Source of the DNA: Chloroflexota bacterium
Lineage (GTDB): Bacteria > Chloroflexota > Anaerolineae > UBA2200
DNA length: 64,000 nt
Direction: 5' to 3'
Assembly (NCBI GenBank): GCA_014360905.1
Contig: JACIWW010000016.1
Coordinates: 1-64,000, forward strand
Part shown: positions 1 to 64,000 of the stretch, piece by piece
Position numbering within the stretch: position 1 is the stretch's first letter
Layout of the letters: each line of letters starts with the position of its first letter
Program-made: the position numbers and the translations under genes
Notes under the pieces: generated by a model
Database searches by the model: none
Seen by the model: only the letters and a program-made list of their open reading frames with translations
Told to the model about the DNA's origin: nothing

Positions 1-101
1 TTCGCAACGACAAATCCTTGAACCGCATCCGCGAATACATCGTTAACAACCCGGTTCAATGGGATTACGATCGCGACAATCCCTGTTTCGTGCCCAAATA
101 A
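1..101 (+). pseudogene. C-terminal end of a REP-associated transposase (partial at window edge)
   Basis: The reading frame enters from the left edge (codons start at base 3) and ends at a TAA at 99-101. The residues include NRIREYIVNNPVQW, the C-terminal signature of Y1/RAYT-type transposases that follows the catalytic tyrosine. The same 33 residues recur downstream at 269-369 with essentially identical DNA. Whether an intact gene lies upstream cannot be seen. A GTAG-footed palindrome follows the stop directly. This RAYT type differs from the complete one at 60.5 kb. Confidence 0.6.
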
Positions 102-117
102 CGTTGTAGGGGCGGGT

Positions 118-369
118 TTGAAACCTGCCCCTACCATTGGTGGGCAAAAACGGCACGGTCTGCCCGAAATTATCCGTGGGTTCAAAACATTTTCGGCGCG
201 GCGTATTAACGAAATGCGCAATACACCCGGCATCCCCGTTTGGCAACGCAACTATTACGAACACGTCATTCGCAACGACAAATCCTTGAACCGCATCCGC
301 GAATACATCGTTAACAACCCGGTTCAATGGGATTACGATCGCGACAATCCCTGTTTCGTGCCCAAATAA
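118..369 (+). pseudogene. Truncated REP-associated transposase fragment (HUH domain missing)
   Basis: An 83-residue open frame whose recognisable part runs from about base 157 (GLPEIIRGFKTFSARRIN) through PVWQRNYYEHVI to the C-terminal YIVNNPVQW segment. This is the C-terminal half of a Y1 transposase of the IS200/RAYT superfamily. The N-terminal half with the His-x-His metal site is absent, and the frame begins inside a palindromic repeat, so it cannot be functional. The last 101 bases repeat the left edge of the window with a 268-bp period. This shows a tandem duplication that copied only part of the gene. Confidence 0.7.
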
Positions 370-458
370 CGTTGTAGGGGCGGGTTTGAAACCCGCCCCT
401 ACCATCATCGCATGCCGTGCCCCGACAACCGCGTTTGTTCGCGTGACATCGTTCACAA

Positions 459-1754
459 TTATGTCAATGCCATCGCATCCGCTTCCTGCGCCACGCGGAT
501 GCCCTCTTTCTCATCCACCAGGGTCAGCAACAGCCCGCCTACCACAAAGAAGATGATGAGCGAGATGATGCTCAGGCGACTGGTGCCGGTGAGCTGTCCC
601 ACCAGGGCAAACAACGCCGGTCCGGCAATCCCTGCGAATTTGCTGCTCACGTCGTAAAAGCCGTAGAACTCGGCGCTCTTGGCTTTGGGCACCATCACCC
701 CGAAAAGCGAGCGGCTGAGTGCCTGACTGCCCCCCTGCACCAATCCCACCATGCCCGCCAGCACCCAAAATTGCCAGGCACTGGTCATGAAATAGCCCGC
801 AATGGAGATCAGCGTGTACACGCCAAGCGCCAGGTAGATGGAGCGCTTGGTGCCGATGAACTTGGGCAGCTTGCCAAACAGCAGCGAGAAGGGGATGCCC
901 ACGAACTGCGTCAGCAAAAGCGCGCCGATCAAACTCGCCTGCCCTATGCCAATCTCCGTGCCATAAATCGTGGCCATCTTGATGATCGTGCCAATGCCAT
1001 CGTTGTACAGCCAGAAGGCAATGATAAACTTGGTCAACTCTTTATAGCGACGGATGTCGCGAAAGGTGTGCCCCAGGCGTTGGAAGGCGGCGCGGAACGG
1101 GTTCACGCGTGTCCCGCTCACTCCCCGCACTGGCGGTTCTGGTACGATGCGCAAAATGGGGATGGAAAACACCGCCCACCAGATGCCCACGCTAAGGAAG
1201 GAAAGGCGGGAAGCCATCTCCTGGCTAGGCAATCCCAGTTTGTCCCAGAACAAAATCATGACGATATTGACCGCCAACAAAATGCCTCCGCCCAGGTAGC
1301 CCATGGCATAGCCCTTGCTTGAAACATAGTCAATATCCTCCGGCCGGGCGATATGGGGCAATAAGGAATCGTAAAAGACGATGGACCCGCTGAAGCCAAT
1401 CTCGCCCAAAATGTACAGCACCGAGGCGAGCAGCCAGTCCCCCTTGCTGACCAACACCAACAACGAAGTGAAGAAGATACCGAACAGGGCAAACACTGCC
1501 AGAAAGCGCTTCTTGGCCCCCAGATAATCCGCTGCGGCGCCAAGAACTGGGGCCAAAACAGCGGCAATCAACAGCGCAATCGAAGAAGTATAGCCCCAAT
1601 AGACCGTGGCCAAGTTGCCCGGCAAATCCGCACCGGCCACCGCGCCATAGAAAGTGGGCAACACCGCCGCCATGATCGTCGTGGCGAAAGCCGAGTTCGC
1701 CCAGTCGTACATGCACCAGGCATTGATGATGCGTTGATACGCCTTGTCCTGCAT
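459..1754 (-). CDS. MFS transporter, UMF1 / Atg22-like family
   Basis: A 431-residue integral membrane protein with about 12 hydrophobic segments. The N-terminal motif YDWANSAF (residues 16-23) and the following pattern are typical of the UMF1 branch of the major facilitator superfamily, related to the vacuolar effluxer Atg22. Full length for the family. The substrate cannot be read from sequence; some relatives are thought to export amino acids or nucleosides. It is the last of three minus-strand genes (dksA-like, lspA, this), starting 45 bp after lspA, so it is probably co-transcribed. Repeat DNA lies directly beyond its stop. Confidence 0.85.
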   Translation of the reverse strand: MQDKAYQRIINAWCMYDWANSAFATTIMAAVLPTFYGAVAGADLPGNLATVYWGYTSSIALLIAAVLAPVLGAAADYLGAKKRFLAVFALFGIFFTSLLVLVSKGDWLLASVLYILGEIGFSGSIVFYDSLLPHIARPEDIDYVSSKGYAMGYLGGGILLAVNIVMILFWDKLGLPSQEMASRLSFLSVGIWWAVFSIPILRIVPEPPVRGVSGTRVNPFRAAFQRLGHTFRDIRRYKELTKFIIAFWLYNDGIGTIIKMATIYGTEIGIGQASLIGALLLTQFVGIPFSLLFGKLPKFIGTKRSIYLALGVYTLISIAGYFMTSAWQFWVLAGMVGLVQGGSQALSRSLFGVMVPKAKSAEFYGFYDVSSKFAGIAGPALFALVGQLTGTSRLSIISLIIFFVVGGLLLTLVDEKEGIRVAQEADAMALT

Positions 1755-1799
1755 TGATGTGCCTCCTTTATGGATAAAAATAGGCTTCCGAAGTCCCCC

Positions 1800-2306
1800 T
1801 CAGGCTTCGGAAGCCTTGGACAAAGCCTTTTCGCGAAAGAGCATATAGATGACCATGATACAGACGCCGACCACAAGGGAACTGTCCGCTATGTTGAAAA
1901 CCGGCCATTCGTGCATTGGCCAGAAATTGAGATCAATGAAATCAATCACCTGCCCATGCCAAAGGCGATCTACCAGATTGCCGAGAGCACCGCCTAGTTG
2001 CATGCCTAGACTGACTGCCAACAGCCAGTGGTCAATGGGGAAACGGCGGTAAAAGAGGATGATGAAAGCAGTCACCACTATCGCGACCAGGGTGTAGAAC
2101 CAACTCAACTGCGGGAAGAGACCGAAAGAACCGCCAGTGTTGGTCACAAAGGTGAAGCTCATGATGGGACGCAGCCATGGAGTCGGGTTCCAAGGTACAG
2201 CTGGCAGGAGGTGCTGGCGTACCCAATGCTTGCTAAGTTGATCGGCGGCCAATACAACGAGCGCGGCACCGAAGACGAAAATGTCTCTGGCTCGCCTGGA
2301 ATTCAA
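1800..2306 (-). CDS. lspA: Lipoprotein signal peptidase (signal peptidase II)
   Basis: A 168-residue, four-helix inner-membrane aspartyl protease that cleaves prolipoprotein signal peptides before the lipidated cysteine. The family motifs are present: AADQLSK near residues 20-26, NTGGSFGLF at about 56-64, GNLVDR with catalytic Asp113, and FNIADS with catalytic Asp141. Length is normal. It lies 27 bp downstream of the dksA-like gene and 45 bp upstream of the MFS gene on the same strand. Its activity would serve the several lipobox proteins encoded in this window (GH13, esterase, chagasin-like, ZnuA). Confidence 0.96.
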   Translation of the reverse strand: MNSRRARDIFVFGAALVVLAADQLSKHWVRQHLLPAVPWNPTPWLRPIMSFTFVTNTGGSFGLFPQLSWFYTLVAIVVTAFIILFYRRFPIDHWLLAVSLGMQLGGALGNLVDRLWHGQVIDFIDLNFWPMHEWPVFNIADSSLVVGVCIMVIYMLFREKALSKASEA

Positions 2307-2333
2307 TGCATTTTCCCCCGCTGCATAGTGCTT

Positions 2334-2696
2334 TTAACGTGAGCTCCGCATTTCAGCGCGTGCCTGGCAGTACATGCATAGCGTGGCATAAGGCAGCGCC
2401 TTCAGCCGCGCCGGGTCAATGGGATCTCCACACTGCTCGCAGATTCCATATGTACCCTTTTCCATCTTCTCCAATGCCTTGTTGACTAGATTGAGCGTAT
2501 GACGCAGACGCTGGCGGACTGCCAAATTCTTGGCCTGTTCAAAGACCTCCGTTGCGTTATCTGCCATGTGCGTGCCATAACCCGGGCGCTCGCGTTCGTC
2601 CATCGCTGTGCCCATGCAACTCAGTTCGTTCTCCAGGCGGGCGCGCTCCTCCTCGAGCCATATTCTGTTACGTTGCAACCGTTTCTCGCTGAGCAC
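2334..2696 (-). CDS. DksA/TraR-type zinc-finger protein
   Basis: A 120-residue protein with a long N-terminal helical region and a C-terminal four-cysteine zinc finger (Cys86, Cys89, Cys107, Cys110 in CEQCG...CMYCQ). This is the arrangement of the DksA/TraR family, which acts in the secondary channel of RNA polymerase; related proteins are annotated as general stress or sporulation proteins. The two acidic residues at the tip of the E. coli DksA coiled coil are not clearly recognisable, so a DksA-like role in transcription is an inference. Translation starts at GTG 2696 behind TAGGAG. A good promoter lies just upstream, making this the first gene of a set with lspA and the MFS transporter. 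Confidence 0.85.
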   Translation of the reverse strand: MLSEKRLQRNRIWLEEERARLENELSCMGTAMDERERPGYGTHMADNATEVFEQAKNLAVRQRLRHTLNLVNKALEKMEKGTYGICEQCGDPIDPARLKALPYATLCMYCQARAEMRSSR

Positions 2697-2728
2697 CCAA
2701 ATACTCCTACGAACTTGTTTAGCACATT

Positions 2729-2757
2729 ATTTTACCTCATATATTGCCAAAAAGCAA
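2729..2757 (-). promoter_or_regulatory. Sigma70-type promoter of the dksA-lspA set
   Basis: Read on the minus strand, TTGCTT (2757-2752) and TAAAAT (2734-2729) are separated by exactly 17 bp, and transcription would start about 25 bp before the GTG at 2696. The -35 box is moderate and the -10 box is good. Confidence 0.6.
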
Positions 2758-2814
2758 ATTGGGACAAACAGCAGATGCTTTGCCGTGCTCAAAGATTCCT
2801 GTCATTCTGCGGAG

Positions 2815-3185
2815 CGCAGTGATGAAAACCTCGCTAACCCTCCCTCTCCTGCGCTGCAGGAGAGATTTTGCTCCAAGGCGGACAACAGTCCACTGCGTCC
2901 TGGCGGGTTTGTAGTGAGCGCTTCAGCGCTCGGATTGCCTCACCCCCGGCCCCCTCTCCTACAGCGTAGGAGAGGGGCTTTTTGCGCGGGCTGTTGCCCA
3001 TTGATGCCAGGGATTGAAATCCCTGGCTAAAAGCGAACAGCCCCTTTCAGGGGCTTCTCACATTCAGCTGGGGAATTCATTCCTCGGCTATGCTCCAAGG
3101 CGGACAACAGTCCGCCGCCTTCTGGCATGGGCTGTTGCCCACGCGTTGCAGGGGCGTAATTGAATTGCATCCCTGCAACGCTCAT
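2815..3185. repeat. Mosaic island of hairpin repeats
   Basis: This 636-bp gap between divergent genes (2697-3333) holds no credible gene. It contains, in order, a GGCGGAC-AACA-GTCC type hairpin, a GTAG-footed TGAGCGC-TTCA-GCGCTC hairpin (about 2911-2933), a long hairpin built on CCTCTCCTAC-AGC-GTAGGAGAGG, and CCAGGGAT-TGAA-ATCCCTGG (about 3006-3026). These are followed by GCCCCT-TTC-AGGGGC, a GGGGAA-TTCA-TTCC type hairpin and further copies of the GGCGGAC and GTGGGC classes. The same order of modules recurs in islands near 34, 38, 51 and 57 kb. Confidence 0.85.
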
Positions 3186-3217
3186 CAGAGCATCCTCGCA
3201 ACGATATAAACAAGGGG

Positions 3218-3246
3218 TTGCCAAAATCGCCTGAATAGTGTAAAAT
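3218..3246 (+). promoter_or_regulatory. Promoter of the NHL-repeat protein gene
   Basis: TTGCCA (3218-3223) and TAAAAT (3241-3246) are separated by 17 bp. A start near 3253 would give an untranslated leader of about 80 nt before the ATG at 3334, which has GGAGG about 9 bp upstream. Confidence 0.65.
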
Positions 3247-3333
3247 ATCAATACATGACAAAACTGTAACGAACCCACACGCTTACCCATTACGTCTTAT
3301 TTACTGAGAGAGAAGCGCGAGGAGGCATAAGCG

Positions 3334-5163
3334 ATGAAAGCGTTCAGGCGCTTGGTGTGGGTAGTGCTCTTGTGCTTAGCCTGGGCGCCCCTAGCTTCGG
3401 CACAAACTACCGAAGGTTATGCCTGGATTCGGACCATTGGCGTCCCGCATGGCCCTGGCGAATTCAAGTGGCCATGCGATGTTGCGGTGAGTCCCAACGG
3501 TCTGGTCTATGTCGTGGACAACGCGAACCACCGCATCCAGGTCTTTGCTGCTGACGGCGCTTTTGTACGACAATGGGGGGGCTACGGCATCTACAGTGGT
3601 CAATTCAACTTCCCCACCAGCATAGCGGTTGGGCCTGATGGAAGCGTTTATGTGGCGGACACAGGAAACTACCGCGTGCAAGTCTTCGATGCCAATGGCA
3701 ACTTCCTGCGCAAATGGGGCGGCTATGGCACCGATAACGGGCTTTTCAGTTATCCCTCAGCCTTAGCCATTGGCCCTGACCAACACATATACGTCGCTGA
3801 CCGTCAAAGCAACTGCATCCAAGTTTTCGACTCCCAAGGACGTTTCATCTTGCGCTGGGGCTCTGAAGGCAGCGGTGACGGGCAGTTCTCCTCGCTCTCG
3901 GATATCGCTGTAGCCCCAAATGGCCGGGTCTACGCTGCCGATGCTTGGAACCACAACATACAAGCCTTCGACAGCAGCGGACACTTCCTCTTCAAATGGG
4001 GTCGCTACGGCACCGGCAATAGTTCCCTGGGAGCGCCCGCCGGCATTGCCGTAGATCGCAACGGATACATCTATGTCACAGAGGGCTGGAACCACCGCGT
4101 GCAGATTTTCGACAGTAATGGCAGTTATCTGTACAAATTCGGCTCCTATGGCACTGCAGATGAGCAATTCCGCAGCCCTGCAGGCATTGCCATAGCCCCG
4201 GATGGACGCATCTATGTCGCCGATTATGCCAACGAGCGCATTCAATCGTTTTACGCTGACCGCACCTTTGCTGCTAAGTGGGGGGCACCCAGCATAGGCA
4301 ATGGCCAGTTGCTCTGGCCAGCCGACGTCGCAGTAGCCCCTGATGGACGCGTTTATGTTGCTGATACGTCCAATCATCGCATCCAGATTTTCGACCGCGA
4401 TGGGGCTTTTCTCAGCCGATGGGGCACGCAGGGGACAAACCCCGGCCAATTCAACCTCCCAGGCAGCGTGGACATTGCACCCGATGGGCGCGTTTACGTT
4501 GCAGATACCAATAACAGCCGCATCGAGGTATTCGACGCCAATGGCAATTACCTGAGCGCATGGGGGAGCTATGGCAGCGCAGATGGCCAATTCGCTTCAC
4601 CCTCGGGTCTGGCGGTTGCATCGTCAGGGCTGGTGTACGTGGTGGATAAGAACAACCACCGCATCCAGGTCTTTGACGGTGACGGAAACTGGCTCAATAA
4701 ATGGGGTATCCAGGGCACAGGCCCTGGACAGTTCTCCTGGCCTTCGGACGTTGCAGTGGACCCATTGGGGCAAGTATACGTGGCAGACACCTCCAACCAC
4801 CGCATCCAGATCTTTGGCCCCAACGGCGAGTTTCTATCCGCCTTTGGCAGGTTTGGCTCTGGTACAGGCATGTTCAACTCGCCCGCAGGCATAGCAGTTA
4901 GCGCAGATGGCCGCATCTTTGTTGCAGATACCGGCAATCACCGCATCCAGGTCCTGGACAGCAGTGGTAGGTGGCTCAACATGTGGGGACAGCAAGGTTC
5001 TATCAATGGACTCTTTGGCCACCCGCGTGGCATAGCCATAGACTCGGATGGAAACGTCTATGTCGCTGACACCGAGAATCATCGTATCCAGGTCTTTACA
5101 TGCCTGTATTATTCCTACCGGCTGTACCTCCCTCTGGCTTCCTGGACGGCAGAGGGTCGCTGA
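3334..5163 (+). CDS. Secreted NHL-repeat beta-propeller protein
   Basis: A 609-residue protein with a Sec signal peptide (residues 1-24, hydrophobic core VVLLCLAWAPLASA). It is followed by about eleven to twelve repeats of some 47 residues with the pattern P-x-G-x-V/I-Y-V-A-D-T-x-N-x-R-I-Q-V-F-D. This is the NHL repeat, which folds into six-bladed propellers; with this many repeats two propellers are likely. Such proteins bind ligands or other macromolecules, and no enzymatic residues are evident. The C-terminus (YYSYRLYLPLASWTAEGR) carries a Tyr-Leu-Pro-Leu motif resembling the tails of many Chloroflexota secreted proteins. The glycosyltransferase gene starts 3 bp after its stop, so the two are probably co-transcribed. 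Confidence 0.9.
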   Translation: MKAFRRLVWVVLLCLAWAPLASAQTTEGYAWIRTIGVPHGPGEFKWPCDVAVSPNGLVYVVDNANHRIQVFAADGAFVRQWGGYGIYSGQFNFPTSIAVGPDGSVYVADTGNYRVQVFDANGNFLRKWGGYGTDNGLFSYPSALAIGPDQHIYVADRQSNCIQVFDSQGRFILRWGSEGSGDGQFSSLSDIAVAPNGRVYAADAWNHNIQAFDSSGHFLFKWGRYGTGNSSLGAPAGIAVDRNGYIYVTEGWNHRVQIFDSNGSYLYKFGSYGTADEQFRSPAGIAIAPDGRIYVADYANERIQSFYADRTFAAKWGAPSIGNGQLLWPADVAVAPDGRVYVADTSNHRIQIFDRDGAFLSRWGTQGTNPGQFNLPGSVDIAPDGRVYVADTNNSRIEVFDANGNYLSAWGSYGSADGQFASPSGLAVASSGLVYVVDKNNHRIQVFDGDGNWLNKWGIQGTGPGQFSWPSDVAVDPLGQVYVADTSNHRIQIFGPNGEFLSAFGRFGSGTGMFNSPAGIAVSADGRIFVADTGNHRIQVLDSSGRWLNMWGQQGSINGLFGHPRGIAIDSDGNVYVADTENHRIQVFTCLYYSYRLYLPLASWTAEGR

Positions 5164-5165
5164 AC

Positions 5166-6320
5166 ATGACCATTTACATTGACATCTCTGCCGCTATCCA
5201 CCAACGGGCAGGGCTGGCACGCTATGCCGAGGGTTTGGCTAGCGCTCTGCTGACCCACCATTATGGTCAGAAGCATCGCTTTGGCTTGTTCTACAACGGC
5301 AACGGGCAGGCAAGAATGGCACCCATATTGCACAATGTGCCCACAGACGTGCCCATACGCACCGTTCGTGCTGGTTACAAGCCTTGGCGCATGGCAGTCT
5401 GGCTGGGTCAACTGCTGGGCGTGGGTTTCAATCGCCTGCTGCCCGACGCCGAACTCTATCACGCCACCGAGCACCTGCTCATGCCCTTGCGCGACATCCC
5501 AACCGTGCTGACCGTCCACGACCTGGTCTATCACCTCTACCCTGCCTATCACAAACGCCTGAACTATTGGTTCCTAAACACCGCTATGCCCCTCTTCGTG
5601 CGACGCGCCAGCGCGCTCATCACCATCTCCGAGTCCAGCAAACGCGACCTAATGCGCATTTACCAGGTGCCGGAAGACAAAATCACCGTGGTATATGAAG
5701 CCGCATCCCCTGCCTTCTATCCTGCGCCAGCCGAGCAAGTGGCGGAGATCAAGGCTCGCTATGGTTTGCCCGAACAATACCTCCTCGCCTTGGGCACCAT
5801 CGAGCCGCGCAAGAACCTGATCCGTTTGGTAGAAGCCCTGCGCTTGCTGCGCCAGAAGTACCCCCAATTAGCCTTGGTCATTGTCGGCAGCGCCGGCTGG
5901 CTGTACCAGGACTTTTTCCAGATGCTGGAGAAACTGGACGATCCCAAAGCCGTGCTCCTCTCTGGCTATGTGCCCGATGAGGACTTGCCAGCTATCATCA
6001 GTGGGGCAGAAGCCTACGTCCTAGCCTCTCTGTACGAAGGCTTTGGACTGCCCATACTGGAGGCCATGGCTTGCGGCACGCCTGTGGTATGCAGCAATAC
6101 CTCCAGCATGCCCGAACTGGGGGGTGATGCTGCACGTTACTTTGACCCGCACGATGTACGAGACATGGCCGCAACCATTGGCACGGTGCTTGCGGATGCC
6201 GACCTCCGCGCCGAAATGCGCCAGCGTGGCCTAACCCAAGCCGCGCGCTTTTCCTGGCAACGCGCCGCACAAGAAACCCTCGCCGTGTACGAACGCTTGT
6301 TGAGCCCAAAACCTAATTGA
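5166..6320 (+). CDS. GT4-family glycosyltransferase
   Basis: A 384-residue GT-B fold glycosyltransferase of family 4. The N-terminal acceptor domain has the pattern MTIYIDISAAIHQRAGLARY. The C-terminal donor domain shows LGTIEPRKNL and the nucleotide-sugar binding motif EGFGLPILEAMACGTPVV with the conserved E-x7-E spacing. Such enzymes use an NDP-sugar to build polysaccharide or glycolipid, and the exact substrate is unknown. The ATG at 5166 was chosen because it gives the family-typical N-terminus; an upstream in-frame start at 5100 would overlap the NHL gene. It lies 2 bp after the NHL gene, with a palindrome directly downstream. Confidence 0.9.
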   Translation: MTIYIDISAAIHQRAGLARYAEGLASALLTHHYGQKHRFGLFYNGNGQARMAPILHNVPTDVPIRTVRAGYKPWRMAVWLGQLLGVGFNRLLPDAELYHATEHLLMPLRDIPTVLTVHDLVYHLYPAYHKRLNYWFLNTAMPLFVRRASALITISESSKRDLMRIYQVPEDKITVVYEAASPAFYPAPAEQVAEIKARYGLPEQYLLALGTIEPRKNLIRLVEALRLLRQKYPQLALVIVGSAGWLYQDFFQMLEKLDDPKAVLLSGYVPDEDLPAIISGAEAYVLASLYEGFGLPILEAMACGTPVVCSNTSSMPELGGDAARYFDPHDVRDMAATIGTVLADADLRAEMRQRGLTQAARFSWQRAAQETLAVYERLLSPKPN

Positions 6321-6331
6321 ACCAGCCTGTG

Positions 6332-6380
6332 CATTGAGCGCTAAAGCGCTCAATGCCACTGAAGTGCGTACTACGAATGG
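6332..6380. repeat. Two hairpin repeats between GT4 and GH13 genes
   Basis: A perfect palindrome with arms CATTGAGCGC and GCGCTCAATG around TAAA (6332-6355) is followed by a degenerate, inverted copy of the GTAG-footed GCGCAC class (about 6358-6377). The first could also terminate transcription after the glycosyltransferase gene, but no T-run follows it. Confidence 0.65.
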
Positions 6381-6393
6381 CTTTGCTAGAGCT

Positions 6394-6421
6394 TTGAGCA
6401 TGCGCTATAATATGAAATGCA
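6394..6421 (+). promoter_or_regulatory. Probable promoter of the GH13 gene
   Basis: A consensus -10 box TATAAT (6416-6421) is preceded by TTGAGC (6394-6399) at a 16-bp spacing. The -35 box is weak. The start codon at 6498 follows a purine-rich AAGAAAGGAAAG. Confidence 0.5.
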
Positions 6422-6497
6422 TGGATAAGAGCATCCAAGCGATGCTGCATCACGGTGAGAGAAGGGGTCCTTTGCCTTAAGAAAGGAAAGCCTCGCC

Positions 6498-8198
6498 ATG
6501 AACCGGCACCATATTAAAATCTTCGCTCTCGTTGCCCTCCTATTGCTGAGCAGTTGCGCCAGAATAGCGCCGACGCCCACTGCTGAGCCCACCACTGCCC
6601 CGCCCAAGACCGCTGAACCCACGCCGCGCCCAGCCAGCACACCCCCGTTGCCCATCCCAGGCGGACTGAAGCCTGGTTGGTGGAACGACTGCATCTTCTA
6701 CGTCCTCCTGGTGCGCAGTTTCTACGATAGCGACGGCGACGGCAATGGTGACCTCAAGGGTCTGATGGAGAAACTGGACTATCTCAACGACGGCAACCCA
6801 GATACGGATTCCGATCTAGGCGTCAACGCTTTGTGGCTCATGCCCGTATACAAATCCGCTGCATATCATGGCTACGCCGCCACCGATTACTACAACATCG
6901 AGCCCCACTATGGCGACAACGAAACCTTCCGCCAACTGGTCAGCGAAGCACACCGCCGGGGCATCTATGTCATCGTGGACATCGCCTTGAACCACACTTC
7001 GGAAAAGCATCCCTGGTTCCTGGAATCCCTCACCGGTCCCACCTCCTCCTATCGCGATTGGTACATCTGGTCGGATACGGATCCGGGATGGCGCGGCCCC
7101 GATCAGCGCCGGGTCTGGTATCAGCGCGACGGCAGTTACTATTACGCCTTTTTCGGTCCCTCCCTGCCGGACCTGAACCTACGCAACGAGGTGGTGACGC
7201 AGCAGATGCTGGATGTCATCCGCTTCTGGCTGCAGGACATGGGGGTGGATGGCTTTCGCTTGGATGCCATCCGCCACCTCATCGAAGAGGGGACGCAGCA
7301 AGAGAGCACGCCCTCTACGCATCAATGGCTGAAACGCTTCTACTCGTTCTACAAAGGGCTGCAGCCCAATGCCTTCGCCATCGGCGAGGTAACCGGCCCC
7401 ACTTCCGAGCGCTTGGGCTATTACCATGAGGAAGTGGACATGTGCTTCGAGTTCGATTGGGCCAATGCCGCTGTGACCAGCCTGGATCAAGGCGATCCCA
7501 CGCTGTTCCGAACCCAACAAGGCATCATCCACTCCCTCTATCCCAAGGGACAGTACGGCACCTTCCTGGCATTGCAGGACCACAACCGCATCATTACCCA
7601 ACTGCGCGATAGCCTGCCCAAGGCACGTCTGGCTGCCACGCTCCTGCTGACTTCACCCGGGGTGCCCTTCCTATACTATGGCGAGGAAATTGGCATGAGA
7701 GGCGCCAAACCCGATGTCTTCATCCGGCGACCAATGCAGTGGGCGAACACACGCGCCGCTGGCTTCACCACGGGGCGCCCCTGGATGGATGTGGACCTGA
7801 ACTACAACGAGGTCAACGTGGAGAGCCAACTAGGCGATCCAGATTCTCTGCTCAGTCACTACCGGCGCCTGACCCGTCTGCGCTTGCAGTATCGCGCCCT
7901 GCGCACCGGCGACTGGATGCCCCTGGAATCCAGCGCTAAGCAGGTCTATGCCTACCTGCGCCACGCACCCAATGCCGACATACTGGTTCTGCTCAACTTT
8001 GCGGATCGCGTCATCCGCGACTGGTATCTGATCGCTACGCAGAGCCCCATCCCAGCCGGCCAATATACACCACAAGACCTGCTGGGCAAAGAAACCATTG
8101 CCCCACTGACCGTGGGCGCAGGAGGCAGCATCAGCGGCTACACACCGCTCCCCACGCTGGCTCCGCTCACTGGATATGTCATCCTAATCCGTTCGTAA
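6498..8198 (+). CDS. GH13 alpha-amylase-family lipoprotein
   Basis: A 566-residue lipoprotein with the lipobox LLSSC (Cys16), a Thr/Pro-rich linker to about residue 55, then a complete GH13 (beta/alpha)8 catalytic domain. The family regions are visible: VDIALNHTS (region I), DGFRLDAIRHL with nucleophile Asp256 (II), AIGEV with acid/base Glu297 (III), and LQDHNR with Asp361 (IV, where NHD is usual). The domain order DYYNIEPHYG...FRQLVSEAHRRGI resembles oligo-1,6-glucosidase, neopullulanase and sucrose-phosphorylase relatives. It probably acts on alpha-glucans or maltodextrins at the cell surface. It has its own promoter and stands alone between repeat-bearing gaps. Confidence 0.93.
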   Translation: MNRHHIKIFALVALLLLSSCARIAPTPTAEPTTAPPKTAEPTPRPASTPPLPIPGGLKPGWWNDCIFYVLLVRSFYDSDGDGNGDLKGLMEKLDYLNDGNPDTDSDLGVNALWLMPVYKSAAYHGYAATDYYNIEPHYGDNETFRQLVSEAHRRGIYVIVDIALNHTSEKHPWFLESLTGPTSSYRDWYIWSDTDPGWRGPDQRRVWYQRDGSYYYAFFGPSLPDLNLRNEVVTQQMLDVIRFWLQDMGVDGFRLDAIRHLIEEGTQQESTPSTHQWLKRFYSFYKGLQPNAFAIGEVTGPTSERLGYYHEEVDMCFEFDWANAAVTSLDQGDPTLFRTQQGIIHSLYPKGQYGTFLALQDHNRIITQLRDSLPKARLAATLLLTSPGVPFLYYGEEIGMRGAKPDVFIRRPMQWANTRAAGFTTGRPWMDVDLNYNEVNVESQLGDPDSLLSHYRRLTRLRLQYRALRTGDWMPLESSAKQVYAYLRHAPNADILVLLNFADRVIRDWYLIATQSPIPAGQYTPQDLLGKETIAPLTVGAGGSISGYTPLPTLAPLTGYVILIRS

Positions 8199-8419
8199 GC
8201 ACAGGGGGACATCTCGAGATATTCGTCTAGCAGCGAGGAAACAGCGCTACAGATCGTACTGGCTACAGCCTGCTGGGAGCAGGCGAAATCGAGGCAGCAC
8301 AAAACAGCCCTGCCCTAACCATTGCAGGACAGGGCCAAATAACCCTTTGCGCGCTCACAACAAGCACCTGGGTTGAACAGGGAAATATGCACTTGGGAGA
8401 ATAAAGCGGTGGCTCCAAT

Positions 8420-8674
8420 TTAATCCTGTGTGTCCATTTTCTTGCTGTGCTCGGCGATTCCCAAGCCCAGGAACATGCCGACCACGAGCCCTGCTGTAGC
8501 AGCGCTGGCAATGACCCAGGTATTGCTGCGCAACTGGTCAACCAACGCAAAGGCTACAGCAAGGATCACCCCTTCGAGCAATGTGGAAGCATACTGCTTC
8601 ACCAGATTCTTTACCCCTCCACTAAGCACCTCCTTTTGTCTGGAAACAGCTATGCTTGGCACTGCTCTTTCCAC
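8420..8674 (-). CDS. Small two-helix membrane protein, function unknown
   Basis: An 84-residue protein with two hydrophobic segments (about residues 34-48 and 53-72), a Gly-rich second helix and a charged tail ending in KKMDTQD. I do not recognise a family. Translation may start later than the GTG at 8674: AAGGAGG and GGAGGGG occur inside the frame, and a GTG 11 bp after the latter would give a protein of about 57 residues beginning with MKQYAS. The gene stands alone on the minus strand, convergent with the GH13 gene. Codon use and the strong ribosome-binding sites argue that it is real. Confidence 0.55.
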   Translation of the reverse strand: MERAVPSIAVSRQKEVLSGGVKNLVKQYASTLLEGVILAVAFALVDQLRSNTWVIASAATAGLVVGMFLGLGIAEHSKKMDTQD

Positions 8675-8800
8675 TGATAGAATTGTTAAGGGATTGGGTT
8701 CCTTGTGGCCTTAGCGAGTGACCTGCTGGCTAACAGTATAGCAAGTTGTCCCTTGAGTGTCAAGCCATGAACAACTGCTAACCTAGGAGGGAACTAACGG

Positions 8801-8833
8801 AAAACGGCAGCCCCAGCTCCCAAGGCTGCCGTT
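8801..8833 (-). terminator. Intrinsic terminator after the DUF5666 gene
   Basis: On the minus strand, AACGGCAGCC and GGCTGCCGTT form a perfect 10-bp stem with an 11-nt loop, followed by TTTTCC. It lies 110 bp beyond the stop of the gene at 8945. Confidence 0.7.
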
Positions 8834-8944
8834 CGTCGGATGGCTTGCTGAGGTCACAGGGGCCTGGCTGCTCTCCTGCCATCGCCCCTGCGGGAGCTGT
8901 GCTCCTTCCTCTCAGTGTCGCGCAGAGCGAAAGCAAAACACATC

Positions 8945-9940
8945 CTATTCTGGGGTTTGCGTAGTAGCGGACAGGATCTCGATCTTCTGCGCCGTCAATG
9001 GCCGACGCGGTATGGACACAGCCTGCACATGAGCCATCAACCCAACTCGTGGCGTGCCCACGATCTCCGTCTCGCGCGTTACCCATACCTCGCGCCCACC
9101 CACGACCCAGCGTCCAATGTAAGTGGGGGGATAAATGGCGATATTGGGTGGCAATCGTTCAATCTTGCCGGTCCATTCGATCAGTTGTGACTCATCCTGC
9201 ACCACGATGAGCAGGGCCAACAATAGGCCATTGGGTTGCCTGATCGCCCGTACCTTGGCCGTCAGACCAACCCGCGGCTGACCAACGATCGTAGTCTGCC
9301 GCGTCACCTGCACCCGCTGTCCTCCGATGATCCAGGCCGGCTGACCCATGTACTGGATGACGCCCTCGAACTCTACCACACGCTCGGACAGAGGGAGCAC
9401 CTCGATCTTCAGGGCCTTCAATCCCTCGCTGGTGCGCACAGCCAGCACATGCACCACCACGCCGACTTTCAGTTCTCCTATGATCACCGTAGAGTCGTCA
9501 TACAGGATCCTGAGCCCGTTCACCACCAAATAGGTGTCTCCCACCTCGCTGACCCAGCCACGGATGGCAATGGGGCGCACCGTGTCGCTCGTTGCCAACA
9601 CGCGTATCCAAATCGCCTCCAGCACTGCTGCGCTGGAGTCGGGTCCTGGCACGCGCTTGGCCTCGACCTCCACGTGAGAGCCCTCTACGGCAGGGCCAAG
9701 CGTCTCATCCAACGTAGTGTCTTCGGTCACCCCCACTTGACGGTTGCCGATGATCCAAATGCCCAACGTGGTGTCATCGGGGCGATCCACCACTACCCCA
9801 CGGAATCGTATTAGCAACGTGGGAGGGCCAACCACTGGCGGATCCGTCTCGGGGTCAGCCAGGGCAACTCCACCACCCAGCGCCAGCACCAGGCTGGCTA
9901 GCACTACTGTCAAGATTACCAAGCGCCACTTTTGGTTCAT
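8945..9940 (-). CDS. Secreted DUF5666-repeat protein
   Basis: A 331-residue protein with a signal peptide (VILTVVLASLVLALGGGVALA) and four similar beta-rich units of about 65-75 residues. Each contains a phrase like W-I/V-I-G-G-x-x-V-x-V-T-x-x-T-x-I and ends in a G-x-x-V-x-V-x-A segment, as in DUF5666 domains. The units are diverged, not recently duplicated. The function is unknown; such proteins are extracytoplasmic. The ATG at 9940 lies 8 bp from AAAGGAG, whereas an in-frame GTG at 9949 abuts it, so 9940 is preferred. It is the last gene of a minus-strand series with the esterase and phosphatase genes. Confidence 0.8.
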   Translation of the reverse strand: MNQKWRLVILTVVLASLVLALGGGVALADPETDPPVVGPPTLLIRFRGVVVDRPDDTTLGIWIIGNRQVGVTEDTTLDETLGPAVEGSHVEVEAKRVPGPDSSAAVLEAIWIRVLATSDTVRPIAIRGWVSEVGDTYLVVNGLRILYDDSTVIIGELKVGVVVHVLAVRTSEGLKALKIEVLPLSERVVEFEGVIQYMGQPAWIIGGQRVQVTRQTTIVGQPRVGLTAKVRAIRQPNGLLLALLIVVQDESQLIEWTGKIERLPPNIAIYPPTYIGRWVVGGREVWVTRETEIVGTPRVGLMAHVQAVSIPRRPLTAQKIEILSATTQTPE

Positions 9941-10049
9941 TCTATACACTCCTTTCTCCCTGAATCTAGGGGGCGTTTTCGCCCCTCACTTCAGAAGAGA
10001 GCCCAACGCGAGAAAAAATACACAAATACAAGAAACCGGGTTTCTTATG

Positions 10050-10991
10050 CTATCTTTGCTGCGCAAACAGCCAGGCATATAGTTCTTCATCAGCGTATGC
10101 CCGCTCCCAAGCCTGCGTGTGCGCCGCATCATCGTAGAGCGTGAAGCGCACATTGCCCCCGCATTCCTGCAGTGCCAGCACCGCTTTCTCCGAATCGGTG
10201 TAGGGCACATTCTGGTCCAGCCGCCCATGGAAAACCCAGATGGGCAGTTCCTTCAGATCGCACATGTTCTGCGGCACCTCGTCACTCACAGCGTTAGCTC
10301 CGCCGGCGATGGGCACCATGGCAGCAAAACGCTGCGGATAGCGCAGCGCCAGTGCCCACGCCCCATACGCCCCCATGCTGATGCCTGTCAGATAGACGCG
10401 TTCGGCATCAATGGCGTACAGGGACTGCACTTGATCCAGGAAAGCACCCAAGATGTGCACCCGAGACACCCAGCGCTTTCCCTGGGGACATTGCGGCGAT
10501 ATGACCACTGCCGGGAAATCGGGACGCCCCTCCAGCATTTTGGGCAGTCCCTCCCTCTTCAGCAGGCCTGGGTTCTCGCCACGTTCTTCCGAGCCATGCA
10601 AGAACAGGACGAGCGGCCATTTCCGCCCCTCCTCCTGCCTATAATCCTGGGGAAGATACAAGAGATAATGGACCTGAACGATCTCCGTCATGCCGCCAGC
10701 GCCTTCTACCTGCACCGTGGTTGAGCAGGCTTGCTGTCCGCTCCAGGGGCGGGGCGTAGGCGATGGGCTCATGCTCGGCGTCGCGGTAGGGCTTGGCGTA
10801 GCGGTTGCCGGCACGGGCGAGGCTGTAGCGGTGGGGGTGGAAGTCGGAGCAATGGGTGTAGCCGTTGCTGTATGCGTCGGGGAAAGAGCAACCTGGCGCA
10901 CAACCGGAGAGGCGCTGGGATGACCGGCACTTGTGCAGCCTACCAGCATGCTCATGACCGCGACGGAGAGCAAAAACGCCAGGTACTTCAA
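10050..10991 (-). CDS. Lipoprotein esterase/peptidase, alpha/beta-hydrolase (COG4099-like)
   Basis: A 313-residue lipoprotein. It has a lipobox (VGC, Cys19), a long Thr/Pro/Ser linker to about residue 82, then an alpha/beta-hydrolase domain. The oxyanion segment is LFLHGSEERGEN and the nucleophile elbow is GISMGAYG with Ser205; Asp259 (HGRLDQNVPY) and His291 (DAAHTQAW) complete a triad. This resembles the predicted peptidases and PHB-depolymerase-like carboxylesterases of COG4099. The start is inferred to be TTG 10991, overlapping the stop of the upstream phosphatase (ATTGA), because it is the only start that puts a signal peptide at the N-terminus. Translational coupling with the phosphatase gene is therefore likely. 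Confidence 0.82.
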   Translation of the reverse strand: MKYLAFLLSVAVMSMLVGCTSAGHPSASPVVRQVALSPTHTATATPIAPTSTPTATASPVPATATPSPTATPSMSPSPTPRPWSGQQACSTTVQVEGAGGMTEIVQVHYLLYLPQDYRQEEGRKWPLVLFLHGSEERGENPGLLKREGLPKMLEGRPDFPAVVISPQCPQGKRWVSRVHILGAFLDQVQSLYAIDAERVYLTGISMGAYGAWALALRYPQRFAAMVPIAGGANAVSDEVPQNMCDLKELPIWVFHGRLDQNVPYTDSEKAVLALQECGGNVRFTLYDDAAHTQAWERAYADEELYAWLFAQQR

Positions 10992-11773
10992 TCCCCGGCC
11001 TCCTCCCCGCGGATGAGCGCCAGCAACTGGGGCAGCAGAGCCTTCGTTGCGGCCAAGCCTTCGCTGGCGTAGATCGTGGCATTCCCCTGCCAGTCGCCGA
11101 AGTAGCCACCCGCTTCCTGCAGGATGGGCAAGAGAGGAGCACTGTCCCACACGCTCATCACCGGGTCGAGCATGACATCCACCCGCCCCGTCGCTACCAG
11201 GCCATAGCCATAGGCATCGCCCCAGCCGGCGCAGTAATAAGTGGCCGCCTGGATGCGCTGCCATGCTTCTCCTCGTCCGTAGCGCTCAAAAAGGCTCAAA
11301 GAGGTAAATGCCACCACTGCCTGACGGAGATGGGACACGTTCGAAACATGCGCGCGGCGTCCATTCCACCAGCATCCTTCGCCGCTGGCTGCAGCGATCA
11401 TTTCATCCAATGCGGGAAAGTAGGTCACGCCGACCTTCGTGTCTCCTTCGATTTCCAGCGCCAGAAGCACGCCATAGAGCGGCACGCCACAGACAAAGGA
11501 TTTGGTGCCGTCAATGGGGTCAATGAACCAGCGATGGCTCGCTTCCTCGCTGCCTTGTTCGCCGTACTCCTCGCCCACGATGAAATGCTGCGGATATTTC
11601 CGCTCGATGCGCTGGCGAATCAACTCTTCTGCCCGGCGATCCGCCACTGTCACCGGACTGCCATCGGTCTTGAACTCAGGTCGTGTATCCGCTTGGAAGT
11701 AGCCCAGTGTAAGTCTACCTGCCAGGTAGGCTGTTTCGACGGCAAAGTCTAAATATTCACGCAAAGATTCCAT
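10988..11773 (-). CDS. Inositol monophosphatase-family phosphatase (possibly histidinol-phosphatase)
   Basis: A 261-residue Mg2+-dependent phosphatase of the IMPase superfamily. Metal ligands are visible in GEEYG (Glu68/69) and in the signature WFIDPIDGTKSF (Asp85, Asp88), and the C-terminal motif VWDSAPLLPILQEAGG supplies the third aspartate. Length is standard. The family includes inositol-1-phosphatase, histidinol-phosphatase (HisN) and CysQ; the WFIDPIDGTKSFV version is most like HisN, but no his genes are nearby, so the substrate stays open. The 3' end overlaps the TTG start of the esterase gene. Confidence 0.88.
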   Translation of the reverse strand: MESLREYLDFAVETAYLAGRLTLGYFQADTRPEFKTDGSPVTVADRRAEELIRQRIERKYPQHFIVGEEYGEQGSEEASHRWFIDPIDGTKSFVCGVPLYGVLLALEIEGDTKVGVTYFPALDEMIAAASGEGCWWNGRRAHVSNVSHLRQAVVAFTSLSLFERYGRGEAWQRIQAATYYCAGWGDAYGYGLVATGRVDVMLDPVMSVWDSAPLLPILQEAGGYFGDWQGNATIYASEGLAATKALLPQLLALIRGEEAGD

Positions 11774-11851
11774 CGCCCAATCCTTTCCCCGCGAGTAATC
11801 GTGCTACTACGTCATCTGTTTATTTGTGCCCCCTATGCGTTGACCGCTGCC

Positions 11852-12259
11852 CTATTTGGCTTCCTTGACCAAAATGTACAACTCAAAGGTCTTTGCTGGT
11901 GCAACCCTTTGCTCCCACGAACGGTGGTAGACGAGGCGCAGCCACTCTTCCCCCGCAGCCACAGCCTGAAAATGGATCGTCATCTTGCCCCCTGCACCGA
12001 GAGCATTGCTGTCCGGTACAAACTCTGGCTCCCCGACCTGCTGCACAACGCGGACCTCCCCCGCCAACTCCCATTGATACCCCGTGGTGGGGTTAGCATC
12101 CAACACCACATCGAACTTGTCTCCGACGCGCAGTTCGAGCATGCTGCCGGTATCCCTTTCCACCACCTTCAGCGGCTTCCGTGCCACCGTGCAAGCGACT
12201 AGAGCCACCACACACACCATGCACCATAACCCCATAGATTGCCATAACCGCTTATCCAT
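11852..12259 (-). CDS. Chagasin-type (MEROPS I42) protease inhibitor lipoprotein
   Basis: A 135-residue lipoprotein (lipobox LVAC, Cys23) with an immunoglobulin-like inhibitor domain of the chagasin family. The key L4 loop motif NPTTGYQW is at residues 56-63 and the following strands include MTIHFQAVAAGEEWLRLVYHR. Chagasin-type proteins inhibit papain-like cysteine proteases. Here it would sit on the outer face of the membrane, perhaps protecting surface proteins. It lies in a minus-strand series between DUF998 and phosphatase genes. The upstream peptidase C69 is not a papain-type enzyme, so a direct pairing is unlikely. Confidence 0.88.
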   Translation of the reverse strand: MDKRLWQSMGLWCMVCVVALVACTVARKPLKVVERDTGSMLELRVGDKFDVVLDANPTTGYQWELAGEVRVVQQVGEPEFVPDSNALGAGGKMTIHFQAVAAGEEWLRLVYHRSWEQRVAPAKTFELYILVKEAK

Positions 12260-12299
12260 TTGTATTCCTTTCTGTTTTCTGTTTGACGCTTTCCATCTC

Positions 12300-12869
12300 C
12301 TATTCCAACAACAACCTCATGCCCGTCGCAAACACCCGGCTGGTCAAGATCAACGTCGCCACAATCTCTGGCACCGCCAAGCCATTGTGAGGGACACCCA
12401 TGATTGCTAGGAAAGCGCCTATTCCAGCAGCGATCGTCAGCGCACCATGCACTCGTTGCCCTTTGCACCATGTTGCCGCGCCGAGCAACACATAACCAAC
12501 GGGCGTGATGAGAAAATAGGTCGCTGCGGCGTACCAGTGCACTCCACCATAGTTCTCCGGGAACACTCCAACCCCAATCAGCCCCACAGCGCCGATGAAT
12601 GCCGCTGCCGTCCCGCAATAACCAATCCAGCCTGGCCCAATCCATTGCCCCACGCCGATAGCCAGTGTGGCAGTAAGCACGCCGCCGATGATCAGCGCCG
12701 CGTTGAACCAGCCAGCCGTTCCAGGGTGGACCCCCAAGTCGCTCAACGCATTGGTGTGCCAGTTGAACCAGGGCGAAATGGCAACGGCAAAGAAGATCAT
12801 GCCCAGTGAAACGACCGGAGCAATCACGCCGCATAGTCCGGCCACGCGGAGGAAAGACTTCCTTGTCAT
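12300..12869 (-). CDS. DUF998 family membrane protein
   Basis: A 189-residue integral membrane protein with about six hydrophobic segments. Its N-terminus (GVIAPVVSLGMIFFAVAISPWFNWHTNALSDLG) matches the DUF998 pattern of a proline-containing first helix followed by the NALSDLG phrase. The function is unknown. The start lies 6 bp downstream of the peptidase C69 stop and the chagasin-like gene follows after 40 bp, so the three genes are probably co-transcribed. Confidence 0.82.
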   Translation of the reverse strand: MTRKSFLRVAGLCGVIAPVVSLGMIFFAVAISPWFNWHTNALSDLGVHPGTAGWFNAALIIGGVLTATLAIGVGQWIGPGWIGYCGTAAAFIGAVGLIGVGVFPENYGGVHWYAAATYFLITPVGYVLLGAATWCKGQRVHGALTIAAGIGAFLAIMGVPHNGLAVPEIVATLILTSRVFATGMRLLLE

Positions 12870-12875
12870 CCGATG

Positions 12876-14252
12876 CTATACCGAATGCTCTATCTTGAAC
12901 TCTGCTGCTTTGTTGAAGCCATCCCAGGCCAGCCTAAACAGCCAGGATGGTTTGTGCTTCACCGGCGTTGCTGAAACCATTTCAGACCAACGCACTGTCG
13001 CCTCCCGCGCTCGCGCAAAGCACGAGGCGGTAAAATCCCGCAGGAAAGGCGCCCGCTCCTCTACGCTCATGCCACGGTATTGGGCATACATCTCTGCTGC
13101 CTCACCCAGGAAGGCTTGCTCCAGTGCATCGCGCTCGCTGCGGTACAAGGTCATCCGCGTTGCATAATCCTGGATCACAGCGCGGTGCAATCTCTCGTGC
13201 GTCCACCATAACGACTGCTCGTCGTAGTGGCCGCTTGGCTCTGGTCCCAGGTCGGGCAGCCCAGCTCCGCCCAGGTACACCGGCTTGAAGATGCCCGTGC
13301 ATGTCCCGGAGGTGCCGGTCAGCCAATACGTGGGCAGGTCGCGCGCCAGGTGAGCCACCATCGCCCCCGTTGACTGGCTTGGACGCGTCGGCCCCAGCCC
13401 AGCATGTACGCAAATGGTATCCATCACCCAGCCCCGGCTAGGGTTCCAGGTAGCATCGGCAACCGCGCCAGAGCCGTGATCGCGCAGCACGGACATCATC
13501 ACCTGCGGCGTAATGCGTCCCTGCTGCTCCTCCAGCAGCGCAGTGGAACGGCACTGCCGTGGCCGACAGCCATCCAAGCGCGTGTACAGGAAATCCGAAT
13601 AACAACGGGCAAAATGGAAATCCTCCTTGGATTTGCACCATCCCTTCTCGATGGCATGTTCCACCAGCCCAGGCGAAGCCAGGTCCCACTTATTTCCAAT
13701 GGTCAAGCCATTGGAAATAGTGCGCACGCCGCGCACTCGTTCTGCCGCCCAGTACTTGCCTGCCGTCTCCAATACCCATGCCTCTTCGGGATCGGCGATG
13801 ATGAACGAGTTGTGATAGTACGTCTTGTGCTGAAAGCCGCAATTGCCGCTCTGGCCATAGGTCGCCAGGAGTTCCACGATGATATCCAGTGCTTTGCGTG
13901 CTGTATCCGCGCGTTCCAAGGCCAAGCGCATCATGTCCATACCTAATAGACCCGGTTCCTTGCCATAAGGTTCCCTGGTGAACACGGCTTCATTGCCTAT
14001 CGCCACACCGTGTTCGTTGGCACCCATCTCGCATCCCCACATCCAGAAGGGGCGCGAGAGGATCACTTCGTACGTTTCCGCCACCTGTGGAACCTCGATA
14101 TAGGTGCACTTGACTTTGCTCCCAGGCTCGTGCCTGGCGCGCGGGATGTACGTCAGCACCTGGGCTTCGTTTGGCTCGCGATCGCTGTTCTTGGCCAGGA
14201 TTGTCGTGCCATCAGCAGTAGCCTCGCCCACTGCCACCAGTGTATCACACAT
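12876..14252 (-). CDS. Peptidase C69 / secernin-type N-terminal nucleophile hydrolase
   Basis: A 458-residue protein beginning MCDTLVAV. Cys2 would become the N-terminal nucleophile after Met removal, as in the Ntn-hydrolases of peptidase family C69 (dipeptidase A, secernin). Supporting motifs are AKNSDREPNEAQ (residues 20-31), FWMWGCEMGANEHGVAIGNEAV, and QSGNCGF with EEAWVLETAGKYWAAERV. The protein has no signal peptide and is expected to be cytoplasmic. It is the first gene of a minus-strand series and its upstream region (14253-14497) is taken up by a palindrome array, so its promoter lies in or next to repeats. Confidence 0.87.
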   Translation of the reverse strand: MCDTLVAVGEATADGTTILAKNSDREPNEAQVLTYIPRARHEPGSKVKCTYIEVPQVAETYEVILSRPFWMWGCEMGANEHGVAIGNEAVFTREPYGKEPGLLGMDMMRLALERADTARKALDIIVELLATYGQSGNCGFQHKTYYHNSFIIADPEEAWVLETAGKYWAAERVRGVRTISNGLTIGNKWDLASPGLVEHAIEKGWCKSKEDFHFARCYSDFLYTRLDGCRPRQCRSTALLEEQQGRITPQVMMSVLRDHGSGAVADATWNPSRGWVMDTICVHAGLGPTRPSQSTGAMVAHLARDLPTYWLTGTSGTCTGIFKPVYLGGAGLPDLGPEPSGHYDEQSLWWTHERLHRAVIQDYATRMTLYRSERDALEQAFLGEAAEMYAQYRGMSVEERAPFLRDFTASCFARAREATVRWSEMVSATPVKHKPSWLFRLAWDGFNKAAEFKIEHSV

Positions 14253-14274
14253 CTCCCACCTCCATGATAGATAA

Positions 14275-14485
14275 GTTCGTAGCGCGCACTTTAATGCGCT
14301 TTGTCGTTCGTAGCGCGCACTTTAATGCGCTTTCGTTCGTAGTGCGCACTTTAATGCGCTTCGTTCGTAGTGCGCACTTTAGTGCGCTTCGTCGTTCGTA
14401 GTGCGCACTTTAATGCGCTTTGTCGTTCGTAGTGCGCACTTTAGTGCGCTTCGTCGTTCGTAGTGCGCACTTTGCTTTGCGCTGC
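14275..14485. repeat. Seven-unit tandem array of GTAG-footed palindromes
   Basis: GTTCGTAG occurs at about 14275, 14305, 14334, 14363, 14393, 14424 and 14455, a period of 29-31 bp. Each is followed by a hairpin of the type TGCGCAC-TTTA-GTGCGC, with some units GCGCGCAC or AATGCGC. Short spacers such as TTTGTC and TTCGTC vary. The last unit is degenerate. All units share one orientation, and there is no transposase gene next to this array. Confidence 0.9.
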
Positions 14486-14497
14486 GCGCATCAAACC

Positions 14498-16222
14498 TTA
14501 CCTCTCTGCAAACTGTAGCGTGTACAAGCGGTGATACACGCCACCGGCAGCCATCAACTCCCAATGCGTGCCCTGCTCCACGATCTTGCCGCCCTCCAGC
14601 ACCACGATGCGGTCAGCTCGCTGCACGGTCGCCAGACGGTGCGCAATGATGAATATAGTTCGTCCGCGCATCAGCCGCTCCAGCGCCATCTGCACTTCGT
14701 GCTCCGCTTCTGCATCCAACGAAGACGTGGGTTCGTCCAAAATCAAGATGCGCGGATCCTTCAGCAGCGCCTGCGCGATAGCCAGCCGCTGGCGCTGCCC
14801 GCTCGAAAGCCGCACCCCACGCTCGCCAATCACCGTATCATAACCTTCCGGTAGATTGACAATGAACTCCTCGGCACAAGCGGCGCGTGCCACCGCGGCG
14901 ATCTCCTCATCGCTGGCCCCGGGCTTGCCATAGGCAATGTTCTCGCGCACCGTCCCACCAAAGAGGAAGATATCCTGTGGCACTAGCCCGATCTGCTCGC
15001 GCAGGCTGCGTAAGCGCACGCGACGGATATCGTAGCCATCAATTTCAATGCGTCCCTGGGTCGGTTCGTAGAAGCGCAGTAGCAGGCTGACCAGAGTGGT
15101 CTTCCCCTCCCCACTGTGCCCAACCAAAGCGATGACCTCGCCAGGTTGGACCTCTAGGTCGATCCCCTGCAAGACCGGTTCCACGCCGTTGTAACTGAAA
15201 TGCACATCCACAAAGCGCACCAATCCCTTCACCGGCGGCAACTCTGGAGCCTGCGCATCGTCCAAAGGCTCGGGCTCGGCCCGCATCAGTTCCAACACGC
15301 GTCGCGCTGCACCAATCGCCTCTTGCACCTGTGAATACAGGCCAGCCATCGCCGCCATCGGCCCGCTCACCAGCATCATGTACACCAGAAAAGCCACCAT
15401 CTCGCCAGGAGTCATCATGCCCGCCAGGACCTGCTGCCCACCAAACCACAACAGAGCCAGGATGAACCCCAGTCCCAAAAAACTAATCAAGGCCATGAAC
15501 GCTGCGCGCAGGCGAGTGCGTTGCATCGCCGTGCCAAAACCTGCTTCGACATAGCGCCCAAAGCGGCGTCGTTCCGAATCCTCCTGGACGAAGGATTTGA
15601 CCACGCGTACCCCCGCCAGCGTCTCCTCCAGGACCGCAGTGGCATCGGCCAAGCGATCCTGCACGGCTGTGGACAAGCGCCGCAAAGGTCGCCCGAATAA
15701 GGCGGAAACACCCAAGATCACTGGCACGAGGACAAACACCAGCACAGTCAGTTGCCAGTTCATTACCAGCATCAAGACACCGCCGCCGGCCAGAGTGATG
15801 ATCTCGCGCAGGAGGTAGATAGGAGTTTCGGTCAGCATGGCCTGAATCACGGTGATATCGTTCGTCACCCGTGAGACCAATTCGCCCACGCGCCGCTCAG
15901 TCAGAAAACGCAGCGGCAGACCAACCATGCGGTCATAGATGGCTCGCCGCAGGTCCACCGTCACCCGTTGTGCCACGAAAGTGAGCGCATAACTTTGGAC
16001 AAAGGTGAACAATGCCTGCAGCAAAAAGAGCACCAACAGGCTCAGAATCAATCGGTTGAGTTGGCTCTGCTCTCGGCTGACGAACACCGAGTCTACCAGA
16101 GCACGCAGCGCCCAAGGCAAGGCTAGGCTGATGAGACTGCCTGCCATCAGCGCTAGCCCAGCCAGAGTCATCTGCTTCCAATACGGCCTTACATAGCGAA
16201 ACAACGCGCGCAGTTCAGACAA
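14498..16222 (-). CDS. ABC exporter half-transporter (MsbA/LmrA-like)
   Basis: A 574-residue fused permease-ATPase. Six transmembrane helices lie in residues 1-310 and a nucleotide-binding domain in about 335-574. The domain has Walker A GHSGEGKTT, signature LSSGQRQRLAIAQALL, Walker B LILDEPTSSLD with catalytic Glu, and the switch histidine in IIAHRLATV. All catalytic residues are intact, so it can work as a homodimer, unlike the two heterodimeric pairs elsewhere in the window. The substrate is likely lipid or drug but unresolved. The 3' end lies next to the palindrome array at 14275-14485. The ATP-grasp gene upstream is on the same strand, 152 bp away. Confidence 0.92.
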   Translation of the reverse strand: MSELRALFRYVRPYWKQMTLAGLALMAGSLISLALPWALRALVDSVFVSREQSQLNRLILSLLVLFLLQALFTFVQSYALTFVAQRVTVDLRRAIYDRMVGLPLRFLTERRVGELVSRVTNDITVIQAMLTETPIYLLREIITLAGGGVLMLVMNWQLTVLVFVLVPVILGVSALFGRPLRRLSTAVQDRLADATAVLEETLAGVRVVKSFVQEDSERRRFGRYVEAGFGTAMQRTRLRAAFMALISFLGLGFILALLWFGGQQVLAGMMTPGEMVAFLVYMMLVSGPMAAMAGLYSQVQEAIGAARRVLELMRAEPEPLDDAQAPELPPVKGLVRFVDVHFSYNGVEPVLQGIDLEVQPGEVIALVGHSGEGKTTLVSLLLRFYEPTQGRIEIDGYDIRRVRLRSLREQIGLVPQDIFLFGGTVRENIAYGKPGASDEEIAAVARAACAEEFIVNLPEGYDTVIGERGVRLSSGQRQRLAIAQALLKDPRILILDEPTSSLDAEAEHEVQMALERLMRGRTIFIIAHRLATVQRADRIVVLEGGKIVEQGTHWELMAAGGVYHRLYTLQFAER

Positions 16223-16374
16223 GAGACCTGCCTTTGCTACTAACCGATAAGCGTGTCGCTAGCCACTTCAGTCGCTTTATCGCAGACGAGCGCAGCCATC
16301 AATATACACACCATACCACTATCCGGCACTTCATAAGCGATGACCGTGCAACCACGGCATGGTATAACAAGCCG

Positions 16375-17412
16375 TCAGAACCAATGTCGTCCTAATTTGG
16401 GATGACGCTTCGCGGCGAGATTGATCAGATAACTGGCCATTGCTCCATAGGAATAGCCAGCCTCCGCTGCGGCATAGACTGTGCTCGTTTCTGCGCTGAT
16501 GTCTGGGTTGGGGTTCACATCCAGGACGTAGAAAATGCCGCCTCGCAAGCGGATGTCCAACCGTCCATAGTCGCGGCAGCCAAGAGCCAGGTACGCGGCG
16601 CGTGCCGTCTGCTCCAGTTGCCTGCATTCGTCCTCATCCAGCGGCGCGGGCAAGCGCAACTGGATGCAGTCATAGTGCAATGAACCAGGACAGAACTTGG
16701 AATCAAAACTGCACAAACGGTCATGTATATCAGCAAAGGCGCTGAAATCCATCTCTGCCGGCGGTAGAACTTGCACCTCCCCATTGCCCCATAGCGTAAC
16801 GTGGAACTCGCGACCATCAATGAAATCTTCGACTAGAGCAGGTTGGTGAAATACATCGAGCACATAGGCGATCCGTTCGCATAGCTCTTCCGGCGTGAGC
16901 ACTACCGATTCGGGGGTGACGCCATAACTACAGTGTTCATGTACCGGCTTGACAATGGCTGGGAAACAACCCCAATCGGAAGCCTGAGCCCTTTCGTAAA
17001 TCTTCCAACGCGGTGTGGGAATGCCACATTGACTCAGCAAACGCTTCACTCTGCCCTTAGCCCAGCTCAGAGTCAGCACGGACGCGGGCGAACCAGTGTA
17101 CGTGAACCCCAAAGCACTCAACGTCTGGGCCACTTGTGCCTCGCTGTAGGGCACTCCAGGCAGGCTTTCGCACCAGTTGAAAACGATGTGCTGATCCGGA
17201 TCGTACTCGCCGAGATAGGCAGCCAGTTCCGCATTGGAAACAGGCACAGTGGTAACAGGATGCCCCAGCTCCTGCAGTTCCTCTACCAGGCGGTTAACGT
17301 CGCGCTGCGCTTCCTCTATCTCGTCAACCGTCCATGAGGTGTCCAGGTCATGCATCAACAACACGGGCAAATCGGTGCGGGTATGAATTGCGCTCACGTT
17401 CAACACCTCCAC
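16375..17412 (-). CDS. D-alanine-D-alanine ligase-like ATP-grasp protein
   Basis: A 345-residue ATP-grasp enzyme. The central domain carries FPAIVKPVHEHCSYGVTPESVV (ATP-binding loop), and the C-terminal part has GCRDYGRLDIRL and FYVLDVNPNPDIS, the metal-binding Asn/Glu region of the D-Ala-D-Ala ligase fold. The N-terminal domain is not that of standard Ddl, and no cell-wall genes are nearby. Members of this subfamily are annotated broadly as D-Ala-D-Ala ligase family proteins, and the acceptor is unknown. The protein has no signal peptide, so it is probably cytoplasmic. Confidence 0.8.
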   Translation of the reverse strand: MEVLNVSAIHTRTDLPVLLMHDLDTSWTVDEIEEAQRDVNRLVEELQELGHPVTTVPVSNAELAAYLGEYDPDQHIVFNWCESLPGVPYSEAQVAQTLSALGFTYTGSPASVLTLSWAKGRVKRLLSQCGIPTPRWKIYERAQASDWGCFPAIVKPVHEHCSYGVTPESVVLTPEELCERIAYVLDVFHQPALVEDFIDGREFHVTLWGNGEVQVLPPAEMDFSAFADIHDRLCSFDSKFCPGSLHYDCIQLRLPAPLDEDECRQLEQTARAAYLALGCRDYGRLDIRLRGGIFYVLDVNPNPDISAETSTVYAAAEAGYSYGAMASYLINLAAKRHPKLGRHWF

Positions 17413-17513
17413 TTTGATTGGGCCAAGCCCTTATGCAGTTTTTCTGCCCGTGCACTTCCGCGAAACTGGCCGCGGTACATGCAGCAGAGGCTACTCATTC
17501 ACCAAGCGTCTTT

Positions 17514-18161
17514 TCAAGTTGTGGGTGTTTTGGTCACTCTCTGGTACTCTAGATATGAATACATGGCCGTGTACAGTGCCGCCAAGAGCACAGGGGCCAT
17601 GATGAAGAAAAGCCCCCACTGCGGCCATATGGCTCCGCCCAGAGCAAGCAACCCAGCCGCCTTGAACCACTTGCCACCGACCTTGTGCGTGCGGTTCCAA
17701 ACCTCCTCATTTGCCAATGTCCACGGCGTGCGGATGCCAATGAAATAATTCCGCTTGGCATGTTCCACGAGGACTCCTGCGCCATAGAAGAGAAGTGCCA
17801 TCCCAGGGGAGATCACCCGCATGATGGGCATCTCCCAGCCCAGGTTCGCCGCCAAAGTGAAGAGATGCACATAGAAGAAAAAGCCCAGCGCGAGCACCAC
17901 AAAACGTTCGTACTGCGCCAGAAACTGTTCGATGTTCTCCCGCAAGGGATCGATCTTGGGCAGCACAAGCAGCAAGAGCGCAAAGGCAACCAGCAGCAAC
18001 GGCAGAAAGAACACGCCCCAGAACCTGGGCATGTAGCCATCCACCTGACCTTGGGCATTCCAATGCGAAGCCATCTGCTCTGGCATCCTGGGATAGAGAT
18101 AGATGCTCACGGCAAACGACAACAGGATAATCGCAATCATGAGCATGCGATTTATCTTCAT
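17514..18161 (-). CDS. SdpI/DUF1648 family membrane protein
   Basis: A 215-residue membrane protein. The N-terminal DUF1648 segment has the hallmark LYPRMPEQMASHWNAQGQVDGY, and the C-terminal SdpI-like segment contains NYFIGIRTPWTLANEEVWNRTH. In Bacillus, SdpI gives immunity to the SdpC toxin and signals through SdpR. No SdpC-like toxin or SdpR regulator is visible here, so a general membrane role is as likely. About six helices are predicted. It stands 101 bp upstream of the ATP-grasp gene on the same strand. Confidence 0.88.
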   Translation of the reverse strand: MKINRMLMIAIILLSFAVSIYLYPRMPEQMASHWNAQGQVDGYMPRFWGVFFLPLLLVAFALLLLVLPKIDPLRENIEQFLAQYERFVVLALGFFFYVHLFTLAANLGWEMPIMRVISPGMALLFYGAGVLVEHAKRNYFIGIRTPWTLANEEVWNRTHKVGGKWFKAAGLLALGGAIWPQWGLFFIMAPVLLAALYTAMYSYLEYQRVTKTPTT

Positions 18162-18244
18162 GGTAATTCGACCTCGCTTTCACAGAAATATCTCATAAGC
18201 GCCACGCGCTTTCCGAGTATACTATTAGCTTCGCCTTTCGTCAA

Positions 18245-18490
18245 CTTGCCGTGTTCTGAGCGCTCCGCGGGGGCAACAGCCCACGCCTGCCTGCACCGCA
18301 GAGCACGCGTTGTAGGGGCGCAATTGAATTGCGCCCCTGCTCCGCGTGGGCAACAGCCCACGCCAAAAGACGGCGGACTGTTGTCCGCCTGGAGCAGGCA
18401 TGCCATCAACGAATGGCTGCGCCAAAACGAATGAACGAATCGCCAGCGCAGTCCATTCGTTTATTCGTTCCCCTATTCGCTGATGGCTCC
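18245..18490. repeat. Hairpin-repeat island between SdpI and CAP genes
   Basis: The 335-bp gap 18162-18497 holds no gene. It contains GTGGGC-AACA-GCCCAC hairpins (about 18268-18290 and 18343-18362), a palindrome preceded by GTTGTAG with arms GGGGCGCAAT and ATTGCGCCCC (about 18313-18338), and a GGCGGAC-TGTT-GTCCGCC hairpin (about 18372-18391). The rest is an inverted pair built on GCCATCAACGAAT and ATTCGCTGATGG (about 18400-18487). The last type recurs near 25.3, 33.9 and 38.1 kb. Confidence 0.8.
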
Positions 18491-18497
18491 CCTCATT

Positions 18498-19550
18498 CTA
18501 GTACGGATCGAAGAGGATCACCACGTACGTAAAATGATGGACAACGCCCCCTATCACGACATTGCGGACACGCACGGTGTACCATTGATCCTTGCTGGGG
18601 CGCTCTAAGGATATATGCGGCTCCCAAACAAGCGTGTTCTCGCCATAGCCATCGGCAACGGGCAACAGCGTGAGGGGCACCTCGCTGCCCTCGTAGGTCA
18701 TGGAAACCGAAGCCTGGGAGAAATCAGCATCATCGTAGGAAAAGGACCAGCGGGGATAGACCACGACGTAGGGTACGTAGCCGGGAGGAGGCCAGGCAAA
18801 AAAGTTGTCGCGTGTTTTGGGCCTTTCGGCAGAGGCAATACCAAACACCAACAGCGCATTCGCCGCCGGGTAGCCCGAAACTGGTGGGATATCCCCAATG
18901 CCCATCGTCATGGTGCGTGGATTCAGCAGCCAGCGACGGTGGGGCACGTGTGCATTGCCGCTTCCCGCATCCTGCATATACCCGTCAATGGCCTCGCAGG
19001 AATGCGCCACCAAATACAAATTGGAACTGCGGGCGCCCTGCGCTCCCTCCAGCGAATAGCAGCGCCAACTCTCATCCGGTGTGTGGCTCAGCAGCCCGTT
19101 CGCGCTGAGCATCAACGCTGCTTTCTGTGCTTTCTCATTCAACTCCGCGCGGAAGGTGATATCCGCCGGCACGCCTGCCATGGCGCGGAAGTAATTGATG
19201 CGCTGCAAAACCGCAGCCTGAAAAGCCTCCGAGGTGCTCCCTTCGTTGCAAGTGGCGTGGTTCCCGGTCCAGCCAGTGGAAATGTTTTCGCAGGGGCGGT
19301 AGTAGGCGTAGAAAAAAGCCCACGCATTCTGCTTCTCCAGCGGATTGACGGACAACCCACCTTCACGCGCACCCGCGGGCACGATCGTGAACGCACCCGC
19401 GAAGGATTCATCTACCAGAAGCCAAGGGGCCTGCCCCAGTTCAGGTGACAAAGAGGGCGATGAACCATCTCCCATTTTCCCCAGCGCGAACAAGAGCAGG
19501 AGACAGAGCAACAAAAGCGGAATGATCAGGCGCAGGCGTCTCATGTGCAT
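18498..19550 (-). CDS. Secreted CAP-domain (SCP/PR1-like) protein
   Basis: A 350-residue protein with an N-terminal signal anchor (LIIPLLLLCLLLLFALG). Its CAP domain lies at about residues 110-240: INYFRAMAGVPADITF, NEKAQKAALMLSANGLLSHTPDESWRCYS, then HVPHRRWLLNPRTMTMGIGDI, with the conserved His residues of the CAP cavity. A beta-rich C-terminal domain of about 100 residues follows. CAP proteins are extracellular and of varied role. It is transcribed from a good promoter about 45 bp upstream. Confidence 0.86.
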   Translation of the reverse strand: MHMRRLRLIIPLLLLCLLLLFALGKMGDGSSPSLSPELGQAPWLLVDESFAGAFTIVPAGAREGGLSVNPLEKQNAWAFFYAYYRPCENISTGWTGNHATCNEGSTSEAFQAAVLQRINYFRAMAGVPADITFRAELNEKAQKAALMLSANGLLSHTPDESWRCYSLEGAQGARSSNLYLVAHSCEAIDGYMQDAGSGNAHVPHRRWLLNPRTMTMGIGDIPPVSGYPAANALLVFGIASAERPKTRDNFFAWPPPGYVPYVVVYPRWSFSYDDADFSQASVSMTYEGSEVPLTLLPVADGYGENTLVWEPHISLERPSKDQWYTVRVRNVVIGGVVHHFTYVVILFDPY

Positions 19551-19594
19551 GGTTATCCTTCACTCGCACTGTAATGGCAAACAATGCCAATGGG

Positions 19595-19623
19595 ATTATA
19601 CTACGCAGAGGACGCGCCTACAA
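19595..19623 (-). promoter_or_regulatory. Promoter of the CAP-domain gene
   Basis: On the minus strand, TTGTAG (19623-19618) and a consensus TATAAT (19600-19595) are spaced by 17 bp, about 45 bp before the start codon at 19550. Confidence 0.6.
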
Positions 19624-19676
19624 CTACCATGGGCGAACCTCGTGTTTGCCCCTACTGCAACGACATCATCGCCTGT

Positions 19677-19705
19677 TTGACATTGTGCGAATCCCGTCAT
19701 ACAAT
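19677..19705 (+). promoter_or_regulatory. Promoter of the membrane protein gene at 19792
   Basis: A perfect -35 box TTGACA (19677-19682) and TACAAT (19700-19705) are separated by 17 bp. It lies back to back with the CAP promoter, so the 240-bp gap is a divergent promoter region. Confidence 0.7.
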
Positions 19706-19791
19706 TGCAATAGGAACAGTTGAATCATCGCCGACGTCCCTTGCAACTTGTTTCTATACCATTTTCTATACCATCTAAAGGAGCAAGACGC

Positions 19792-20478
19792 ATGAAAAAC
19801 GCCAAGGCCATCAAACCGCTCGATATTGGGATCGCTATCCTCGCCCTCGGCTCTCTGTGGGGCTTTTCCGAGGTCGTGCTGAACAGCGCCATCCAGCGTG
19901 CCGGTCTCCCCTTCCGCGCCGCCATCCTCACCGGCATTGGCTTCGGACTCATGGCCATTGCCGTGGCCATGTTCAAAAAGCCATGGATGCTGGCTGGCAT
20001 CGCCATCGTCGCCATCCTGTGCAAACAACTGGCCGTGCCCATCCTGCACGTATCGGTCATGTGCAAAGCCAACTCGTGCCTGGCCGTGCTCTTGGAAGGA
20101 TTAACCCTGGCTGGTGCAATCGCCGTAGCCGGACGCGCTCTGCACAAAACCAGCCTAGCCCGCGCTGCCACTGCTGCTTCGGCGGCGTTGCTATCCGCGG
20201 GAGCATTCCACTTCCTGGGCATCCGTTTGGCTCCCTGCCTGTACCTGCTCTCCTTCAACCGTCCGGGGGGGTTGCTGGCATTCCTGGCGGCAGAAGGCAT
20301 CCCCTGGGCAGTAGCCTCTGCCATGCTCTTCCCGCTGGGCTACCGTCTTGGAGAATGGCTGGAAGTGAATGCGCCGCAACTGCGCGCACGCCAGCCCGTG
20401 ACCTACTACGTCAGCAACGCAGTGCTCATTGCCACTTGCTGGCTCGCCAGCGCTGTGGCCATTGCCACAGGGTTCTAG
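19792..20478 (+). CDS. Integral membrane protein, function unknown
   Basis: A 228-residue protein with about six hydrophobic helices, small-residue-rich, with charged loops such as FKKPW and RALHKTSLARA. I do not recognise a family; the overall look resembles small transporter or S-component proteins, but no motif proves that. The ATG at 19792 follows AAAGGAG at 8 bp and is preferred over an upstream frame extension at 19720. The gene has its own promoter and is followed after 113 bp by a truncated methyltransferase-like gene. Confidence 0.7.
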   Translation: MKNAKAIKPLDIGIAILALGSLWGFSEVVLNSAIQRAGLPFRAAILTGIGFGLMAIAVAMFKKPWMLAGIAIVAILCKQLAVPILHVSVMCKANSCLAVLLEGLTLAGAIAVAGRALHKTSLARAATAASAALLSAGAFHFLGIRLAPCLYLLSFNRPGGLLAFLAAEGIPWAVASAMLFPLGYRLGEWLEVNAPQLRARQPVTYYVSNAVLIATCWLASAVAIATGF

Positions 20479-20591
20479 AAGAAGCACTGGGGCAGGCTCA
20501 ATTGCAGCATCACTGCCACTTGAAATTGATAGCGCACCATCCTCGCAAGAGCAGCCCCAATGCCGAGACTTGCACAAGGTAACGCTGGACT

Positions 20592-21008
20592 ATGAACACA
20601 AAACTCCTCGTACGTTATGCCATTCGCGAGGCTATGGGACTTGTCTTTATGGGCGTGGCCCTGTTTGCATCAGCCGGGCGGATAGATTGGTGGCCAGCCT
20701 GGGCGTGCCTTGCAGTGATGTTAGCGTGGATCATAGCGACAGCCAGCATCATTATCCGCTCCAACCCAGACCTGCTGGCTGAGCGCCTGGGTCCGCGCAA
20801 GGGGGCTAAGACTTGGGACACGGCCATCATGAGCATGCTCGGCCTGGTTCAGTTGGCGCGCTATATCGTTGCCGGGCTTGATCAGCGCTATGGCTGGTCT
20901 GGTGGCTTTTCTTTGACTGCTCAAATTGTGGCATTGATCGCATGTGCCCTGGGCTATGCCCTGGTCGTCTGGGCCACCGCTGCTATCGAACGTCCTACGG
21001 AGGTCTGA
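20592..21008 (+). pseudogene. Truncated isoprenylcysteine carboxyl methyltransferase-family protein
   Basis: The 138 residues match the N-terminal membrane half of bacterial ICMT-family proteins: FMGVALFASAGRIDWWPAWA, NPDLLAERLGPRKGAKTWDT, ARYIVAGLDQRYGWSGG. Relatives are about 210-220 residues and continue into a C-terminal domain with the S-adenosylmethionine-binding RHPxY region. Here the frame ends at ATAAIERPTEV just where that domain should begin, and the next gene starts 1 bp later. Either a deletion removed the catalytic half or the piece is kept as a stand-alone membrane domain; the first is more likely. The intact Shine-Dalgarno of the next gene lies within its last codons. Confidence 0.72.
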
Positions 21009-21009
21009 T

Positions 21010-22008
21010 ATGCATCCCTACCTCATCGAAATGCTGCAATGCCCAGCCTGTCACGGCAATCTGGAGTGGAGCATTGCCGAGCGCAGCAATGCCCGCATCG
21101 AAACCGCAGAAGCACGCTGTGCGGCATGTGCCGCCTCCTATCCCGTCCGCGAGGGAATTGGCGTATTCCTCACCCCCGATCTACCGCGCGATGACCTGTG
21201 GGAGCACTTGGACAGCCGTCTGACGCAATATCTGCGCGAACACCCCGAAGTCGAACGCCAATTGATGAATGTGGCGCTGGAGACTCTGTCCCCTGCTGAC
21301 CAATTCTTCCGCGCCATGATCTTGGACGAACGCGGACAGTTCGCTCAGGCAAAGGCTGCCAGGGACGTAGCCCTTCCGGGAATCTATACTCCAGAATACC
21401 TCGCCTGCTCGGAGAGACAAATCAACTATATCATCGAACGCCTCGCTACCACTGATGGCCCTATCGTGGATCTAGCCTCGGGATTATGTCACTTGGTTGA
21501 AAAGTTGGCGCGCGGGCTCAACCGCCCCGTCGTCGCCACCGACTTTAGCCCCCGCGTGCTGCGCCGAGACCGCAAACGCTTCGAGTTCTTTGGACTGTAC
21601 GACCACGTGAGTCTCCTGGCATTCGATGCCCGGCGCACACCGTTCAAGGACGGTGCGGTCGCGACTTTGACCACCTATCAGGGTTTGCCGAACATCAGAG
21701 AACCCGGCGATTTGCTCCGCGAACTGCGACGCATTGTCTCAGGCTCGTTCCTGGCCATCTCCATCTTCTTCCCCGAAGATGACGAGGACAACGCCGCACG
21801 GATTGCCGAATGGGGGCTTTCTGACCTGCTCTTCCGCCGTTCCCTGCTGGAGCGTTTCGCCCAAGCCGGCTGGGAGGTCGAAGTGGCCACTTCTTGCTTC
21901 GGGAAAGCGCGCCCGACCCCAACTGGCGTGGTATTGGAAGGAGCCACCATAGATGCCCTGCCGATGAAAGAGACGACGCTGGAATGGTGCACCCTGGTGG
22001 CAAAATAG
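21010..22008 (+). CDS. Trm112-domain fused SAM-dependent methyltransferase-like protein
   Basis: A 332-residue protein. Residues 1-60 form a Trm112-like zinc-binding domain (LQCPACHGNL...CAACAASYPVREGIGVFL, four cysteines). This is followed by a helical linker and a class I methyltransferase fold: motif I IVDLASGLCHLVEKLA, then VVATDFSPRVLRRD and a motif-IV-like ATLTTYQGLPN. The glycine-rich motif I is weakened (DLASGLC against DxGxGxG), so catalysis is plausible but not certain. The ATG at 21010 follows CGGAGG at 8 bp. The substrate is unknown. Confidence 0.78.
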   Translation: MHPYLIEMLQCPACHGNLEWSIAERSNARIETAEARCAACAASYPVREGIGVFLTPDLPRDDLWEHLDSRLTQYLREHPEVERQLMNVALETLSPADQFFRAMILDERGQFAQAKAARDVALPGIYTPEYLACSERQINYIIERLATTDGPIVDLASGLCHLVEKLARGLNRPVVATDFSPRVLRRDRKRFEFFGLYDHVSLLAFDARRTPFKDGAVATLTTYQGLPNIREPGDLLRELRRIVSGSFLAISIFFPEDDEDNAARIAEWGLSDLLFRRSLLERFAQAGWEVEVATSCFGKARPTPTGVVLEGATIDALPMKETTLEWCTLVAK

Positions 22009-22025
22009 CATACCCGGGCGGCAGT

Positions 22026-22092
22026 ACTCACCACCAAGACACCAAGACACGAAGATATTATAAAAACTTGGTATCTTCGTGCCTTTGTGGTA
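22026..22092. repeat. Inverted copy of a dispersed 'CTTGGTGTCTTCGTG' repeat
   Basis: ACCACCAAGACACCAAGACA leads into CACGAAGATA, then a short spacer, then TATCTTCGTG and CCTTTGTGGT. The two 10-base inner arms are perfect complements. This family also appears near 26.86, 48.2 and, degenerate, 56.5 kb. It lies between convergent genes and could act as a bidirectional hairpin. Confidence 0.75.
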
Positions 22093-22094
22093 AA

Positions 22095-22973
22095 TTAACT
22101 TTCCTCTGCACATTCCGCCAGCAGTGACGTCTGCCTCCCTCTCCGCCACTGCCAGAGCGCACCGCGCTGTGGCGCCAGCAGGAACGCTGCCAAAAAGACG
22201 GCGGTCGCCACCAGCACCACTGCTGCGCCAGAGGCGACATTCCAGTAGAAACTAATGTACAAGCCCGTGACGCTCGAGAAGGCGCCAATCAACGCTGCCA
22301 CCGCCATCATGGCCGGCAGGCGACGCGTGAGCAGATAAGCCGTTGCCCCCGGCGTCACGAGCATCGCTGCCACCAAACCCACGCCCACCGTCTGCAGTGA
22401 AACGACCACCGTCAGTGCCAGCAGGATCAGCATCAAATGGCGTAGCCACTCTACGGGCAAGCGCAGGGTCGTAGCCAGCACTGGATCGAACGAGATGACG
22501 AGAAACTCTTTGTACAACAGAGCAATGGCCGTCAGCACCAGCAGGCTCAGCGCCCCCGTCAGCCACAGGTCGCCCGTGCTCACGCCCAGCACATTGCCAA
22601 AGAGGATGTGTGTCAAATCCACGGCATAGGTGCGAATCGTGCTGATGAGCAGCACCCCCAGCGAAAGCGCCGCCGCAAAGAGGATGCCGATAGCCGTGTC
22701 CTCCTTGATCGTCCCTTGGCGGGAGAAGAAGCCAATGCCCAGGGCAACGACCACAGCTGCTGCCAGCGCCCCGATGAGCAAATTGCCCTTCAGCAGGTAG
22801 GCTACAGCAATGCCAGGCAGGATGGCGTGCGCCAGAGCATCGCCAATGAAAGCCATCGAACGCAGCACCACATAGCAGCCAATCACGGCGCACAATACCC
22901 CCACCATGATCGAAGCCATCAGTCCACGCTGCATGAACTCATACGCCAATGGCGCAGTCAGCCAGGTGATCAC
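22095..22973 (-). CDS. Metal ABC transporter permease (ZnuB/TroC family)
   Basis: A 292-residue inner-membrane permease of the ABC-3 family with about eight helices. Recognisable phrases are GCYVVLRSMAFIGDALAHAILPGIA near the N-terminus, TAIGILFAAALSLGVLLIS, and VGVGLVAAMLVTPGATAYLLT in the region contacting the ATPase. It imports Zn2+ or Mn2+ with the neighbouring ATPase and binding protein. The start was set at GTG 22973 because a GGAGGG lies 7 bp upstream and the first helix then begins normally. It overlaps the end of the ATPase gene by 4 bp, showing coupling. Confidence 0.92.
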   Translation of the reverse strand: MITWLTAPLAYEFMQRGLMASIMVGVLCAVIGCYVVLRSMAFIGDALAHAILPGIAVAYLLKGNLLIGALAAAVVVALGIGFFSRQGTIKEDTAIGILFAAALSLGVLLISTIRTYAVDLTHILFGNVLGVSTGDLWLTGALSLLVLTAIALLYKEFLVISFDPVLATTLRLPVEWLRHLMLILLALTVVVSLQTVGVGLVAAMLVTPGATAYLLTRRLPAMMAVAALIGAFSSVTGLYISFYWNVASGAAVVLVATAVFLAAFLLAPQRGALWQWRRGRQTSLLAECAEES

Positions 22974-23785
22974 CTCCGCACCCTCCTTCCTGTATCTGGC
23001 GCGCAACATTGATCAACCACTACAGCCCCTTCGCCCAGGATGAACAACTGCCCGCCAAAAGCCTCTGCCAGTCGCTCCTGCGTGAACACCTCGTGTGCGG
23101 CTCCGCAAGCAATCACACGCCGGTTGAGCAACAACACCTGGTCGAAGTGCGCCGAGGCCAGGCTCAGGTCGTGTGTCGAAATCAACACCGTTACCTGCTG
23201 CGCCCGTAGCTCTTCCAGCAGCGCCATAATCGCTTCCTGCGTGGTCATGTCAATTGCGGTGAAGGGCTCGTCCATCAACAGGATGTGCGGCTCCTGCGCC
23301 AGCGCACGTGCCAGGAACACCCGCTGCTGCTGTCCTCCCGAAAGCTCTTGGATGGGACGACGCGCCAAATCAGCGATGCGCATGTGCTCCAGACAGCGCC
23401 AGACGACCTCCTGGTCCTCTTTGCTTGGGCGCTTCAGCCAACCCAACCGCCCATAGCGCCCCATCATCACCACGTCGCTCACGGTGAGTGGGAAGCGCCA
23501 GTCCACTTCCTCGCGTTGCGGGACATAAGCCACGCAATCGTGATGATGCCCCAGAGGGCGCCCATGGATCAAGATGCGACCCCCGTGCCAGGGCAATAGC
23601 CCCACCAACACCTTGAACAGCGTGGACTTGCCCGCGCCGTTGGGTCCCACCACCGCCACCCGTGCTCCATGCGCGACTTGAAAAGTTATATCGCACAGCA
23701 CTGGCTGGCCGTTGTATGCCACGCTCACATGCTCCACTTCCAGCCGTGCCGGCTCAGTCTCTGCAAACAACCTCTCACCCTTCAC
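22970..23785 (-). CDS. Metal ABC transporter ATP-binding protein (ZnuC family)
   Basis: A 271-residue ATPase with Walker A GPNGAGKST, Q-loop YVPQREEVDWRFP (the DWxFP phrase is characteristic of Mn/Zn importer ATPases), signature LSGGQQQRVFLARAL, Walker B LLMDEPFTAID and switch His in STHDLSLA. It powers import through the downstream permease. It overlaps the permease gene by 4 bp and starts 10 bp after the binding-protein gene. A strongly coupled zur-znuA-znuC-znuB operon is therefore evident. Confidence 0.94.
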   Translation of the reverse strand: MKGERLFAETEPARLEVEHVSVAYNGQPVLCDITFQVAHGARVAVVGPNGAGKSTLFKVLVGLLPWHGGRILIHGRPLGHHHDCVAYVPQREEVDWRFPLTVSDVVMMGRYGRLGWLKRPSKEDQEVVWRCLEHMRIADLARRPIQELSGGQQQRVFLARALAQEPHILLMDEPFTAIDMTTQEAIMALLEELRAQQVTVLISTHDLSLASAHFDQVLLLNRRVIACGAAHEVFTQERLAEAFGGQLFILGEGAVVVDQCCAPDTGRRVRR

Positions 23786-23795
23786 TCCTCACTCC

Positions 23796-24740
23796 TCACT
23801 CCTCACCTTTCAACCCATCCACAATAACCCTCGTATTATGTCGCATCATCTCGATGTAACTGGAAGGTGAGCCACCTGCTGCTCCCAAAGAGTGGGTGTA
23901 TAGATTGGTAACGATTTTGACCCCCGTCTCCCGTGCCAATTGCTGCGCCAATTGAGGATTGCTGCCCGTTTCCAGGAAGATCGCCGGCGCACCACTCGCC
24001 TTGATAGCATCCACCAGCCGTGCCAATTGCCGGGCAGAGGGTGAAGCGCCCGTGCTCACACTGGGTATAACCGTGCCCACGATGCGCAAGCCATAGCGAT
24101 CCGCAAAGTAGCCAAAACTCTCGTGGTTGGTCACCAGTAGGCGCCGCTGCGGTGGAATCTGCGCTATTTGCTCGGCAATCCAGGCATCCAACTCCTTGAG
24201 CTGAGTAACGTACGCCGCGGCATTGGCTGCATACACCGCTGCCCCTTCAGGATCCACCTGGCTCAACCCATCGCGAATGTTCTCCACGTAGCGGATGACC
24301 AAGTTCGGGTCGAGCCAGAAATGGGGATCGTGCTCATGTCCATGAGCCTCGCCTTCCAGAACCTCGCCCTCGTGCGGCGTACGGCTGACCAACCCTGTTG
24401 ACGCCTCGATGACGACACGCTCACCACCGACGCTGCGCAGCAGCCTTTCCAGAAATGCTTCCAAGCCGGCCCCGTTGATAATCAACACCTCGCTATCGGC
24501 AACTTTGGCCACATCTGCTGGCGTCGGTTCATAACTATGCGGATCCACACCAGCAGGCAATAGCGACGACACTCTCAAACGGTCGCCGGCCACGTTCTGG
24601 GCAACGTCCGCTAGAAATGGCAGCGTCGCCACCACATCCAAGGAAGTCGTCGTTCTTGGTACTGGAGCCGCGGGACGACAGGAGACGAGCAACAAGACCA
24701 GGATCAGCATCCCTATTTGTAGGGTATTACGCATTCTCAC
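23796..24740 (-). CDS. Zinc/manganese-binding lipoprotein (ZnuA family)
   Basis: A 314-residue cluster A-I solute-binding lipoprotein (lipobox LVSC, Cys21). Metal ligands are visible: His in DPHSYEPTPAD, His in HDPHFWLDP, His in TNHESFGYF and an acidic residue in FLETGSNP. The short histidine-rich loop HGHEHDPHF before the second ligand is typical of zinc-specific proteins. Its start overlaps the end of the Fur-family regulator gene by 14 bp. The regulator-first order and the shared operator fit zinc repression of the whole operon. Confidence 0.93.
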   Translation of the reverse strand: MRMRNTLQIGMLILVLLLVSCRPAAPVPRTTTSLDVVATLPFLADVAQNVAGDRLRVSSLLPAGVDPHSYEPTPADVAKVADSEVLIINGAGLEAFLERLLRSVGGERVVIEASTGLVSRTPHEGEVLEGEAHGHEHDPHFWLDPNLVIRYVENIRDGLSQVDPEGAAVYAANAAAYVTQLKELDAWIAEQIAQIPPQRRLLVTNHESFGYFADRYGLRIVGTVIPSVSTGASPSARQLARLVDAIKASGAPAIFLETGSNPQLAQQLARETGVKIVTNLYTHSLGAAGGSPSSYIEMMRHNTRVIVDGLKGEE

Positions 24741-25197
24741 CGCTTTCCCCCTCCTCTAGTACCTCCGCCTTCTGCCGCTCTCTGCATTCCTCGCACAAGC
24801 CATAAAACTCAAGCAAATGCCCCTTGATTTGGAAGCCCAAGCGCTGTGCAAGCAGCGCTTCCAGATCACTGACAACGCATTCCTCAAATGGGATCACGTT
24901 GCCACAACTCACACAAAGCAGAAGGTGATGCCCGCGATGGTGCATCTCCACGCAGGCCACGCGCGAACGAGCCTCACCGGCATGGATCATGCACAGCAGC
25001 CCCAACTGCGCCAAAATCTCCAGCGTGCGGTAAACGGTCGCCCTGCTCAGCGCAGGGTAAATCGCCTGCCCGCGCGCCAGCACCTCTGCTGGACTGAGGA
25101 ACTCCCCTTCGCTCTCCAGCACTTGCAATACCGCCCGGCGTGGCCTGGTAATGCGATAGCCCGCTTGCTGCAAGCGTTCCGCAACGTCAGCCAACAT
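24727..25197 (-). CDS. Fur-family metalloregulator, probably Zur
   Basis: A 156-residue winged-helix repressor. The DNA-binding domain contains ITRPRRAVLQVLESEGEFLSPAEVL and the recognition helix ALSRATVYRTLEILAQLGLL. The metal-sensing domain has MHHRGHHLLLCVSCGNV and FYGLCEEC, giving two CxxC pairs for the structural zinc. Fur, Zur and PerR cannot be separated by motif alone; its place as first gene of a znuACB-type operon argues for Zur. A 23-bp palindrome over its own promoter is the likely binding site, implying autoregulation. Start at ATG 25197 after GGAGGG. Confidence 0.9.
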   Translation of the reverse strand: MLADVAERLQQAGYRITRPRRAVLQVLESEGEFLSPAEVLARGQAIYPALSRATVYRTLEILAQLGLLCMIHAGEARSRVACVEMHHRGHHLLLCVSCGNVIPFEECVVSDLEALLAQRLGFQIKGHLLEFYGLCEECRERQKAEVLEEGESGENA

Positions 25198-25211
25198 ACC
25201 CCACCCTCCGC

Positions 25212-25259
25212 TAATTGAGACTTTGTCTCAATTATATCCATGTGACGCATTCTTGTCAA
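25212..25259 (-). promoter_or_regulatory. Promoter and palindromic Zur-type operator of the metal-import operon
   Basis: On the minus strand, TTGACA (25259-25254) and TATAAT (25236-25231) are both perfect and spaced by 17 bp. A palindrome with 10-bp arms TAATTGAGAC and GTCTCAATTA around three bases (25212-25234) covers the downstream part of the -10 box and the start point. Its size and position fit a Fur/Zur-type operator that blocks polymerase. Confidence 0.85.
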
Positions 25260-25299
25260 GGGATACAGCCCGAGGTGTTGAAAGTCGCTTTTGTCATGG

Positions 25300-25680
25300 G
25301 ATGCCATCAACGAATAAGGCAACGAATAAACGAATGCGCCACGATCTAGCCGCCATCCTCTGCTCGGCGTGGGCAACAGCCCACGCACCACATCCCTAGA
25401 TTGTGGTCCAGCCGAAGCAAAGAGAGATTCGTTCCAGCGCAGCCATCCGTTGATATGGCGAACTCCGCTCAGCGCGGGCAACAGCCCACGCACCACATCC
25501 CTGGACTGTGCTCCAGCCGAAGCAAAGAGAGATTCGTTCCAGCGCAGCCATCCGTTGATATGGCGAACTCCGCTCAGCGCGGGCAACAGCCCACGCGCCA
25601 CATCCCTGGACTGTGCTCCAGCCGAAGCAAAAAGAGAAATTCGTTCCGGCGCAGCTATCCGCTGGTGGCGAACTCCGCTT
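25300..25680. repeat. Three 105-bp direct repeats plus hairpin modules
   Basis: The 622-bp gap 25198-25820 holds the operator, an ACGAAT-type repeat (about 25300-25340) and then three head-to-tail units of 105 bp starting at 25362, 25467 and 25572. Each unit contains a GGGC-AACA-GCCC hairpin, a CTCCAGCCGAAGC segment and a GATTCGTTCCAGCGCAGCC segment. Units 2 and 3 differ at several positions. Open frames on both strands here are a by-product of the 105-bp (35-codon) period. Confidence 0.88.
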
Positions 25681-25820
25681 GGCAATGAGAATCGAGACCA
25701 TGGATATACGAATGACCTTTTCTCGTTGCAACCGTCCGTTCGCATATTCCCAATATTTGACAAGTCTAAAGTCCCTGCTATAATTATGTCATAAACTAGT
25801 CCTATACGAAGGAGACTGCC

Positions 25821-26768
25821 ATGATGTCTCAACAACCGCTGCTCTCATCTACCGAAGAGGCGCCACTGAGCGCAAAAGAGACTGCAAAACTGACTGCCAA
25901 CTCTTCCCTGCACAAAGCTCTTGAAGCCTTCCACGCCCACATGGTCAGCCAAGACCTGAGCATCCACACGATCAAAGCCTTCGACAGCGATTTGCGCCTT
26001 CTCTCTCGCTACCTGGGCCAAAGGGCGGTCATCGGCCACATCAGCACCAAACAACTGGAGGACTTTCTCCACTACTTGCGCCACGAACGCGGCGTGCCCT
26101 GCAAGATGAAATCGCTGGCGCGTCGTTTGACTACACTCAAAGTCTTTTTCTCCTGGCTGGCGGAGGAAGGCATCATCCCATCTAACCCCGCTGCCCCGCT
26201 TGTCCACCAGCGCGTCAGCACTCCCCTACCCCGTGTGCTATCCGAAAAAGAAATCGCTCAGCTCCTCACCGCTACCGAGAAGTGGCGCCGCAATGCGCAA
26301 AAACCCGATGCGCGCCCCCATCTTCTGTGCATCCTGCTGCTGAGCACGGGCATCAAAAAGTCCGAGTGCATGAACATCGCTCCTACCGACATTGACATCT
26401 CCGATCCCAATATGCCCACCGTCTTCATCCGCTACGAAAGCATCCGCCAGCGCTACAAGGAGCGCAAACTGCGCCTGCCACCTCAGTTTCCCGCTGTCCT
26501 GAGAGAGTACATTTCCCAGTACAAGCCCCAGACCAAACTCTTCGAGTGCACGGCACGCAACCTGGAATACGTATTGGACGAGTGCACCAAACGGGCTGGG
26601 TTGCCATCGCGGAGCGTCTCCTTCGAGATCCTGCGCTGGACCTGCGCCGTGCGCGACCTCAAAGCGGGCATGGATGAGGACCTCCTGCGCCGCAAATTGG
26701 GCCTATCCCGCATCACCTGGGCGGATGCACTGGACAAACTCAAGAGGCTTACTGCTGCGCCGCTCTAG
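25821..26768 (+). CDS. Tyrosine-recombinase-like protein lacking catalytic residues
   Basis: A 315-residue protein with the two-domain layout of phage-integrase/Xer recombinases. A SAM-like core-binding domain (about residues 28-125, HMVSQDLSIHTIKAFDSDLRLLSRYL) is followed by a catalytic-fold domain (about 138-312). In the catalytic fold the first Arg is Lys179 (TGIKKSE for TGLRxSE), the HxxR box is EILR (Glu269, Arg272), the next His is Trp273, and the nucleophile Tyr position reads Leu304 (LGLSRITWADAL). It could therefore bind DNA but is unlikely to cleave it. The frame is intact and the Shine-Dalgarno AAGGAG is good, so it is expressed rather than decaying. Confidence 0.8.
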   Translation: MMSQQPLLSSTEEAPLSAKETAKLTANSSLHKALEAFHAHMVSQDLSIHTIKAFDSDLRLLSRYLGQRAVIGHISTKQLEDFLHYLRHERGVPCKMKSLARRLTTLKVFFSWLAEEGIIPSNPAAPLVHQRVSTPLPRVLSEKEIAQLLTATEKWRRNAQKPDARPHLLCILLLSTGIKKSECMNIAPTDIDISDPNMPTVFIRYESIRQRYKERKLRLPPQFPAVLREYISQYKPQTKLFECTARNLEYVLDECTKRAGLPSRSVSFEILRWTCAVRDLKAGMDEDLLRRKLGLSRITWADALDKLKRLTAAPL

Positions 26769-26799
26769 ACACGGGAAGAAAGCGCCACATCGCCATTGC

Positions 26800-26897
26800 A
26801 AGCCGCCCCAGGCGGCAGGGTTTGCTCCAGGCGGACAACAGTCCGCCGTCTTTGATATGATAAAAACTTGGTGTCTTGGTGCCTTTGTAGTAAAAAC
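26800..26897. repeat. GGCGGAC hairpin and dispersed CTTGGTGTCTTGGTG repeat
   Basis: A GGCGGAC-AACA-GTCCGCC hairpin (about 26832-26849) preceded by TTTGCTCCA is followed by AAAACTTGGTGTCTTGGTGCC and TTTGTAG. The latter is one arm of the repeat seen complete at 22026-22092. Confidence 0.7.
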
Positions 26898-26927
26898 TAT
26901 TCCCCTCCGCCTGGCTTTGCGGCAAAA

Positions 26928-26956
26928 TTGGAAAAAACCCATTTCTGTGCTAAAAT
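26928..26956 (+). promoter_or_regulatory. Promoter of the first heterodimeric ABC exporter pair
   Basis: TTGGAA (26928-26933) and TAAAAT (26951-26956) are 17 bp apart, about 60 bp upstream of the preferred ATG at 27018. Confidence 0.55.
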
Positions 26957-27017
26957 GGTCCATTGTCCTTGTTCGGTTGAAACACGAACAGCGCAAACAA
27001 CCATCTCTAGGACTTGT

Positions 27018-28833
27018 ATGACGCGCTCATCTGCGACGAAAAATGCATACGATTTGAAGGACATGGTCACTTCCAACCGCTTAGAGGGCCTGTGGCGGCT
27101 GATGACTGGCTTTCGTTTGCCCTACCTGGCCGCCACGGTCAGCCTGGCTATTGCCGCTACTTCCAGGGCAGGAGAGCATTTCTTGCTGCGCTACTTCGTG
27201 GATCAGGTGCTGACGCAGGACCTGAGCTACTTGTGGCTGGTCGTGCTAGCATTTGTCGGGCTGGCGGCGTTAGAAGGCGGGTTCACTTTTCTCAGCGGCC
27301 GGCTGGCTGCCTACACCGCCGAGGGCATCACATTGCGCCTGCGCAACTACCTTTTCGACCACATCCAACGCTTGTCATTCACTTATCACGACCACACCTC
27401 CACCGGCGAACTGATTGAGCGTTGCACCTCCGATGTGGATGCGGTGCGCCGTTTCTTTGCCGACCAGGCTATCGGCGTGGGGCGCATCCTCTCCCTGTTC
27501 CTCATCAGCCTTGCGGCACTGTTGCGCCTGAACGTACGGTTGGCGCTGCTCTCCGTGGTCGCCGTGCCCATCCTGGTTGCCATGTCCGTCTTCTTCTTCA
27601 GGAGGGTCTCCAAAGCCTATGAAGCGATGCAGCAACAGGAAGCGGTCGTCTCCACCACTTTGCAGGAGAACCTGACCGGCGTGCGCGTAGTCAGGGCCTT
27701 TGCCCGCCAGGACTTTGAACGGCAAAAGTTCCAGCAGGATAGTTGGGAAAAGTTCCGTCGCGCGCGGTGTTTCATGACCATGCATGCGCTGTACTGGCCC
27801 ATCTCCGACACAATCTGTGGCGCACAGACCCTGTTCGGCGTGGCCGTAGGCGCCTGGATGGCAATGCATGGCACCATCACTGTGGGCACCTATTTGGCTT
27901 ACACTGGCTTGCTCATCTGGGTCGTCTGGCCCATACGCAACCTGGGGCGGCTCATCGTGCAGATGTCCAGCGGGCTGGTTTCTTACGAACGCGTCGCTGA
28001 GATCATCGCGCAGAAGCGCGAGCCGCTGACGGAAGGCAGATACCAGCCGCGAGGCAATGTGCGCGGTGAAATCATCTTCGATCGCGTCAGCTTCGAGTAC
28101 TCTTCAGGTTATCGCGCATTGGACAATATCTCCTTCCGCTGCGTACCAGGGCAGGTAACTGCCCTGCTGGGTTCGACCGGCTCGGGCAGGACGACGCTGG
28201 TGAACCTATTGCCCCGTTTCTACGATTACACCAATGGCAGCCTGACCCTGGACGGCGTGGAGTTGAAGGACTACCCACGCCACTACCTGCGTCGGCAGAT
28301 CGGCATCGTGGAGCAGGAGCCATTCCTCTTCTCGCGCACCATCCGCGAGAACTTGACCCACGGCGTCCAGCGCAAGGTCACGCAGGACGAAATAGAGGCG
28401 GCCGCGCGCCGCGGCCATTCACGATGAAATCATGCAGTTCCCAAAAGGCTATGACACGCTCGTTGGCGAGCGCGGGGTGATGCTATCTGGCGGGCAGAAA
28501 CAACGCGTCGCCATTGCCCGCACGCTTTTGAAGGATCCGCGCATCCTCATCCTCGACGACGCCACCTCATCGGTGGACGTGGAGACTGAGCACCTCATTC
28601 GCCAGGCTTTGGAGCGCCTCATGCATGGCCGCACTACCTTTATCATCGCCCACCGCATCCAAAGCGTGATGAACGCCGACCTAATTCTGGTCTTTGACCA
28701 GGGTCGCATCGTGCAGATGGGTACACACGAGGAACTGCTGCAGCAAGAGGGCATCTACCGGCGCATCTATGAGCTGCAGACGCGGGTGGATGTCGAGCTA
28801 GAGAAAGAGATAGCCAGTGTCGGAATACTTTGA
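27018..28833 (+). pseudogene. ABC exporter half-transporter, interrupted by a frameshift
   Basis: The first frame (27018-28427) encodes six membrane helices and the start of the ATPase domain, with Walker A LGSTGSGRTT and Q-loop IGIVEQEPFLFSRTI. The rest of the domain (signature LSGGQKQRVAIARTLL, Walker B ILILDDATSSVD, IIAHRIQSV) continues in another frame from about 28413 to 28833. Removing one C from the GCGCGCCGCGGCC run near 28411-28416 restores a continuous protein reading through HDEIMQFPKGYDTLVGERG. The Walker B glutamate is Asp (LDDATS), as in the degenerate subunit of heterodimeric exporters. Start at ATG 27018 is preferred. It is either truly broken or a sequencing or assembly error in a GC run. 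Confidence 0.85.
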
Positions 28834-30628
28834 CGAAGAGGAAGAAAAGCAAACAGAGGTCAGCCTGCAGACGCTGTGCCGCATCCTGGCTCAGACCAAG
28901 CCGCACTGGAAGTGGGTGGTTGGGTTCATGGTTTCGGTCGCCGTTGTCTCGGTGCTGGATTCGGTCTTTGCCTACCTGCGCAAGCAGATTGTTGACCAGG
29001 GCATTTTGGGCGGCAATCAGACCGTTTTTGTCCAGACATTGTTGATCTATGGCGCGACGATCCTGGCGCAAGCGCTCGGCGTATTCGCTTTCATTTATTT
29101 AGTAGGCATCTTGGGACAGCGCATCGAGTATGACCTGCGTCAGGCGATGTTCGACCACCTGCAGGAACTGTCCTTCGACTACTTCAACCGCCGGCCAGTG
29201 GGCTGGATCATGGCACGCGTGACCTCGGATTCGGAACGTGTGGCGCATCTGGTCACCTGGGGGTTGTTGGACGTGACCTGGGGACTGCTGAATATTGCCA
29301 CATCCGCTGTTTTCATGTACATTATCAACTGGCGGTTGGCGCTGATTGTCCTGACCATGCTGCCTATCTTGCTGGTGGTGGCGGCGCAGTTCCAGAAGAG
29401 GATCCTCCGCGAATACCGCCGCGTGCGGCGCTTCAATTCCAAGATCACCGCCGCTTACAACGAAAATATCACCGGTGTGCGCGTGGTCAAGGCGCTTTGC
29501 CGCGAAGAGGAGAATTTGCGCGAGTTCGGCGCGCTTTCTTCGGACATGTACCGTTCTTCTTACCGTGCGGCTTGGCTTTCTGCACTGTTCCTGCCCACCG
29601 TGCAGATCATCAGCGCCTTGGGCGCGGCCAGCGTCATCGGGTACGGCGGTTGGCAAATACGCTGGGGCGGGATCACCATCGGCGGCATCCAGGCCTTTCT
29701 CTCTTACATTGGCTTTATGATGTGGCCCATCCAGGACCTGGCGCGTGTTTATGCCGAGCTGCAGCATGCCCTGGCCTCCGGCGAGCGCATCTTTGCCCTG
29801 CTGGATACGGCGCCCACCGTAGCGGACCGACCCGGCGCGGTGGAAGTGGACACCATCCGCGGCGACATTTCCTTCGAGCACGTCTATTTCGACTACGATC
29901 CAGAAACGCCCGTGCTGGAGGATTTCAATCTTTATGTCAAACAAGGCGAGACCATCGCCCTGGTGGGGCCTACCGGCGGTGGTAAGACCACCATCGTCAA
30001 CCTCCTGTGCCGCTTCTACGAGCCATGTCAGGGGGTAATCCGCATCGCGGGGCGCGACTATCGGGAGTTATCATTACACTCTATCCAATCGCGCATTGGC
30101 GTGGTGCTGCAAACGCCACACCTGTTCTCCGGCACCATTCGTGAAAACATCCGCTACGGCCGCCTAGGAGCTACAGATGAGGAAGTGGAAGAGGCGGCGC
30201 TTATCGCAGGTGCACACGACTTTATCGTGAAGCTGGAGAAGGGCTACGATACAGAGGTGGGCGAAGGCGGGCAACTGCTCTCGGTGGGGCAGAAGCAACT
30301 CATCAGCCTGGCGCGGGCGGTACTGGCGCAGCCAGACATCTTTGTCATGGATGAGGCGACCAGTTCCGTGGACACGCTAACTGAAGCCTCTATCCAGAAA
30401 GGCATGGAGGCGTTGATGAAGGGCCGCACCAGCTTTATCATTGCCCATCGCCTTTCTACCATCAAGCGCGCCAACCGCATCCTGTTCATTGACCACGGGC
30501 GCATCGTCGAGATGGGCAGCCATGCCGAGCTCCTGCGTGCTAAGGGGCGCTACTACCAACTCCATGTGCAGCAATTCCAACGCGAGCTGGAGCAAGAGGT
30601 GCTGGGTCTGGAAGTCGCCGCCAACTGA
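28817..30628 (+). CDS. ABC exporter half-transporter, catalytically complete partner
   Basis: A 603-residue permease-ATPase with six helices (about residues 30-320). The ATPase domain has Walker A GPTGGGKTT, signature LLSVGQKQLISLARAV (Val in place of the second Gly-region residue) and Walker B IFVMDEATSSVD with Glu. Its start GTG 28817 overlaps the end of the frameshifted upstream gene by 17 bp. Together they form a heterodimer in which this subunit carries the catalytic glutamate and the partner an Asp, as in TM287/288 or LmrCD. Likely substrates are drugs, lipids or peptides. Confidence 0.92.
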   Translation: MSEYFDEEEEKQTEVSLQTLCRILAQTKPHWKWVVGFMVSVAVVSVLDSVFAYLRKQIVDQGILGGNQTVFVQTLLIYGATILAQALGVFAFIYLVGILGQRIEYDLRQAMFDHLQELSFDYFNRRPVGWIMARVTSDSERVAHLVTWGLLDVTWGLLNIATSAVFMYIINWRLALIVLTMLPILLVVAAQFQKRILREYRRVRRFNSKITAAYNENITGVRVVKALCREEENLREFGALSSDMYRSSYRAAWLSALFLPTVQIISALGAASVIGYGGWQIRWGGITIGGIQAFLSYIGFMMWPIQDLARVYAELQHALASGERIFALLDTAPTVADRPGAVEVDTIRGDISFEHVYFDYDPETPVLEDFNLYVKQGETIALVGPTGGGKTTIVNLLCRFYEPCQGVIRIAGRDYRELSLHSIQSRIGVVLQTPHLFSGTIRENIRYGRLGATDEEVEEAALIAGAHDFIVKLEKGYDTEVGEGGQLLSVGQKQLISLARAVLAQPDIFVMDEATSSVDTLTEASIQKGMEALMKGRTSFIIAHRLSTIKRANRILFIDHGRIVEMGSHAELLRAKGRYYQLHVQQFQRELEQEVLGLEVAAN

Positions 30629-30635
30629 GAATACG

Positions 30636-30700
30636 GGGGCGAATACGAGATTCGCCCCTACGCGGCGTATTGCTCCGCGCGGACAACAGTCCGCACTCTG
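30636..30700. repeat. Two hairpin modules after the ABC pair
   Basis: GGGGCGAAT and ATTCGCCCC around ACGAG (30636-30658) form a perfect 9-bp hairpin, followed by a degenerate GCGGAC-AACA-GTCCGC hairpin (about 30678-30693). The first may stop transcription of the ABC operon but lacks a T-run. Confidence 0.65.
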
Positions 30701-30721
30701 CTGAAATGGGTCAAGGTTGAG

Positions 30722-30749
30722 TTGCACTTTTGCTGTTTGCTGCTATAAT
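30722..30749 (+). promoter_or_regulatory. Promoter placing transcription start at the ATG (leaderless)
   Basis: TTGCAC (30722-30727) and a consensus TATAAT (30744-30749) are 16 bp apart. The A of the methyltransferase ATG is 7 bp downstream of the -10 box, exactly where transcription should begin, and there is no Shine-Dalgarno before the ATG. Confidence 0.65.
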
Positions 30750-30755
30750 CAGTGC

Positions 30756-31571
30756 ATGGCTATTTATGACCAGTATGCACGGGTATACGACGAGTCCGGG
30801 CAAATTGCCTTCAGCTTGAAGATGATCCCCTACTTGGATGAGCTATTGCAGCGCCATCCTGTGCCGGCACGTTCTATGCTCGATCTGGCCTGTGGCACGG
30901 GCACAGTGGCGGTGGCTTTTGCCCAGCAAGGGTGGGAGGTCTATGGCGTGGATGCCTCCGCGGGTATGCTGGAGCAAGCCAGGCGCAAAGCAGCGCAGAT
31001 AGGGCAGTCAGTGACATTCAGTCAGCAAGATATGCGCCAATTCGTCCTGCCGCACGCGGTGGGGCTGGTCTCTTGCCTTTACGACAGCCTCAACTACATG
31101 CTCACCCTTGCTGACCTGCAGCTCGTCTTCCAGCGCGTAGCAGCGGCTCTGCTGCCGAATGGCGTGTTCATGGGCGACATGAACACCCGGGAGATGCTGG
31201 AGCATGTGTGGGATAACAACACCTTCTTTGTCGAGGGCAAGAACCTGGCCATCGTCATGGTCAGCAGCTACGACCCAGAAATGGGGCTATCCACCGTAGA
31301 TGTGGTGGGCTTTGTGCGGCAGGAAAACGGGCTGTACGAGCGCTTCGAGGAACGACACATGGAAAGGGCTTACGAGAACATGCAAGTCCGGGCGGCATTG
31401 GAAAGGGCCGGCTTGCGCGTAGAAGCTGCCTACGAATGCTTCAGCTTCGACCCGCCGGATGAGGAGACCAGGCGCATCCTGTGGGTAGCAAGGGCGCACA
31501 CGAATCGGGACACGGAATACGAAGCATGTAACACGCAATCCCTTCACTCCCTCCTGATCAACCATGTATAA
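30756..31571 (+). CDS. Class I SAM-dependent methyltransferase
   Basis: A 271-residue protein starting MAIYDQYARVYD. Motif I is MLDLACGTGTVAVAFA, the acidic residue of motif II lies in VYGVDASAGMLEQAR, and motif III/IV is LVSCLYDSLNYML. This is the common ubiE/SmtA-like small-molecule methyltransferase fold; the substrate is unknown. The ATG at 30756 is preferred over an in-frame codon at 30717 because the latter would lie upstream of the promoter. The last 8 bp overlap the next gene, so the two are co-translated. The C-terminal 20 residues are not part of the fold. Confidence 0.85.
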   Translation: MAIYDQYARVYDESGQIAFSLKMIPYLDELLQRHPVPARSMLDLACGTGTVAVAFAQQGWEVYGVDASAGMLEQARRKAAQIGQSVTFSQQDMRQFVLPHAVGLVSCLYDSLNYMLTLADLQLVFQRVAAALLPNGVFMGDMNTREMLEHVWDNNTFFVEGKNLAIVMVSSYDPEMGLSTVDVVGFVRQENGLYERFEERHMERAYENMQVRAALERAGLRVEAAYECFSFDPPDEETRRILWVARAHTNRDTEYEACNTQSLHSLLINHV

Positions 31572-32247
31572 TCGCTTTCTAGGCCTCATCTACGCCATTG
31601 CCTATGCCTTGCAGCGCAGCAAGGTGGGTTTCTTGTGCCTGCGCATCGGGGCGATCTTGCTGTGCTTGTTCGCGGCTGCTTCAGTCGCCTGGCGCGGCTG
31701 GGAGCGCGGATTTGCCTGGAGCGATGCCGGCCTGATTGTGCTGTGCTTTCTCCTGGCTTTCCTGCTTTTCTGGGCGGATAGAAGGCGGTACGTAGTTTTC
31801 CGGGTGCGCCCTGTCGCTTGGACAGATGCCACACCAGACCTTGCCGCCGAAGAAAAGCTCTTTCTGCATGGCAGCGGCGTCTTTGAGGTGAGCAATATGA
31901 GCCGCTACCTGGTGGAGGTGCCGGTAGTATTCTGGACGACGCAACTGGCGGAGCATATCCTGGCAGCCAAGGTGCGCGCTTTCAATATCCTTGGCGTGGG
32001 CGTGCCCACTGATGAGCGCGGCTGGTGGTACATCTTTCTAGAACCGCGCCACGTCGTCGAAATCCAGGTTGGTGAGCTGTGCTTTGGCTTGCGCTGTCGG
32101 CCTGCGGTGCGCCTGCTCTACGAGACGAAGAAGGGTCGCCAGCCTATCCATCTGAGCTGCGAGAGCGCGGCACAATTGGCCTGCCTAGTGAAGGAACTGC
32201 GCGCCAAGGCGCAGGCAGCAAGCGGGGTAGGTGGGGAAGGTCGTTGA
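31564..32247 (+). CDS. Membrane-anchored protein, function unknown
   Basis: A 227-residue protein with two hydrophobic segments (about residues 20-45 and 54-70), then a soluble domain of about 150 residues rich in beta-strand character (VEVPVVFWTTQLAEHILAAKVRAFNILGVGVPTDERGWWYIFL). No family is recognised. It overlaps the methyltransferase gene by 8 bp, implying a shared transcript and perhaps a shared role at the membrane. Repeat DNA follows its stop. Confidence 0.7.
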   Translation: MYNRFLGLIYAIAYALQRSKVGFLCLRIGAILLCLFAAASVAWRGWERGFAWSDAGLIVLCFLLAFLLFWADRRRYVVFRVRPVAWTDATPDLAAEEKLFLHGSGVFEVSNMSRYLVEVPVVFWTTQLAEHILAAKVRAFNILGVGVPTDERGWWYIFLEPRHVVEIQVGELCFGLRCRPAVRLLYETKKGRQPIHLSCESAAQLACLVKELRAKAQAASGVGGEGR

Positions 32248-32254
32248 TTTTTGC

Positions 32255-32445
32255 ACCACAGAGCGTGCTGAGAACGGTGTCATCCTGAGCCTTGCCTCGA
32301 GCAGAGCGAAGGGGCAGCGAAGGATCTCCATCACCCCCCTCGCCCTCTGGGAGAGGGGTTGGGGGTGAGGGCCAGCCCAGCCCCTTGCGCGGACTGTGCG
32401 GAGCAAACCTTGCCGCCTGCAGTGGCTCACAATGACGGAGGGAGG
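32255..32445. repeat. Dispersed repeat: reverse of 'gatcCTTCGCT...CTCAGGATGAC' plus hairpins
   Basis: The sequence CATCCTGAGCCTTGCC...GCGAAGGATCTCC is a commonly seen intergenic repeat type in environmental bacteria. It is followed by CGCCCTCTGGGAGAGGG and GGTTGGGGGTGAGGG, and ends with CACAATGACGGAGGGAGG just before the folC stop. No gene is evident here. Confidence 0.5.
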
Positions 32446-32449
32446 CGGT

Positions 32450-33817
32450 TTAGACTTTGGGGTCTAGCGGTGGCAGCGGCATATTGTGCAGACGCAGCCA
32501 GGCCTCGCGGGCTTCGCCCGCTGTGCTGAAGGAGCCTGCCGCTACCACCAACCCGTCCGTGTCTGCCTGTCCCAATGCCACACGCGTGGCTTCACCTACA
32601 TCAGCGATCACTTGGGTGGGAATGCCATAGCGGACTGCTTCCGTCTCTAATTGCTCTGGGTCTGCTGCGCGTGGATGGTGCGAACGAGTGAAGGTCGCAC
32701 CGCGGGCATGCGGCAGCAACTGGTGCAGGATAGCTGGGATGTCTTTGTCACTGAGGATGGCGAGGACAAACCATGGCTTTCGGTTCGGGAAGTATTGCTG
32801 CAGAGTTTCGGCAAGGCAACGCGCCGAATCCACATTGTGCGCTCCGTCCACGATAAAGTAGGGGGAGCGCCCCATGATTTCGAAACGTGCTGGCCAGACC
32901 ACATCGCGCAGCCCTTGACGCAACGCCGTATTGCTGACCTGCCACCCTAAGGAACGCAGCACTTCGACGGTCTGCAGGACGACAGTGGCGTTGCGCAGTT
33001 GGTGCTTGCCCAGGAGCGGAATATAAAGCTCCTTGTAAAGCCCATTGTTGGGGAGAGGGTTCTGCCCACGATGTGTGGCGGTGAATTCCTGCCCCTCCAA
33101 ACTGTATTCGGTGTTGCGCCATTGCCAGTCCTTGCCGACGGCATGGAGCGGGGCATGTTTCTCGCTGGCGACGCGCTCGATCACCGCCATCGCTGCCGGC
33201 TCCTGCGGCGCAGATACGACGGGCACACCCTCTTTGATGATACCCGCCTTCTCGGTAGCGATCTTGCGCAGCGTCTTGCCAAGGATGTGCATATGGTCAT
33301 GGCCAATCGTGCTGATAATGGAAACGAGCGGCAGGATGACATTGGTAGCATCCAGCCTCCCACCCAGGCCCACCTCTACGACGGCAATGTCCACCCCGAC
33401 TTGCGCGAAGTAGGCAAAAGCAAGCGCCGTGGCGACCTCGAAGGTAGTCAACTCCTTATCCCGCTCCGCGATAGGGCGAATTTGACCCACAAGGGCCGCA
33501 AAGTCGGCCTCGGGGATATAGTCGTTGTTCACCTGGATGCGTTCACGGAAAGAGTGCAAGTGCGGCGAGATGTACAGTCCGGTGCGGTAGCCGGCCATCT
33601 TGAGAATGGAGGCAAGCATAGCGCAAGTGGAGCCTTTGCCTTTGGTGCCGGCAATGTGCACGCTCTGGAACTTGTGGTGCGGATTGTCCAGCGCCTCGAG
33701 CAGGCGCTCGACACGTCGCAAGTCAAAGAACTGCGGCGCGTAGGCATAGGTTGACTTGATCTCATAGTTGGTGAGGCTGTATAAATAGCTCAGCGCTTCT
33801 GGATAAGAGATGGGCAC
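32450..33817 (-). CDS. folC: Folylpolyglutamate synthase / dihydrofolate synthase
   Basis: A 455-residue Mur-ligase-fold enzyme that adds glutamate to (dihydro)folate. The P-loop is HIAGTKGKGST. Other folC signatures are the folate-site LYISPHLHSFRERI, VEVGLGGRLDATN, and IGHDHMHILGKTLRKIATEKAGI. The C-terminal domain contains FIVDGAHNVDSARCL. Length matches the family. The start was moved to GTG 33817 because AAGGAG lies 8 bp upstream; longer frame extensions would bury this site. It is transcribed alone on the minus strand between repeat islands. Confidence 0.95.
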   Translation of the reverse strand: MPISYPEALSYLYSLTNYEIKSTYAYAPQFFDLRRVERLLEALDNPHHKFQSVHIAGTKGKGSTCAMLASILKMAGYRTGLYISPHLHSFRERIQVNNDYIPEADFAALVGQIRPIAERDKELTTFEVATALAFAYFAQVGVDIAVVEVGLGGRLDATNVILPLVSIISTIGHDHMHILGKTLRKIATEKAGIIKEGVPVVSAPQEPAAMAVIERVASEKHAPLHAVGKDWQWRNTEYSLEGQEFTATHRGQNPLPNNGLYKELYIPLLGKHQLRNATVVLQTVEVLRSLGWQVSNTALRQGLRDVVWPARFEIMGRSPYFIVDGAHNVDSARCLAETLQQYFPNRKPWFVLAILSDKDIPAILHQLLPHARGATFTRSHHPRAADPEQLETEAVRYGIPTQVIADVGEATRVALGQADTDGLVVAAGSFSTAGEAREAWLRLHNMPLPPLDPKV

Positions 33818-33894
33818 GCATTGTTCTCCTTGCATGAGATGGCCAATTTTAGCGCCAAGGGCTAGAGATGGCAAATGGGAAACGAATCATTATG

Positions 33895-34180
33895 GCTATG
33901 CTTGTAGTGAGCGCTTCAGCGCTCGGACTGCCTCTCCCCCTGGGAGATGGCCATCAGCGAATAGGGGAACGAATAGGCAGAGATTCGTTCATTCGTTTTG
34001 GCGCAGCCATTCGTTGATGGCATTCCTGTCCCAGGCGGACAACAGTCCGCCTGCATTCTTGGCGTGGACTATTGTCCACGCCAAGCAGATGCCAGGGATT
34101 GAAACCCCTGGCTAAAAGCGAAAAACTCCTTTCAGGGGCTTCTCACTTCAGCCGGGGAATTCATTCCCCGGCTATGTCCT
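33895..34180. repeat. Mosaic hairpin-repeat island
   Basis: The 364-bp gap 33818-34181 holds no gene. In order it has a GTAG-footed TGAGCGC-TTCA-GCGCTC hairpin (about 33905-33927), an inverted pair GGCCATCAGCGAAT / ATTCGTTGATGGC (about 33948-34022), GGCGGAC-AACA-GTCCGCC (about 34034-34051) and a GCGTGGAC-TATT-GTCCACGC hairpin. The end is the block CCAGGGAT-TGAA, GCCCCTGAAA class, CCGGGGAA-TTCA-TTCCCCGG (about 34091-34175), which abuts the stop of the next gene. Confidence 0.85.
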
Positions 34181-34181
34181 C

Positions 34182-35003
34182 TTATTCGATAGTCTCCAGG
34201 AACTCGCGCGCCAGCCCGCCCACGTCCGCATCAGCGCGGATGCCTTCCCAGGGCTTGCCTGGCGAGACGATATTGACCACCACGATGTTGGCGCCGTTGA
34301 AGATGGCGCTGCGCGCCTCGCGCAAATCCACACCGCCCGCAGCAGAGATGAGCACGTCGAATTTGCTGCGCAGACGGTTGACATGCCGGTACTGGATTAC
34401 CTTGCCACGTGTGCCCTCCTCATCCCGACCACGGTGCAGGACAACAACCCTGGGCGGCTTTCTCAACTGCGTTACCACGCGCAGCGGGTCGCTCACGCCC
34501 AGCATATCAATCATGGACTCCATGCCCAGCCGCTCACAGGCAGCGATGAAGCGGTCCAACGTCTCGATCGGCGAGCTGCCCAGCACCGTGGCGGCAGTGG
34601 CGCCCGCGGCATAGACCATCTCTGCCTCCTCGGCACCACCGTCTGACGCTTTCAAATCAGCCACGATATGTCCTGGCCAGTAGCTACGGATCGCCTGGAT
34701 CCCTTTCAAGCCCTCGCGTTTGATATATGGCGTGCCTGCCTCGATCAGGACGCGCTCGCTCATTGGGATAGCCGGAAGAAGGCGACGCGCTTGTGCCCAA
34801 TCCTCGTTGAACGCCAGTTGCAGGTAGCGAAAGTCGCTGCTGAGCCTGCTTCGGCTGGGCAGCGCCATGAACTGTTCTGCCACTTCTTTCGCCTCTGGCC
34901 ATCCTTCGCCAAGAAGGGTTTCCAATCGGGGGTCCACACGGCCCTGGGCGCGCTGTTGTTCCAGGGCAGCTTCCAGTTGCTTGCGGATGATACGGCGCAG
35001 CAT
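34182..35003 (-). CDS. OMP-decarboxylase/HUMPS-fold enzyme (hexulose-phosphate synthase-like)
   Basis: A 273-residue protein with an extra N-terminal region of about 70 residues (KQLEAALEQQRAQGRVDPRLETLLGEGW) before a TIM-barrel of the orotidine 5'-phosphate decarboxylase superfamily. Diagnostic pieces are LQLAFNEDWAQARRLLPAI, VLIEAGTPYIKREGLKGI, the Asp-x-Lys-x-x-Asp catalytic motif in IVADLKASDGG, and ISAAGGVDLREARSAIFNGANIVVV for phosphate binding. HUMPS enzymes include 3-hexulose-6-phosphate synthase and 3-keto-L-gulonate-6-phosphate decarboxylase; no isomerase partner is nearby, so the substrate is open. It lies 6 bp after the SPFH gene in one operon. Confidence 0.82.
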   Translation of the reverse strand: MLRRIIRKQLEAALEQQRAQGRVDPRLETLLGEGWPEAKEVAEQFMALPSRSRLSSDFRYLQLAFNEDWAQARRLLPAIPMSERVLIEAGTPYIKREGLKGIQAIRSYWPGHIVADLKASDGGAEEAEMVYAAGATAATVLGSSPIETLDRFIAACERLGMESMIDMLGVSDPLRVVTQLRKPPRVVVLHRGRDEEGTRGKVIQYRHVNRLRSKFDVLISAAGGVDLREARSAIFNGANIVVVNIVSPGKPWEGIRADADVGGLAREFLETIE

Positions 35004-35009
35004 GGCCCT

Positions 35010-35768
35010 TTACCCCTTCTGCACGAGCTTGGCGACGGTCTCCTCCAAGTTGCTGGGCATGAAGATGATGATTTTCTCCGACGGGTCGGCAGCGATGTCG
35101 CGGATGGTCTGCAAGGTGCGCAGGTGTAGGGCACCGGGGCTCTTGGCGAGCATCTCAGCCGCTTTCATCAGGTTCTCGGCAGCGGACAGCTCGCCTTGCG
35201 AAGCAATGATCACCGCGCGGCGCTCGCGCTCCGCCTCGGCCTGCTTCGCCATGGCGCGTTTCATCTCGGCAGGCAGCTCGATCTCCTGGATCTTGATGGA
35301 TTCGATGTCAATGCCCCACCCAGAAGTCTCGGCGTCCACGATCTTGCGGATGCTCTCGGCAATCTTCTCGCGCTCGCTCAGGACAAAGTCCAACTCGCTG
35401 TTGCCCACGACATCGCGCAGGGCAGTCTGCGTGTACTGGCGCACAGCATAGCCGTAATCCTCGATCTTGATGATGGCATCTTCCGGCCTCTCCACGCGGA
35501 AATAGACCACCGTGTTGGCGAGGATGGTGATGTTATCGCGAGTGATGACCTCCTGCTTGGGGATGTCCGCGGTCTTGATGCGCATGTCCACTACGCGCAT
35601 GTTCTGGAAGATGGGCGCAATCCAGGTCAAACCGGGATTGCGGGTACCACTGTACTTGCCAAGAGTAAAGACCACCCCACGTTGGTACTGGTACAACATG
35701 CGGATGCCCGAGAGCAGGTAAAAGAACACAAACAGCACCACAGCCAAAAACAGCATGACCCAAAACAT
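35010..35768 (-). CDS. SPFH/Band 7 slipin (stomatin-like) membrane protein
   Basis: A 252-residue slipin. An N-terminal membrane hairpin (residues 1-22) is followed by the Band 7 domain, with GVVFTLGKYSGTRNPGLTWIAP, MRIKTADIPKQEVITRDNITI and YAVRQYTQTALRDVVGN, then the coiled-coil segment AMAKQAEAERERRAVIIASQGEL. Such proteins build oligomers that organise membrane microdomains and often regulate a partner NfeD or FtsH-type protease; neither is adjacent here. It is the first gene of an operon with the OMPDC-like enzyme, from a promoter with an operator-like palindrome. Confidence 0.93.
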   Translation of the reverse strand: MFWVMLFLAVVLFVFFYLLSGIRMLYQYQRGVVFTLGKYSGTRNPGLTWIAPIFQNMRVVDMRIKTADIPKQEVITRDNITILANTVVYFRVERPEDAIIKIEDYGYAVRQYTQTALRDVVGNSELDFVLSEREKIAESIRKIVDAETSGWGIDIESIKIQEIELPAEMKRAMAKQAEAERERRAVIIASQGELSAAENLMKAAEMLAKSPGALHLRTLQTIRDIAADPSEKIIIFMPSNLEETVAKLVQKG

Positions 35769-35905
35769 GGAACACCTCCTTTATGCATTCTTCGCTACAG
35801 CCTGGACGAAGCGATGCCTGGCATGTCGCGATCTTTCATTTTCATTGTACTCGAAAAGGCGCAAATTTTCCTGACAGCCACCCGACAAGCAACTGAAACT
35901 GCGCC

Positions 35906-35934
35906 AATATAGCACAAGACGCTGTGCTAGTCAA
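35906..35934 (-). promoter_or_regulatory. Promoter with a palindromic operator in its spacer
   Basis: On the minus strand, TTGACT (35934-35929) and TATATT (35911-35906) are 17 bp apart. An inverted repeat TAGCACA - 6 bp - TGTGCTA (35910-35929) fills the spacer exactly. A repressor bound there would occlude both boxes. It drives the SPFH gene with a leader of about 130 nt. Confidence 0.7.
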
Positions 35935-36063
35935 TTAACCCTGACCGTTTGGACTGCTGAAGCATAGTTTCACAGATAGATCTCTTTGCCCTTTGCAGTG
36001 GTTGAGACGGAGGCGAATAGCAAGACCTGTCCCTACTCTCGGCGTTTGCAGCGCTGACACATT

Positions 36064-36092
36064 TTGACACTTGATCGCTTTGCTCTTATACT
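36064..36092 (+). promoter_or_regulatory. Promoter upstream of the STAND-like remnant
   Basis: A perfect TTGACA (36064-36069) and TATACT (36087-36092) are 17 bp apart. Transcription would start near 36099, so any start codon must lie downstream. The ATG at 36164, behind GGGGAG, is the natural one. The rest of the 395-bp gap 35769-36163 holds only the divergent SPFH promoter. Confidence 0.7.
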
Positions 36093-36163
36093 ATTGTCAA
36101 GCACAAGCCAGCATGCGCAAGACAATGCGCTAGCGTCCTCGCATGGCAGGGGAGTTGGGGAGC

Positions 36164-36687
36164 ATGAGCGATATTTTCTGAAATGGATCCAAGAGCACCG
36201 AGATGCCCTGAACTTGCTCCTTGGCCCGGGCATCCTTGTCGTGGTGGTGGGCTCGATCATCGCTTCCTTTCGTTGGCTTTGGAGGCGATGGCGTGCGCAT
36301 CAGATACGCGAAGAAATCTTCCCCTTCGACGAGATTCCCCCGAACAGCGACGTAGCCCGTGTCATCCTGCCTGGCGACGAATACGGCCCCTTATCAGACC
36401 GCCTTATTCCCTATAGCGAGGGATATTTCCAGCAGGCCCTGGCACAGTGGGACAAAGCCTGGCAGGAGCATTTGCAGTCTGTAGCGGGCTTGCTCGAAAA
36501 CAAAGCCATCGCTCTGCTCTGCTTGGGGCAAAAACAGGAGGCTCTCTCCACTCTCACGCAAGCCTTGCGCCAGTGGCTGCCGGCAGATGTGATTGATTTC
36601 GCGTTATACGACTTGCTGCGCACCGCGCCCCATCCGCCTGACGGCGTTGAGGAAATGATTGCCATGTTGAAAAAAGGCCCGTCGTAG
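36164..36687 (+). pseudogene. Frameshifted, internally deleted STAND/TPR-type membrane protein
   Basis: The natural start ATG 36164 (Shine-Dalgarno GGGGAG) reads MSDIF and then stops at 36179-36181. One base out, the frame continues without a stop to 36687 as LKWIQEHRDALNLLLGPG, a membrane helix (ILVVVVGSIIASFRWLWRRW), FPFDEIPPNSDVARVILP and a short TPR-like region (LENKAIALLCLGQKQEALSTL). The helix plus FPF-x-x-I-x-P-x-S-D-V plus x-L-x-D-x-x-IPY pattern is the N-terminus I associate with large STAND (NB-ARC/NACHT-TPR) proteins, but here the NTPase domain is missing. It appears to be a decayed remnant. Confidence 0.6.
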
Positions 36688-36772
36688 CAACGATAGTAGT
36701 AACGGGCATAAAGCAGAGCGGGAAAATCACGCCGGTCTGCATTTTCGGTGACAAATCGAGGAGTGGAAAGCA

Positions 36773-38098
36773 ATGAGAAACTGGCTATTGAAGCTAGGCA
36801 AGGTGCTCTTGAGCGTCTTGGTCCTCTGGCTGCTGCTGGAGGCAGTCGTGCGAATCTACGTTGAGGCGCCCCTCGCCAGTGATTTCTATGGCTCCATCCC
36901 ACGCACGGAGGTGGCAGAAGAGCAAGCACACTACGGCGTGCAGGTCAACACTGGCCCTGGATGGGTGCACCTGGGCTGGATCGCCAACCCTGAAGCGGAG
37001 ACCTACCGCATCGAGCGGCGGGCTGCCGCGGGCTGGCAGACAGTCGGGCAGGCGCAGTTCGGTTCCTTCCTATGGCGTGGGGAGGGCGGCTCCTTCCGTG
37101 TCTGGCGTGTGCCCAAGCGGGGCGGAGAAGCCACGCTGCTCGACGAGGCGCAGGCGTGGCCAACACAGGACAGTCCCCCATTGTTCGTGCCGCGCATCGC
37201 CGGGGAATGGCAATCGCTCTTCAAGCCCGCGCAGTATGGATATTACATCAATGACCACACGGTGTTCCAGGACGCGCAGGGCAACTGGCGGTTGGTGGGC
37301 ATCACCTCCCTCACCGATGGCGACTATAACCAGGAAAAGTACTTTGCCGTCGCGGTGAGCAAGGATTTCCCGCCCTTGGACGGCATGCAGGAGCAGACCC
37401 CCATTGCCGATTTTGGCGAACTGGCGTGGGCGCCGCACGTCCTCTATGCCCAGGGCAAGTATCACATGTTCTGGTCGCCGCACAAGCTGCACCAGATGAC
37501 CTCTCTCGATGGCATCGGGTGGGAGGATCACCGCATCACCATGTCCACGCCATACCACAAATTCTTCCGCGATGCCATGGTGTTACAGGTAGCCGAGAAC
37601 CAATGGCTGCTCTACACCACGGCACGCGGGGCTTACTACTCCCAGATCGATCTCTATCAATCCTTCGACTTGGAGCACTGGCAGTACATCCGCACCGCCC
37701 TGGGGAGTAGCTGGGGCAGCGAACGCAATTCCGCCTTCGCCTCCATGGAATCGCCCTTTGTCCTGCAGTACGATGGGCACTACTACCTCTCACTCACCTA
37801 CAACAACGACTCCTTCTTCTGGCCCGCCATCCTCATGCTGTTCAGAATCTGGCCCGATAAAGCCAGCTACAACGAGACGCTGGTCTTTCACTCTGACAAC
37901 CCATACGATTTCGGCGTTTACCGCGGCAAAGGCCGCTCCCCCACCTTGCTCACCCAACTGGAAGCACATGCCCCGGAGTGGATCTACCATGCTCAGCGCG
38001 ATCAGTGGTACATCACCACAGCCGGCTGGCCCTGGGTTGCCACCCTCACCTCCGGCGAGGTCGCCATTGCCCCCATCGCATGGCAGCCGCAGCCGTAA
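36773..38098 (+). CDS. Membrane-anchored GH43/GH32-like five-bladed propeller protein
   Basis: A 441-residue protein with an N-terminal signal anchor (VLLSVLVLWLLLEAVVRIYV), a beta-sandwich region (about residues 50-125) and a propeller of the GH43/GH32/GH68 clan type. Supporting phrases are YINDHTVFQDAQGNWRLVGI (first blade Asp), ELAWAPHVLYAQGKYHMFWSP, FRDAMVLQ (middle Asp) and ESPFVLQYDGHYYLSLTYN (Glu). The pattern Asp/Asp/Glu across the blades fits glycosidase catalysis. The family number cannot be fixed by eye. It is preceded by the STAND-like remnant and followed by a long repeat island. Confidence 0.75.
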   Translation: MRNWLLKLGKVLLSVLVLWLLLEAVVRIYVEAPLASDFYGSIPRTEVAEEQAHYGVQVNTGPGWVHLGWIANPEAETYRIERRAAAGWQTVGQAQFGSFLWRGEGGSFRVWRVPKRGGEATLLDEAQAWPTQDSPPLFVPRIAGEWQSLFKPAQYGYYINDHTVFQDAQGNWRLVGITSLTDGDYNQEKYFAVAVSKDFPPLDGMQEQTPIADFGELAWAPHVLYAQGKYHMFWSPHKLHQMTSLDGIGWEDHRITMSTPYHKFFRDAMVLQVAENQWLLYTTARGAYYSQIDLYQSFDLEHWQYIRTALGSSWGSERNSAFASMESPFVLQYDGHYYLSLTYNNDSFFWPAILMLFRIWPDKASYNETLVFHSDNPYDFGVYRGKGRSPTLLTQLEAHAPEWIYHAQRDQWYITTAGWPWVATLTSGEVAIAPIAWQPQP

Positions 38099-38109
38099 AC
38101 GGCCTTCAG

Positions 38110-38580
38110 CGCCGCGGGCGATTTCACCCTATTCGTTGATGGCCATCATCACATTGCTCCAGGCGGACAACAGTCCGCGCCAGGGATTGAAATCCCTGGC
38201 TAAAAATGACAAGCCCCTGAAGGGGCTTCTCACATTCAGCCGGGGAATTCATTCCCCGGCCACGCTAGCGCGCTGAAGCGCGCACTACGAACCCAACAGG
38301 AAAGGTGGTTAGAAAAGCCTCCCTGCACTACACGCTACCTCCTCTCCTGTAGCAGGAGAGGGGACGAGGGGTGAGGTCCTTGCTCCAGGCGGACAAGAGT
38401 CCGCCGTCCCCTGGCGTGAGTTCGTAGTGAGCGCTTCAGCGCTCATGCGCACTACGAACTTATCTCACTGCTCTAAGGCGGACTGCTCATGCGCACTGAA
38501 GTGCGCACTACGAACTTATCTCACTGCTCTAAGGCGGACTGTTGTCCACGCCGAGCGGAAAGGCGGCTCCTGGCACGGGC
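38110..38580. repeat. Long mosaic hairpin-repeat island, part inverted-duplicated at 51 kb
   Basis: The gap 38099-38782 holds a long repeat mosaic, then a promoter and leader. Modules are ATTCGTTGATGGCC, GGCGGAC-AACA-GTCCGC, CCAGGGAT-TGAA-ATCCCTGG, GCCCCT-GA-AGGGGC, CCGGGGAA-TTCA-TTCCCCGG (about 38241-38260), and GCGCGCTGAAGCGCGC in inverted orientation followed by CTAC. A unique 47-bp stretch (38287-38333) and its flanks recur, inverted, at 51014-51110. Two direct copies of a segment with GCGCACTGAAGTGCGC, CTACGAAC and TTATCTCACTGCTCTAAGGC follow (about 38444-38540). Confidence 0.85.
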
Positions 38581-38608
38581 TGCTGCCCACCCCGAGCGCA
38601 CCCCACAA

Positions 38609-38637
38609 TTGACAAAAACGCGCCCCTGTGGTATCAT
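38609..38637 (+). promoter_or_regulatory. Promoter of the second ABC exporter operon
   Basis: A perfect TTGACA (38609-38614) and TATCAT (38632-38637) are 17 bp apart. Transcription near 38644 would give a 139-nt leader before the ATG at 38783. Confidence 0.75.
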
Positions 38638-38639
38638 TA

Positions 38640-38760
38640 GCAACGCTAAATAATTGCCACAGATCGGGATGAACCGCGTAGGCCAGTTGTGACCGGGGCT
38701 GCCTGTTGTCCGCGCATGATTGCGCGGCCCGGCCGACTTTTGGCCGCTTTTTGTGGTTTT
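38640..38760 (+). promoter_or_regulatory. Candidate transcription attenuator with short leader ORF
   Basis: The leader has an ATG at 38669 opening a seven-codon frame (MNRVGQL, stop at 38690-38692). A hairpin CCGCGC / GCGCGG (38710-38727) comes next, then a hairpin CGGCC / GGCCG (38730-38746) followed by CTTTTTGTGG, which looks like an intrinsic terminator inside the leader. An alternative terminator stem GCGGCC (38724-38729) / GGCCGC (38742-38747) overlaps the first hairpin, so the two could be mutually exclusive. Ribosome stalling in the leader ORF controlling readthrough is an inference. Confidence 0.55.
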
Positions 38761-38782
38761 CCCAAATGCCAAAGGAGTTTCG

Positions 38783-41032
38783 ATGCTGCGCTTGCTCAAA
38801 TACCTAAAGCCATTCACTTGGTGGATTTTGCTTGCTATTGTGCTGCTTTTCATCCAGGCCAACGCTGACCTGGCCCTGCCCGACTATATGTCGCGCATCG
38901 TCAACGTGGGCATCCAGCAGGGCGGTGTAGAGCACGCCGTGCCGGAGGCTTTGCGCCAGAGCACGATGGAACGCTTGGCGCTCTTCCTCACCGCGGACGA
39001 GAAAGCAGAGGTGCTTGCCCACTATCGTCTGGTGACGCAATCCGCTCCCGATTACGAAGCGTATCTCGAGAAGTATCCCACGCTAGCGCAAGAGCCTATC
39101 TATGTCCTACAGGACGCCGATGCCGCAACGGTGAAGCGCCTCAACCCCGTGATGGGGCGGGCGCTGCTCATCGTCTTTGGCATCGAGCAGATAAAAGCGC
39201 ATCCCGAACAGGCCAGCGCCCTGATGCCGGGGCTGGAAGTCTTCGACCTCTCCAAACTTCCGCCGGGGATGGACCTCTTCGCCCTCCTGGGTCGGCTGTC
39301 CGCTGATCAGCGCACCCAGATCAATACCGCGGTGGAGCGGCGCTTCGCGGCGCTGGGCGGCGAGAAAGCGCTGTTGCAAGCAGCAGCGCGTGCTGTGCGC
39401 AGCGAATACGAAGCCCTCGGCGTGGATCCACTGCGCATTCAGAACGCCTACATCCTGCGCGTGGGTGGGCAGATGCTGCTCATCTCTCTGATCTCCATCA
39501 CCGCGGCCATCATCGTTGGTTTCCTCTCGACGCGCACCGCAGCGGGACTGGCGCGCAACCTGCGGCACTTTTTCTTCGCGCAAGTCATGCGCTTTTCCAG
39601 CGTCGAACTGGAGCGTTTTTCCACCGCCTCGCTCATCACGCGCTCGACCAACGACATCACCCAGATTCAGATGGTGACTATGATGATGATCCGCATGGTA
39701 TTCTTTGCTCCCATCATGGGCATCGGGGGCATCATCCATGCCCTGAACAAAAGCCCCTCGATGTGGTGGATCATTGCCCTTGCTGTGCTGCTCCTGATCA
39801 GTCTGATTGCGACCGCCTTCCGCATCGCCGTGCCCAAGTTCCGCATCATCCAGTCCCTGGTGGATGCGCTGAACCGCATTGCGCGTGAGAACCTCTCGGG
39901 CATGATGGTGGTGCGCGCCTTCAACCGCCAAAAGCACGAGAACAAACGCTTCGACCAAGCCAACCGCGATCTGATGCGCATCAGCCTCTTTGTCAACCGC
40001 GTCCTTGTCATCATGATGCCGCTGATGATGCTGTTGATGAACGGCGTCTCCATCCTCATCATCTGGGTCGGTGCGCATCAAGTCGCCCAGGCAAGGATGC
40101 AAGTGGGGGACATGATGGCCTTTTTGCAGTATGCCATGCAAGTCTTCTTTTCCTTCACGATGCTCTCCATGCTCTTCATCATGCTGCCCCGCGCCGATGT
40201 CGCAGCGAACCGCATCGCCGAGGTGCTGGAGACCGAGGTCAGCATCTGCGACCCCGTAGAGCCCACACCTTTCCCGGAACCATTCGAGGGCACGATCGAG
40301 TTCCGCCATGTTTCGTTCCGCTATCCCGATGCCGAGGAATGCGTGCTCCGCGACATCACCTTCACCATCCCTGCCGGGCAGACCGTGGGCATCATCGGCA
40401 CGACCGGTTCGGGCAAGTCCACGCTGATCAACCTCATCCCGCGCTTCTACGATGTCACCGAGGGGGCAATTTACGTCGGCGGAGTGGACATCCGCCGCGT
40501 GCGCCTGAGCGAACTGCGGGACAAAATTGGCTACGTCCCCCAGCAGAGCAACTTGTTCAGCGGCACCGTCGAGAGCAACCTACGCTATGCCAACGAGGAC
40601 GCCAATGAGGAGGTGATGCGCCTGGCGTTGGAGATTGCCCAGGCTGAGGATTTCGTCCTCTCGCAACCGGAGGGGCTGGCTGCGGATGTTGCGCAAGGCG
40701 GGGCGAACTTTTCCGGGGGGCAGAAGCAGCGCCTGAGCATTGCCCGTGCTCTGGTCAAGCATCCGCCCATCTACATCTTCGATGATAGTTTCTCGTCGCT
40801 TGATTTCAAGACCGACGTCCGTCTGCGCCGCGCGCTCAGGCAATTCGTGGGCGACAGCACGGTCATCATCGTCTCGCAAAGAGTGGCGACGATCAAAGAT
40901 GCCGATTGGATCCTCGTGTTGGACGAGGGGGAGGTGATTGGACAGGGCACCCACGAAGAACTGCTCGAGCGCTGTCCCATCTACCACGAGATCGCGCAAT
41001 CGCAGTTGAAACTGCAGGAGGTGTTGGCATGA
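38783..41032 (+). CDS. Heterodimeric ABC exporter, subunit with degenerate ATP site
   Basis: A 749-residue half-transporter. Between helices 1 and 2 (about residues 40-230) it has a large inserted domain, as seen in the bigger subunit of BmrCD/LmrCD-type exporters. The ATPase domain has Walker A GTTGSGKST, Q-loop IGYVPQQSNLFSG, signature FSGGQKQRLSIARALV and Walker B IYIFDDSFSSLD with Asp in place of the catalytic Glu. The switch residue in IIVSQRVATI is Gln, not His. Start ATG 38783 lies behind AAAGGAG. It overlaps the partner gene by 4 bp (ATGA). Confidence 0.93.
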   Translation: MLRLLKYLKPFTWWILLAIVLLFIQANADLALPDYMSRIVNVGIQQGGVEHAVPEALRQSTMERLALFLTADEKAEVLAHYRLVTQSAPDYEAYLEKYPTLAQEPIYVLQDADAATVKRLNPVMGRALLIVFGIEQIKAHPEQASALMPGLEVFDLSKLPPGMDLFALLGRLSADQRTQINTAVERRFAALGGEKALLQAAARAVRSEYEALGVDPLRIQNAYILRVGGQMLLISLISITAAIIVGFLSTRTAAGLARNLRHFFFAQVMRFSSVELERFSTASLITRSTNDITQIQMVTMMMIRMVFFAPIMGIGGIIHALNKSPSMWWIIALAVLLLISLIATAFRIAVPKFRIIQSLVDALNRIARENLSGMMVVRAFNRQKHENKRFDQANRDLMRISLFVNRVLVIMMPLMMLLMNGVSILIIWVGAHQVAQARMQVGDMMAFLQYAMQVFFSFTMLSMLFIMLPRADVAANRIAEVLETEVSICDPVEPTPFPEPFEGTIEFRHVSFRYPDAEECVLRDITFTIPAGQTVGIIGTTGSGKSTLINLIPRFYDVTEGAIYVGGVDIRRVRLSELRDKIGYVPQQSNLFSGTVESNLRYANEDANEEVMRLALEIAQAEDFVLSQPEGLAADVAQGGANFSGGQKQRLSIARALVKHPPIYIFDDSFSSLDFKTDVRLRRALRQFVGDSTVIIVSQRVATIKDADWILVLDEGEVIGQGTHEELLERCPIYHEIAQSQLKLQEVLA

Positions 41033-42963
41033 GCACAACCGATCGCCCACCGCGAAACTCTTCCGCACCTCGCCCTGATACGCAGAGCAGACCCAGTCCG
41101 ATTGGCACCCCAGGCCCATTCGGCAGAGCTGGCCCGTTTGGTGGACGGGGGCCAAGGGGCAGACCTGGCCCGCCCATCTCCATGAGGCCGGTCGAAAAGG
41201 CACGCGACTTTCGCGGCACGTTGCGCAAGTTGATCGCTTACCTTGGCCCACATCGGATCAGCATTGTGGTGGTCATCCTGCTGGCTGCTGCTTCCACCAT
41301 CTTTTCCATCTTCGGGCCGAAGGTGCTCGGTTCGGCGACCACCAAACTGTTCGAGGGGCTGATCGCTCAAATCAGCGGCACGGGTGGAATTGACTTTGCC
41401 GCCATTGGGCGCATTTTGCTCACCGTCTTGGGACTGTACCTGCTCTCGGCAATGCTGAGCTATGTGCAGGGCTGGCTGATGACCGATGTGACCATGCGGA
41501 TTACGTATCAGTTGCGCGGGGACATCATGACCAAGATCCACCGCATGCCCTTCCGCTACTTTGACGGCACGACGCATGGCGAGGTCCTCTCGCGCCTGAC
41601 CAACGATGTGGACACGGTCAACCAGACGCTCAACCAGAGCTTAACGCAGATGATCACGTCGGTGGTCACAGTCGTGGGCATGCTCGCCATGATGCTGAGC
41701 ATCAGTTGGCAGATGACGCTGATCGCCTTGCTCATCCTGCCGCTGGCCACGGGTCTGACCACGAGCATCATCCGCAGATCCCAGAAACTGTTCGTTCAGC
41801 AGCAGGAATATCTCGGGCATGTGAATGGGCATGTGGAGGAGATGTTCGGCGGGCATGTCATCGTCAAGGTTTTCAACGGTGAGGAAAAAAGCATTCGCCA
41901 GTTCGACCGCTACAACGATGCCCTCTACAGCGTGGCCTGGAAGGCGCTGTTCCTCTCCGGCATCATGATGCCAGTGATGCACTTCATCAGCAACCTGGGC
42001 TTTGTCGCCGTGGTGGTCATGGGCAGTTACCTGACCATTCGCGGGCTCATCGCCATCGGCGACATCCAGGCCTTTATCCAGTACGTGCGCATGTTCACCC
42101 AGCCCATCACCCAATTGGCGAACATCTTCAATGTCCTACAGCAGATGGCGGCAGCAGCGGAGCGCGTGTTCGAGTTCCTGGCCGAAGCGGAGGAACCACC
42201 CGAGGTTGTGGAGCAGCCGGTGCAACTGGAGAAAGTGGAAGGGCAGGTGGAATTCCGCAATGTCCGCTTCAGTTATCTGCCGGGCAAGCCGGTCATCAAA
42301 GGCTTCTCCGCAGCCATCAAACCGGGACAGAAAGTGGCCATCGTGGGACCGACCGGCGCAGGCAAGACGACGCTGGTCAAGCTGCTCATGCGCTTCTACG
42401 ATGTGGATGATGGTGCCATCCTGGTGGATGGGCACGACATCCGCCAATTTCGGCGCGCCGACCTGCGGCGTCTCTTTGGCATGGTGCTGCAGGACACCTG
42501 GCTGTTCAATGGCACGGTGCTGGACAACATCCGCTATGGGCGCGGGGATGCCAGCGAAGAGGAGGTCATCGCCGCAGCGCGGGTGGCGCACATAGACCGC
42601 TACATCCGCACCCTGCCCGAAGGCTACCACATGGTGATCAACGAGGAGGTCACCAACATCTCGCAGGGACAGAAGCAGTTGCTGACCATCGCCCGTGCCA
42701 TTCTGGCCAACCCGCCCATGCTCATCCTGGACGAGGCGACCAGTTCCGTGGACACGCACACCGAGCTGCTCATCCAGGAAGCGATGGATAACCTGATGCG
42801 CGGACGCACCAGTTTTGTCATCGCGCATCGGCTCTCCACCATCCGCAACGCCGACCTCATCCTGATGATCCGCGACGGCAATATCGTGGAGCAAGGCACG
42901 CACGAGGAGTTGCTAGCGCGCGGCGGCGCTTATGCCGAGATGTACAACAGCCAGTTTGAATAG
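41029..42963 (+). CDS. Heterodimeric ABC exporter, catalytic subunit
   Basis: A 644-residue half-transporter with a Gly/Pro/Arg-rich cytoplasmic N-terminal tail (about residues 1-52, GPFGRAGPFGGRGPRGRPGP). Six helices follow, then an ATPase domain with Walker A GPTGAGKTT, signature ISQGQKQLLTIARAIL, Walker B MLILDEATSSVD with Glu, and IAHRLSTI. Start ATG 41029 overlaps the stop of the partner gene. The pair resembles LmrCD/BmrCD/TM287-288 multidrug exporters. The low-complexity tail is unusual but does not affect the core. A palindrome (42966-43001) follows the stop by 2 bp. Confidence 0.92.
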   Translation: MSTTDRPPRNSSAPRPDTQSRPSPIGTPGPFGRAGPFGGRGPRGRPGPPISMRPVEKARDFRGTLRKLIAYLGPHRISIVVVILLAAASTIFSIFGPKVLGSATTKLFEGLIAQISGTGGIDFAAIGRILLTVLGLYLLSAMLSYVQGWLMTDVTMRITYQLRGDIMTKIHRMPFRYFDGTTHGEVLSRLTNDVDTVNQTLNQSLTQMITSVVTVVGMLAMMLSISWQMTLIALLILPLATGLTTSIIRRSQKLFVQQQEYLGHVNGHVEEMFGGHVIVKVFNGEEKSIRQFDRYNDALYSVAWKALFLSGIMMPVMHFISNLGFVAVVVMGSYLTIRGLIAIGDIQAFIQYVRMFTQPITQLANIFNVLQQMAAAAERVFEFLAEAEEPPEVVEQPVQLEKVEGQVEFRNVRFSYLPGKPVIKGFSAAIKPGQKVAIVGPTGAGKTTLVKLLMRFYDVDDGAILVDGHDIRQFRRADLRRLFGMVLQDTWLFNGTVLDNIRYGRGDASEEEVIAAARVAHIDRYIRTLPEGYHMVINEEVTNISQGQKQLLTIARAILANPPMLILDEATSSVDTHTELLIQEAMDNLMRGRTSFVIAHRLSTIRNADLILMIRDGNIVEQGTHEELLARGGAYAEMYNSQFE

Positions 42964-42965
42964 CA

Positions 42966-43001
42966 TAGACCTGACGGGTCTGGGGAGACCCGTCAGGTCT
43001 A
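42966..43001. repeat. Perfect 16-bp-arm palindrome, possible terminator
   Basis: TAGACCTGACGGGTCT and AGACCCGTCAGGTCTA are perfect complements around GGGG. One arm is itself found at about 57776-57790, just before the GH1 promoter. No T-run follows, but the hairpin is very stable and lies directly after the ABC operon. Confidence 0.8.
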
Positions 43002-43050
43002 GTACAAGCACAATATATAGTGGTGCAATGGCAGTGCACCTCCTACCGAT

Positions 43051-43079
43051 TTGCCAATTTTGCTTATTTTTGCTATAAT
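43051..43079 (+). promoter_or_regulatory. Promoter of the triple 5'-nucleotidase gene
   Basis: TTGCCA (43051-43056) and a consensus TATAAT (43074-43079) are 17 bp apart. Transcription near 43086 leaves a leader of about 215 nt. Confidence 0.75.
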
Positions 43080-43085
43080 AATACA

Positions 43086-43301
43086 CGATAAAACCCCTTC
43101 TGGCTGAGAGAAGACTGGCTCTTCTCGCGCCAGAGATTGTAGTCCACATTGGCTTTCGCTTTCGGCCAAGATATGCCTTGGCGAAAGCGCAATAGTTCCT
43201 TTGGAAGGAGGTGATGACAGGATCTCAATAACCACAGCTTGTAGGCGGTTTTGAGCTGTAAGTCAGATGCATAAGAGATAGAATTCCAAAGGAGGAAGAA
43301 A
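43086..43301 (+). promoter_or_regulatory. Structured 5' leader that can mask the Shine-Dalgarno
   Basis: The 215-nt leader can fold a two-tier hairpin at 43099-43134 (outer TCTGGC/GCCAGA, inner GAGAAGA/TCTTCTC) and another at 43152-43188 (GCTTTC/GAAAGC outside, GCCAAG/CTTGGC inside). TCCTTTGGAA (43197-43206) is a perfect complement of TTCCAAAGGA (43284-43293), which contains most of the ribosome-binding site AAAGGAGG before GTG 43302. This suggests translational control. It does not match a riboswitch class I know. Confidence 0.55.
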
Positions 43302-46300
43302 GTGTCAAACTCCAATAAGAAAGTACTTGGCGCATTGCTTGTTTGCGTCACTCTGCTGTTGGCTTTTGCCCTTGGTTTGACCGTTCATGGCGAAGCCAGA
43401 ACCACGAAGCAGATTACCATCCTGCACACCAACGACTTCCACGGCAATCTGCAACCTGACTCCAGTGGGCGCGGCGGCTCCGCGTACATCGCCGGCAAGG
43501 TCAACGAGATCCGTGTTGAGGTCGGTGTGGACAATGTTGCCCTCTTGGATGCGGGCGATGTCTACCTCGGCGGCGCGCCTATCTCGCAGTTGCTCCTCGG
43601 CGAGAGCACCATTGACATCTACAACATGATCGGCTACGATGTTGCTGCTTACGGTAACCACGAGTTCGACAAGGGCCAGACAGTGCTCATCAGCCGCACT
43701 AACCAATCGAACTTCCCCTGGGTCAGTGCCAACATCGTCATCTCCGGCACAGAGTGGGAGCACCCCACTTGGACCAAGCCCTATATCACCCTGACCTTGG
43801 GCAGCGCTGGGGATCAGGTCGTGCTGGGCGTGCTTGGCTTGACCACGGACGAGACGCCAGTAGTGACGCTGAAGGGCACGACGGAGGGGCTGGTGTTCAA
43901 AGACCCGACGGAGGCTGTGCTGCACTACTACGATGAACTCAAGTCCCAGTGCGATGCCATGGTGGTGCTGGCGCACATTGGCTCAGCAGACAGCGGGCCG
44001 TACAAGGGGCTGCGCACCATTGCCCAGGAGCTGATTGATGCCGGCAAGCCGGTGGACCTAATGATCGGCGGACATCAGCACGAGCGCCTGGACACGCCGA
44101 TCATGGTAGGCGACACAGCCATCGTCTCTGCCTGGTACGCGGGGCGTGCTCTGGGGCGGGTGAATGCCACGGTTGACCCCGCGACCAAGAAGCTGACGGT
44201 GGACAGCTACCAGTTGATCCTCATCACTACCGCCACCGTGACGCCCGATCCGGCGGTAGCGGACCGCGTGGCGTACTGGGCGAGCGTAGTACAGCCCATC
44301 CTGCAGCAGCCGGTGGGCTACACTAACGTCAGCCTGGTGCGTAATTACAACAACGAGTCCAACATCGGCGACCTGGTGGCGGACAGCATGCGCTGGAAGG
44401 CGGATGAGTACGACGATGGCGAAGTCAACGGTTCGGTGGACATTGCCTTCACCAATGCTGGTGGGCTGCGTGCGGACCTCGTCATCCCGGCTGGCGCGAC
44501 GCTGCCATATACCATCACCTGGGGTGATACCTACAGCGTGCTGCCCTTTGCCAACACGCTTTACCTGATGGACCTGACTGGCTGGCAGATCCAAGCCTTG
44601 CTCGATCAGGCCGCCACACTGTACAAGGGTATCTTGCAGTCCTCGGGCATCACCTGGTATTGGTACAACGATGTAGGTGGCGTGTCGCCCACGGCTTGGG
44701 GTGCTTATGGCGTGATGGTGGACGGCGAGCCACTGGACTATAAGAAAACCTACCGCGTGGTGACCAACAACTTCCTGGCTCCTGGTGGGGATGGGTTCGT
44801 CACCTTTAGAGAGGGCACGAACCGCTGGGATACGTACTACGACATGCAGCAAGGGTTGAACGAGTACATCCAGTGGTACAATGCGACCGTTGGCCCCATT
44901 GACTACGAGGTCGAGGGGCGCATCCAGAAGCTGGACAAGGTGGTTACCATCTTGCACACCAACGATGAGCATGGCCGTGCCTATACCGACACCTACCGCG
45001 GCAATCCCATTGGCTTGACCTACATTTCCTCGCTGGTCAAGCATGAGCGGGCAAAGAACCCCAATGCTCTGCTGCTGACCGCTAGCGACACCATCCAAGG
45101 CAATGCTTTTGCCTTCTACTTCCGCAATGCCCCTGGGCCCGTACCTGGCGGCGAGACCACGCTCGCCAACCCGATGATGGCGGTGATGAACGCCATGGGC
45201 TACAATGCCTCGACCATAGGCAACCATGAGTTCAACTTCGGGCGGGAAACCTTTGCCAAGGCATTGGGCCAGGCGCAATTCCCCTTTGTTGCGGCGAACG
45301 TCTCAGATGACGGGCGCTACGGCTTCATCGAGGAGAACGTGCGCGACTATATCACGACAACGGTCGAAGGCATGAAGGTAGCCATCTTCGGCCTGACCAA
45401 CCCGCGGGTGCCCAGCTACGAACTACCCAGCAATATCGTCGGGCTGACCTTCGTGGGTGGCTATGAGGCAGCCAGCGCTCTGGTGCCGCAGATTATTGCT
45501 GATGAGAACCCCGACTTGCTCGTTGGCTTGACCCACCTGGGCTATTCACCATACGAAGGCTCGCGTCCCGAGGACACGGATGTCTTCCTGGCAGACAACG
45601 TGCCGGGTATTGACGTCATCATTGGTGGCCACAGCCATACTAAGCTCGACCCGGCCGTGATGCGCACCTCCATCACCAACACGGAAGGCACTTTGATTGC
45701 CCAGGCTGAGCGACATGCCTACTACTTGGGCAAGGTCAATGTGGGCTTTGTTGGCAATGAGACCGATGGCTATCAGGTGGTGCTGCGCGAGGGTCGCTTG
45801 CTGCCGGCGGGCTTGCTGCCGCCAGATCCTGAGATCGAAGCGCTGCTGGCACCGTACATGACAGAGTTGAATGCCTATACCAGCCAGGTAATCGGCGAGA
45901 GCACAGTGGACTTGGATACGCGCACCGCGCTCTTTGAGGAAACAGCTGGCTCGAATTTGCAGGTGGATGCCTCCAAGTGGGCTCTGGAACGGGCGGGCAT
46001 TGATGTGGACTTTCACCTGTCAGGTGCTATGACCAACCAGTACGTGCCGGCTGGGACGCTGCGCGTGCAGGACATGTTCACGCTCATGCCCTACGAGAAC
46101 TCGCTGGTGGTCATGCGCATGAACGGCCCACAGCTCAAGAGGGTGCTGGAGCGCAGCTTCTACAACTATGACCTGTGGCGTCGTGGTCAGGCGCGCTACA
46201 CGACCTGCTTCCTGGACATCTCCGCAGGCGGGCAGATCGTCTACAATCCCAATGTGCCTGAGGCGGAAGACAATGTCGTATCGCTGACGATCAACGGTGT

Positions 46301-48095
46301 GCCAGTGGATTTCAGTGATGCTGATACCTACTACAACGTCTCCACCGTGAACTACCTGGCAGCAGGTGCCTGCTCGTACAGCGATGCGGGTGTCTCCATC
46401 TGGCCGCTGGATCAGATTATCGCTGACACGCAGTACTATGTGCGCGATGTGGTCATTGACTACATCAAGGAGCACACGCCCATCTCGCCGCAGGTGGAAG
46501 GACGCATTCGCTTCCTGCCGTCCGTGACCATCCTGCACACCAACGACTTCCACGGCAATCTGCAACCTGACTCCAGTGGGCGCGGCGGCTCCGCGTACAT
46601 CGCAGGCAAGGTCAACGAGATCCGTGTTGAGGTCGGTGTGGACAATGTTGCCCTCTTAGATGCGGGCGATGTCTACCTCGGCGGCGCGCCTATCTCGCAG
46701 TTGCTCCTCGGCGAGAGCACCATTGACATCTACAACATGATCGGCTACGATGTTGCTGCTTACGGTAACCACGAGTTCGACAAGGGCCAGACAGTGCTCA
46801 TCAGCCGCACTAACCAATCGAACTTCCCCTGGGTCAGTGCCAACATCGTCATTTCCGGCACAGAGTGGGAGCACCCCACTTGGACCAAGCCCTATATCAC
46901 CCTGACCTTGGGCAGCGCTGGGGATCAGGTCGTGCTGGGCGTGCTGGGCTTGACCACGGACGAGACGCCAGTAGTGACGCTGAAGGGCACGACGGAGGGG
47001 CTGGTGTTCAAAGACCCGACGGAGGCCGTGCTGCACTACTACGATGAACTCAAGTCCCAGTGCGATGCCATGGTGGTGCTGGCGCACATTGGCTCAGCAG
47101 ACAGCGGGCCGTACAAGGGGCTGCGCACCATTGCCCAGGAGCTGATTGATGCCGGCAAGCCGGTGGACCTAATGATCGGCGGACATCAGCACGAGCGCCT
47201 GGACACACCGATCATGGTAGGCGACACAGCCATCGTCTCTGCCTGGTATGCAGGGCGTGCTCTGGGGCGGGTGAATGCCACGGTTGACCCCGCGACCAAG
47301 AAGCTGACGGTGGACAGCTACCAGTTGATCCTCATCACTACCGCCACCGTGACGCCCGATCCGGCGGTAGCGGACCGCGTGGCGTACTGGGCGAGCGTAG
47401 TACAGCCCATCCTGCAGCAGCCGGTGGGCTACACCAACGTCAGCCTGGTGCGTGACTACAACAACGAGTCCAACATTGGCGACCTGGTGGCGGACAGCAT
47501 GCGTTGGAAGGCGGATGCGTATGATGACGACGAAGTCAACGGCTCGGTGGACATTGCCTTCACCAATGCTGGTGGGCTGCGTGCGGACCTCGTCATCCCG
47601 GCTGGCGCGACGCTGCCATATACCATCACCTGGGGTGATACCTTCAGCGTGCTGCCCTTTGCCAACACGCTCTATCTGATGGACCTGACCGGGGCGCAGA
47701 TCCAGGCCTTGCTCAATCAGTCGGCGTCCTTGTACAAGGGCATGCTGCAGTGCTCAGGCATCACCTTCAAGTGGTACAACGATTGCCGTTGCAACACGCC
47801 CAAGAGCTGGGGTGCCTTTGACATCAAGGTGAACGGTGAGCCGCTGGATGAGAGCAAGACCTACCGCGTGGTGACAAACAACTTCCTGGCGCCTGGCGGG
47901 GATGGGTTCGTCACCTTTAGAGAGGGCACGAACCGCTGGGATACGTACTACGACATGCAGCAAGGGTTGAACGAGTACATCCAGTGGTACAATGCGACCG
48001 TTGGGCCCATTGACTACGAGGTCGAGGGGCGCATCCAGCACATGCACCGTTACTTTATACCCACCGTGTACCACAGGTTCGTCCTGCCTAGGTAA
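43302..48095 (+). CDS. Secreted protein with three tandem 5'-nucleotidase modules
   Basis: A 1,597-residue protein with a signal peptide (about residues 6-30) and three modules, each a metallophosphatase domain plus a 5'-nucleotidase C-terminal domain. Module 1 starts near residue 39 (ILHTNDFHGNL, DAGDVYLGG, GNHEFDKG, IGGHQHE), module 2 near 549 (ILHTNDEHGRA, GNHEFNFG, IGGHSHTKLD) and module 3 near 1076. All metal-binding motifs are intact. Modules 1 and 3 are almost identical in DNA, offset by 3,111 bp; module 2 is diverged. The tail YFIPTVYHRFVLPR resembles other Chloroflexota secreted termini. It probably scavenges phosphate or nucleosides outside the membrane. Start is GTG 43302 after AAAGGAGG. 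Confidence 0.93.
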   Translation: MSNSNKKVLGALLVCVTLLLAFALGLTVHGEARTTKQITILHTNDFHGNLQPDSSGRGGSAYIAGKVNEIRVEVGVDNVALLDAGDVYLGGAPISQLLLGESTIDIYNMIGYDVAAYGNHEFDKGQTVLISRTNQSNFPWVSANIVISGTEWEHPTWTKPYITLTLGSAGDQVVLGVLGLTTDETPVVTLKGTTEGLVFKDPTEAVLHYYDELKSQCDAMVVLAHIGSADSGPYKGLRTIAQELIDAGKPVDLMIGGHQHERLDTPIMVGDTAIVSAWYAGRALGRVNATVDPATKKLTVDSYQLILITTATVTPDPAVADRVAYWASVVQPILQQPVGYTNVSLVRNYNNESNIGDLVADSMRWKADEYDDGEVNGSVDIAFTNAGGLRADLVIPAGATLPYTITWGDTYSVLPFANTLYLMDLTGWQIQALLDQAATLYKGILQSSGITWYWYNDVGGVSPTAWGAYGVMVDGEPLDYKKTYRVVTNNFLAPGGDGFVTFREGTNRWDTYYDMQQGLNEYIQWYNATVGPIDYEVEGRIQKLDKVVTILHTNDEHGRAYTDTYRGNPIGLTYISSLVKHERAKNPNALLLTASDTIQGNAFAFYFRNAPGPVPGGETTLANPMMAVMNAMGYNASTIGNHEFNFGRETFAKALGQAQFPFVAANVSDDGRYGFIEENVRDYITTTVEGMKVAIFGLTNPRVPSYELPSNIVGLTFVGGYEAASALVPQIIADENPDLLVGLTHLGYSPYEGSRPEDTDVFLADNVPGIDVIIGGHSHTKLDPAVMRTSITNTEGTLIAQAERHAYYLGKVNVGFVGNETDGYQVVLREGRLLPAGLLPPDPEIEALLAPYMTELNAYTSQVIGESTVDLDTRTALFEETAGSNLQVDASKWALERAGIDVDFHLSGAMTNQYVPAGTLRVQDMFTLMPYENSLVVMRMNGPQLKRVLERSFYNYDLWRRGQARYTTCFLDISAGGQIVYNPNVPEAEDNVVSLTINGVPVDFSDADTYYNVSTVNYLAAGACSYSDAGVSIWPLDQIIADTQYYVRDVVIDYIKEHTPISPQVEGRIRFLPSVTILHTNDFHGNLQPDSSGRGGSAYIAGKVNEIRVEVGVDNVALLDAGDVYLGGAPISQLLLGESTIDIYNMIGYDVAAYGNHEFDKGQTVLISRTNQSNFPWVSANIVISGTEWEHPTWTKPYITLTLGSAGDQVVLGVLGLTTDETPVVTLKGTTEGLVFKDPTEAVLHYYDELKSQCDAMVVLAHIGSADSGPYKGLRTIAQELIDAGKPVDLMIGGHQHERLDTPIMVGDTAIVSAWYAGRALGRVNATVDPATKKLTVDSYQLILITTATVTPDPAVADRVAYWASVVQPILQQPVGYTNVSLVRDYNNESNIGDLVADSMRWKADAYDDDEVNGSVDIAFTNAGGLRADLVIPAGATLPYTITWGDTFSVLPFANTLYLMDLTGAQIQALLNQSASLYKGMLQCSGITFKWYNDCRCNTPKSWGAFDIKVNGEPLDESKTYRVVTNNFLAPGGDGFVTFREGTNRWDTYYDMQQGLNEYIQWYNATVGPIDYEVEGRIQHMHRYFIPTVYHRFVLPR

Positions 48096-48101
48096 AGAAT
48101 C

Positions 48102-48143
48102 AAGGCCCGTCTACCGGTACGGGTGGACGGGCCTTTTCTTTTT
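48102..48143 (+). terminator. Intrinsic terminator of the 5'-nucleotidase gene
   Basis: AAGGCCCGTCTACC and GGTGGACGGGCCTT form a 14-bp stem with one wobble pair around six bases, followed by TTCTTTTT. It lies 7 bp after the stop. Confidence 0.92.
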
Positions 48144-48159
48144 GGGGAGAGGGTTAACC

Positions 48160-48290
48160 ACAAAGGGCAGAGGTTATTGATCTTGGGATCTTCATGTCTT
48201 GGTAAAAGAGGGACTAACCACGAAGACACAAAGACACGAAGAAATAAAAATTGGAAAAGTTTGCTTTTGTGATAAAAAAGGAAAAAGGCT
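48160..48290. repeat. Dispersed repeat of the ACCACGAAGACAC family
   Basis: Two similar stretches, ACCACAAAGGGCAGAGG and ACCACGAAGACACAAAGACA, are followed by CGAAGAAATAAAAATTGG. These are relatives of the repeat at 22026-22092, in the same orientation. The spacing to the ATG at 48297 leaves no room for another gene. Confidence 0.65.
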
Positions 48291-48296
48291 AACGAT

Positions 48297-49385
48297 ATGA
48301 CTGATACAGTATCCGTATACGAGCGGCTGGCGGAGCGCTTGAGCCAGACGCCAAGCGGTTTTCCGCGCACGAAAAGCGGCGTGGAGCTCAAGTTGTTAGC
48401 GAAGATGTTCACGCCAGAGGAAGCGGCTCTGGCGGCGGTGATGCGCTTGCAGCGCGAAGAGGTGGCGGACATTGCCGCACGTGCCGGCATGGACGAGCAA
48501 CAGGCTTACCAGACTTTGAAGGGGATGGCACGCAAGGGCTTGGTCAGTGCTGGGCGGGGGCAGAAGGGCCTGGCCTTCGCCCTGCTGCCCTTTGTGGTGG
48601 GCTCCTATGAAGAGTCGCTACCCTACATGGACAAGGAGATGGCGGAGCTCTTCGAAGCTATGGTACAGGAGACGCGTGGCGAGGGACTGCTCGTGCCTGG
48701 CCCAGCGTTCCAGCGCATCATCCCGGTGGAGCAGAGCGTGGCAGCGGAGATTGACGTGCTGCCCTACGAAAGCGTTTCGGCGCTGTTGGACAATGCCGAG
48801 TCCTTCGGCGTGCGCGAATGCATTTGCCGCAAGCAGAAGGCGTTGCTTGGCGAGCCCTGCGACTATCCGCGCATGAATTGCATCAACTTTGCGCCGGTCG
48901 AAGGGGCTTTTGCCAACATGCCGCATGTGCAGTCCATCACCAAGGAGGAAGCGCTGCGCATCCTACGCGAGGCAGAAGAAGCGGGGCTGGTGCATTCGGT
49001 CTACAACCAGCAGGAGAACATCTACTACATCTGCAACTGCTGTCCTTGCTGCTGTGGTATCATGCGCGGCATAATCGAGTTCGGTCAGGCGCATGCGCTA
49101 GCGCGCTCTGCCTTTCTGGCGGCGGTAGATGCAGAGCTGTGTACGGGCTGCGAGGCGTGTATCGAGCGCTGCCATTTCCATGCCCTGTCCGTCCCGGATG
49201 ATGTCTGCGTGGTGGACGCCATGCATTGCATGGGCTGTGGCTTGTGCGTGGCGGCTTGCCCCAGCGATGCACTGCGCCTGGTGCGCCGGCCTGCGGAGGA
49301 GCAGCCGCCGCCACCGAAGGACCACCGCCAATGGATGGCAGAACGCGCTGCTGCACGCGGCAAGCGGCTGGAGGAGTTGCTGTGA
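48297..49385 (+). CDS. 4Fe-4S ferredoxin-type protein with N-terminal helix-turn-helix region
   Basis: A 362-residue protein. Residues about 40-100 look like a winged-helix domain ([30 protein letters not shown]). The middle contains [21 protein letters not shown] and the unusual cluster CNCCPCCCG. The C-terminal part has two 4Fe-4S motifs, [11 protein letters not shown] (about 282) and [12 protein letters not shown] (about 312). Similar proteins are annotated as 4Fe-4S binding proteins acting in electron transfer or redox sensing. No dehydrogenase partner is adjacent. The stop at 49385 nearly coincides with a rearrangement junction into the truncated DUF255 gene. Confidence 0.8.
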
Positions 49386-49389
49386 GTGA

Positions 49390-49944
49390 TGAATGGCCAA
49401 GAAAGGTCTCGCGTTGCAGGTCTGCAGGCGGCAGGTCGGCAGCCATCTGTTGGCGGATTGCCTCGACAATCTGGATGCTGCCGTCCACCAGCTCTGCGCG
49501 GCGGGTTTGCCAGGCATGGGCGATTGCCTGCAGTATCTGGCGGAAGGAGGGCATCCCATAGCGCGGCTCGTGCGGGAAGTAAGTACCACCGAAGAAAGGG
49601 TGCCCATCGGGGGTGAGGAAGACAGAGAGAGGCCAGCCAGCGCGCCCGGCAAGCATCTGCACGGCCTGGATGTAGATGGCGTCTATATCGGGGCGCTCCT
49701 CGCGGTCCACTTTGATGTTAACAAAGTGTTCGTTCATCAATGCTGCTGTCTCAGGGTTGGTGAAGGATTCGTGCGCCATTACGTGGCACCAATGGCAAGC
49801 GGCATAGCCGATGCTGAGGAAAATGGGGCGGTCGGTGGCGCGTGCCAGAGCGAAGGCTTCTTCTCCCCATTGGTACCAGTCTACAGGGTTATCGGCGTGC
49901 TGGCGTAGGTATGGGCTGCTCGCGTTAGCTAGGCGGTTGGGCAT
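49390..49944 (-). pseudogene. Truncated DUF255 (thioredoxin-domain, YyaL/SPATA20-like) gene
   Basis: From ATG 49944 the frame encodes [20 protein letters not shown], then [30 protein letters not shown] (CHWC redox-like motif) and [14 protein letters not shown], a canonical DUF255 N-terminus. Family members are about 650-700 residues, but similarity stops near residue 185 ([13 protein letters not shown]). Beyond that the frame runs antisense through the ferredoxin gene to a stop at 49060 and has no family character. About 70 percent of the gene has been lost at a junction around 49390. The promoter side is intact, so a truncated product could be made. Confidence 0.85.
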
Positions 49945-50151
49945 AGTATTTTCCTTGGTGCTTGGTTGTGATATCCATTGTAGTGCGTGACGTGTAATGC
50001 GTCAAAAATGGAATAGGGTGTTGGAAGACTGCTCCGGTGTCATCCTAAGCAACTCCCCTTTGTCATCATGCGTTTGGCATACGGCGGCGGATGGCTATAA
50101 TGCAAAGCATGGGGGCGGGCGGTAAGGTTACCTGCCTTTGCCCAGGAGGCG

Positions 50152-50865
50152 ATGTTGCGTACCGGTAAGGAGCACTGGCTGGGATGGTTGATCCATAGCA
50201 AGCAGGGACGGCTGGCTTCGGTCGGTGTCCTCTTGGCTTGCCTCTGCCTTGTGGGATGCAGAGGTACGCAGCCGGTAGCTACGCCCACTATTGAGAGAGT
50301 GCCCACAGAAATGCTCGCGCCAGCGCCCACGTTCACGCCCACGCTCTTTTCTTCCGAAGGCTGCATTTGGGACTGGGGCACGCGTCCCTTGCCGGAGCTC
50401 TCCGCCCAGGTGCAAGCGGCATTGGCATCTGCTGGGATAACCGATGCGACCGTCTCCGCTGTAGCATACGGCGAGGATTGCATTGACCCGCAAACGGGCA
50501 ATGTGAAGGGCTTTGCCCTGTTGGAGACGGATTTCTACTTCACCCTCCCCGTCTCCAGCCTTGCTGTTGAGCCGTTGGGCAACCTGGCGGAACAATTGTT
50601 GACGGTGCTGGACAGCTTGCCAGTAGGCAGCATCCCGGGGACACAGCCCGGCTACGTGGGGATGGATTTCGTGGCGGGGGAGGAGTGCTATCACCTGTGG
50701 TTCGAGGTCACGCTGTGGTGGGAAGCGCGGCAGGCGGGTTTGCATGGCGCGGCATTGCTGCAGGCGCTGAGCCGGCCCTTCGCCCAGACGCCCGTGCCTA
50801 CGGCAACGCCAGTGCCGACCGTTACGGCTGCTCCTCGCGCCACGCTTACGCCTGAGCTGTCGTAG
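50152..50865 (+). CDS. Lipoprotein of unknown function
   Basis: A 237-residue lipoprotein with a lipobox LVGC (Cys36), a short Thr/Pro linker, a soluble domain (about residues 68-205, with FSSEGCIWDWGTRPLPELSAQVQAALASAG and DFVAGEECYHLWFEVTLWWEARQAG) and a C-terminal Pro/Thr-rich tail. Four cysteines in the domain suggest disulphides. No family is recognised. AGGAGG ends only 2 bp before the ATG at 50152, so the following TTG at 50155 may be the real start. The tail plus lipid anchor layout resembles the GH13 and esterase lipoproteins in this window. Confidence 0.72.
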   Translation: MLRTGKEHWLGWLIHSKQGRLASVGVLLACLCLVGCRGTQPVATPTIERVPTEMLAPAPTFTPTLFSSEGCIWDWGTRPLPELSAQVQAALASAGITDATVSAVAYGEDCIDPQTGNVKGFALLETDFYFTLPVSSLAVEPLGNLAEQLLTVLDSLPVGSIPGTQPGYVGMDFVAGEECYHLWFEVTLWWEARQAGLHGAALLQALSRPFAQTPVPTATPVPTVTAAPRATLTPELS

Positions 50866-50929
50866 GCGCCCGTGATAGGATGCATACGGCGTGGCAGGCA
50901 GTCCATGTAGATCACATAAATAGATGATG

Positions 50930-51480
50930 GAGATTTCAATCCCTGGCCCTGCTTGGCGTGGGCAACAGCCCGCGCAAAAAGCCCCTCTCCTACAGCGTAG
51001 GAGAGGGGCCGCGTGTAGTGCAGGGAGGCTTTTCTAACCACCTTTCCTGTTGGGTTCGTAGTGCGCGCTTCGCGCTAGCGTGGCCGGGGAATGAATTCCC
51101 CGGCTGACTGCGAGAAGCCTCTTCAGGGGCTTGTCGCTTTTAGCCAAGGATTTCAATCCCTGGCCTCTGCTTGGCGTGGGCAACAGCCCATGCAAAAAGC
51201 CCCTCTCCTACAGCGTAGGAGAGGGGCCGGGGTGAGGCAATCCGAGCGCTGAAGCGCTCACTACAAACCCGCCTAAAGACGGCGGACTGTTGTCCGCCTG
51301 GAGCAAACTTTGCCGCCTGCGGTGGATCGTAGTGGCGGTGTGGAGGCTACGAATACGGCGGCGTGGGAGCCGCCTCTGCAAAGCGCAGCAGGCTGGGCTC
51401 CCATGCCCAGCCTGCATAGCCAGGGATTTCAATCCCTGGCCCGAGTGAGCGCTTTAAGCGCTTATGACAAATGCACACCC
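50930..51480. repeat. Mosaic hairpin-repeat island, mostly in reverse orientation
   Basis: The gap 50866-51523 holds no gene. Two long modules each carry a GTGGGC-AACA-GCCC hairpin followed by CCCTCTCCTAC-AGC-GTAGGAGAGGG (about 50957-51007 and 51176-51227). Between them are the 47-bp unique stretch shared with 38287-38333, a GTAG-footed hairpin, CCGGGGAA-TGAA-TTCCCCGG (about 51084-51103) and CAAGGATTTCAATCCCTGG. Then come GAGCGC-TGAA-GCGCTC plus CTAC (about 51243-51265), GGCGGAC-TGTT-GTCCGCC, and repeats ending in CTCCAAGGGAGAAGG before the GH36 stop. Confidence 0.85.
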
Positions 51481-51523
51481 CGATCCCTCCAAGGGAGAAG
51501 GCTCCAGGGAGTGAGGCATCCTT

Positions 51524-53773
51524 CTATCTCGCCGTCGCCTCTATCCGTAGCAAGCGATGTGCGTGCGGCTCCAAGACCAGCGTGATTTCCCCTCTGTAGT
51601 CCCCTAGCTTCTCGCCACTCCATAGGTCGCTTACCGAGTATGTGGCATGCGGGTCAAGGCCGATGTCGCCCAAGCGCAGTGTGATCTCACCGCGGCGCTC
51701 ACGCCAGTTGAACAGCCCCACAAAGTGCGTGCCTTCTTCAGAGGTGTGCCAGATGCGCGGCAGGTCGCGGAAGGTCAAGCGCTGGCTGTCCTGAAAGACG
51801 TTCATCGCACCAATGCCCGCCCACCGATCCGGCCTGGCGAACAAGTCCACTGGCCTGGCCGCTACGGGCAACTTGCTCAAGGCCAAGACGCTTTCTTGGG
51901 TCAGCAAAAGCACCTTCTCCTCTGGCAGCGCCGTCAGGTCGCCCGCTAGCCACAGGCTCCCGCCCAGGGCATACACGGCAACAAACGTCTTGGCTTCCTC
52001 GTACGTCCAGGGATGCAGGCGCAGGCCCTCGCCAGGAGCGATGTTGAACAAGTTGCCCTGCGCAAAATAGCCCGCCAGGTTGTTGCGGATGTACCACAGC
52101 GCATACTGCCAGTTCAGCCCAGAGACGTCACTCGTGGTGGTGCCAGCGCTGAGGCGGAACTCGGTGTCCATGCCCACGCGGCTCTCATCGAGGATGCCGA
52201 CCGCAGCCAGGAAGGGTCCGATGGCTTGCTGGATGTAGGCTTCGCTGCCTGCCCCACTGCGGATGGCACGCAAGCCGGCGCGCAACGCCTCCATGCCAGT
52301 CATCTGTTCGTCGTAGCGCTTCCCCTCCACGGCGCCCGCATGGAGGAAATCCAGCTTCAAGTAGTCATAGCCCCACTCCTGGACTGCCCTGGCAAACAAC
52401 TCCCTTAGCCACGCCTGCACTCCTGGATGCGACCCATCCAAAACATAGCGCTCAGGAGCGCTCATGTCCTGCTTGTACACGTAGAGGGAGCCGTCTTCAC
52501 ACCTCACGAACCAGTCGGGATGCTCCTGGAGCAAAGCAGATTCCTTATCCACCAAAAACGGCGCAAACCACAACCCCACCTTCAGCCCCAACTGGTGGAT
52601 TTGGCGTGCTATCTCTGCCATGCCCGCGGGGAACTTTTCATTGGCAGCCCAGTCCCCGCGGCAGGTGAACCAGCCGCTGTCAATGAGGATATAAGGGTAG
52701 CGACGCTCTAACTTGTCCGCCACGAATTGGGCGTTGCGCAACACGTCCGAGGCCGTGATCTTGCGGTAATAGTAGGGCCAAGAACACCAGCCGGCGACCT
52801 TCTCTCGCAACCGTACTGCGTTGACCTGCCTTACGGCCCAGGCATATTCCTCAAGGCCCTGCAAGGGGTCAGCGTAGCCGCCGAGGAAAATCTTCTCCGA
52901 GCGGAATACCTCCCCAGGCGGCAACACGGCACTGCCCAGGTTGCCCACCTGCCAGCCCCTGAAGCGATTGCGCCGGAAATCTGGCTGGATCTGGATAGAT
53001 GTCTTCCACTTCTCCGCGCTCAAGGCGCCAGCCACGAATGCCAGGTTCTGCTTGCTGTTCCAAAGGGCGTGCACCCACCAGCCGGAGTAGTTGCCCAACT
53101 CTAGGTTGCCTGTGCCGTCCGCCAAGGCGAGCGGCACACGCCAGTTGGGCACGGGCAGTATGGGCACCACGCCGCGATAGCCCACATTGGTATAGCTGTT
53201 GATGAACACCGCCGTTGACCGTGGGCTGATGCCGCGCAGGAATGCTCCGCCAGTTCCGACCGCCAGAGGCGTTAGGGACTGTACGGCGCGGTCGCTCTCA
53301 CCCGCATTGTGGAGCGCCACCTCAAGCACCGCATAGTGCGCATCCTCGTAGAGCGTCACGGCAAGGGACAACTTCAAGCCATCCCACCCCTGGCTCTCCA
53401 GCATGGCGCGAGTCCCACTGCCCAGTGGATCGCTTACCTCAGCCGTGCTCCAGGTTGCCCACGAAAAGTCGGTGCTCCGATACGTTGTCCCAGCAACGGA
53501 TACCGCGGCATGCCCTCCCTCTATCAGAGGAACGCCATCGGCTTCGTAAGAAAGCGTGCCGCGCTGGGTATCCATCTTGACCAGAACGTGCGCATTGGAA
53601 AGCGTCAGGATGCCCAACTCCTGGTCAAACACAACCGAGACCCCCATGGCACCCCGTACCTCTGCTGCGGTAGCCGGAGATGCGCTTTGCCATGGACGGG
53701 CAGAGCAGCACATGGGCACGAACACCAGATGGATGGCAAGCACGCCTGTCACCCAACGCAGGAGCCTCCTCAC
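51524..53773 (-). CDS. Secreted GH36-type alpha-galactosidase-like glycosidase
   Basis: A 749-residue protein with a signal peptide (about residues 1-25), an N-terminal beta-supersandwich domain and a clan-D (beta/alpha)8 domain. Diagnostic phrases are GWCSWPYYYRKITASDVLRN, YPYILIDSGWFTCRGDWAANEKFPAGM, LKVGLWFAPFLVDKESAL and DYLKLDFLHAG with nucleophile Asp475. Acid/base is probably an Asp in RVGMDTEFR. The family (GH36 or GH27/31-related) cannot be fixed further by eye. The start is set at GTG 53773, which overlaps the NACHT gene stop (GTGA) and has GGGGAGG 7 bp upstream. It is therefore coupled to the NACHT-like gene. Confidence 0.85.
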   Translation of the reverse strand: MRRLLRWVTGVLAIHLVFVPMCCSARPWQSASPATAAEVRGAMGVSVVFDQELGILTLSNAHVLVKMDTQRGTLSYEADGVPLIEGGHAAVSVAGTTYRSTDFSWATWSTAEVSDPLGSGTRAMLESQGWDGLKLSLAVTLYEDAHYAVLEVALHNAGESDRAVQSLTPLAVGTGGAFLRGISPRSTAVFINSYTNVGYRGVVPILPVPNWRVPLALADGTGNLELGNYSGWWVHALWNSKQNLAFVAGALSAEKWKTSIQIQPDFRRNRFRGWQVGNLGSAVLPPGEVFRSEKIFLGGYADPLQGLEEYAWAVRQVNAVRLREKVAGWCSWPYYYRKITASDVLRNAQFVADKLERRYPYILIDSGWFTCRGDWAANEKFPAGMAEIARQIHQLGLKVGLWFAPFLVDKESALLQEHPDWFVRCEDGSLYVYKQDMSAPERYVLDGSHPGVQAWLRELFARAVQEWGYDYLKLDFLHAGAVEGKRYDEQMTGMEALRAGLRAIRSGAGSEAYIQQAIGPFLAAVGILDESRVGMDTEFRLSAGTTTSDVSGLNWQYALWYIRNNLAGYFAQGNLFNIAPGEGLRLHPWTYEEAKTFVAVYALGGSLWLAGDLTALPEEKVLLLTQESVLALSKLPVAARPVDLFARPDRWAGIGAMNVFQDSQRLTFRDLPRIWHTSEEGTHFVGLFNWRERRGEITLRLGDIGLDPHATYSVSDLWSGEKLGDYRGEITLVLEPHAHRLLRIEATAR

Positions 53774-55974
53774 GGCCACCACCTCCCCACATCCTGGATG
53801 GCGCGAAATGCCTCCGCCACCGCTCCCGTCCCGCCCAAGGCAAAGATCACGGGCTGCAGCGCACGCAGGTCTGCCAGCAAATTACTGCGCGTGCGGCGCG
53901 CCAGGAGGGGCAGCGTCTCCGCCCAGAGGGGATAGAGATGGGGTTGAGGGAGTGCCGCCAGGTGCGGCGCCAAGGCCGCCAAAGCCTCGGCACGGGAATA
54001 TTCATCCCAGATACCCCGCGCCGCCTGCAGCGCCTCAGCCAGGAGCGCCGGCTCCAGGTGCGGCGCCAAGGCCGCCAAAGCCTCGGCACGGGAATATTCA
54101 TCCCAGATACCCCGCGCCGCCTGCAGCGCCTCAGCCAGGAGCGCCGGCTCCAGGTGCGGCGCCAAGGCCGCCAAAGCCCCGGCACGGGCACCTTCATCCC
54201 AGATGCCCCGCGCCGCCTGCAGCGCCTCAGCCAAGGCTTGCGCGCGCAAGTCCGGCTCCAGGTGCGGCGCCAAGGCCGCCAAAGCCTCGGCACGGGCACC
54301 TTCAGCCGGTATCTGCCGCGCATAGGTTAGTGCCTGCCGCGCCTGCCACACGCCGCCGCGCACCAACTCCACCAGCAGCTCCGGCGGCAGGTTGCCGGCC
54401 AGGGAGTGTATGCTGGCTTCTACCAGCGCACAGCGCACTTCTCCTCCCAGATAGGGTGCCAGCTCGTCTCGTGCGGCCTTCTCCCCATCGGCAAGGGTGC
54501 AGACCCGCCAGGCCCGCTCCACGTCGTGGATAAAGAGGCTGTAGTCTCCCTCTAGCGCCTCCCCAGCCGCCGCCCACACCCCGTCCACCAACTGCAGCCA
54601 TTCCTCTGGCGTCGCCCCCGCCCGCGCCAGGTGATTGCCCAGAGCACGCACCAGGTAAGGCGACACAGCGCGTGGAGCGCATTCCCCCTTTTTCAGCGCT
54701 TCCAAAATCGTCCGTCCCCATGCCAGGAAACGCTCCTCCAGCGCTTTCCGTTCCTTGGGGCTCAGCTTCTCCCAGAAGTACTGCCCCAGGCGGGGATGGC
54801 TGAAAGCATACCCCTGGGCACGCCCATCGCCAACCACCAGCCGCTTCAGCGGGCGCAGCGCTTCCTCCAGCGCCCAGGTGTCCATTGCTGTGCTCAGGCT
54901 TAGCACGTCATCCTGTCCAAGGGGAGCTAAGGCCGCAGCGAGCAGGTTGAGCACCTCCCGCACGGTCTGCTCCCGGAGCGGGGCCTCGTCTCCCCATTGC
55001 TTGCGCTGATCCTCCCACCAGCGGTCAAAGTACCCCTCCAGGCCGGGCTTTAGTTCCTGGAGGTCTTCTGGCTGCAGGCGGGCTGCTTCTTCTCCGCGCT
55101 GCCAGAGGTCGTCCACATACAGGCGCACCAGCAAGGGGTCGCCTTCGCTCAGGCGATGCAGTTCGGCCACGATGTCCACCCGGCGGCCCAGGCAGTCCAG
55201 GGGAAAACCCATCTTCAGCAGCACGTCCGCCACGCCTTCTCTGGTCAGCGGGTCCAGGTCCAAGGTGCAGGCCAGGTCAGGGCGCTCCCATTCCAAGCGG
55301 CGCAGCCAGCCCTCCGCCCCCCGATCGCCGGCCAGGTAGCGTGCCGAGACTACCACATGCAATCCCCTTGGCGGCTGGAAGGGGAAAAGGTCTGGTCCGG
55401 CCTGCCAGTCGGTGGCTTCGTCCAGGCCGTCTAGCACCACGAGCAGACGGCCATGAGGCGAGGGTTGGCTGAGAAAGCTGCTCACCATGCTGCGCCAAAC
55501 GTCGGGCGCGTAGCTCAGGTCGGCAGGGACCTTTTCGCCATAGAGATGAGCGAGACGGGCAGACAGGGCAGCGAAGAAAACGACTTGAGAGGCAGTGTTG
55601 ACGCGCAGGCTGACCGGCACAAAGACCAGCAGCAAGTCAGGTTCGCGCTCTCGCAAGCGCTGCAGCCAGCGCACCAGCAAAGCGGATTTGCCACGGCCTG
55701 CCGGAGCAGCGAGAAGGAGATAAGGGGGGCCATCGGCGGCTAGCCAGTCATCCAATTTCTGCAGGTCGCCTTCCCGCCCGCCAAAGGGGACGGGACTTTC
55801 AGGCGTGCCGGTGTACTGCAGAATAAAGTTGCCAATGCGCGTGCTGTAGTCGGTCGGCAGGTAGTTAATGCCCAGCGTCAGGTGCTGGATGACGGCCTGG
55901 ATGACGTTCTTTATGGTTCCGCTGCCGCTGGCCTCGATTTTCATCTCGACCGGCTTGTCGTCACCCATGTGCAT
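53770..55974 (-). CDS. NACHT-like STAND ATPase with C-terminal HEAT-like repeats
   Basis: A 734-residue signalling NTPase. Residues 1-60 form a small N-terminal region. The P-loop is APAGRGKSALL (about 90-100), followed by Walker B LLVVLDGLDEA (177-187) with the acidic pair typical of NACHT/AAA-like STANDs. A winged-helix-like region and an alpha-solenoid follow. The C-terminus has four 32-36-residue repeats (pattern AEALAALAPHLEPALL and AEALQAARGIWDE) encoded by near-identical 96-bp DNA units. Such proteins sense a ligand with the repeats and trigger an effector; phage defence is a common role, unproved here. An ATG at 55968 has better Shine-Dalgarno spacing than 55974. Confidence 0.82.
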   Translation of the reverse strand: MHMGDDKPVEMKIEASGSGTIKNVIQAVIQHLTLGINYLPTDYSTRIGNFILQYTGTPESPVPFGGREGDLQKLDDWLAADGPPYLLLAAPAGRGKSALLVRWLQRLREREPDLLLVFVPVSLRVNTASQVVFFAALSARLAHLYGEKVPADLSYAPDVWRSMVSSFLSQPSPHGRLLVVLDGLDEATDWQAGPDLFPFQPPRGLHVVVSARYLAGDRGAEGWLRRLEWERPDLACTLDLDPLTREGVADVLLKMGFPLDCLGRRVDIVAELHRLSEGDPLLVRLYVDDLWQRGEEAARLQPEDLQELKPGLEGYFDRWWEDQRKQWGDEAPLREQTVREVLNLLAAALAPLGQDDVLSLSTAMDTWALEEALRPLKRLVVGDGRAQGYAFSHPRLGQYFWEKLSPKERKALEERFLAWGRTILEALKKGECAPRAVSPYLVRALGNHLARAGATPEEWLQLVDGVWAAAGEALEGDYSLFIHDVERAWRVCTLADGEKAARDELAPYLGGEVRCALVEASIHSLAGNLPPELLVELVRGGVWQARQALTYARQIPAEGARAEALAALAPHLEPDLRAQALAEALQAARGIWDEGARAGALAALAPHLEPALLAEALQAARGIWDEYSRAEALAALAPHLEPALLAEALQAARGIWDEYSRAEALAALAPHLAALPQPHLYPLWAETLPLLARRTRSNLLADLRALQPVIFALGGTGAVAEAFRAIQDVGRWWP
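53958..54354 (-). repeat. Near-identical 96-bp repeats inside the NACHT-like gene
   Basis: Copies start at about 53958, 54054, 54150 and 54258; the last spacing is 108 bp, an extra four codons (LRAQ). Units 2 and 3 are nearly base-for-base the same over 90 bp. The DNA-level identity shows recent expansion or gene conversion in the sensor part. Confidence 0.85.
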
Positions 55975-56451
55975 TCACTCCCGAATTTGACGCACGCCCT
56001 TGATGCGGGTGCCTTTGCCCTCACCCTTGACCTCTTGTTCTGTGGGGCCGCCTTTCGCGCGTTGTTCCACATCCTTGATGATTGCGCGACGCTGTGCCAG
56101 CACACGTTGTATCACTGCGCTAGCCATGACGCGCGCCACTTCAGCAGTCAGCGCCTCATCTTCGCTCAAGATCTGGCGCACTTGCAGCCGCAAGGCCGCC
56201 TGGGCATCCGCATCTTGCGGCGCAGCAGCAACCTCCTCCACTGCTTCCTGGGCGGCAGGTCGCGCTTCTGCCTTGGGGCGCAGTCTTTCCCACAGGGATT
56301 TGGCTGCGGCAACGCTCTCCTCGCTGAACTGCTCACCCAGTTTCTTCGCTGCCTCCTGCCCCGCCAGTTTGGCTCCCTTGACCAGATAGGGGAGAAAGGG
56401 AGCCAGGAATGCCACGACATCCTTTGCCAATGCGCCGACGTCCATGTCCAT
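55975..56451 (-). CDS. Small helical partner of the NACHT-like ATPase
   Basis: A 158-residue, mostly helical protein. The N-terminal part (VGALAKDVVAFLAPFLPYLVKGAKLAGQEAAKKLGEQ) is amphipathic to hydrophobic, and the middle is a charged, Ala-rich helix (SEDEALTAEVARVMASAVIQRVLAQRR). Its stop is immediately followed by the ATG of the NACHT-like gene, so the two are surely co-expressed. I recall similar small proteins next to STAND/NACHT genes in other Chloroflexota and Cyanobacteria but cannot name a family. It might be an adaptor or effector that embeds in membranes; this is inference. Start is ATG 56451 or the ATG two codons later. Confidence 0.72.
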   Translation of the reverse strand: MDMDVGALAKDVVAFLAPFLPYLVKGAKLAGQEAAKKLGEQFSEESVAAAKSLWERLRPKAEARPAAQEAVEEVAAAPQDADAQAALRLQVRQILSEDEALTAEVARVMASAVIQRVLAQRRAIIKDVEQRAKGGPTEQEVKGEGKGTRIKGVRQIRE

Positions 56452-56759
56452 CCTCCTTATCCGTTTTCACCGCCGAGCACGCCGAGAGCGCAGAGGAAAT
56501 TGCTTGCCAAAGACACAAAATTTTGCTCGCTAGTCATTGGAATTTCAATGCCCTTTGTGCCCCCTTAATAGAGATTTTAGCACAGAGGGCGCGAAACACA
56601 AAAAGCAAACACCAAAGGCGCGAAAAGAGGCTGGCATTGCTGAAACGTGGCTTCAGCGGTCCAGAAGTGAGCAGGATTCAACTCCAGGGCAGATTTCACC
56701 CGAAAGCTTGCCAGGGACTGAACCTTCAGCAGTTGGCAGGTACGGAAAAAGGGAGTACA
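56452..56759. other. Divergent intergenic region with degenerate repeats
   Basis: This 308-bp gap separates the NACHT operon from the DUF1232 gene. It holds a degenerate ACCGCCGAGCACGCCGAGAGC-type repeat (about 56471-56500), further pieces of the CACAAAG family, and a possible minus-strand promoter with TAAAAT at 56580-56575 and a weak -35 (TTGTGT at 16 bp). Nothing else is recognised. Confidence 0.5.
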
Positions 56760-57221
56760 ATGGACAGCAAAGGTGGTGAAGTAGGGATGCCGCATCGGGA
56801 GAACACTTCCTCCGAGGGAGGGATAAACTGGCTGTTGGAATTGCTGCGCAATTTGCGCTTGGCTTGGCGCCTGCTTTGGGACCCCTTGGTCCCGACCTGG
56901 CTCAAGCTGATCCCAGTTGGAGCAATCCTGTACGTCCTCTTCGTGGGCGACCTCGTGCCTGACATCATCCCGGGCCTGGGTCAACTGGACGATCTAGGCG
57001 TCCTGGCGCTGAGCATCAAGCTATTGTTGAGCCTTTGTCCACAGGAGATCCTGGAACGCCATCAGCGACAGATGTCTTCTGTGGAGGGGTCATACCGCGT
57101 GGTGGATGAGGAGCCGCCGCAGGAAACGCCGCCGGCTGGCTACCTGAGCGCCGACTCAAGCACCTCTGCCTCCCCTCGGCAGGCACAGCACAGTGGGCAA
57201 GAGCCCGATCAGGCTCCCTAA
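56760..57221 (+). CDS. YkvA/DUF1232 family membrane protein
   Basis: A 153-residue protein whose core (about residues 38-92) reads WDPLVPTWLKLIPVGAILYV, then FVGDLVPDIIPGLGQLDDLGV. This is the DUF1232 signature, with a Pro-Asp-x-I-Pro loop between two short helices. The C-terminal 60 residues are disordered and rich in Pro, Ser and Gln. The function is unknown. ATG 56760 is the best start because GGGAG lies just upstream. A strong hairpin follows the stop. Confidence 0.85.
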   Translation: MDSKGGEVGMPHRENTSSEGGINWLLELLRNLRLAWRLLWDPLVPTWLKLIPVGAILYVLFVGDLVPDIIPGLGQLDDLGVLALSIKLLLSLCPQEILERHQRQMSSVEGSYRVVDEEPPQETPPAGYLSADSSTSASPRQAQHSGQEPDQAP

Positions 57222-57229
57222 AGGGATGG

Positions 57230-57264
57230 CAACGGCAGCGGCTTGCGAGGCACCGCTGCCGTTG
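57230..57264 (+). terminator. Hairpin terminator after the DUF1232 gene
   Basis: CAACGGCAGCGG and CCGCTGCCGTTG form a perfect 12-bp stem with an 11-nt loop, 8 bp after the stop. Only a weak T-rich stretch (TCTCATCTCC) follows, so termination efficiency is uncertain. Confidence 0.7.
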
Positions 57265-57289
57265 TCTCATCTCCCTGCTCGGCTTAGAC

Positions 57290-57780
57290 CACAGTCCGCT
57301 GTCATCTCTGGCGTGGGTTCGTAGTGAGCGCTTCAGCGCTCATACGCGCCAGGGATTGAAATCCTTGCCTAAAAGGGAAAAGCCCCTAAAAGGGCTTTTC
57401 ACATTCAGCTGGGGAATCCATTCCCCGGCCATGCTCCAGGCGGACAACAGTCCGCTGTCATCTCTGGCGTGGGTTCGTAGTGAGCGCTTCAGCGCTCATA
57501 CGCGCCAGGGATTGAAATCCTTGCCTAAAAGGGAAAAGCCCCTAAAAAGGGCTTTTCACATTCAGCTGGGGAATCCATTCCCCGGCCACGCTCCAGGCGC
57601 ACTGAAGTGCGCACTACGAACCTGGCGCACTGAAGTGCGCACTACGAACCTGTACTGAAGGGGCTTCTCATCTTCAGCCGGGGAATTTATTCCCCGGCCA
57701 TGCTCCGGGCGGACAACAGTCCGCCGCCATTGCTGGCGTGCGCTGTTGCCCACGCCGAGCAGGAAGGGGATATAGACCCG
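57290..57780. repeat. Mosaic island with a 156-bp direct duplication
   Basis: The gap 57222-57852 holds this island, then the GH1 promoter. The block GTCATCTCTGGCGTGGG, GTAG-footed TGAGCGC-TTCA-GCGCTCA, CCAGGGAT-TGAA-ATCCTTG, AGCCCCTAAAAGGGCT and GGGGAA-TCCA-TTCCCC occurs twice with a 156-bp period (from about 57291 and 57447). Two direct copies of GCGCACTGAAGTGCGC plus CTACGAACCTG follow (about 57598-57650), then CCGGGGAA-TTTA-TTCCCCGG, GGCGGAC-AACA-GTCCGCC and TAGACCCGTCAGGTCTA. Confidence 0.88.
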
Positions 57781-57790
57781 TCAGGTCTAG

Positions 57791-57819
57791 TTGACAGCAA
57801 ACCTGGAAGGCGCCATAAT
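57791..57819 (+). promoter_or_regulatory. Promoter of the GH1 gene
   Basis: A perfect TTGACA (57791-57796) and CATAAT (57814-57819) are 17 bp apart, directly after the last repeat module. The leader is about 27 nt and includes AAAGGAGGT before ATG 57853. Confidence 0.7.
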
Positions 57820-57852
57820 ATGGCCAACCTCAAATCAAAGGAGGTCACAACT

Positions 57853-59232
57853 ATGTCCAATGACGGATTCCTCTCCTTTCCCCAGGGCTTCCTCTGGGGC
57901 GTTTCTACCTCTTCTTATCAGATCGAAGGGGCAGTGGATGAAGACGGACGCGGCCCTTCCATCTGGGATACCTTCTGCCGCCAGCCAGGGAAAATCCGCA
58001 ACGGCGAAAACGGCGATGTCGCTGCCGACCACTACCACCGCTGGCGCGAGGATGTGCGCATCATGGCTGATCTCGGGATCAAGGCATACCGCTTCTCCAT
58101 CGCCTGGCCGCGCATCCTCCCCTTTGGAAGCGGCGCGGTGAACCAGAAAGGGCTCGACTTCTATAGCCGATTGGTGGATGCGCTGCTGGCAAACGGCATC
58201 GAGCCTTTCCCCACGCTCTACCACTGGGACCTGCCGCAGGCATTGCAGGATCGCGGGGGGTGGCCCAACCGCGACACAGCCTACTATTTCGCCGAATATG
58301 CACAGGTCGTGGCCAACGAACTAGGCGACCGCATCACCTACTGGATCACGCACAACGAGCCATTCGTCGCGGCTGTGGTAGGGCATTTCACCGGCGAGCA
58401 TGCCCCGGGCATACAGGATCCCCTCGCGGCATTCCAGGCTGGACACCACCTCTTGCTCTCCCATGGCCTGGCTGCACGTGCCCTGCGCGAAACTGCCCGC
58501 AACCGCCCGCGCGTGGGCATCGCGCTCAACCTCAGCCCGGTCTATCCCGCCTCGGACAGCGAAGCCGACCGCCAGGCTGCCCTGCGCTATGACGGCGTGC
58601 TCAACCGCATGTTCCTCGAACCCATCTTCCGCCAGCAATACCCCTCGGACCTGCTGGAACTGTTGGGTGGGCTATTCCCTCAGCCGCAGCCAGGCGATCT
58701 CGACCATATCGGCGCGCCGCTCGACTTCCTTGGCGTGAACTACTACAGTCGCACGGTCGTCCGCTTCGATCCGAATTTCCCATTGATACAGGCTGTGCAG
58801 ATACAGCCAGAAGGCTCCGAGTACTCGCAGATGTGGGAGATCTACCCGCAGGGCATGTATGACCTGCTCACACGCATCTGGGCCGATTACCGCCCGCCCT
58901 ACATCATCGTGACCGAGAACGGCATCCCCGTGGCAGATGCCCCCGATTTGGACGGACGCGTGCGCGACGAGCGCCGCATCCGCTACCTGCGCGACCACCT
59001 AGTACAGGTGCATCGCGCGCTAAGCGAGGGCGTGCCGCTGCGCGGCTACTTTGTCTGGTCGCTGCTGGACAACTTCGAGTGGGCATATGGCTACAGCATG
59101 CGCTTTGGATTGGTCTATGTGGATTATGCGACGCAGCAGCGTACAGTCAAGGACAGCGGGCGCTGGTATGCACAGGTGATTGCAGAGAATGGGGTGCGAG
59201 AAGAGGAATATAACGTGATAAGAAGTGCGTGA
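57853..59232 (+). CDS. GH1 beta-glycosidase (beta-glucosidase)
   Basis: A 459-residue (beta/alpha)8 retaining glycosidase. The N-terminal signature FLWGVSTSSYQIEGAVDEDGRGPSIWD is complete. Acid/base Glu169 lies in THNEP (many members have TLNEP or TFNEP), the nucleophile Glu355 is in VTENG, and the sugar-binding GYFVWSLLDNFEWAYGY follows. There is no signal peptide, so it is cytoplasmic and likely hydrolyses cellobiose or related beta-glucosides. Start ATG 57853 follows AAAGGAGGT at 7 bp. The deacetylase gene follows after 39 bp. Confidence 0.96.
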   Translation: MSNDGFLSFPQGFLWGVSTSSYQIEGAVDEDGRGPSIWDTFCRQPGKIRNGENGDVAADHYHRWREDVRIMADLGIKAYRFSIAWPRILPFGSGAVNQKGLDFYSRLVDALLANGIEPFPTLYHWDLPQALQDRGGWPNRDTAYYFAEYAQVVANELGDRITYWITHNEPFVAAVVGHFTGEHAPGIQDPLAAFQAGHHLLLSHGLAARALRETARNRPRVGIALNLSPVYPASDSEADRQAALRYDGVLNRMFLEPIFRQQYPSDLLELLGGLFPQPQPGDLDHIGAPLDFLGVNYYSRTVVRFDPNFPLIQAVQIQPEGSEYSQMWEIYPQGMYDLLTRIWADYRPPYIIVTENGIPVADAPDLDGRVRDERRIRYLRDHLVQVHRALSEGVPLRGYFVWSLLDNFEWAYGYSMRFGLVYVDYATQQRTVKDSGRWYAQVIAENGVREEEYNVIRSA

Positions 59233-59271
59233 TGCGGAAAGCGTAGCATGAGGTTATGGAGGAACGACGAC

Positions 59272-60168
59272 ATGAATGCATTTCTAGAACGATTGGGGTT
59301 CTCACCTGAGGAGCGCGTGGTCATCTTCCATGCGGACGATTTAGGCATGTGCCATGCCATGAACGAAGCGTTCATGGACATTGTGGCGCAGGGCATGCTG
59401 CGCACCGGTTCGGTGATGGTGCCCTGCCCGTGGTTTCCAGAACTGGCTACCTTCGCACGGAAGAACGCGGACGCGCTGGACGTGGGCGTGCACTTGACCC
59501 TGAACAGCGAATGGCACACGTACCGCTGGGGACCCATCTCCACCCGTGACCCGGCTAGTGGCCTGCTCGACGCGGAGGGCTACCTCTGGCGGGATACGGA
59601 GGCGCTGCACGCGCACATGGACGCGGAAGCCGCGGCGTCCGAACTGCGCGCGCAGATCGAACAGGCGCTGGCGGCTGGCGTGGACGTGACGCACATTGAT
59701 ACGCACATGGGGTCTGTGCTCCATCCCAGTCTGGCTCTTGTGTACATTGGCCTGGCGCAGGAATACCGCATCCCGGCGATGCTTCCGCGTCTTTCCGTGG
59801 CCGAACTCATGGAGATGGGCATAGCGCAAGACCTGGCGGAGATGTTCGTAGGCATGCTGAGTAGACTGGAAGAAAGCGGGACGTTGCCTGTGGTGGATCA
59901 CCTGCGCCTGTTGGAAACACCAACCACGAATAACCGCTGGGAGCAGTACGCTGAGGTATTGCATGCACTGCCGCCGGGCCTGACGCACTGTGTCTATCAC
60001 GCTGCCCGCCCAGGACCTGAGATCCAAGCCATTGCTCCTGACTGGCCCATGCGCGTTGCGGATTATCAGATCTTTGCCGGTGAGCAATTCACGCGCCTGG
60101 TACAAGAGACGGGTGTGAAGGTGCTGCGCTACCGCGACCTGCGCGACCTAATGCGAGCAGGTTCGTAG
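59272..60168 (+). CDS. ChbG/YdjC-family carbohydrate deacetylase
   Basis: A 298-residue protein of the YdjC/ChbG fold, a metal-dependent deacetylase acting on acetylated di- or oligosaccharides such as diacetylchitobiose. Motifs: VIFHADDLGMCHAMNEAF (first metal Asp), VGVHLTLNSEW and VTHIDTHMGSVLHPSL (two His). Start ATG 59272 lies 9 bp after GGAGG. The last codons (GGT TCG TAG) are part of the first GTTCGTAG repeat unit, so the repeat supplies the stop. With the GH1 gene upstream it suggests use of amino-sugar or beta-glucoside oligomers. Confidence 0.88.
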   Translation: MNAFLERLGFSPEERVVIFHADDLGMCHAMNEAFMDIVAQGMLRTGSVMVPCPWFPELATFARKNADALDVGVHLTLNSEWHTYRWGPISTRDPASGLLDAEGYLWRDTEALHAHMDAEAAASELRAQIEQALAAGVDVTHIDTHMGSVLHPSLALVYIGLAQEYRIPAMLPRLSVAELMEMGIAQDLAEMFVGMLSRLEESGTLPVVDHLRLLETPTTNNRWEQYAEVLHALPPGLTHCVYHAARPGPEIQAIAPDWPMRVADYQIFAGEQFTRLVQETGVKVLRYRDLRDLMRAGS

Positions 60169-60478
60169 TGCGCACTTTAGTGCGCTATAAAGCGCTGAAG
60201 CGCTCAGGGTTGGTAGTGCGCACTTTAGTGCAGGGTTCGTAGTGCGCACTTTAGTGCGCCATAAAACGCTGAAGCGCAGGTTCGTAGCGTGCACTTTGCG
60301 CTATAAAGCGCTGAAGCGCAGGTTCGTAGCGCGCACTTTGCGCTATAAAGCGCTGCGCACTTTAGTGCAGGGTTCGTAGCGCGCACTTTGCGCTATAAAG
60401 CGCTGCGCACTTTAGTGCGCAGGGTTCGTAGTGCGCACTTTAGTGCGCTATAGAGCGCTTCAGCGCTCGCTACAAACT
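60163..60478. repeat. Left palindrome array beside the RAYT gene
   Basis: Seven GTAG feet (GTTCGTAG or GGTTGGTAG) are each followed by GCGCAC-type hairpins (TGCGCAC-TTTA-GTGCGCA, some truncated). They alternate with GCGCT-GAA-GCGC units joined by the linker TATAAA or TATAGA. All feet point toward the transposase except the last, inverted GCTAC at about 60466. The array begins within the stop codon of the deacetylase gene. Confidence 0.92.
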
Positions 60479-60501
60479 ACAAAACGAAAGCGAGGCTTAT
60501 C

Positions 60502-61107
60502 TTGTACGAATATCGCAAGCTCACACTGCAGCAACGTCGCAAACTGGTAAAAGAGCGGCTGGATCGAGGCTATCCGCCTCACTCACCACCGCATCCCGTG
60601 CGCGATCAACAACTTTATCTACTGACAGCGGCTTGTTATGAGCACGCACAGCACATGTATTTGCCTGAGCGTCGCCGGCAAGTGCTGGATGCTCTCTTTG
60701 AAACGTTTACCCTACATGGCATCGAAATGCGCGCCTGGGTCATTCTGCCGAATCACTATCATATCCTTGCATATGTGCCGGATTTCAACTTGCTAGGAGG
60801 ATTTTTCCGTTACATCCATGGTTCGATAGCTCGTCAATGGAATATCGAAGATGCCACACCTAGGCGCAAAGTTTGGTATCGTTTCAGTGACCGCGCTATT
60901 CGCTCAGAGCGGCATTATTATACAACGCTAAACTATATCCATTACAACCCAGTGAAGCATCGCTGGGTTATTTCACCTTATGAGTGGAGTGAGAGCAGTG
61001 TGCGTTGGTATATAGAGCATTATGGACGTGAGTGGCTGCAGGATCTTTGGGTTACTTATCCTATTCGTGATTATGGCCGCGGGTGGGATGAGTTCCCTAT
61101 ACTTTGA
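60502..61107 (+). CDS. REP-associated tyrosine transposase (RAYT, TnpA-REP type)
   Basis: A 201-residue single-strand nuclease of the Y1/HUH family. The metal-binding His pair is in LPNHYHIL (His85, His87). The catalytic tyrosine is probably Tyr145 in TTLNYIHYNPVKH, the typical RAYT motif. The N-terminal QLYLLTAACYEHA strand and FRYIHGSIARQWN helix fit the family. RAYTs bind palindromes with a GTAG foot and are thought to move REP elements. It starts at TTG 60502. The gene is complete and sits between two arrays with GTAG-footed palindromes, with no other gene between. Confidence 0.9.
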   Translation: MYEYRKLTLQQRRKLVKERLDRGYPPHSPPHPVRDQQLYLLTAACYEHAQHMYLPERRRQVLDALFETFTLHGIEMRAWVILPNHYHILAYVPDFNLLGGFFRYIHGSIARQWNIEDATPRRKVWYRFSDRAIRSERHYYTTLNYIHYNPVKHRWVISPYEWSESSVRWYIEHYGREWLQDLWVTYPIRDYGRGWDEFPIL

Positions 61108-61109
61108 GG

Positions 61110-61496
61110 AGAGCGCTGAAGCGCTCACTACAAACGAACAGGGTTGGTGCGCTATAGAGCGCTGAAGCGCTCAGGGTTGGTAGTGCGCACTTTAGTGCGC
61201 TATAGAGCGCTGAAGCGCTCACTACAAACGGTGCGCTATAAAGCGCTGAAGCGCTCAGGGTTGGTAGTGCGCACTTTGCGCTATAGAGCGCTGAAGCGCT
61301 CAGGGTTGGTAGTGCGCACTTTAGTGCGCTATAGATCGCTGAAGCGCTCAGGGTTGGTAGTGCGCACTTTAGTGCGCTATAGAGCGCTGAAGCGCTCACT
61401 ACAAACGAACAGGATTGGTGCGCTATAGAGCGCTGAAGCGCAGGTTCGTAGTGCGCACTTTAGTGCGCAGAGCGCTGAAGCGCTCACTACAAACTT
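61110..61496. repeat. Right palindrome array beside the RAYT gene
   Basis: About nine AGCGCT-GA-AGCGCT hairpins, several followed by CACTACAAAC (inverted GTAG foot), alternate with five direct GTAG-footed TGCGCAC-TTTA-GTGCGC units. The linkers are TATAGA or TATAAA and AGGGTTG. The pattern is head-to-head and head-to-tail pairs of two palindrome classes, as in proteobacterial BIMEs. It ends 17 bp before the next gene. Confidence 0.92.
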
Positions 61497-61512
61497 GCTA
61501 TGGAGAAGAGAG

Positions 61513-64000
61513 ATGATGCGCCGATGGATGCAAGCAATCATTGCGGTGCTTGTCTTTGTCGCTGTGGCAGCCCAGGTTCGGGCTGATACTGCTCTCCGCA
61601 TCTACTACGCCGGCCCTGAGGATGGCGTGCGCCAAGCGCTGGGTCTAGCGAGCGAGTTTGTCTTCACCAACGACCCCTCTCAGGCGCAGGTGCTGGTGCT
61701 CAACGGCACTGTCCCCGACCGCGAGGGGTTCGCATCCCGCGTCAGGCAAGGCGCGGGGCTGGTGCTCATCCTCGGCCCAAGCCTCAGCACAGAGGATGTG
61801 GCGACTCTCTTGGGCGTCCCGGTTGGGCTAGAACGCCAGGATACGCCGCTCAGCCTGATCCCCGCCAAGGGCATCGCCGACCCGCTATTGCGCGAGATCA
61901 TCTGGACCAGCGCCCCACAGGTGCGGCAGCGCTTTTCCCTGGTCAGCCCTGCTTCTGACCTCATGCCCCTTGTCCTGGGCTTCGAGGACAGTTCGTTTGT
62001 CCTGGGGGTCAGGCAGGTAGGACAGGGACGCGCCTATGTCTTCACCCCGTTTCTCGATGAGTCCAATCCGCAATTCCAAGGCTGGGCTTATTTCAATTAC
62101 CTCATCTATCACCTCACTGCCCGCGTGGGTGGGTTGACTCCTCTCTCCTTTGCCGACTATCCCGGTTCGCCGGTGCCGCACGAGCGTGAGCGCGCCATGT
62201 TGTACCTCGCGCTGGCAGGCATGCTGGTCTTGGTGGGCATTGTCTTCGTCCTGGTGCGCCGCTACAGCCAGCGCCATCCCGAGGCGCTCGACGCGCTGGT
62301 AGCTGACCGTGCACGTTTCATGGCACATGAGGCGGGGACCGATTGGGAGGAAGTGGGCTTCCACCGTCCCTTGGGCGGCTTCCTGGTGGCGCTGATGCTG
62401 GGCATCCTCCTGTTCATCCCGCTCATCATTTACCAGAACCTGGTGCTGCCCGTATACATCCTGCCATCGGCGCAGGCACTGGGCATTTGGGGACGCGTGG
62501 TGCAATTCTTCAACCTGCTGTGGCTGCTGTTCGACATGGGCACCAGCGTCGCGTTCATCAAGTTCTTCGCCCAGTACCGCGTGCACGATCCGCGCCGTGC
62601 CATCCAGTATGGCCAGGTGTTCGTGTGGTGGCAGGCGCTGTCCGGCGCATTCCAGGTGGCGCTGGTCACGGCCATCGCCGGGACACTGCTGCCACATACC
62701 AGTTATGCCCTCTATACCTGGAGCATCATCATCCACACTATGATCCAGATTCCCGGCTTTCTGCAGGTGATGCGCCATGCCCTGATGGCCTGGCAGCGTT
62801 CGGATTATGCGCAGATACTCGATGTAGGGCTCTACACCCTCTTCCCCATGCTCACCCAGCCAGTGCTGGTGACGCTGATGGTATCCTGGGGGCGCAGCCA
62901 CCCCGTTTTTGGCGTGCCCATGAGCGGGGTGCTAGGGCTGGGGCTTGCCGCCTATGCCACCGAACTGCTCACTTTCCTCTTCGGGCTGTGGCTATACCGT
63001 CGCTTGGGCTACAACGCACGGCTCTTGTTCCTGGCTCATTTCGATTGGGACGTGGTGAAAGAAGCCTTCCGTTTTGGTGCATTCGAGATGCTGGGCTCGG
63101 TAGCGTGGGGCGTGGGACAGTCGGTGGAGATCCTGATCACGCAGACGCGGCTGGTGAACTATGCCGAAGTCTGGGGCAATTGGGGCATCGCCCAGAATTT
63201 CATCCTTGGCTACCAGGTGGTAGGCAACCTGTACAATAGCCTGGTGCCGGCGATTTCGGAGGCCATCTCGCATGCCCGCCGCGCCTTGAGCCAATACTAT
63301 GCCGTGATGGCGTACAAGTGGGGCGGCTTCATCAGCGCCTTCGTTGCGGCAGTGCTGCTGGCCACCGCTGACCGCTTCATCCTGGGCGCCACAGGACCGG
63401 AATTCGTGCGCGCAGCGACCTATGCCGTGCCTCTCATCATCTGGGGTGCTATCCAATACCCCTCATGGGTGGGCGATAACGTCCAGTTGGCCGCCAACCG
63501 TCCCTACCTCAAAGCGCTGCTCGTAGCCGCTGAACAGATGGTGCGCATCGTGCTGGCCTTCCTACTGGTGGAGCGCTTCCAGATCAACGCGCTCATCATC
63601 GCCTACTTCATCGGGCTCTTGTCCAAAGACATCGTCGCCTATTTCGTCAACCACCGCCTGTGCTTCCCGCAGCGCTTTTACTTCTGGCAATCGCTGGGGG
63701 CACCCATATTGGCTGGGGCAGCGCACTATGCGGTGCTGCGCTGGGTTGGCGGGCTGATCTGGTGCGGCGACCAGATCACCAGCGTGCTCATCTTCTTCAT
63801 CGCCATCCTGCCCTCCTACCCGCTCTTTGTCTTCTTCTATGGGCTGTTTGGTGGCTGGGATGACGCCACTCTGGACGAACTGCGCCGCGCCGTGGACTTG
63901 AGCACGTTCCTGCGTCCCTTGGCTTGGCTCTTCTGGGCCGGCTCGGCACTGGGCGCACGCCTCAGCCCTCTGCACGGACGCTTCCCCATTGACATCCGCG
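61513..64000 (+). CDS. GATase1-like domain fused to a MOP-type polysaccharide flippase (runs off the end)
   Basis: An unbroken frame from ATG 61513 (GGAGAAG upstream) to the window end, 829 residues so far. A signal peptide (about residues 6-24) is followed by an extracytoplasmic domain (about 28-205) with alternating strands (YYAGPEDGVRQALG, QVLVLNGTV, GLVLILGPSL, GRAYVFTPFLDESNPQFQG). This resembles type 1 glutamine-amidotransferase-like domains without an evident catalytic Cys. After a helix at about 233-255, some 12 helices follow with the Wzx/MOP look (FDMGTSVAFIKFFAQYR, FGAFEMLGSVAWGVGQSVEI, LVPAISEAI). It likely flips a lipid-linked glycan. Confidence 0.8.
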   Translation, partial: MMRRWMQAIIAVLVFVAVAAQVRADTALRIYYAGPEDGVRQALGLASEFVFTNDPSQAQVLVLNGTVPDREGFASRVRQGAGLVLILGPSLSTEDVATLLGVPVGLERQDTPLSLIPAKGIADPLLREIIWTSAPQVRQRFSLVSPASDLMPLVLGFEDSSFVLGVRQVGQGRAYVFTPFLDESNPQFQGWAYFNYLIYHLTARVGGLTPLSFADYPGSPVPHERERAMLYLALAGMLVLVGIVFVLVRRYSQRHPEALDALVADRARFMAHEAGTDWEEVGFHRPLGGFLVALMLGILLFIPLIIYQNLVLPVYILPSAQALGIWGRVVQFFNLLWLLFDMGTSVAFIKFFAQYRVHDPRRAIQYGQVFVWWQALSGAFQVALVTAIAGTLLPHTSYALYTWSIIIHTMIQIPGFLQVMRHALMAWQRSDYAQILDVGLYTLFPMLTQPVLVTLMVSWGRSHPVFGVPMSGVLGLGLAAYATELLTFLFGLWLYRRLGYNARLLFLAHFDWDVVKEAFRFGAFEMLGSVAWGVGQSVEILITQTRLVNYAEVWGNWGIAQNFILGYQVVGNLYNSLVPAISEAISHARRALSQYYAVMAYKWGGFISAFVAAVLLATADRFILGATGPEFVRAATYAVPLIIWGAIQYPSWVGDNVQLAANRPYLKALLVAAEQMVRIVLAFLLVERFQINALIIAYFIGLLSKDIVAYFVNHRLCFPQRFYFWQSLGAPILAGAAHYAVLRWVGGLIWCGDQITSVLIFFIAILPSYPLFVFFYGLFGGWDDATLDELRRAVDLSTFLRPLAWLFWAGSALGARLSPLHGRFPIDIR

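Follow-up and report, generated by a model that had tools for sequence, protein, structure and literature searches.

The window, by which we mean the whole 64,000-nucleotide stretch analysed here (positions 1–64000 of contig C16 of assembly G000, 2.83 Mb in 49 contigs), very probably carries a REPtron. It pairs a RAYT of subclass 2.8 (TnpA-Y1/HUH superfamily), present once and with its catalytic motifs intact, with a cognate population of REP hairpins, whose two palindrome classes, A and B, form the arms of one inverted, feet-outward heterodimer (REPIN/BIME). An array of GTAG-footed hairpins stands on either side of the intact RAYT, and the locus is laid out as follows.

59248..60168, + strand: YdjC-like carbohydrate deacetylase, upstream neighbor (ORF coordinates, PF04794)
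60165..60473, both strands: upstream REP array with seven plus-strand GTAG feet; class A hairpins, inverse class B copies and one flipped copy
60502..61107, + strand: RAYT/TnpA-REP gene, 201 aa, with HUH motif N84-H85-Y86-H87, catalytic Tyr145 and subclass 2.8 motifs (NF047646, 4ER8)
61111..61490, both strands: downstream REP array, class A forward alternating with class B inverse in a 48-bp repeat unit
61513..64000, + strand: membrane protein, downstream neighbor, continuing past the window end; an 88% identical orthologue adjoins the RAYT in the same-genus genome G001 (hereafter the congener)

The reading frame and catalytic motifs of the RAYT are intact, with HYH at residues 85–87 and the tyrosine of YIHYNP at 145, confirming the HUH transposase that an earlier note had placed between two GTAG-footed arrays. 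Its start codon is TTG, as in the congener gene. That gene is 77% identical and stands upstream of the 88% identical copy of the same downstream neighbor, which indicates a fixed locus; its upstream neighbor differs. No second RAYT copy above 33% identity was found in the assembly, so this is a single gene and not a multicopy insertion sequence. The upstream deacetylase gene encodes a full-length domain and ends in a TAG stop codon that sits within the first GTAG foot (60165–60168).

Because a Pfam search of the RAYT protein gave no match, its identification rests on NCBIfam and the PDB. It scored 90.8 bits against a cut-off of 80 for the NCBIfam REP-associated tyrosine transposase family (REP_Tyr_transpos, NF047646), and its top PDB match by sequence was E. 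coli TnpA-REP on a REP hairpin (4ER8, E 1.1e-8), with the HUH motif and Tyr aligned. An AlphaFold2 model (mean pLDDT 78.8) had the same structure as its top Foldseek match (E 2e-7), with the IS200/IS605 transposases IS608/ISDra2 ranked lower. The HUH motif and single Tyr are invariant across six aligned homologues, as are Trp-Tyr, Asp-Arg and the final Arg of the foot-recognition region. Of the E. coli TnpA-REP residues discussed for foot recognition (Trp94, Gln95, Glu100, His101 and Arg104; PMC6006769), the window RAYT keeps Trp94 and Arg104 and carries Asp for Glu100, Arg for His101 and Tyr for Gln95. Subclass 2.8 is marked by NHYH, W[YH], YIHYNP, a length of about 199 aa and a proline-rich N-terminus (PMC6006769); by eye against the published table, the window protein matches with NHYH, WY, YIHYNP, a proline-rich N-terminus and 201 aa. 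In an 88-row tree it clusters with Chloroflexota sequences, and the clade around them (support 96/99) is mostly cyanobacterial; a second Chloroflexota clade stands apart from this group. This placement, beside cyanobacterial and only some of the Chloroflexota sequences and away from that second clade, does not support simple vertical inheritance throughout the class.

The hairpins share a constant format, GTAG-T-6bp stem-TTYA-6bp stem. The earlier note had written the two classes as TGCGCAC-TTTA-GTGCGCA and TGAGCGC-TTCA-GCGCTCA; both are real, and the outer T:A pair is present in some copies only. Its count of about 12 direct GTAG feet and several CTAC feet also held, as positions 60163–61496 contain 12 GTAG and 8 CTAC, with 7 + 5 GTAG and 2 + 4 CTAC inside the two arrays. 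In both arrays class B is carried on the minus strand, and five of these B copies lack the CTAC foot. The individual copies are listed below.

60165, 60239 and 60428, + strand: full class A hairpins, GTAG-T-GCGCAC-TTTA-GTGCGC, upstream array
60213, 60284, 60326 and 60376, + strand: shortened or collapsed class A hairpins, upstream array
near 60405: footless class A copy, upstream array
60453–60473: flipped hairpin, its loop reversed relative to the foot (TTCA on the plus strand, CTAC at the 3' end)
61180, 61264 (shortened), 61309, 61357 and 61448, + strand: class A, downstream array
61111–61131, 61205–61225, 61382–61402 and 61470–61490, − strand: footed class B, downstream array, with footless copies in between

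Over the whole window, GTAGTGCGCAC occurs 30 times at no more than one mismatch, compared with 1.35 expected, and GTAGTGAGCGCTTCAGCGC 17 times at no more than three mismatches, compared with 0.02 expected. The copies outside the RAYT locus comprise a second array, a composite element and dispersed units.

2911..2931, + strand: single class B REP
14279..14480, + strand: second class A array, TTTA loops, seven tandem GTAG feet
33904..33924, + strand: single class B REP
38268..38511: dispersed REPs, namely a GCGCGC variant (−), B (+) and A (−)
51244..51264, − strand: single class B REP
57321..57645, both strands: dispersed composite element in which two B+ copies are followed by two A− copies, with further hairpins in between; a mirror-image copy lies at C16:64148–64473, just past the window

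We counted REP copies by pattern search of the assembly and within 390 kb of its DNA. At no more than three mismatches, the class A pattern GTAGTGCGCACTTTAGTGCGC matched 59 assembly sites and the class B pattern GTAGTGAGCGCTTCAGCGCTC matched 91, with no matches for either reversed-pattern control; a few places are counted in both lists, which together hold about 150 near-matches in 2.83 Mb, nearly all with a GTAG foot. The foot proved consistent genome-wide, as the earlier note had anticipated, with an exact GTAG at 47 of 51 assembly places bearing the class A stem pattern GCGCNNTTYANNGCGC. Within the 390 kb, GTAG stood exactly one base from the stem in 117/211 TTYA hairpins and in 8/3133 of those with a different 4-nt loop; of the 117 footed TTYA hairpins, 116 had T as the spacer base.

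REPs are concentrated on contigs 9, 12, 13, 16, 21, 23 and 40, with the other large contigs nearly devoid of them; Thermomicrobium roseum REPs show similar clustering (PMC3733652). Composite elements occur at 57321–57645 in the window and at C16:64148–64473, C21:25794–26153, C23:43073–43670 and C40:7108–7672. Their B and A' arms, with a recurrent spacing of 118 bp, enclose three more hairpins (GCCAGGGATTGAAATCCCTGGC, AAGCCCCTTTCAGGGGCTT and GCCGGGGAATTCATTCCCCGGC), and the two on C16 form a 419-bp, 94% identical inverted repeat flanking the RAYT region. The assembly encodes two other RAYT-like genes, on C7 (33% identity) and C23 (30% identity). Considered as alternative mobilizers, both were set aside, with no perfect 7-bp GTAG-footed hairpin in the 18–20 kb around each. 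The C7 gene (C7:29044–29538) is flanked by palindromes of the TGCTGAAGCCTCGCTTCAGCA type that lack a GTAG foot.

The arrangement of the two stem classes is regular. Among class A and B hairpins in the assembly, each of the 22 inverted neighbor pairs combines A with B (14 feet-out, 8 feet-in), and each of the 47 direct pairs is of one class (29 B, 18 A); tandem copies are not independent events. With inverted neighbors always A plus B and direct neighbors always of one class, the two classes are best read as arms of one asymmetric unit. The 14 feet-outward A/B pairs occur both dispersed and in tandem arrays, and the congener has such pairs too. Stems likewise differ in 160/186 inverted neighbors of other genomes and agree in 54/64 direct neighbors, making the inverted heterodimer (REPIN/BIME) the rule in this RAYT clade. 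Heterodimers of two different REPs were in fact already described (PMC3733652), so two stem classes with one nuclease, which the earlier note had called unusual, are not. The loops point the same way. The loop of Marinomonas REPMb (T12 T13 T14 A15) depends on T12, T13 and A15, position 14 being free (PMC8266576), and the window loops, TTTA and TTCA, differ only at the base matching that free position. Stem tolerance, and thus two stem classes served by one enzyme, would accordingly be expected from this comparison.

Folding predictions bear on why the arms might differ. A 46-nt A/B' unit from the window is predicted to form two REP hairpins (−14.1 kcal/mol), whereas a homodimer of the same 46-nt design is predicted to form one 21-bp hairpin (−27.0 kcal/mol); for one dispersed 44-nt B/A' unit, an imperfect long hairpin is favored. 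Of 75 distinct natural heterodimers 52% kept both hairpins; no homodimer did, whether artificial (150) or natural (13). Retention of two folded hairpins is thus a tendency of heterodimers, and its reading as a rule was rejected. We tentatively propose, while judging it rather doubtful, that in this RAYT clade the recognition code consists of the GTAG foot, the T spacer and the TTYA loop, with the stem largely free, and that the stem classes are kept different because collapse of a homodimer into one long hairpin would hide both recognition sites. Di Nocera et al. suggested that heterodimers escape hairpin-removing enzymes (PMC3733652); to this we add that they may also tend to keep the enzyme's substrate visible. 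The prevalence of heterodimers, for which that work found no obvious explanation, would be explained in part if homodimers do hide their sites, and the A/B arm pairing offers a testable reason for it.

The same format recurs beside related genes. In the congener, A and B stems are present and stand in the same relation to the RAYT gene as in the window. Elsewhere in the class, RAYT homologues at 45–52% identity have GTAG-T-hairpins on their flanks that keep the TTYA loop and differ in stem (e.g., AACGGC/GACGGC and AACGAC/GGCGAC). With a close homologue defined by E below 1e-50 and sites counted as GTAGT-N5-CTTYAG, all seven class genomes with one have at least 37 sites, compared with more than 10 in 4 of the 34 without (Fisher's test, ~1.5e-5, genome relatedness ignored). 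Genomes with sites and no detected close RAYT are G018 (185), G004 (47), G027 (27) and G013 (19); RAYT loss leaving orphan REPs, assembly gaps or another mobilizer has to be invoked for these four.

Across 80 homologous RAYT loci, 355 of the 388 GTAG-footed hairpins with a 4-nt loop have TTYA and 33 have other loops, while six of seven altered control feet give 0–2 TTYA hairpins and GTTG gives 15. The earlier expectation of such palindromes near orthologous RAYT genes was borne out, with at least one footed TTYA hairpin at 59 loci (on both strands at 50); the locus DNA examined at the remaining 21 contained none. Of the 113 distinct REPs, 105 have T as the spacer, and variation at the outer five stem positions preserves base pairing. 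Since the foot and loop of these 113 are invariant by selection, the loop counts, not the profile, are the evidence, and they show clearly that foot and loop, not stem sequence, stay constant across many bacterial phyla.

What the RAYT would do with these hairpins, namely binding, cleavage and strand transfer, we infer from known enzymes. When single-stranded, for example on the lagging strand, the REP strand would fold into its 6-bp hairpin. Recognition by the RAYT would rest on the GTAG foot, which stays unpaired, on the single T of the spacer and on the TTYA loop, and would tolerate changes in the stem. HYH and a metal ion would cut the strand beside the hairpin, Tyr145 holding the 5' end, and comparison with the enzymes of E. 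coli, S. maltophilia and Marinomonas (PMC8266576) suggests that GTAG may be used to choose a cut between C and T or between C and A. Rejoining of the cut strand elsewhere would let units spread or amplify, and arrays could also grow by tandem repetition.

Whether such movement continues was approached through orthologous sites. The array at 14279–14480 has seven tandem A feet in the window, compared with one diverged REP in the congener; array length, which the earlier note had proposed to compare among related strains, thus differs between the congeners. The congener's intergenic region orthologous to 33904 contains no class A or B REP, and the whole region is diverged. Arrays and copies have thus changed since the congeners split. 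This turnover lends indirect support to the earlier claim of an active or recently active mobilizer; current activity is inferred, as slippage and recombination account for array length as well as transposition does. A fossil system, in which the RAYT is retained (domesticated or decaying), REPs are no longer moved and array differences come from slippage and recombination only, is a serious if improbable alternative. The gene's fixed position in two congeners, relatives that have REPs and no detected close RAYT, a homologue in G002 with a premature stop and a broken second copy, and a tandem expansion at 14279–14480 that needs no transposase all fit it. The intact motifs and frame of the window RAYT, the uniform loop and foot, and a class B REP at 33904 without a congener counterpart argue against it, the last with the caveat that the whole region diverged.

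Two further readings fare worse. That the hairpins are transcription terminators or mRNA stabilizers lying next to the RAYT by chance is very unlikely. In its favor, the REPs examined are intergenic and the upstream gene takes its stop codon from the first foot. A terminator, however, has no need of a GTAG on one side only and at a constant spacing, and it would predict neither the presence of a RAYT nor A/B heterodimer pairing, and an Rfam search of the hairpins matched no family. A secondary role of the hairpins in RNA, beside their role with the RAYT, is compatible with these data. Least probable, to the point of being nearly negligible, is an insertion sequence of the IS200/IS605 type, delimited by ends of its own. 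Although it would share the HUH-Y1 superfamily and the lower-ranked structural matches to IS608/ISDra2, the RAYT family score exceeds its cut-off, 4ER8 ranks first by fold, the genome holds no second identical gene copy and no identical element copies, many separate hairpins occur without a gene, and the locus is conserved in the congener. The REPtron reading agrees with the RAYT and REP/BIME-like system named in the earlier note; weighing against it are the four relatives with sites and no detected close RAYT, the 21 loci without such a hairpin and the many footless copies in the arrays.

The window system is ordinary in kind and, as is well supported, a well-resolved addition to a poorly sampled RAYT subclass. 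In 2018, subclass 2.8 comprised eight proteins, from Cyanobacteria only, with relatives outside Cyanobacteria noted in nr (PMC6006769). Its members share with the window protein the motifs and approximate length given above and flanking REPs with a 5' GT[AG]G; the published hosts are Cyanobacteria, whereas the window comes from what is very probably a Chloroflexota MAG, and close kin of the window RAYT also occur in records labeled Acidobacteriota, Verrucomicrobiota, Calditrichota, Bacteroidota and Pseudomonadota. That paper calls the REPs of this subclass long, and the window stem measures 6 bp, or 8 with the outer and inner T:A pairs included. REPtron Mb of Marinomonas sp. MWYL1 (PMC8266576) has a similar short perfect stem, a spacer between GTAG and stem, and a TTTA loop, but its RAYT belongs to group 3 (subclass 2.5), with a 5-bp stem and a 2-base spacer in place of subclass 2.8 motifs, a 6-bp stem and a 1-base spacer. 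E. coli TnpA-REP (4ER8; PMC8266576) is also an HUH-Y1 nuclease with a GTAG foot and REPs as inverted dimers in BIMEs; E. coli REPs, however, are longer with an essential bulge, and E. coli Gln95 is Tyr in the window RAYT.

As early as 2013, PMC3733652 reported GTAG REPs, heterodimers, short loops of consensus TY, clustered arrays, REPtrons and Chloroflexi hosts. The GTAG-23 REPs of T. roseum are clustered in large blocks in what was then a member of Chloroflexi (NCBI now places the host in Thermomicrobiota), which leaves the earlier suggestion that long arrays are unusual for Chloroflexota weak. The present locus and its relatives carry subclass 2.8 beyond eight cyanobacterial sequences into Chloroflexota and further phyla, together with a clear cognate repeat, and the 113 distinct REPs, with one foot and loop format and many stems, amount to a natural experiment on what the enzyme reads.

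Several observations concern neighboring families and relatives. In G002 (loci L072 and L077), the homologue is cut short by a TGA in the place of a Trp codon; a second, broken remnant is closer to the window type. A second GTAG-footed palindrome family (GTAGGGGCG...) occurs in the window at 374, 18312, 30661(−) and 402(−), and at L068 4312–4694 and 10560–10698; some copies are footed at both ends, and the family is frequent around the congener's RAYT. In Caldilineaceae bacterium 354-166 (L166), the window's two stem classes (TGCGCAC and TGAGCGC, with TTCA loops) stand beside a RAYT that is only 59% identical.
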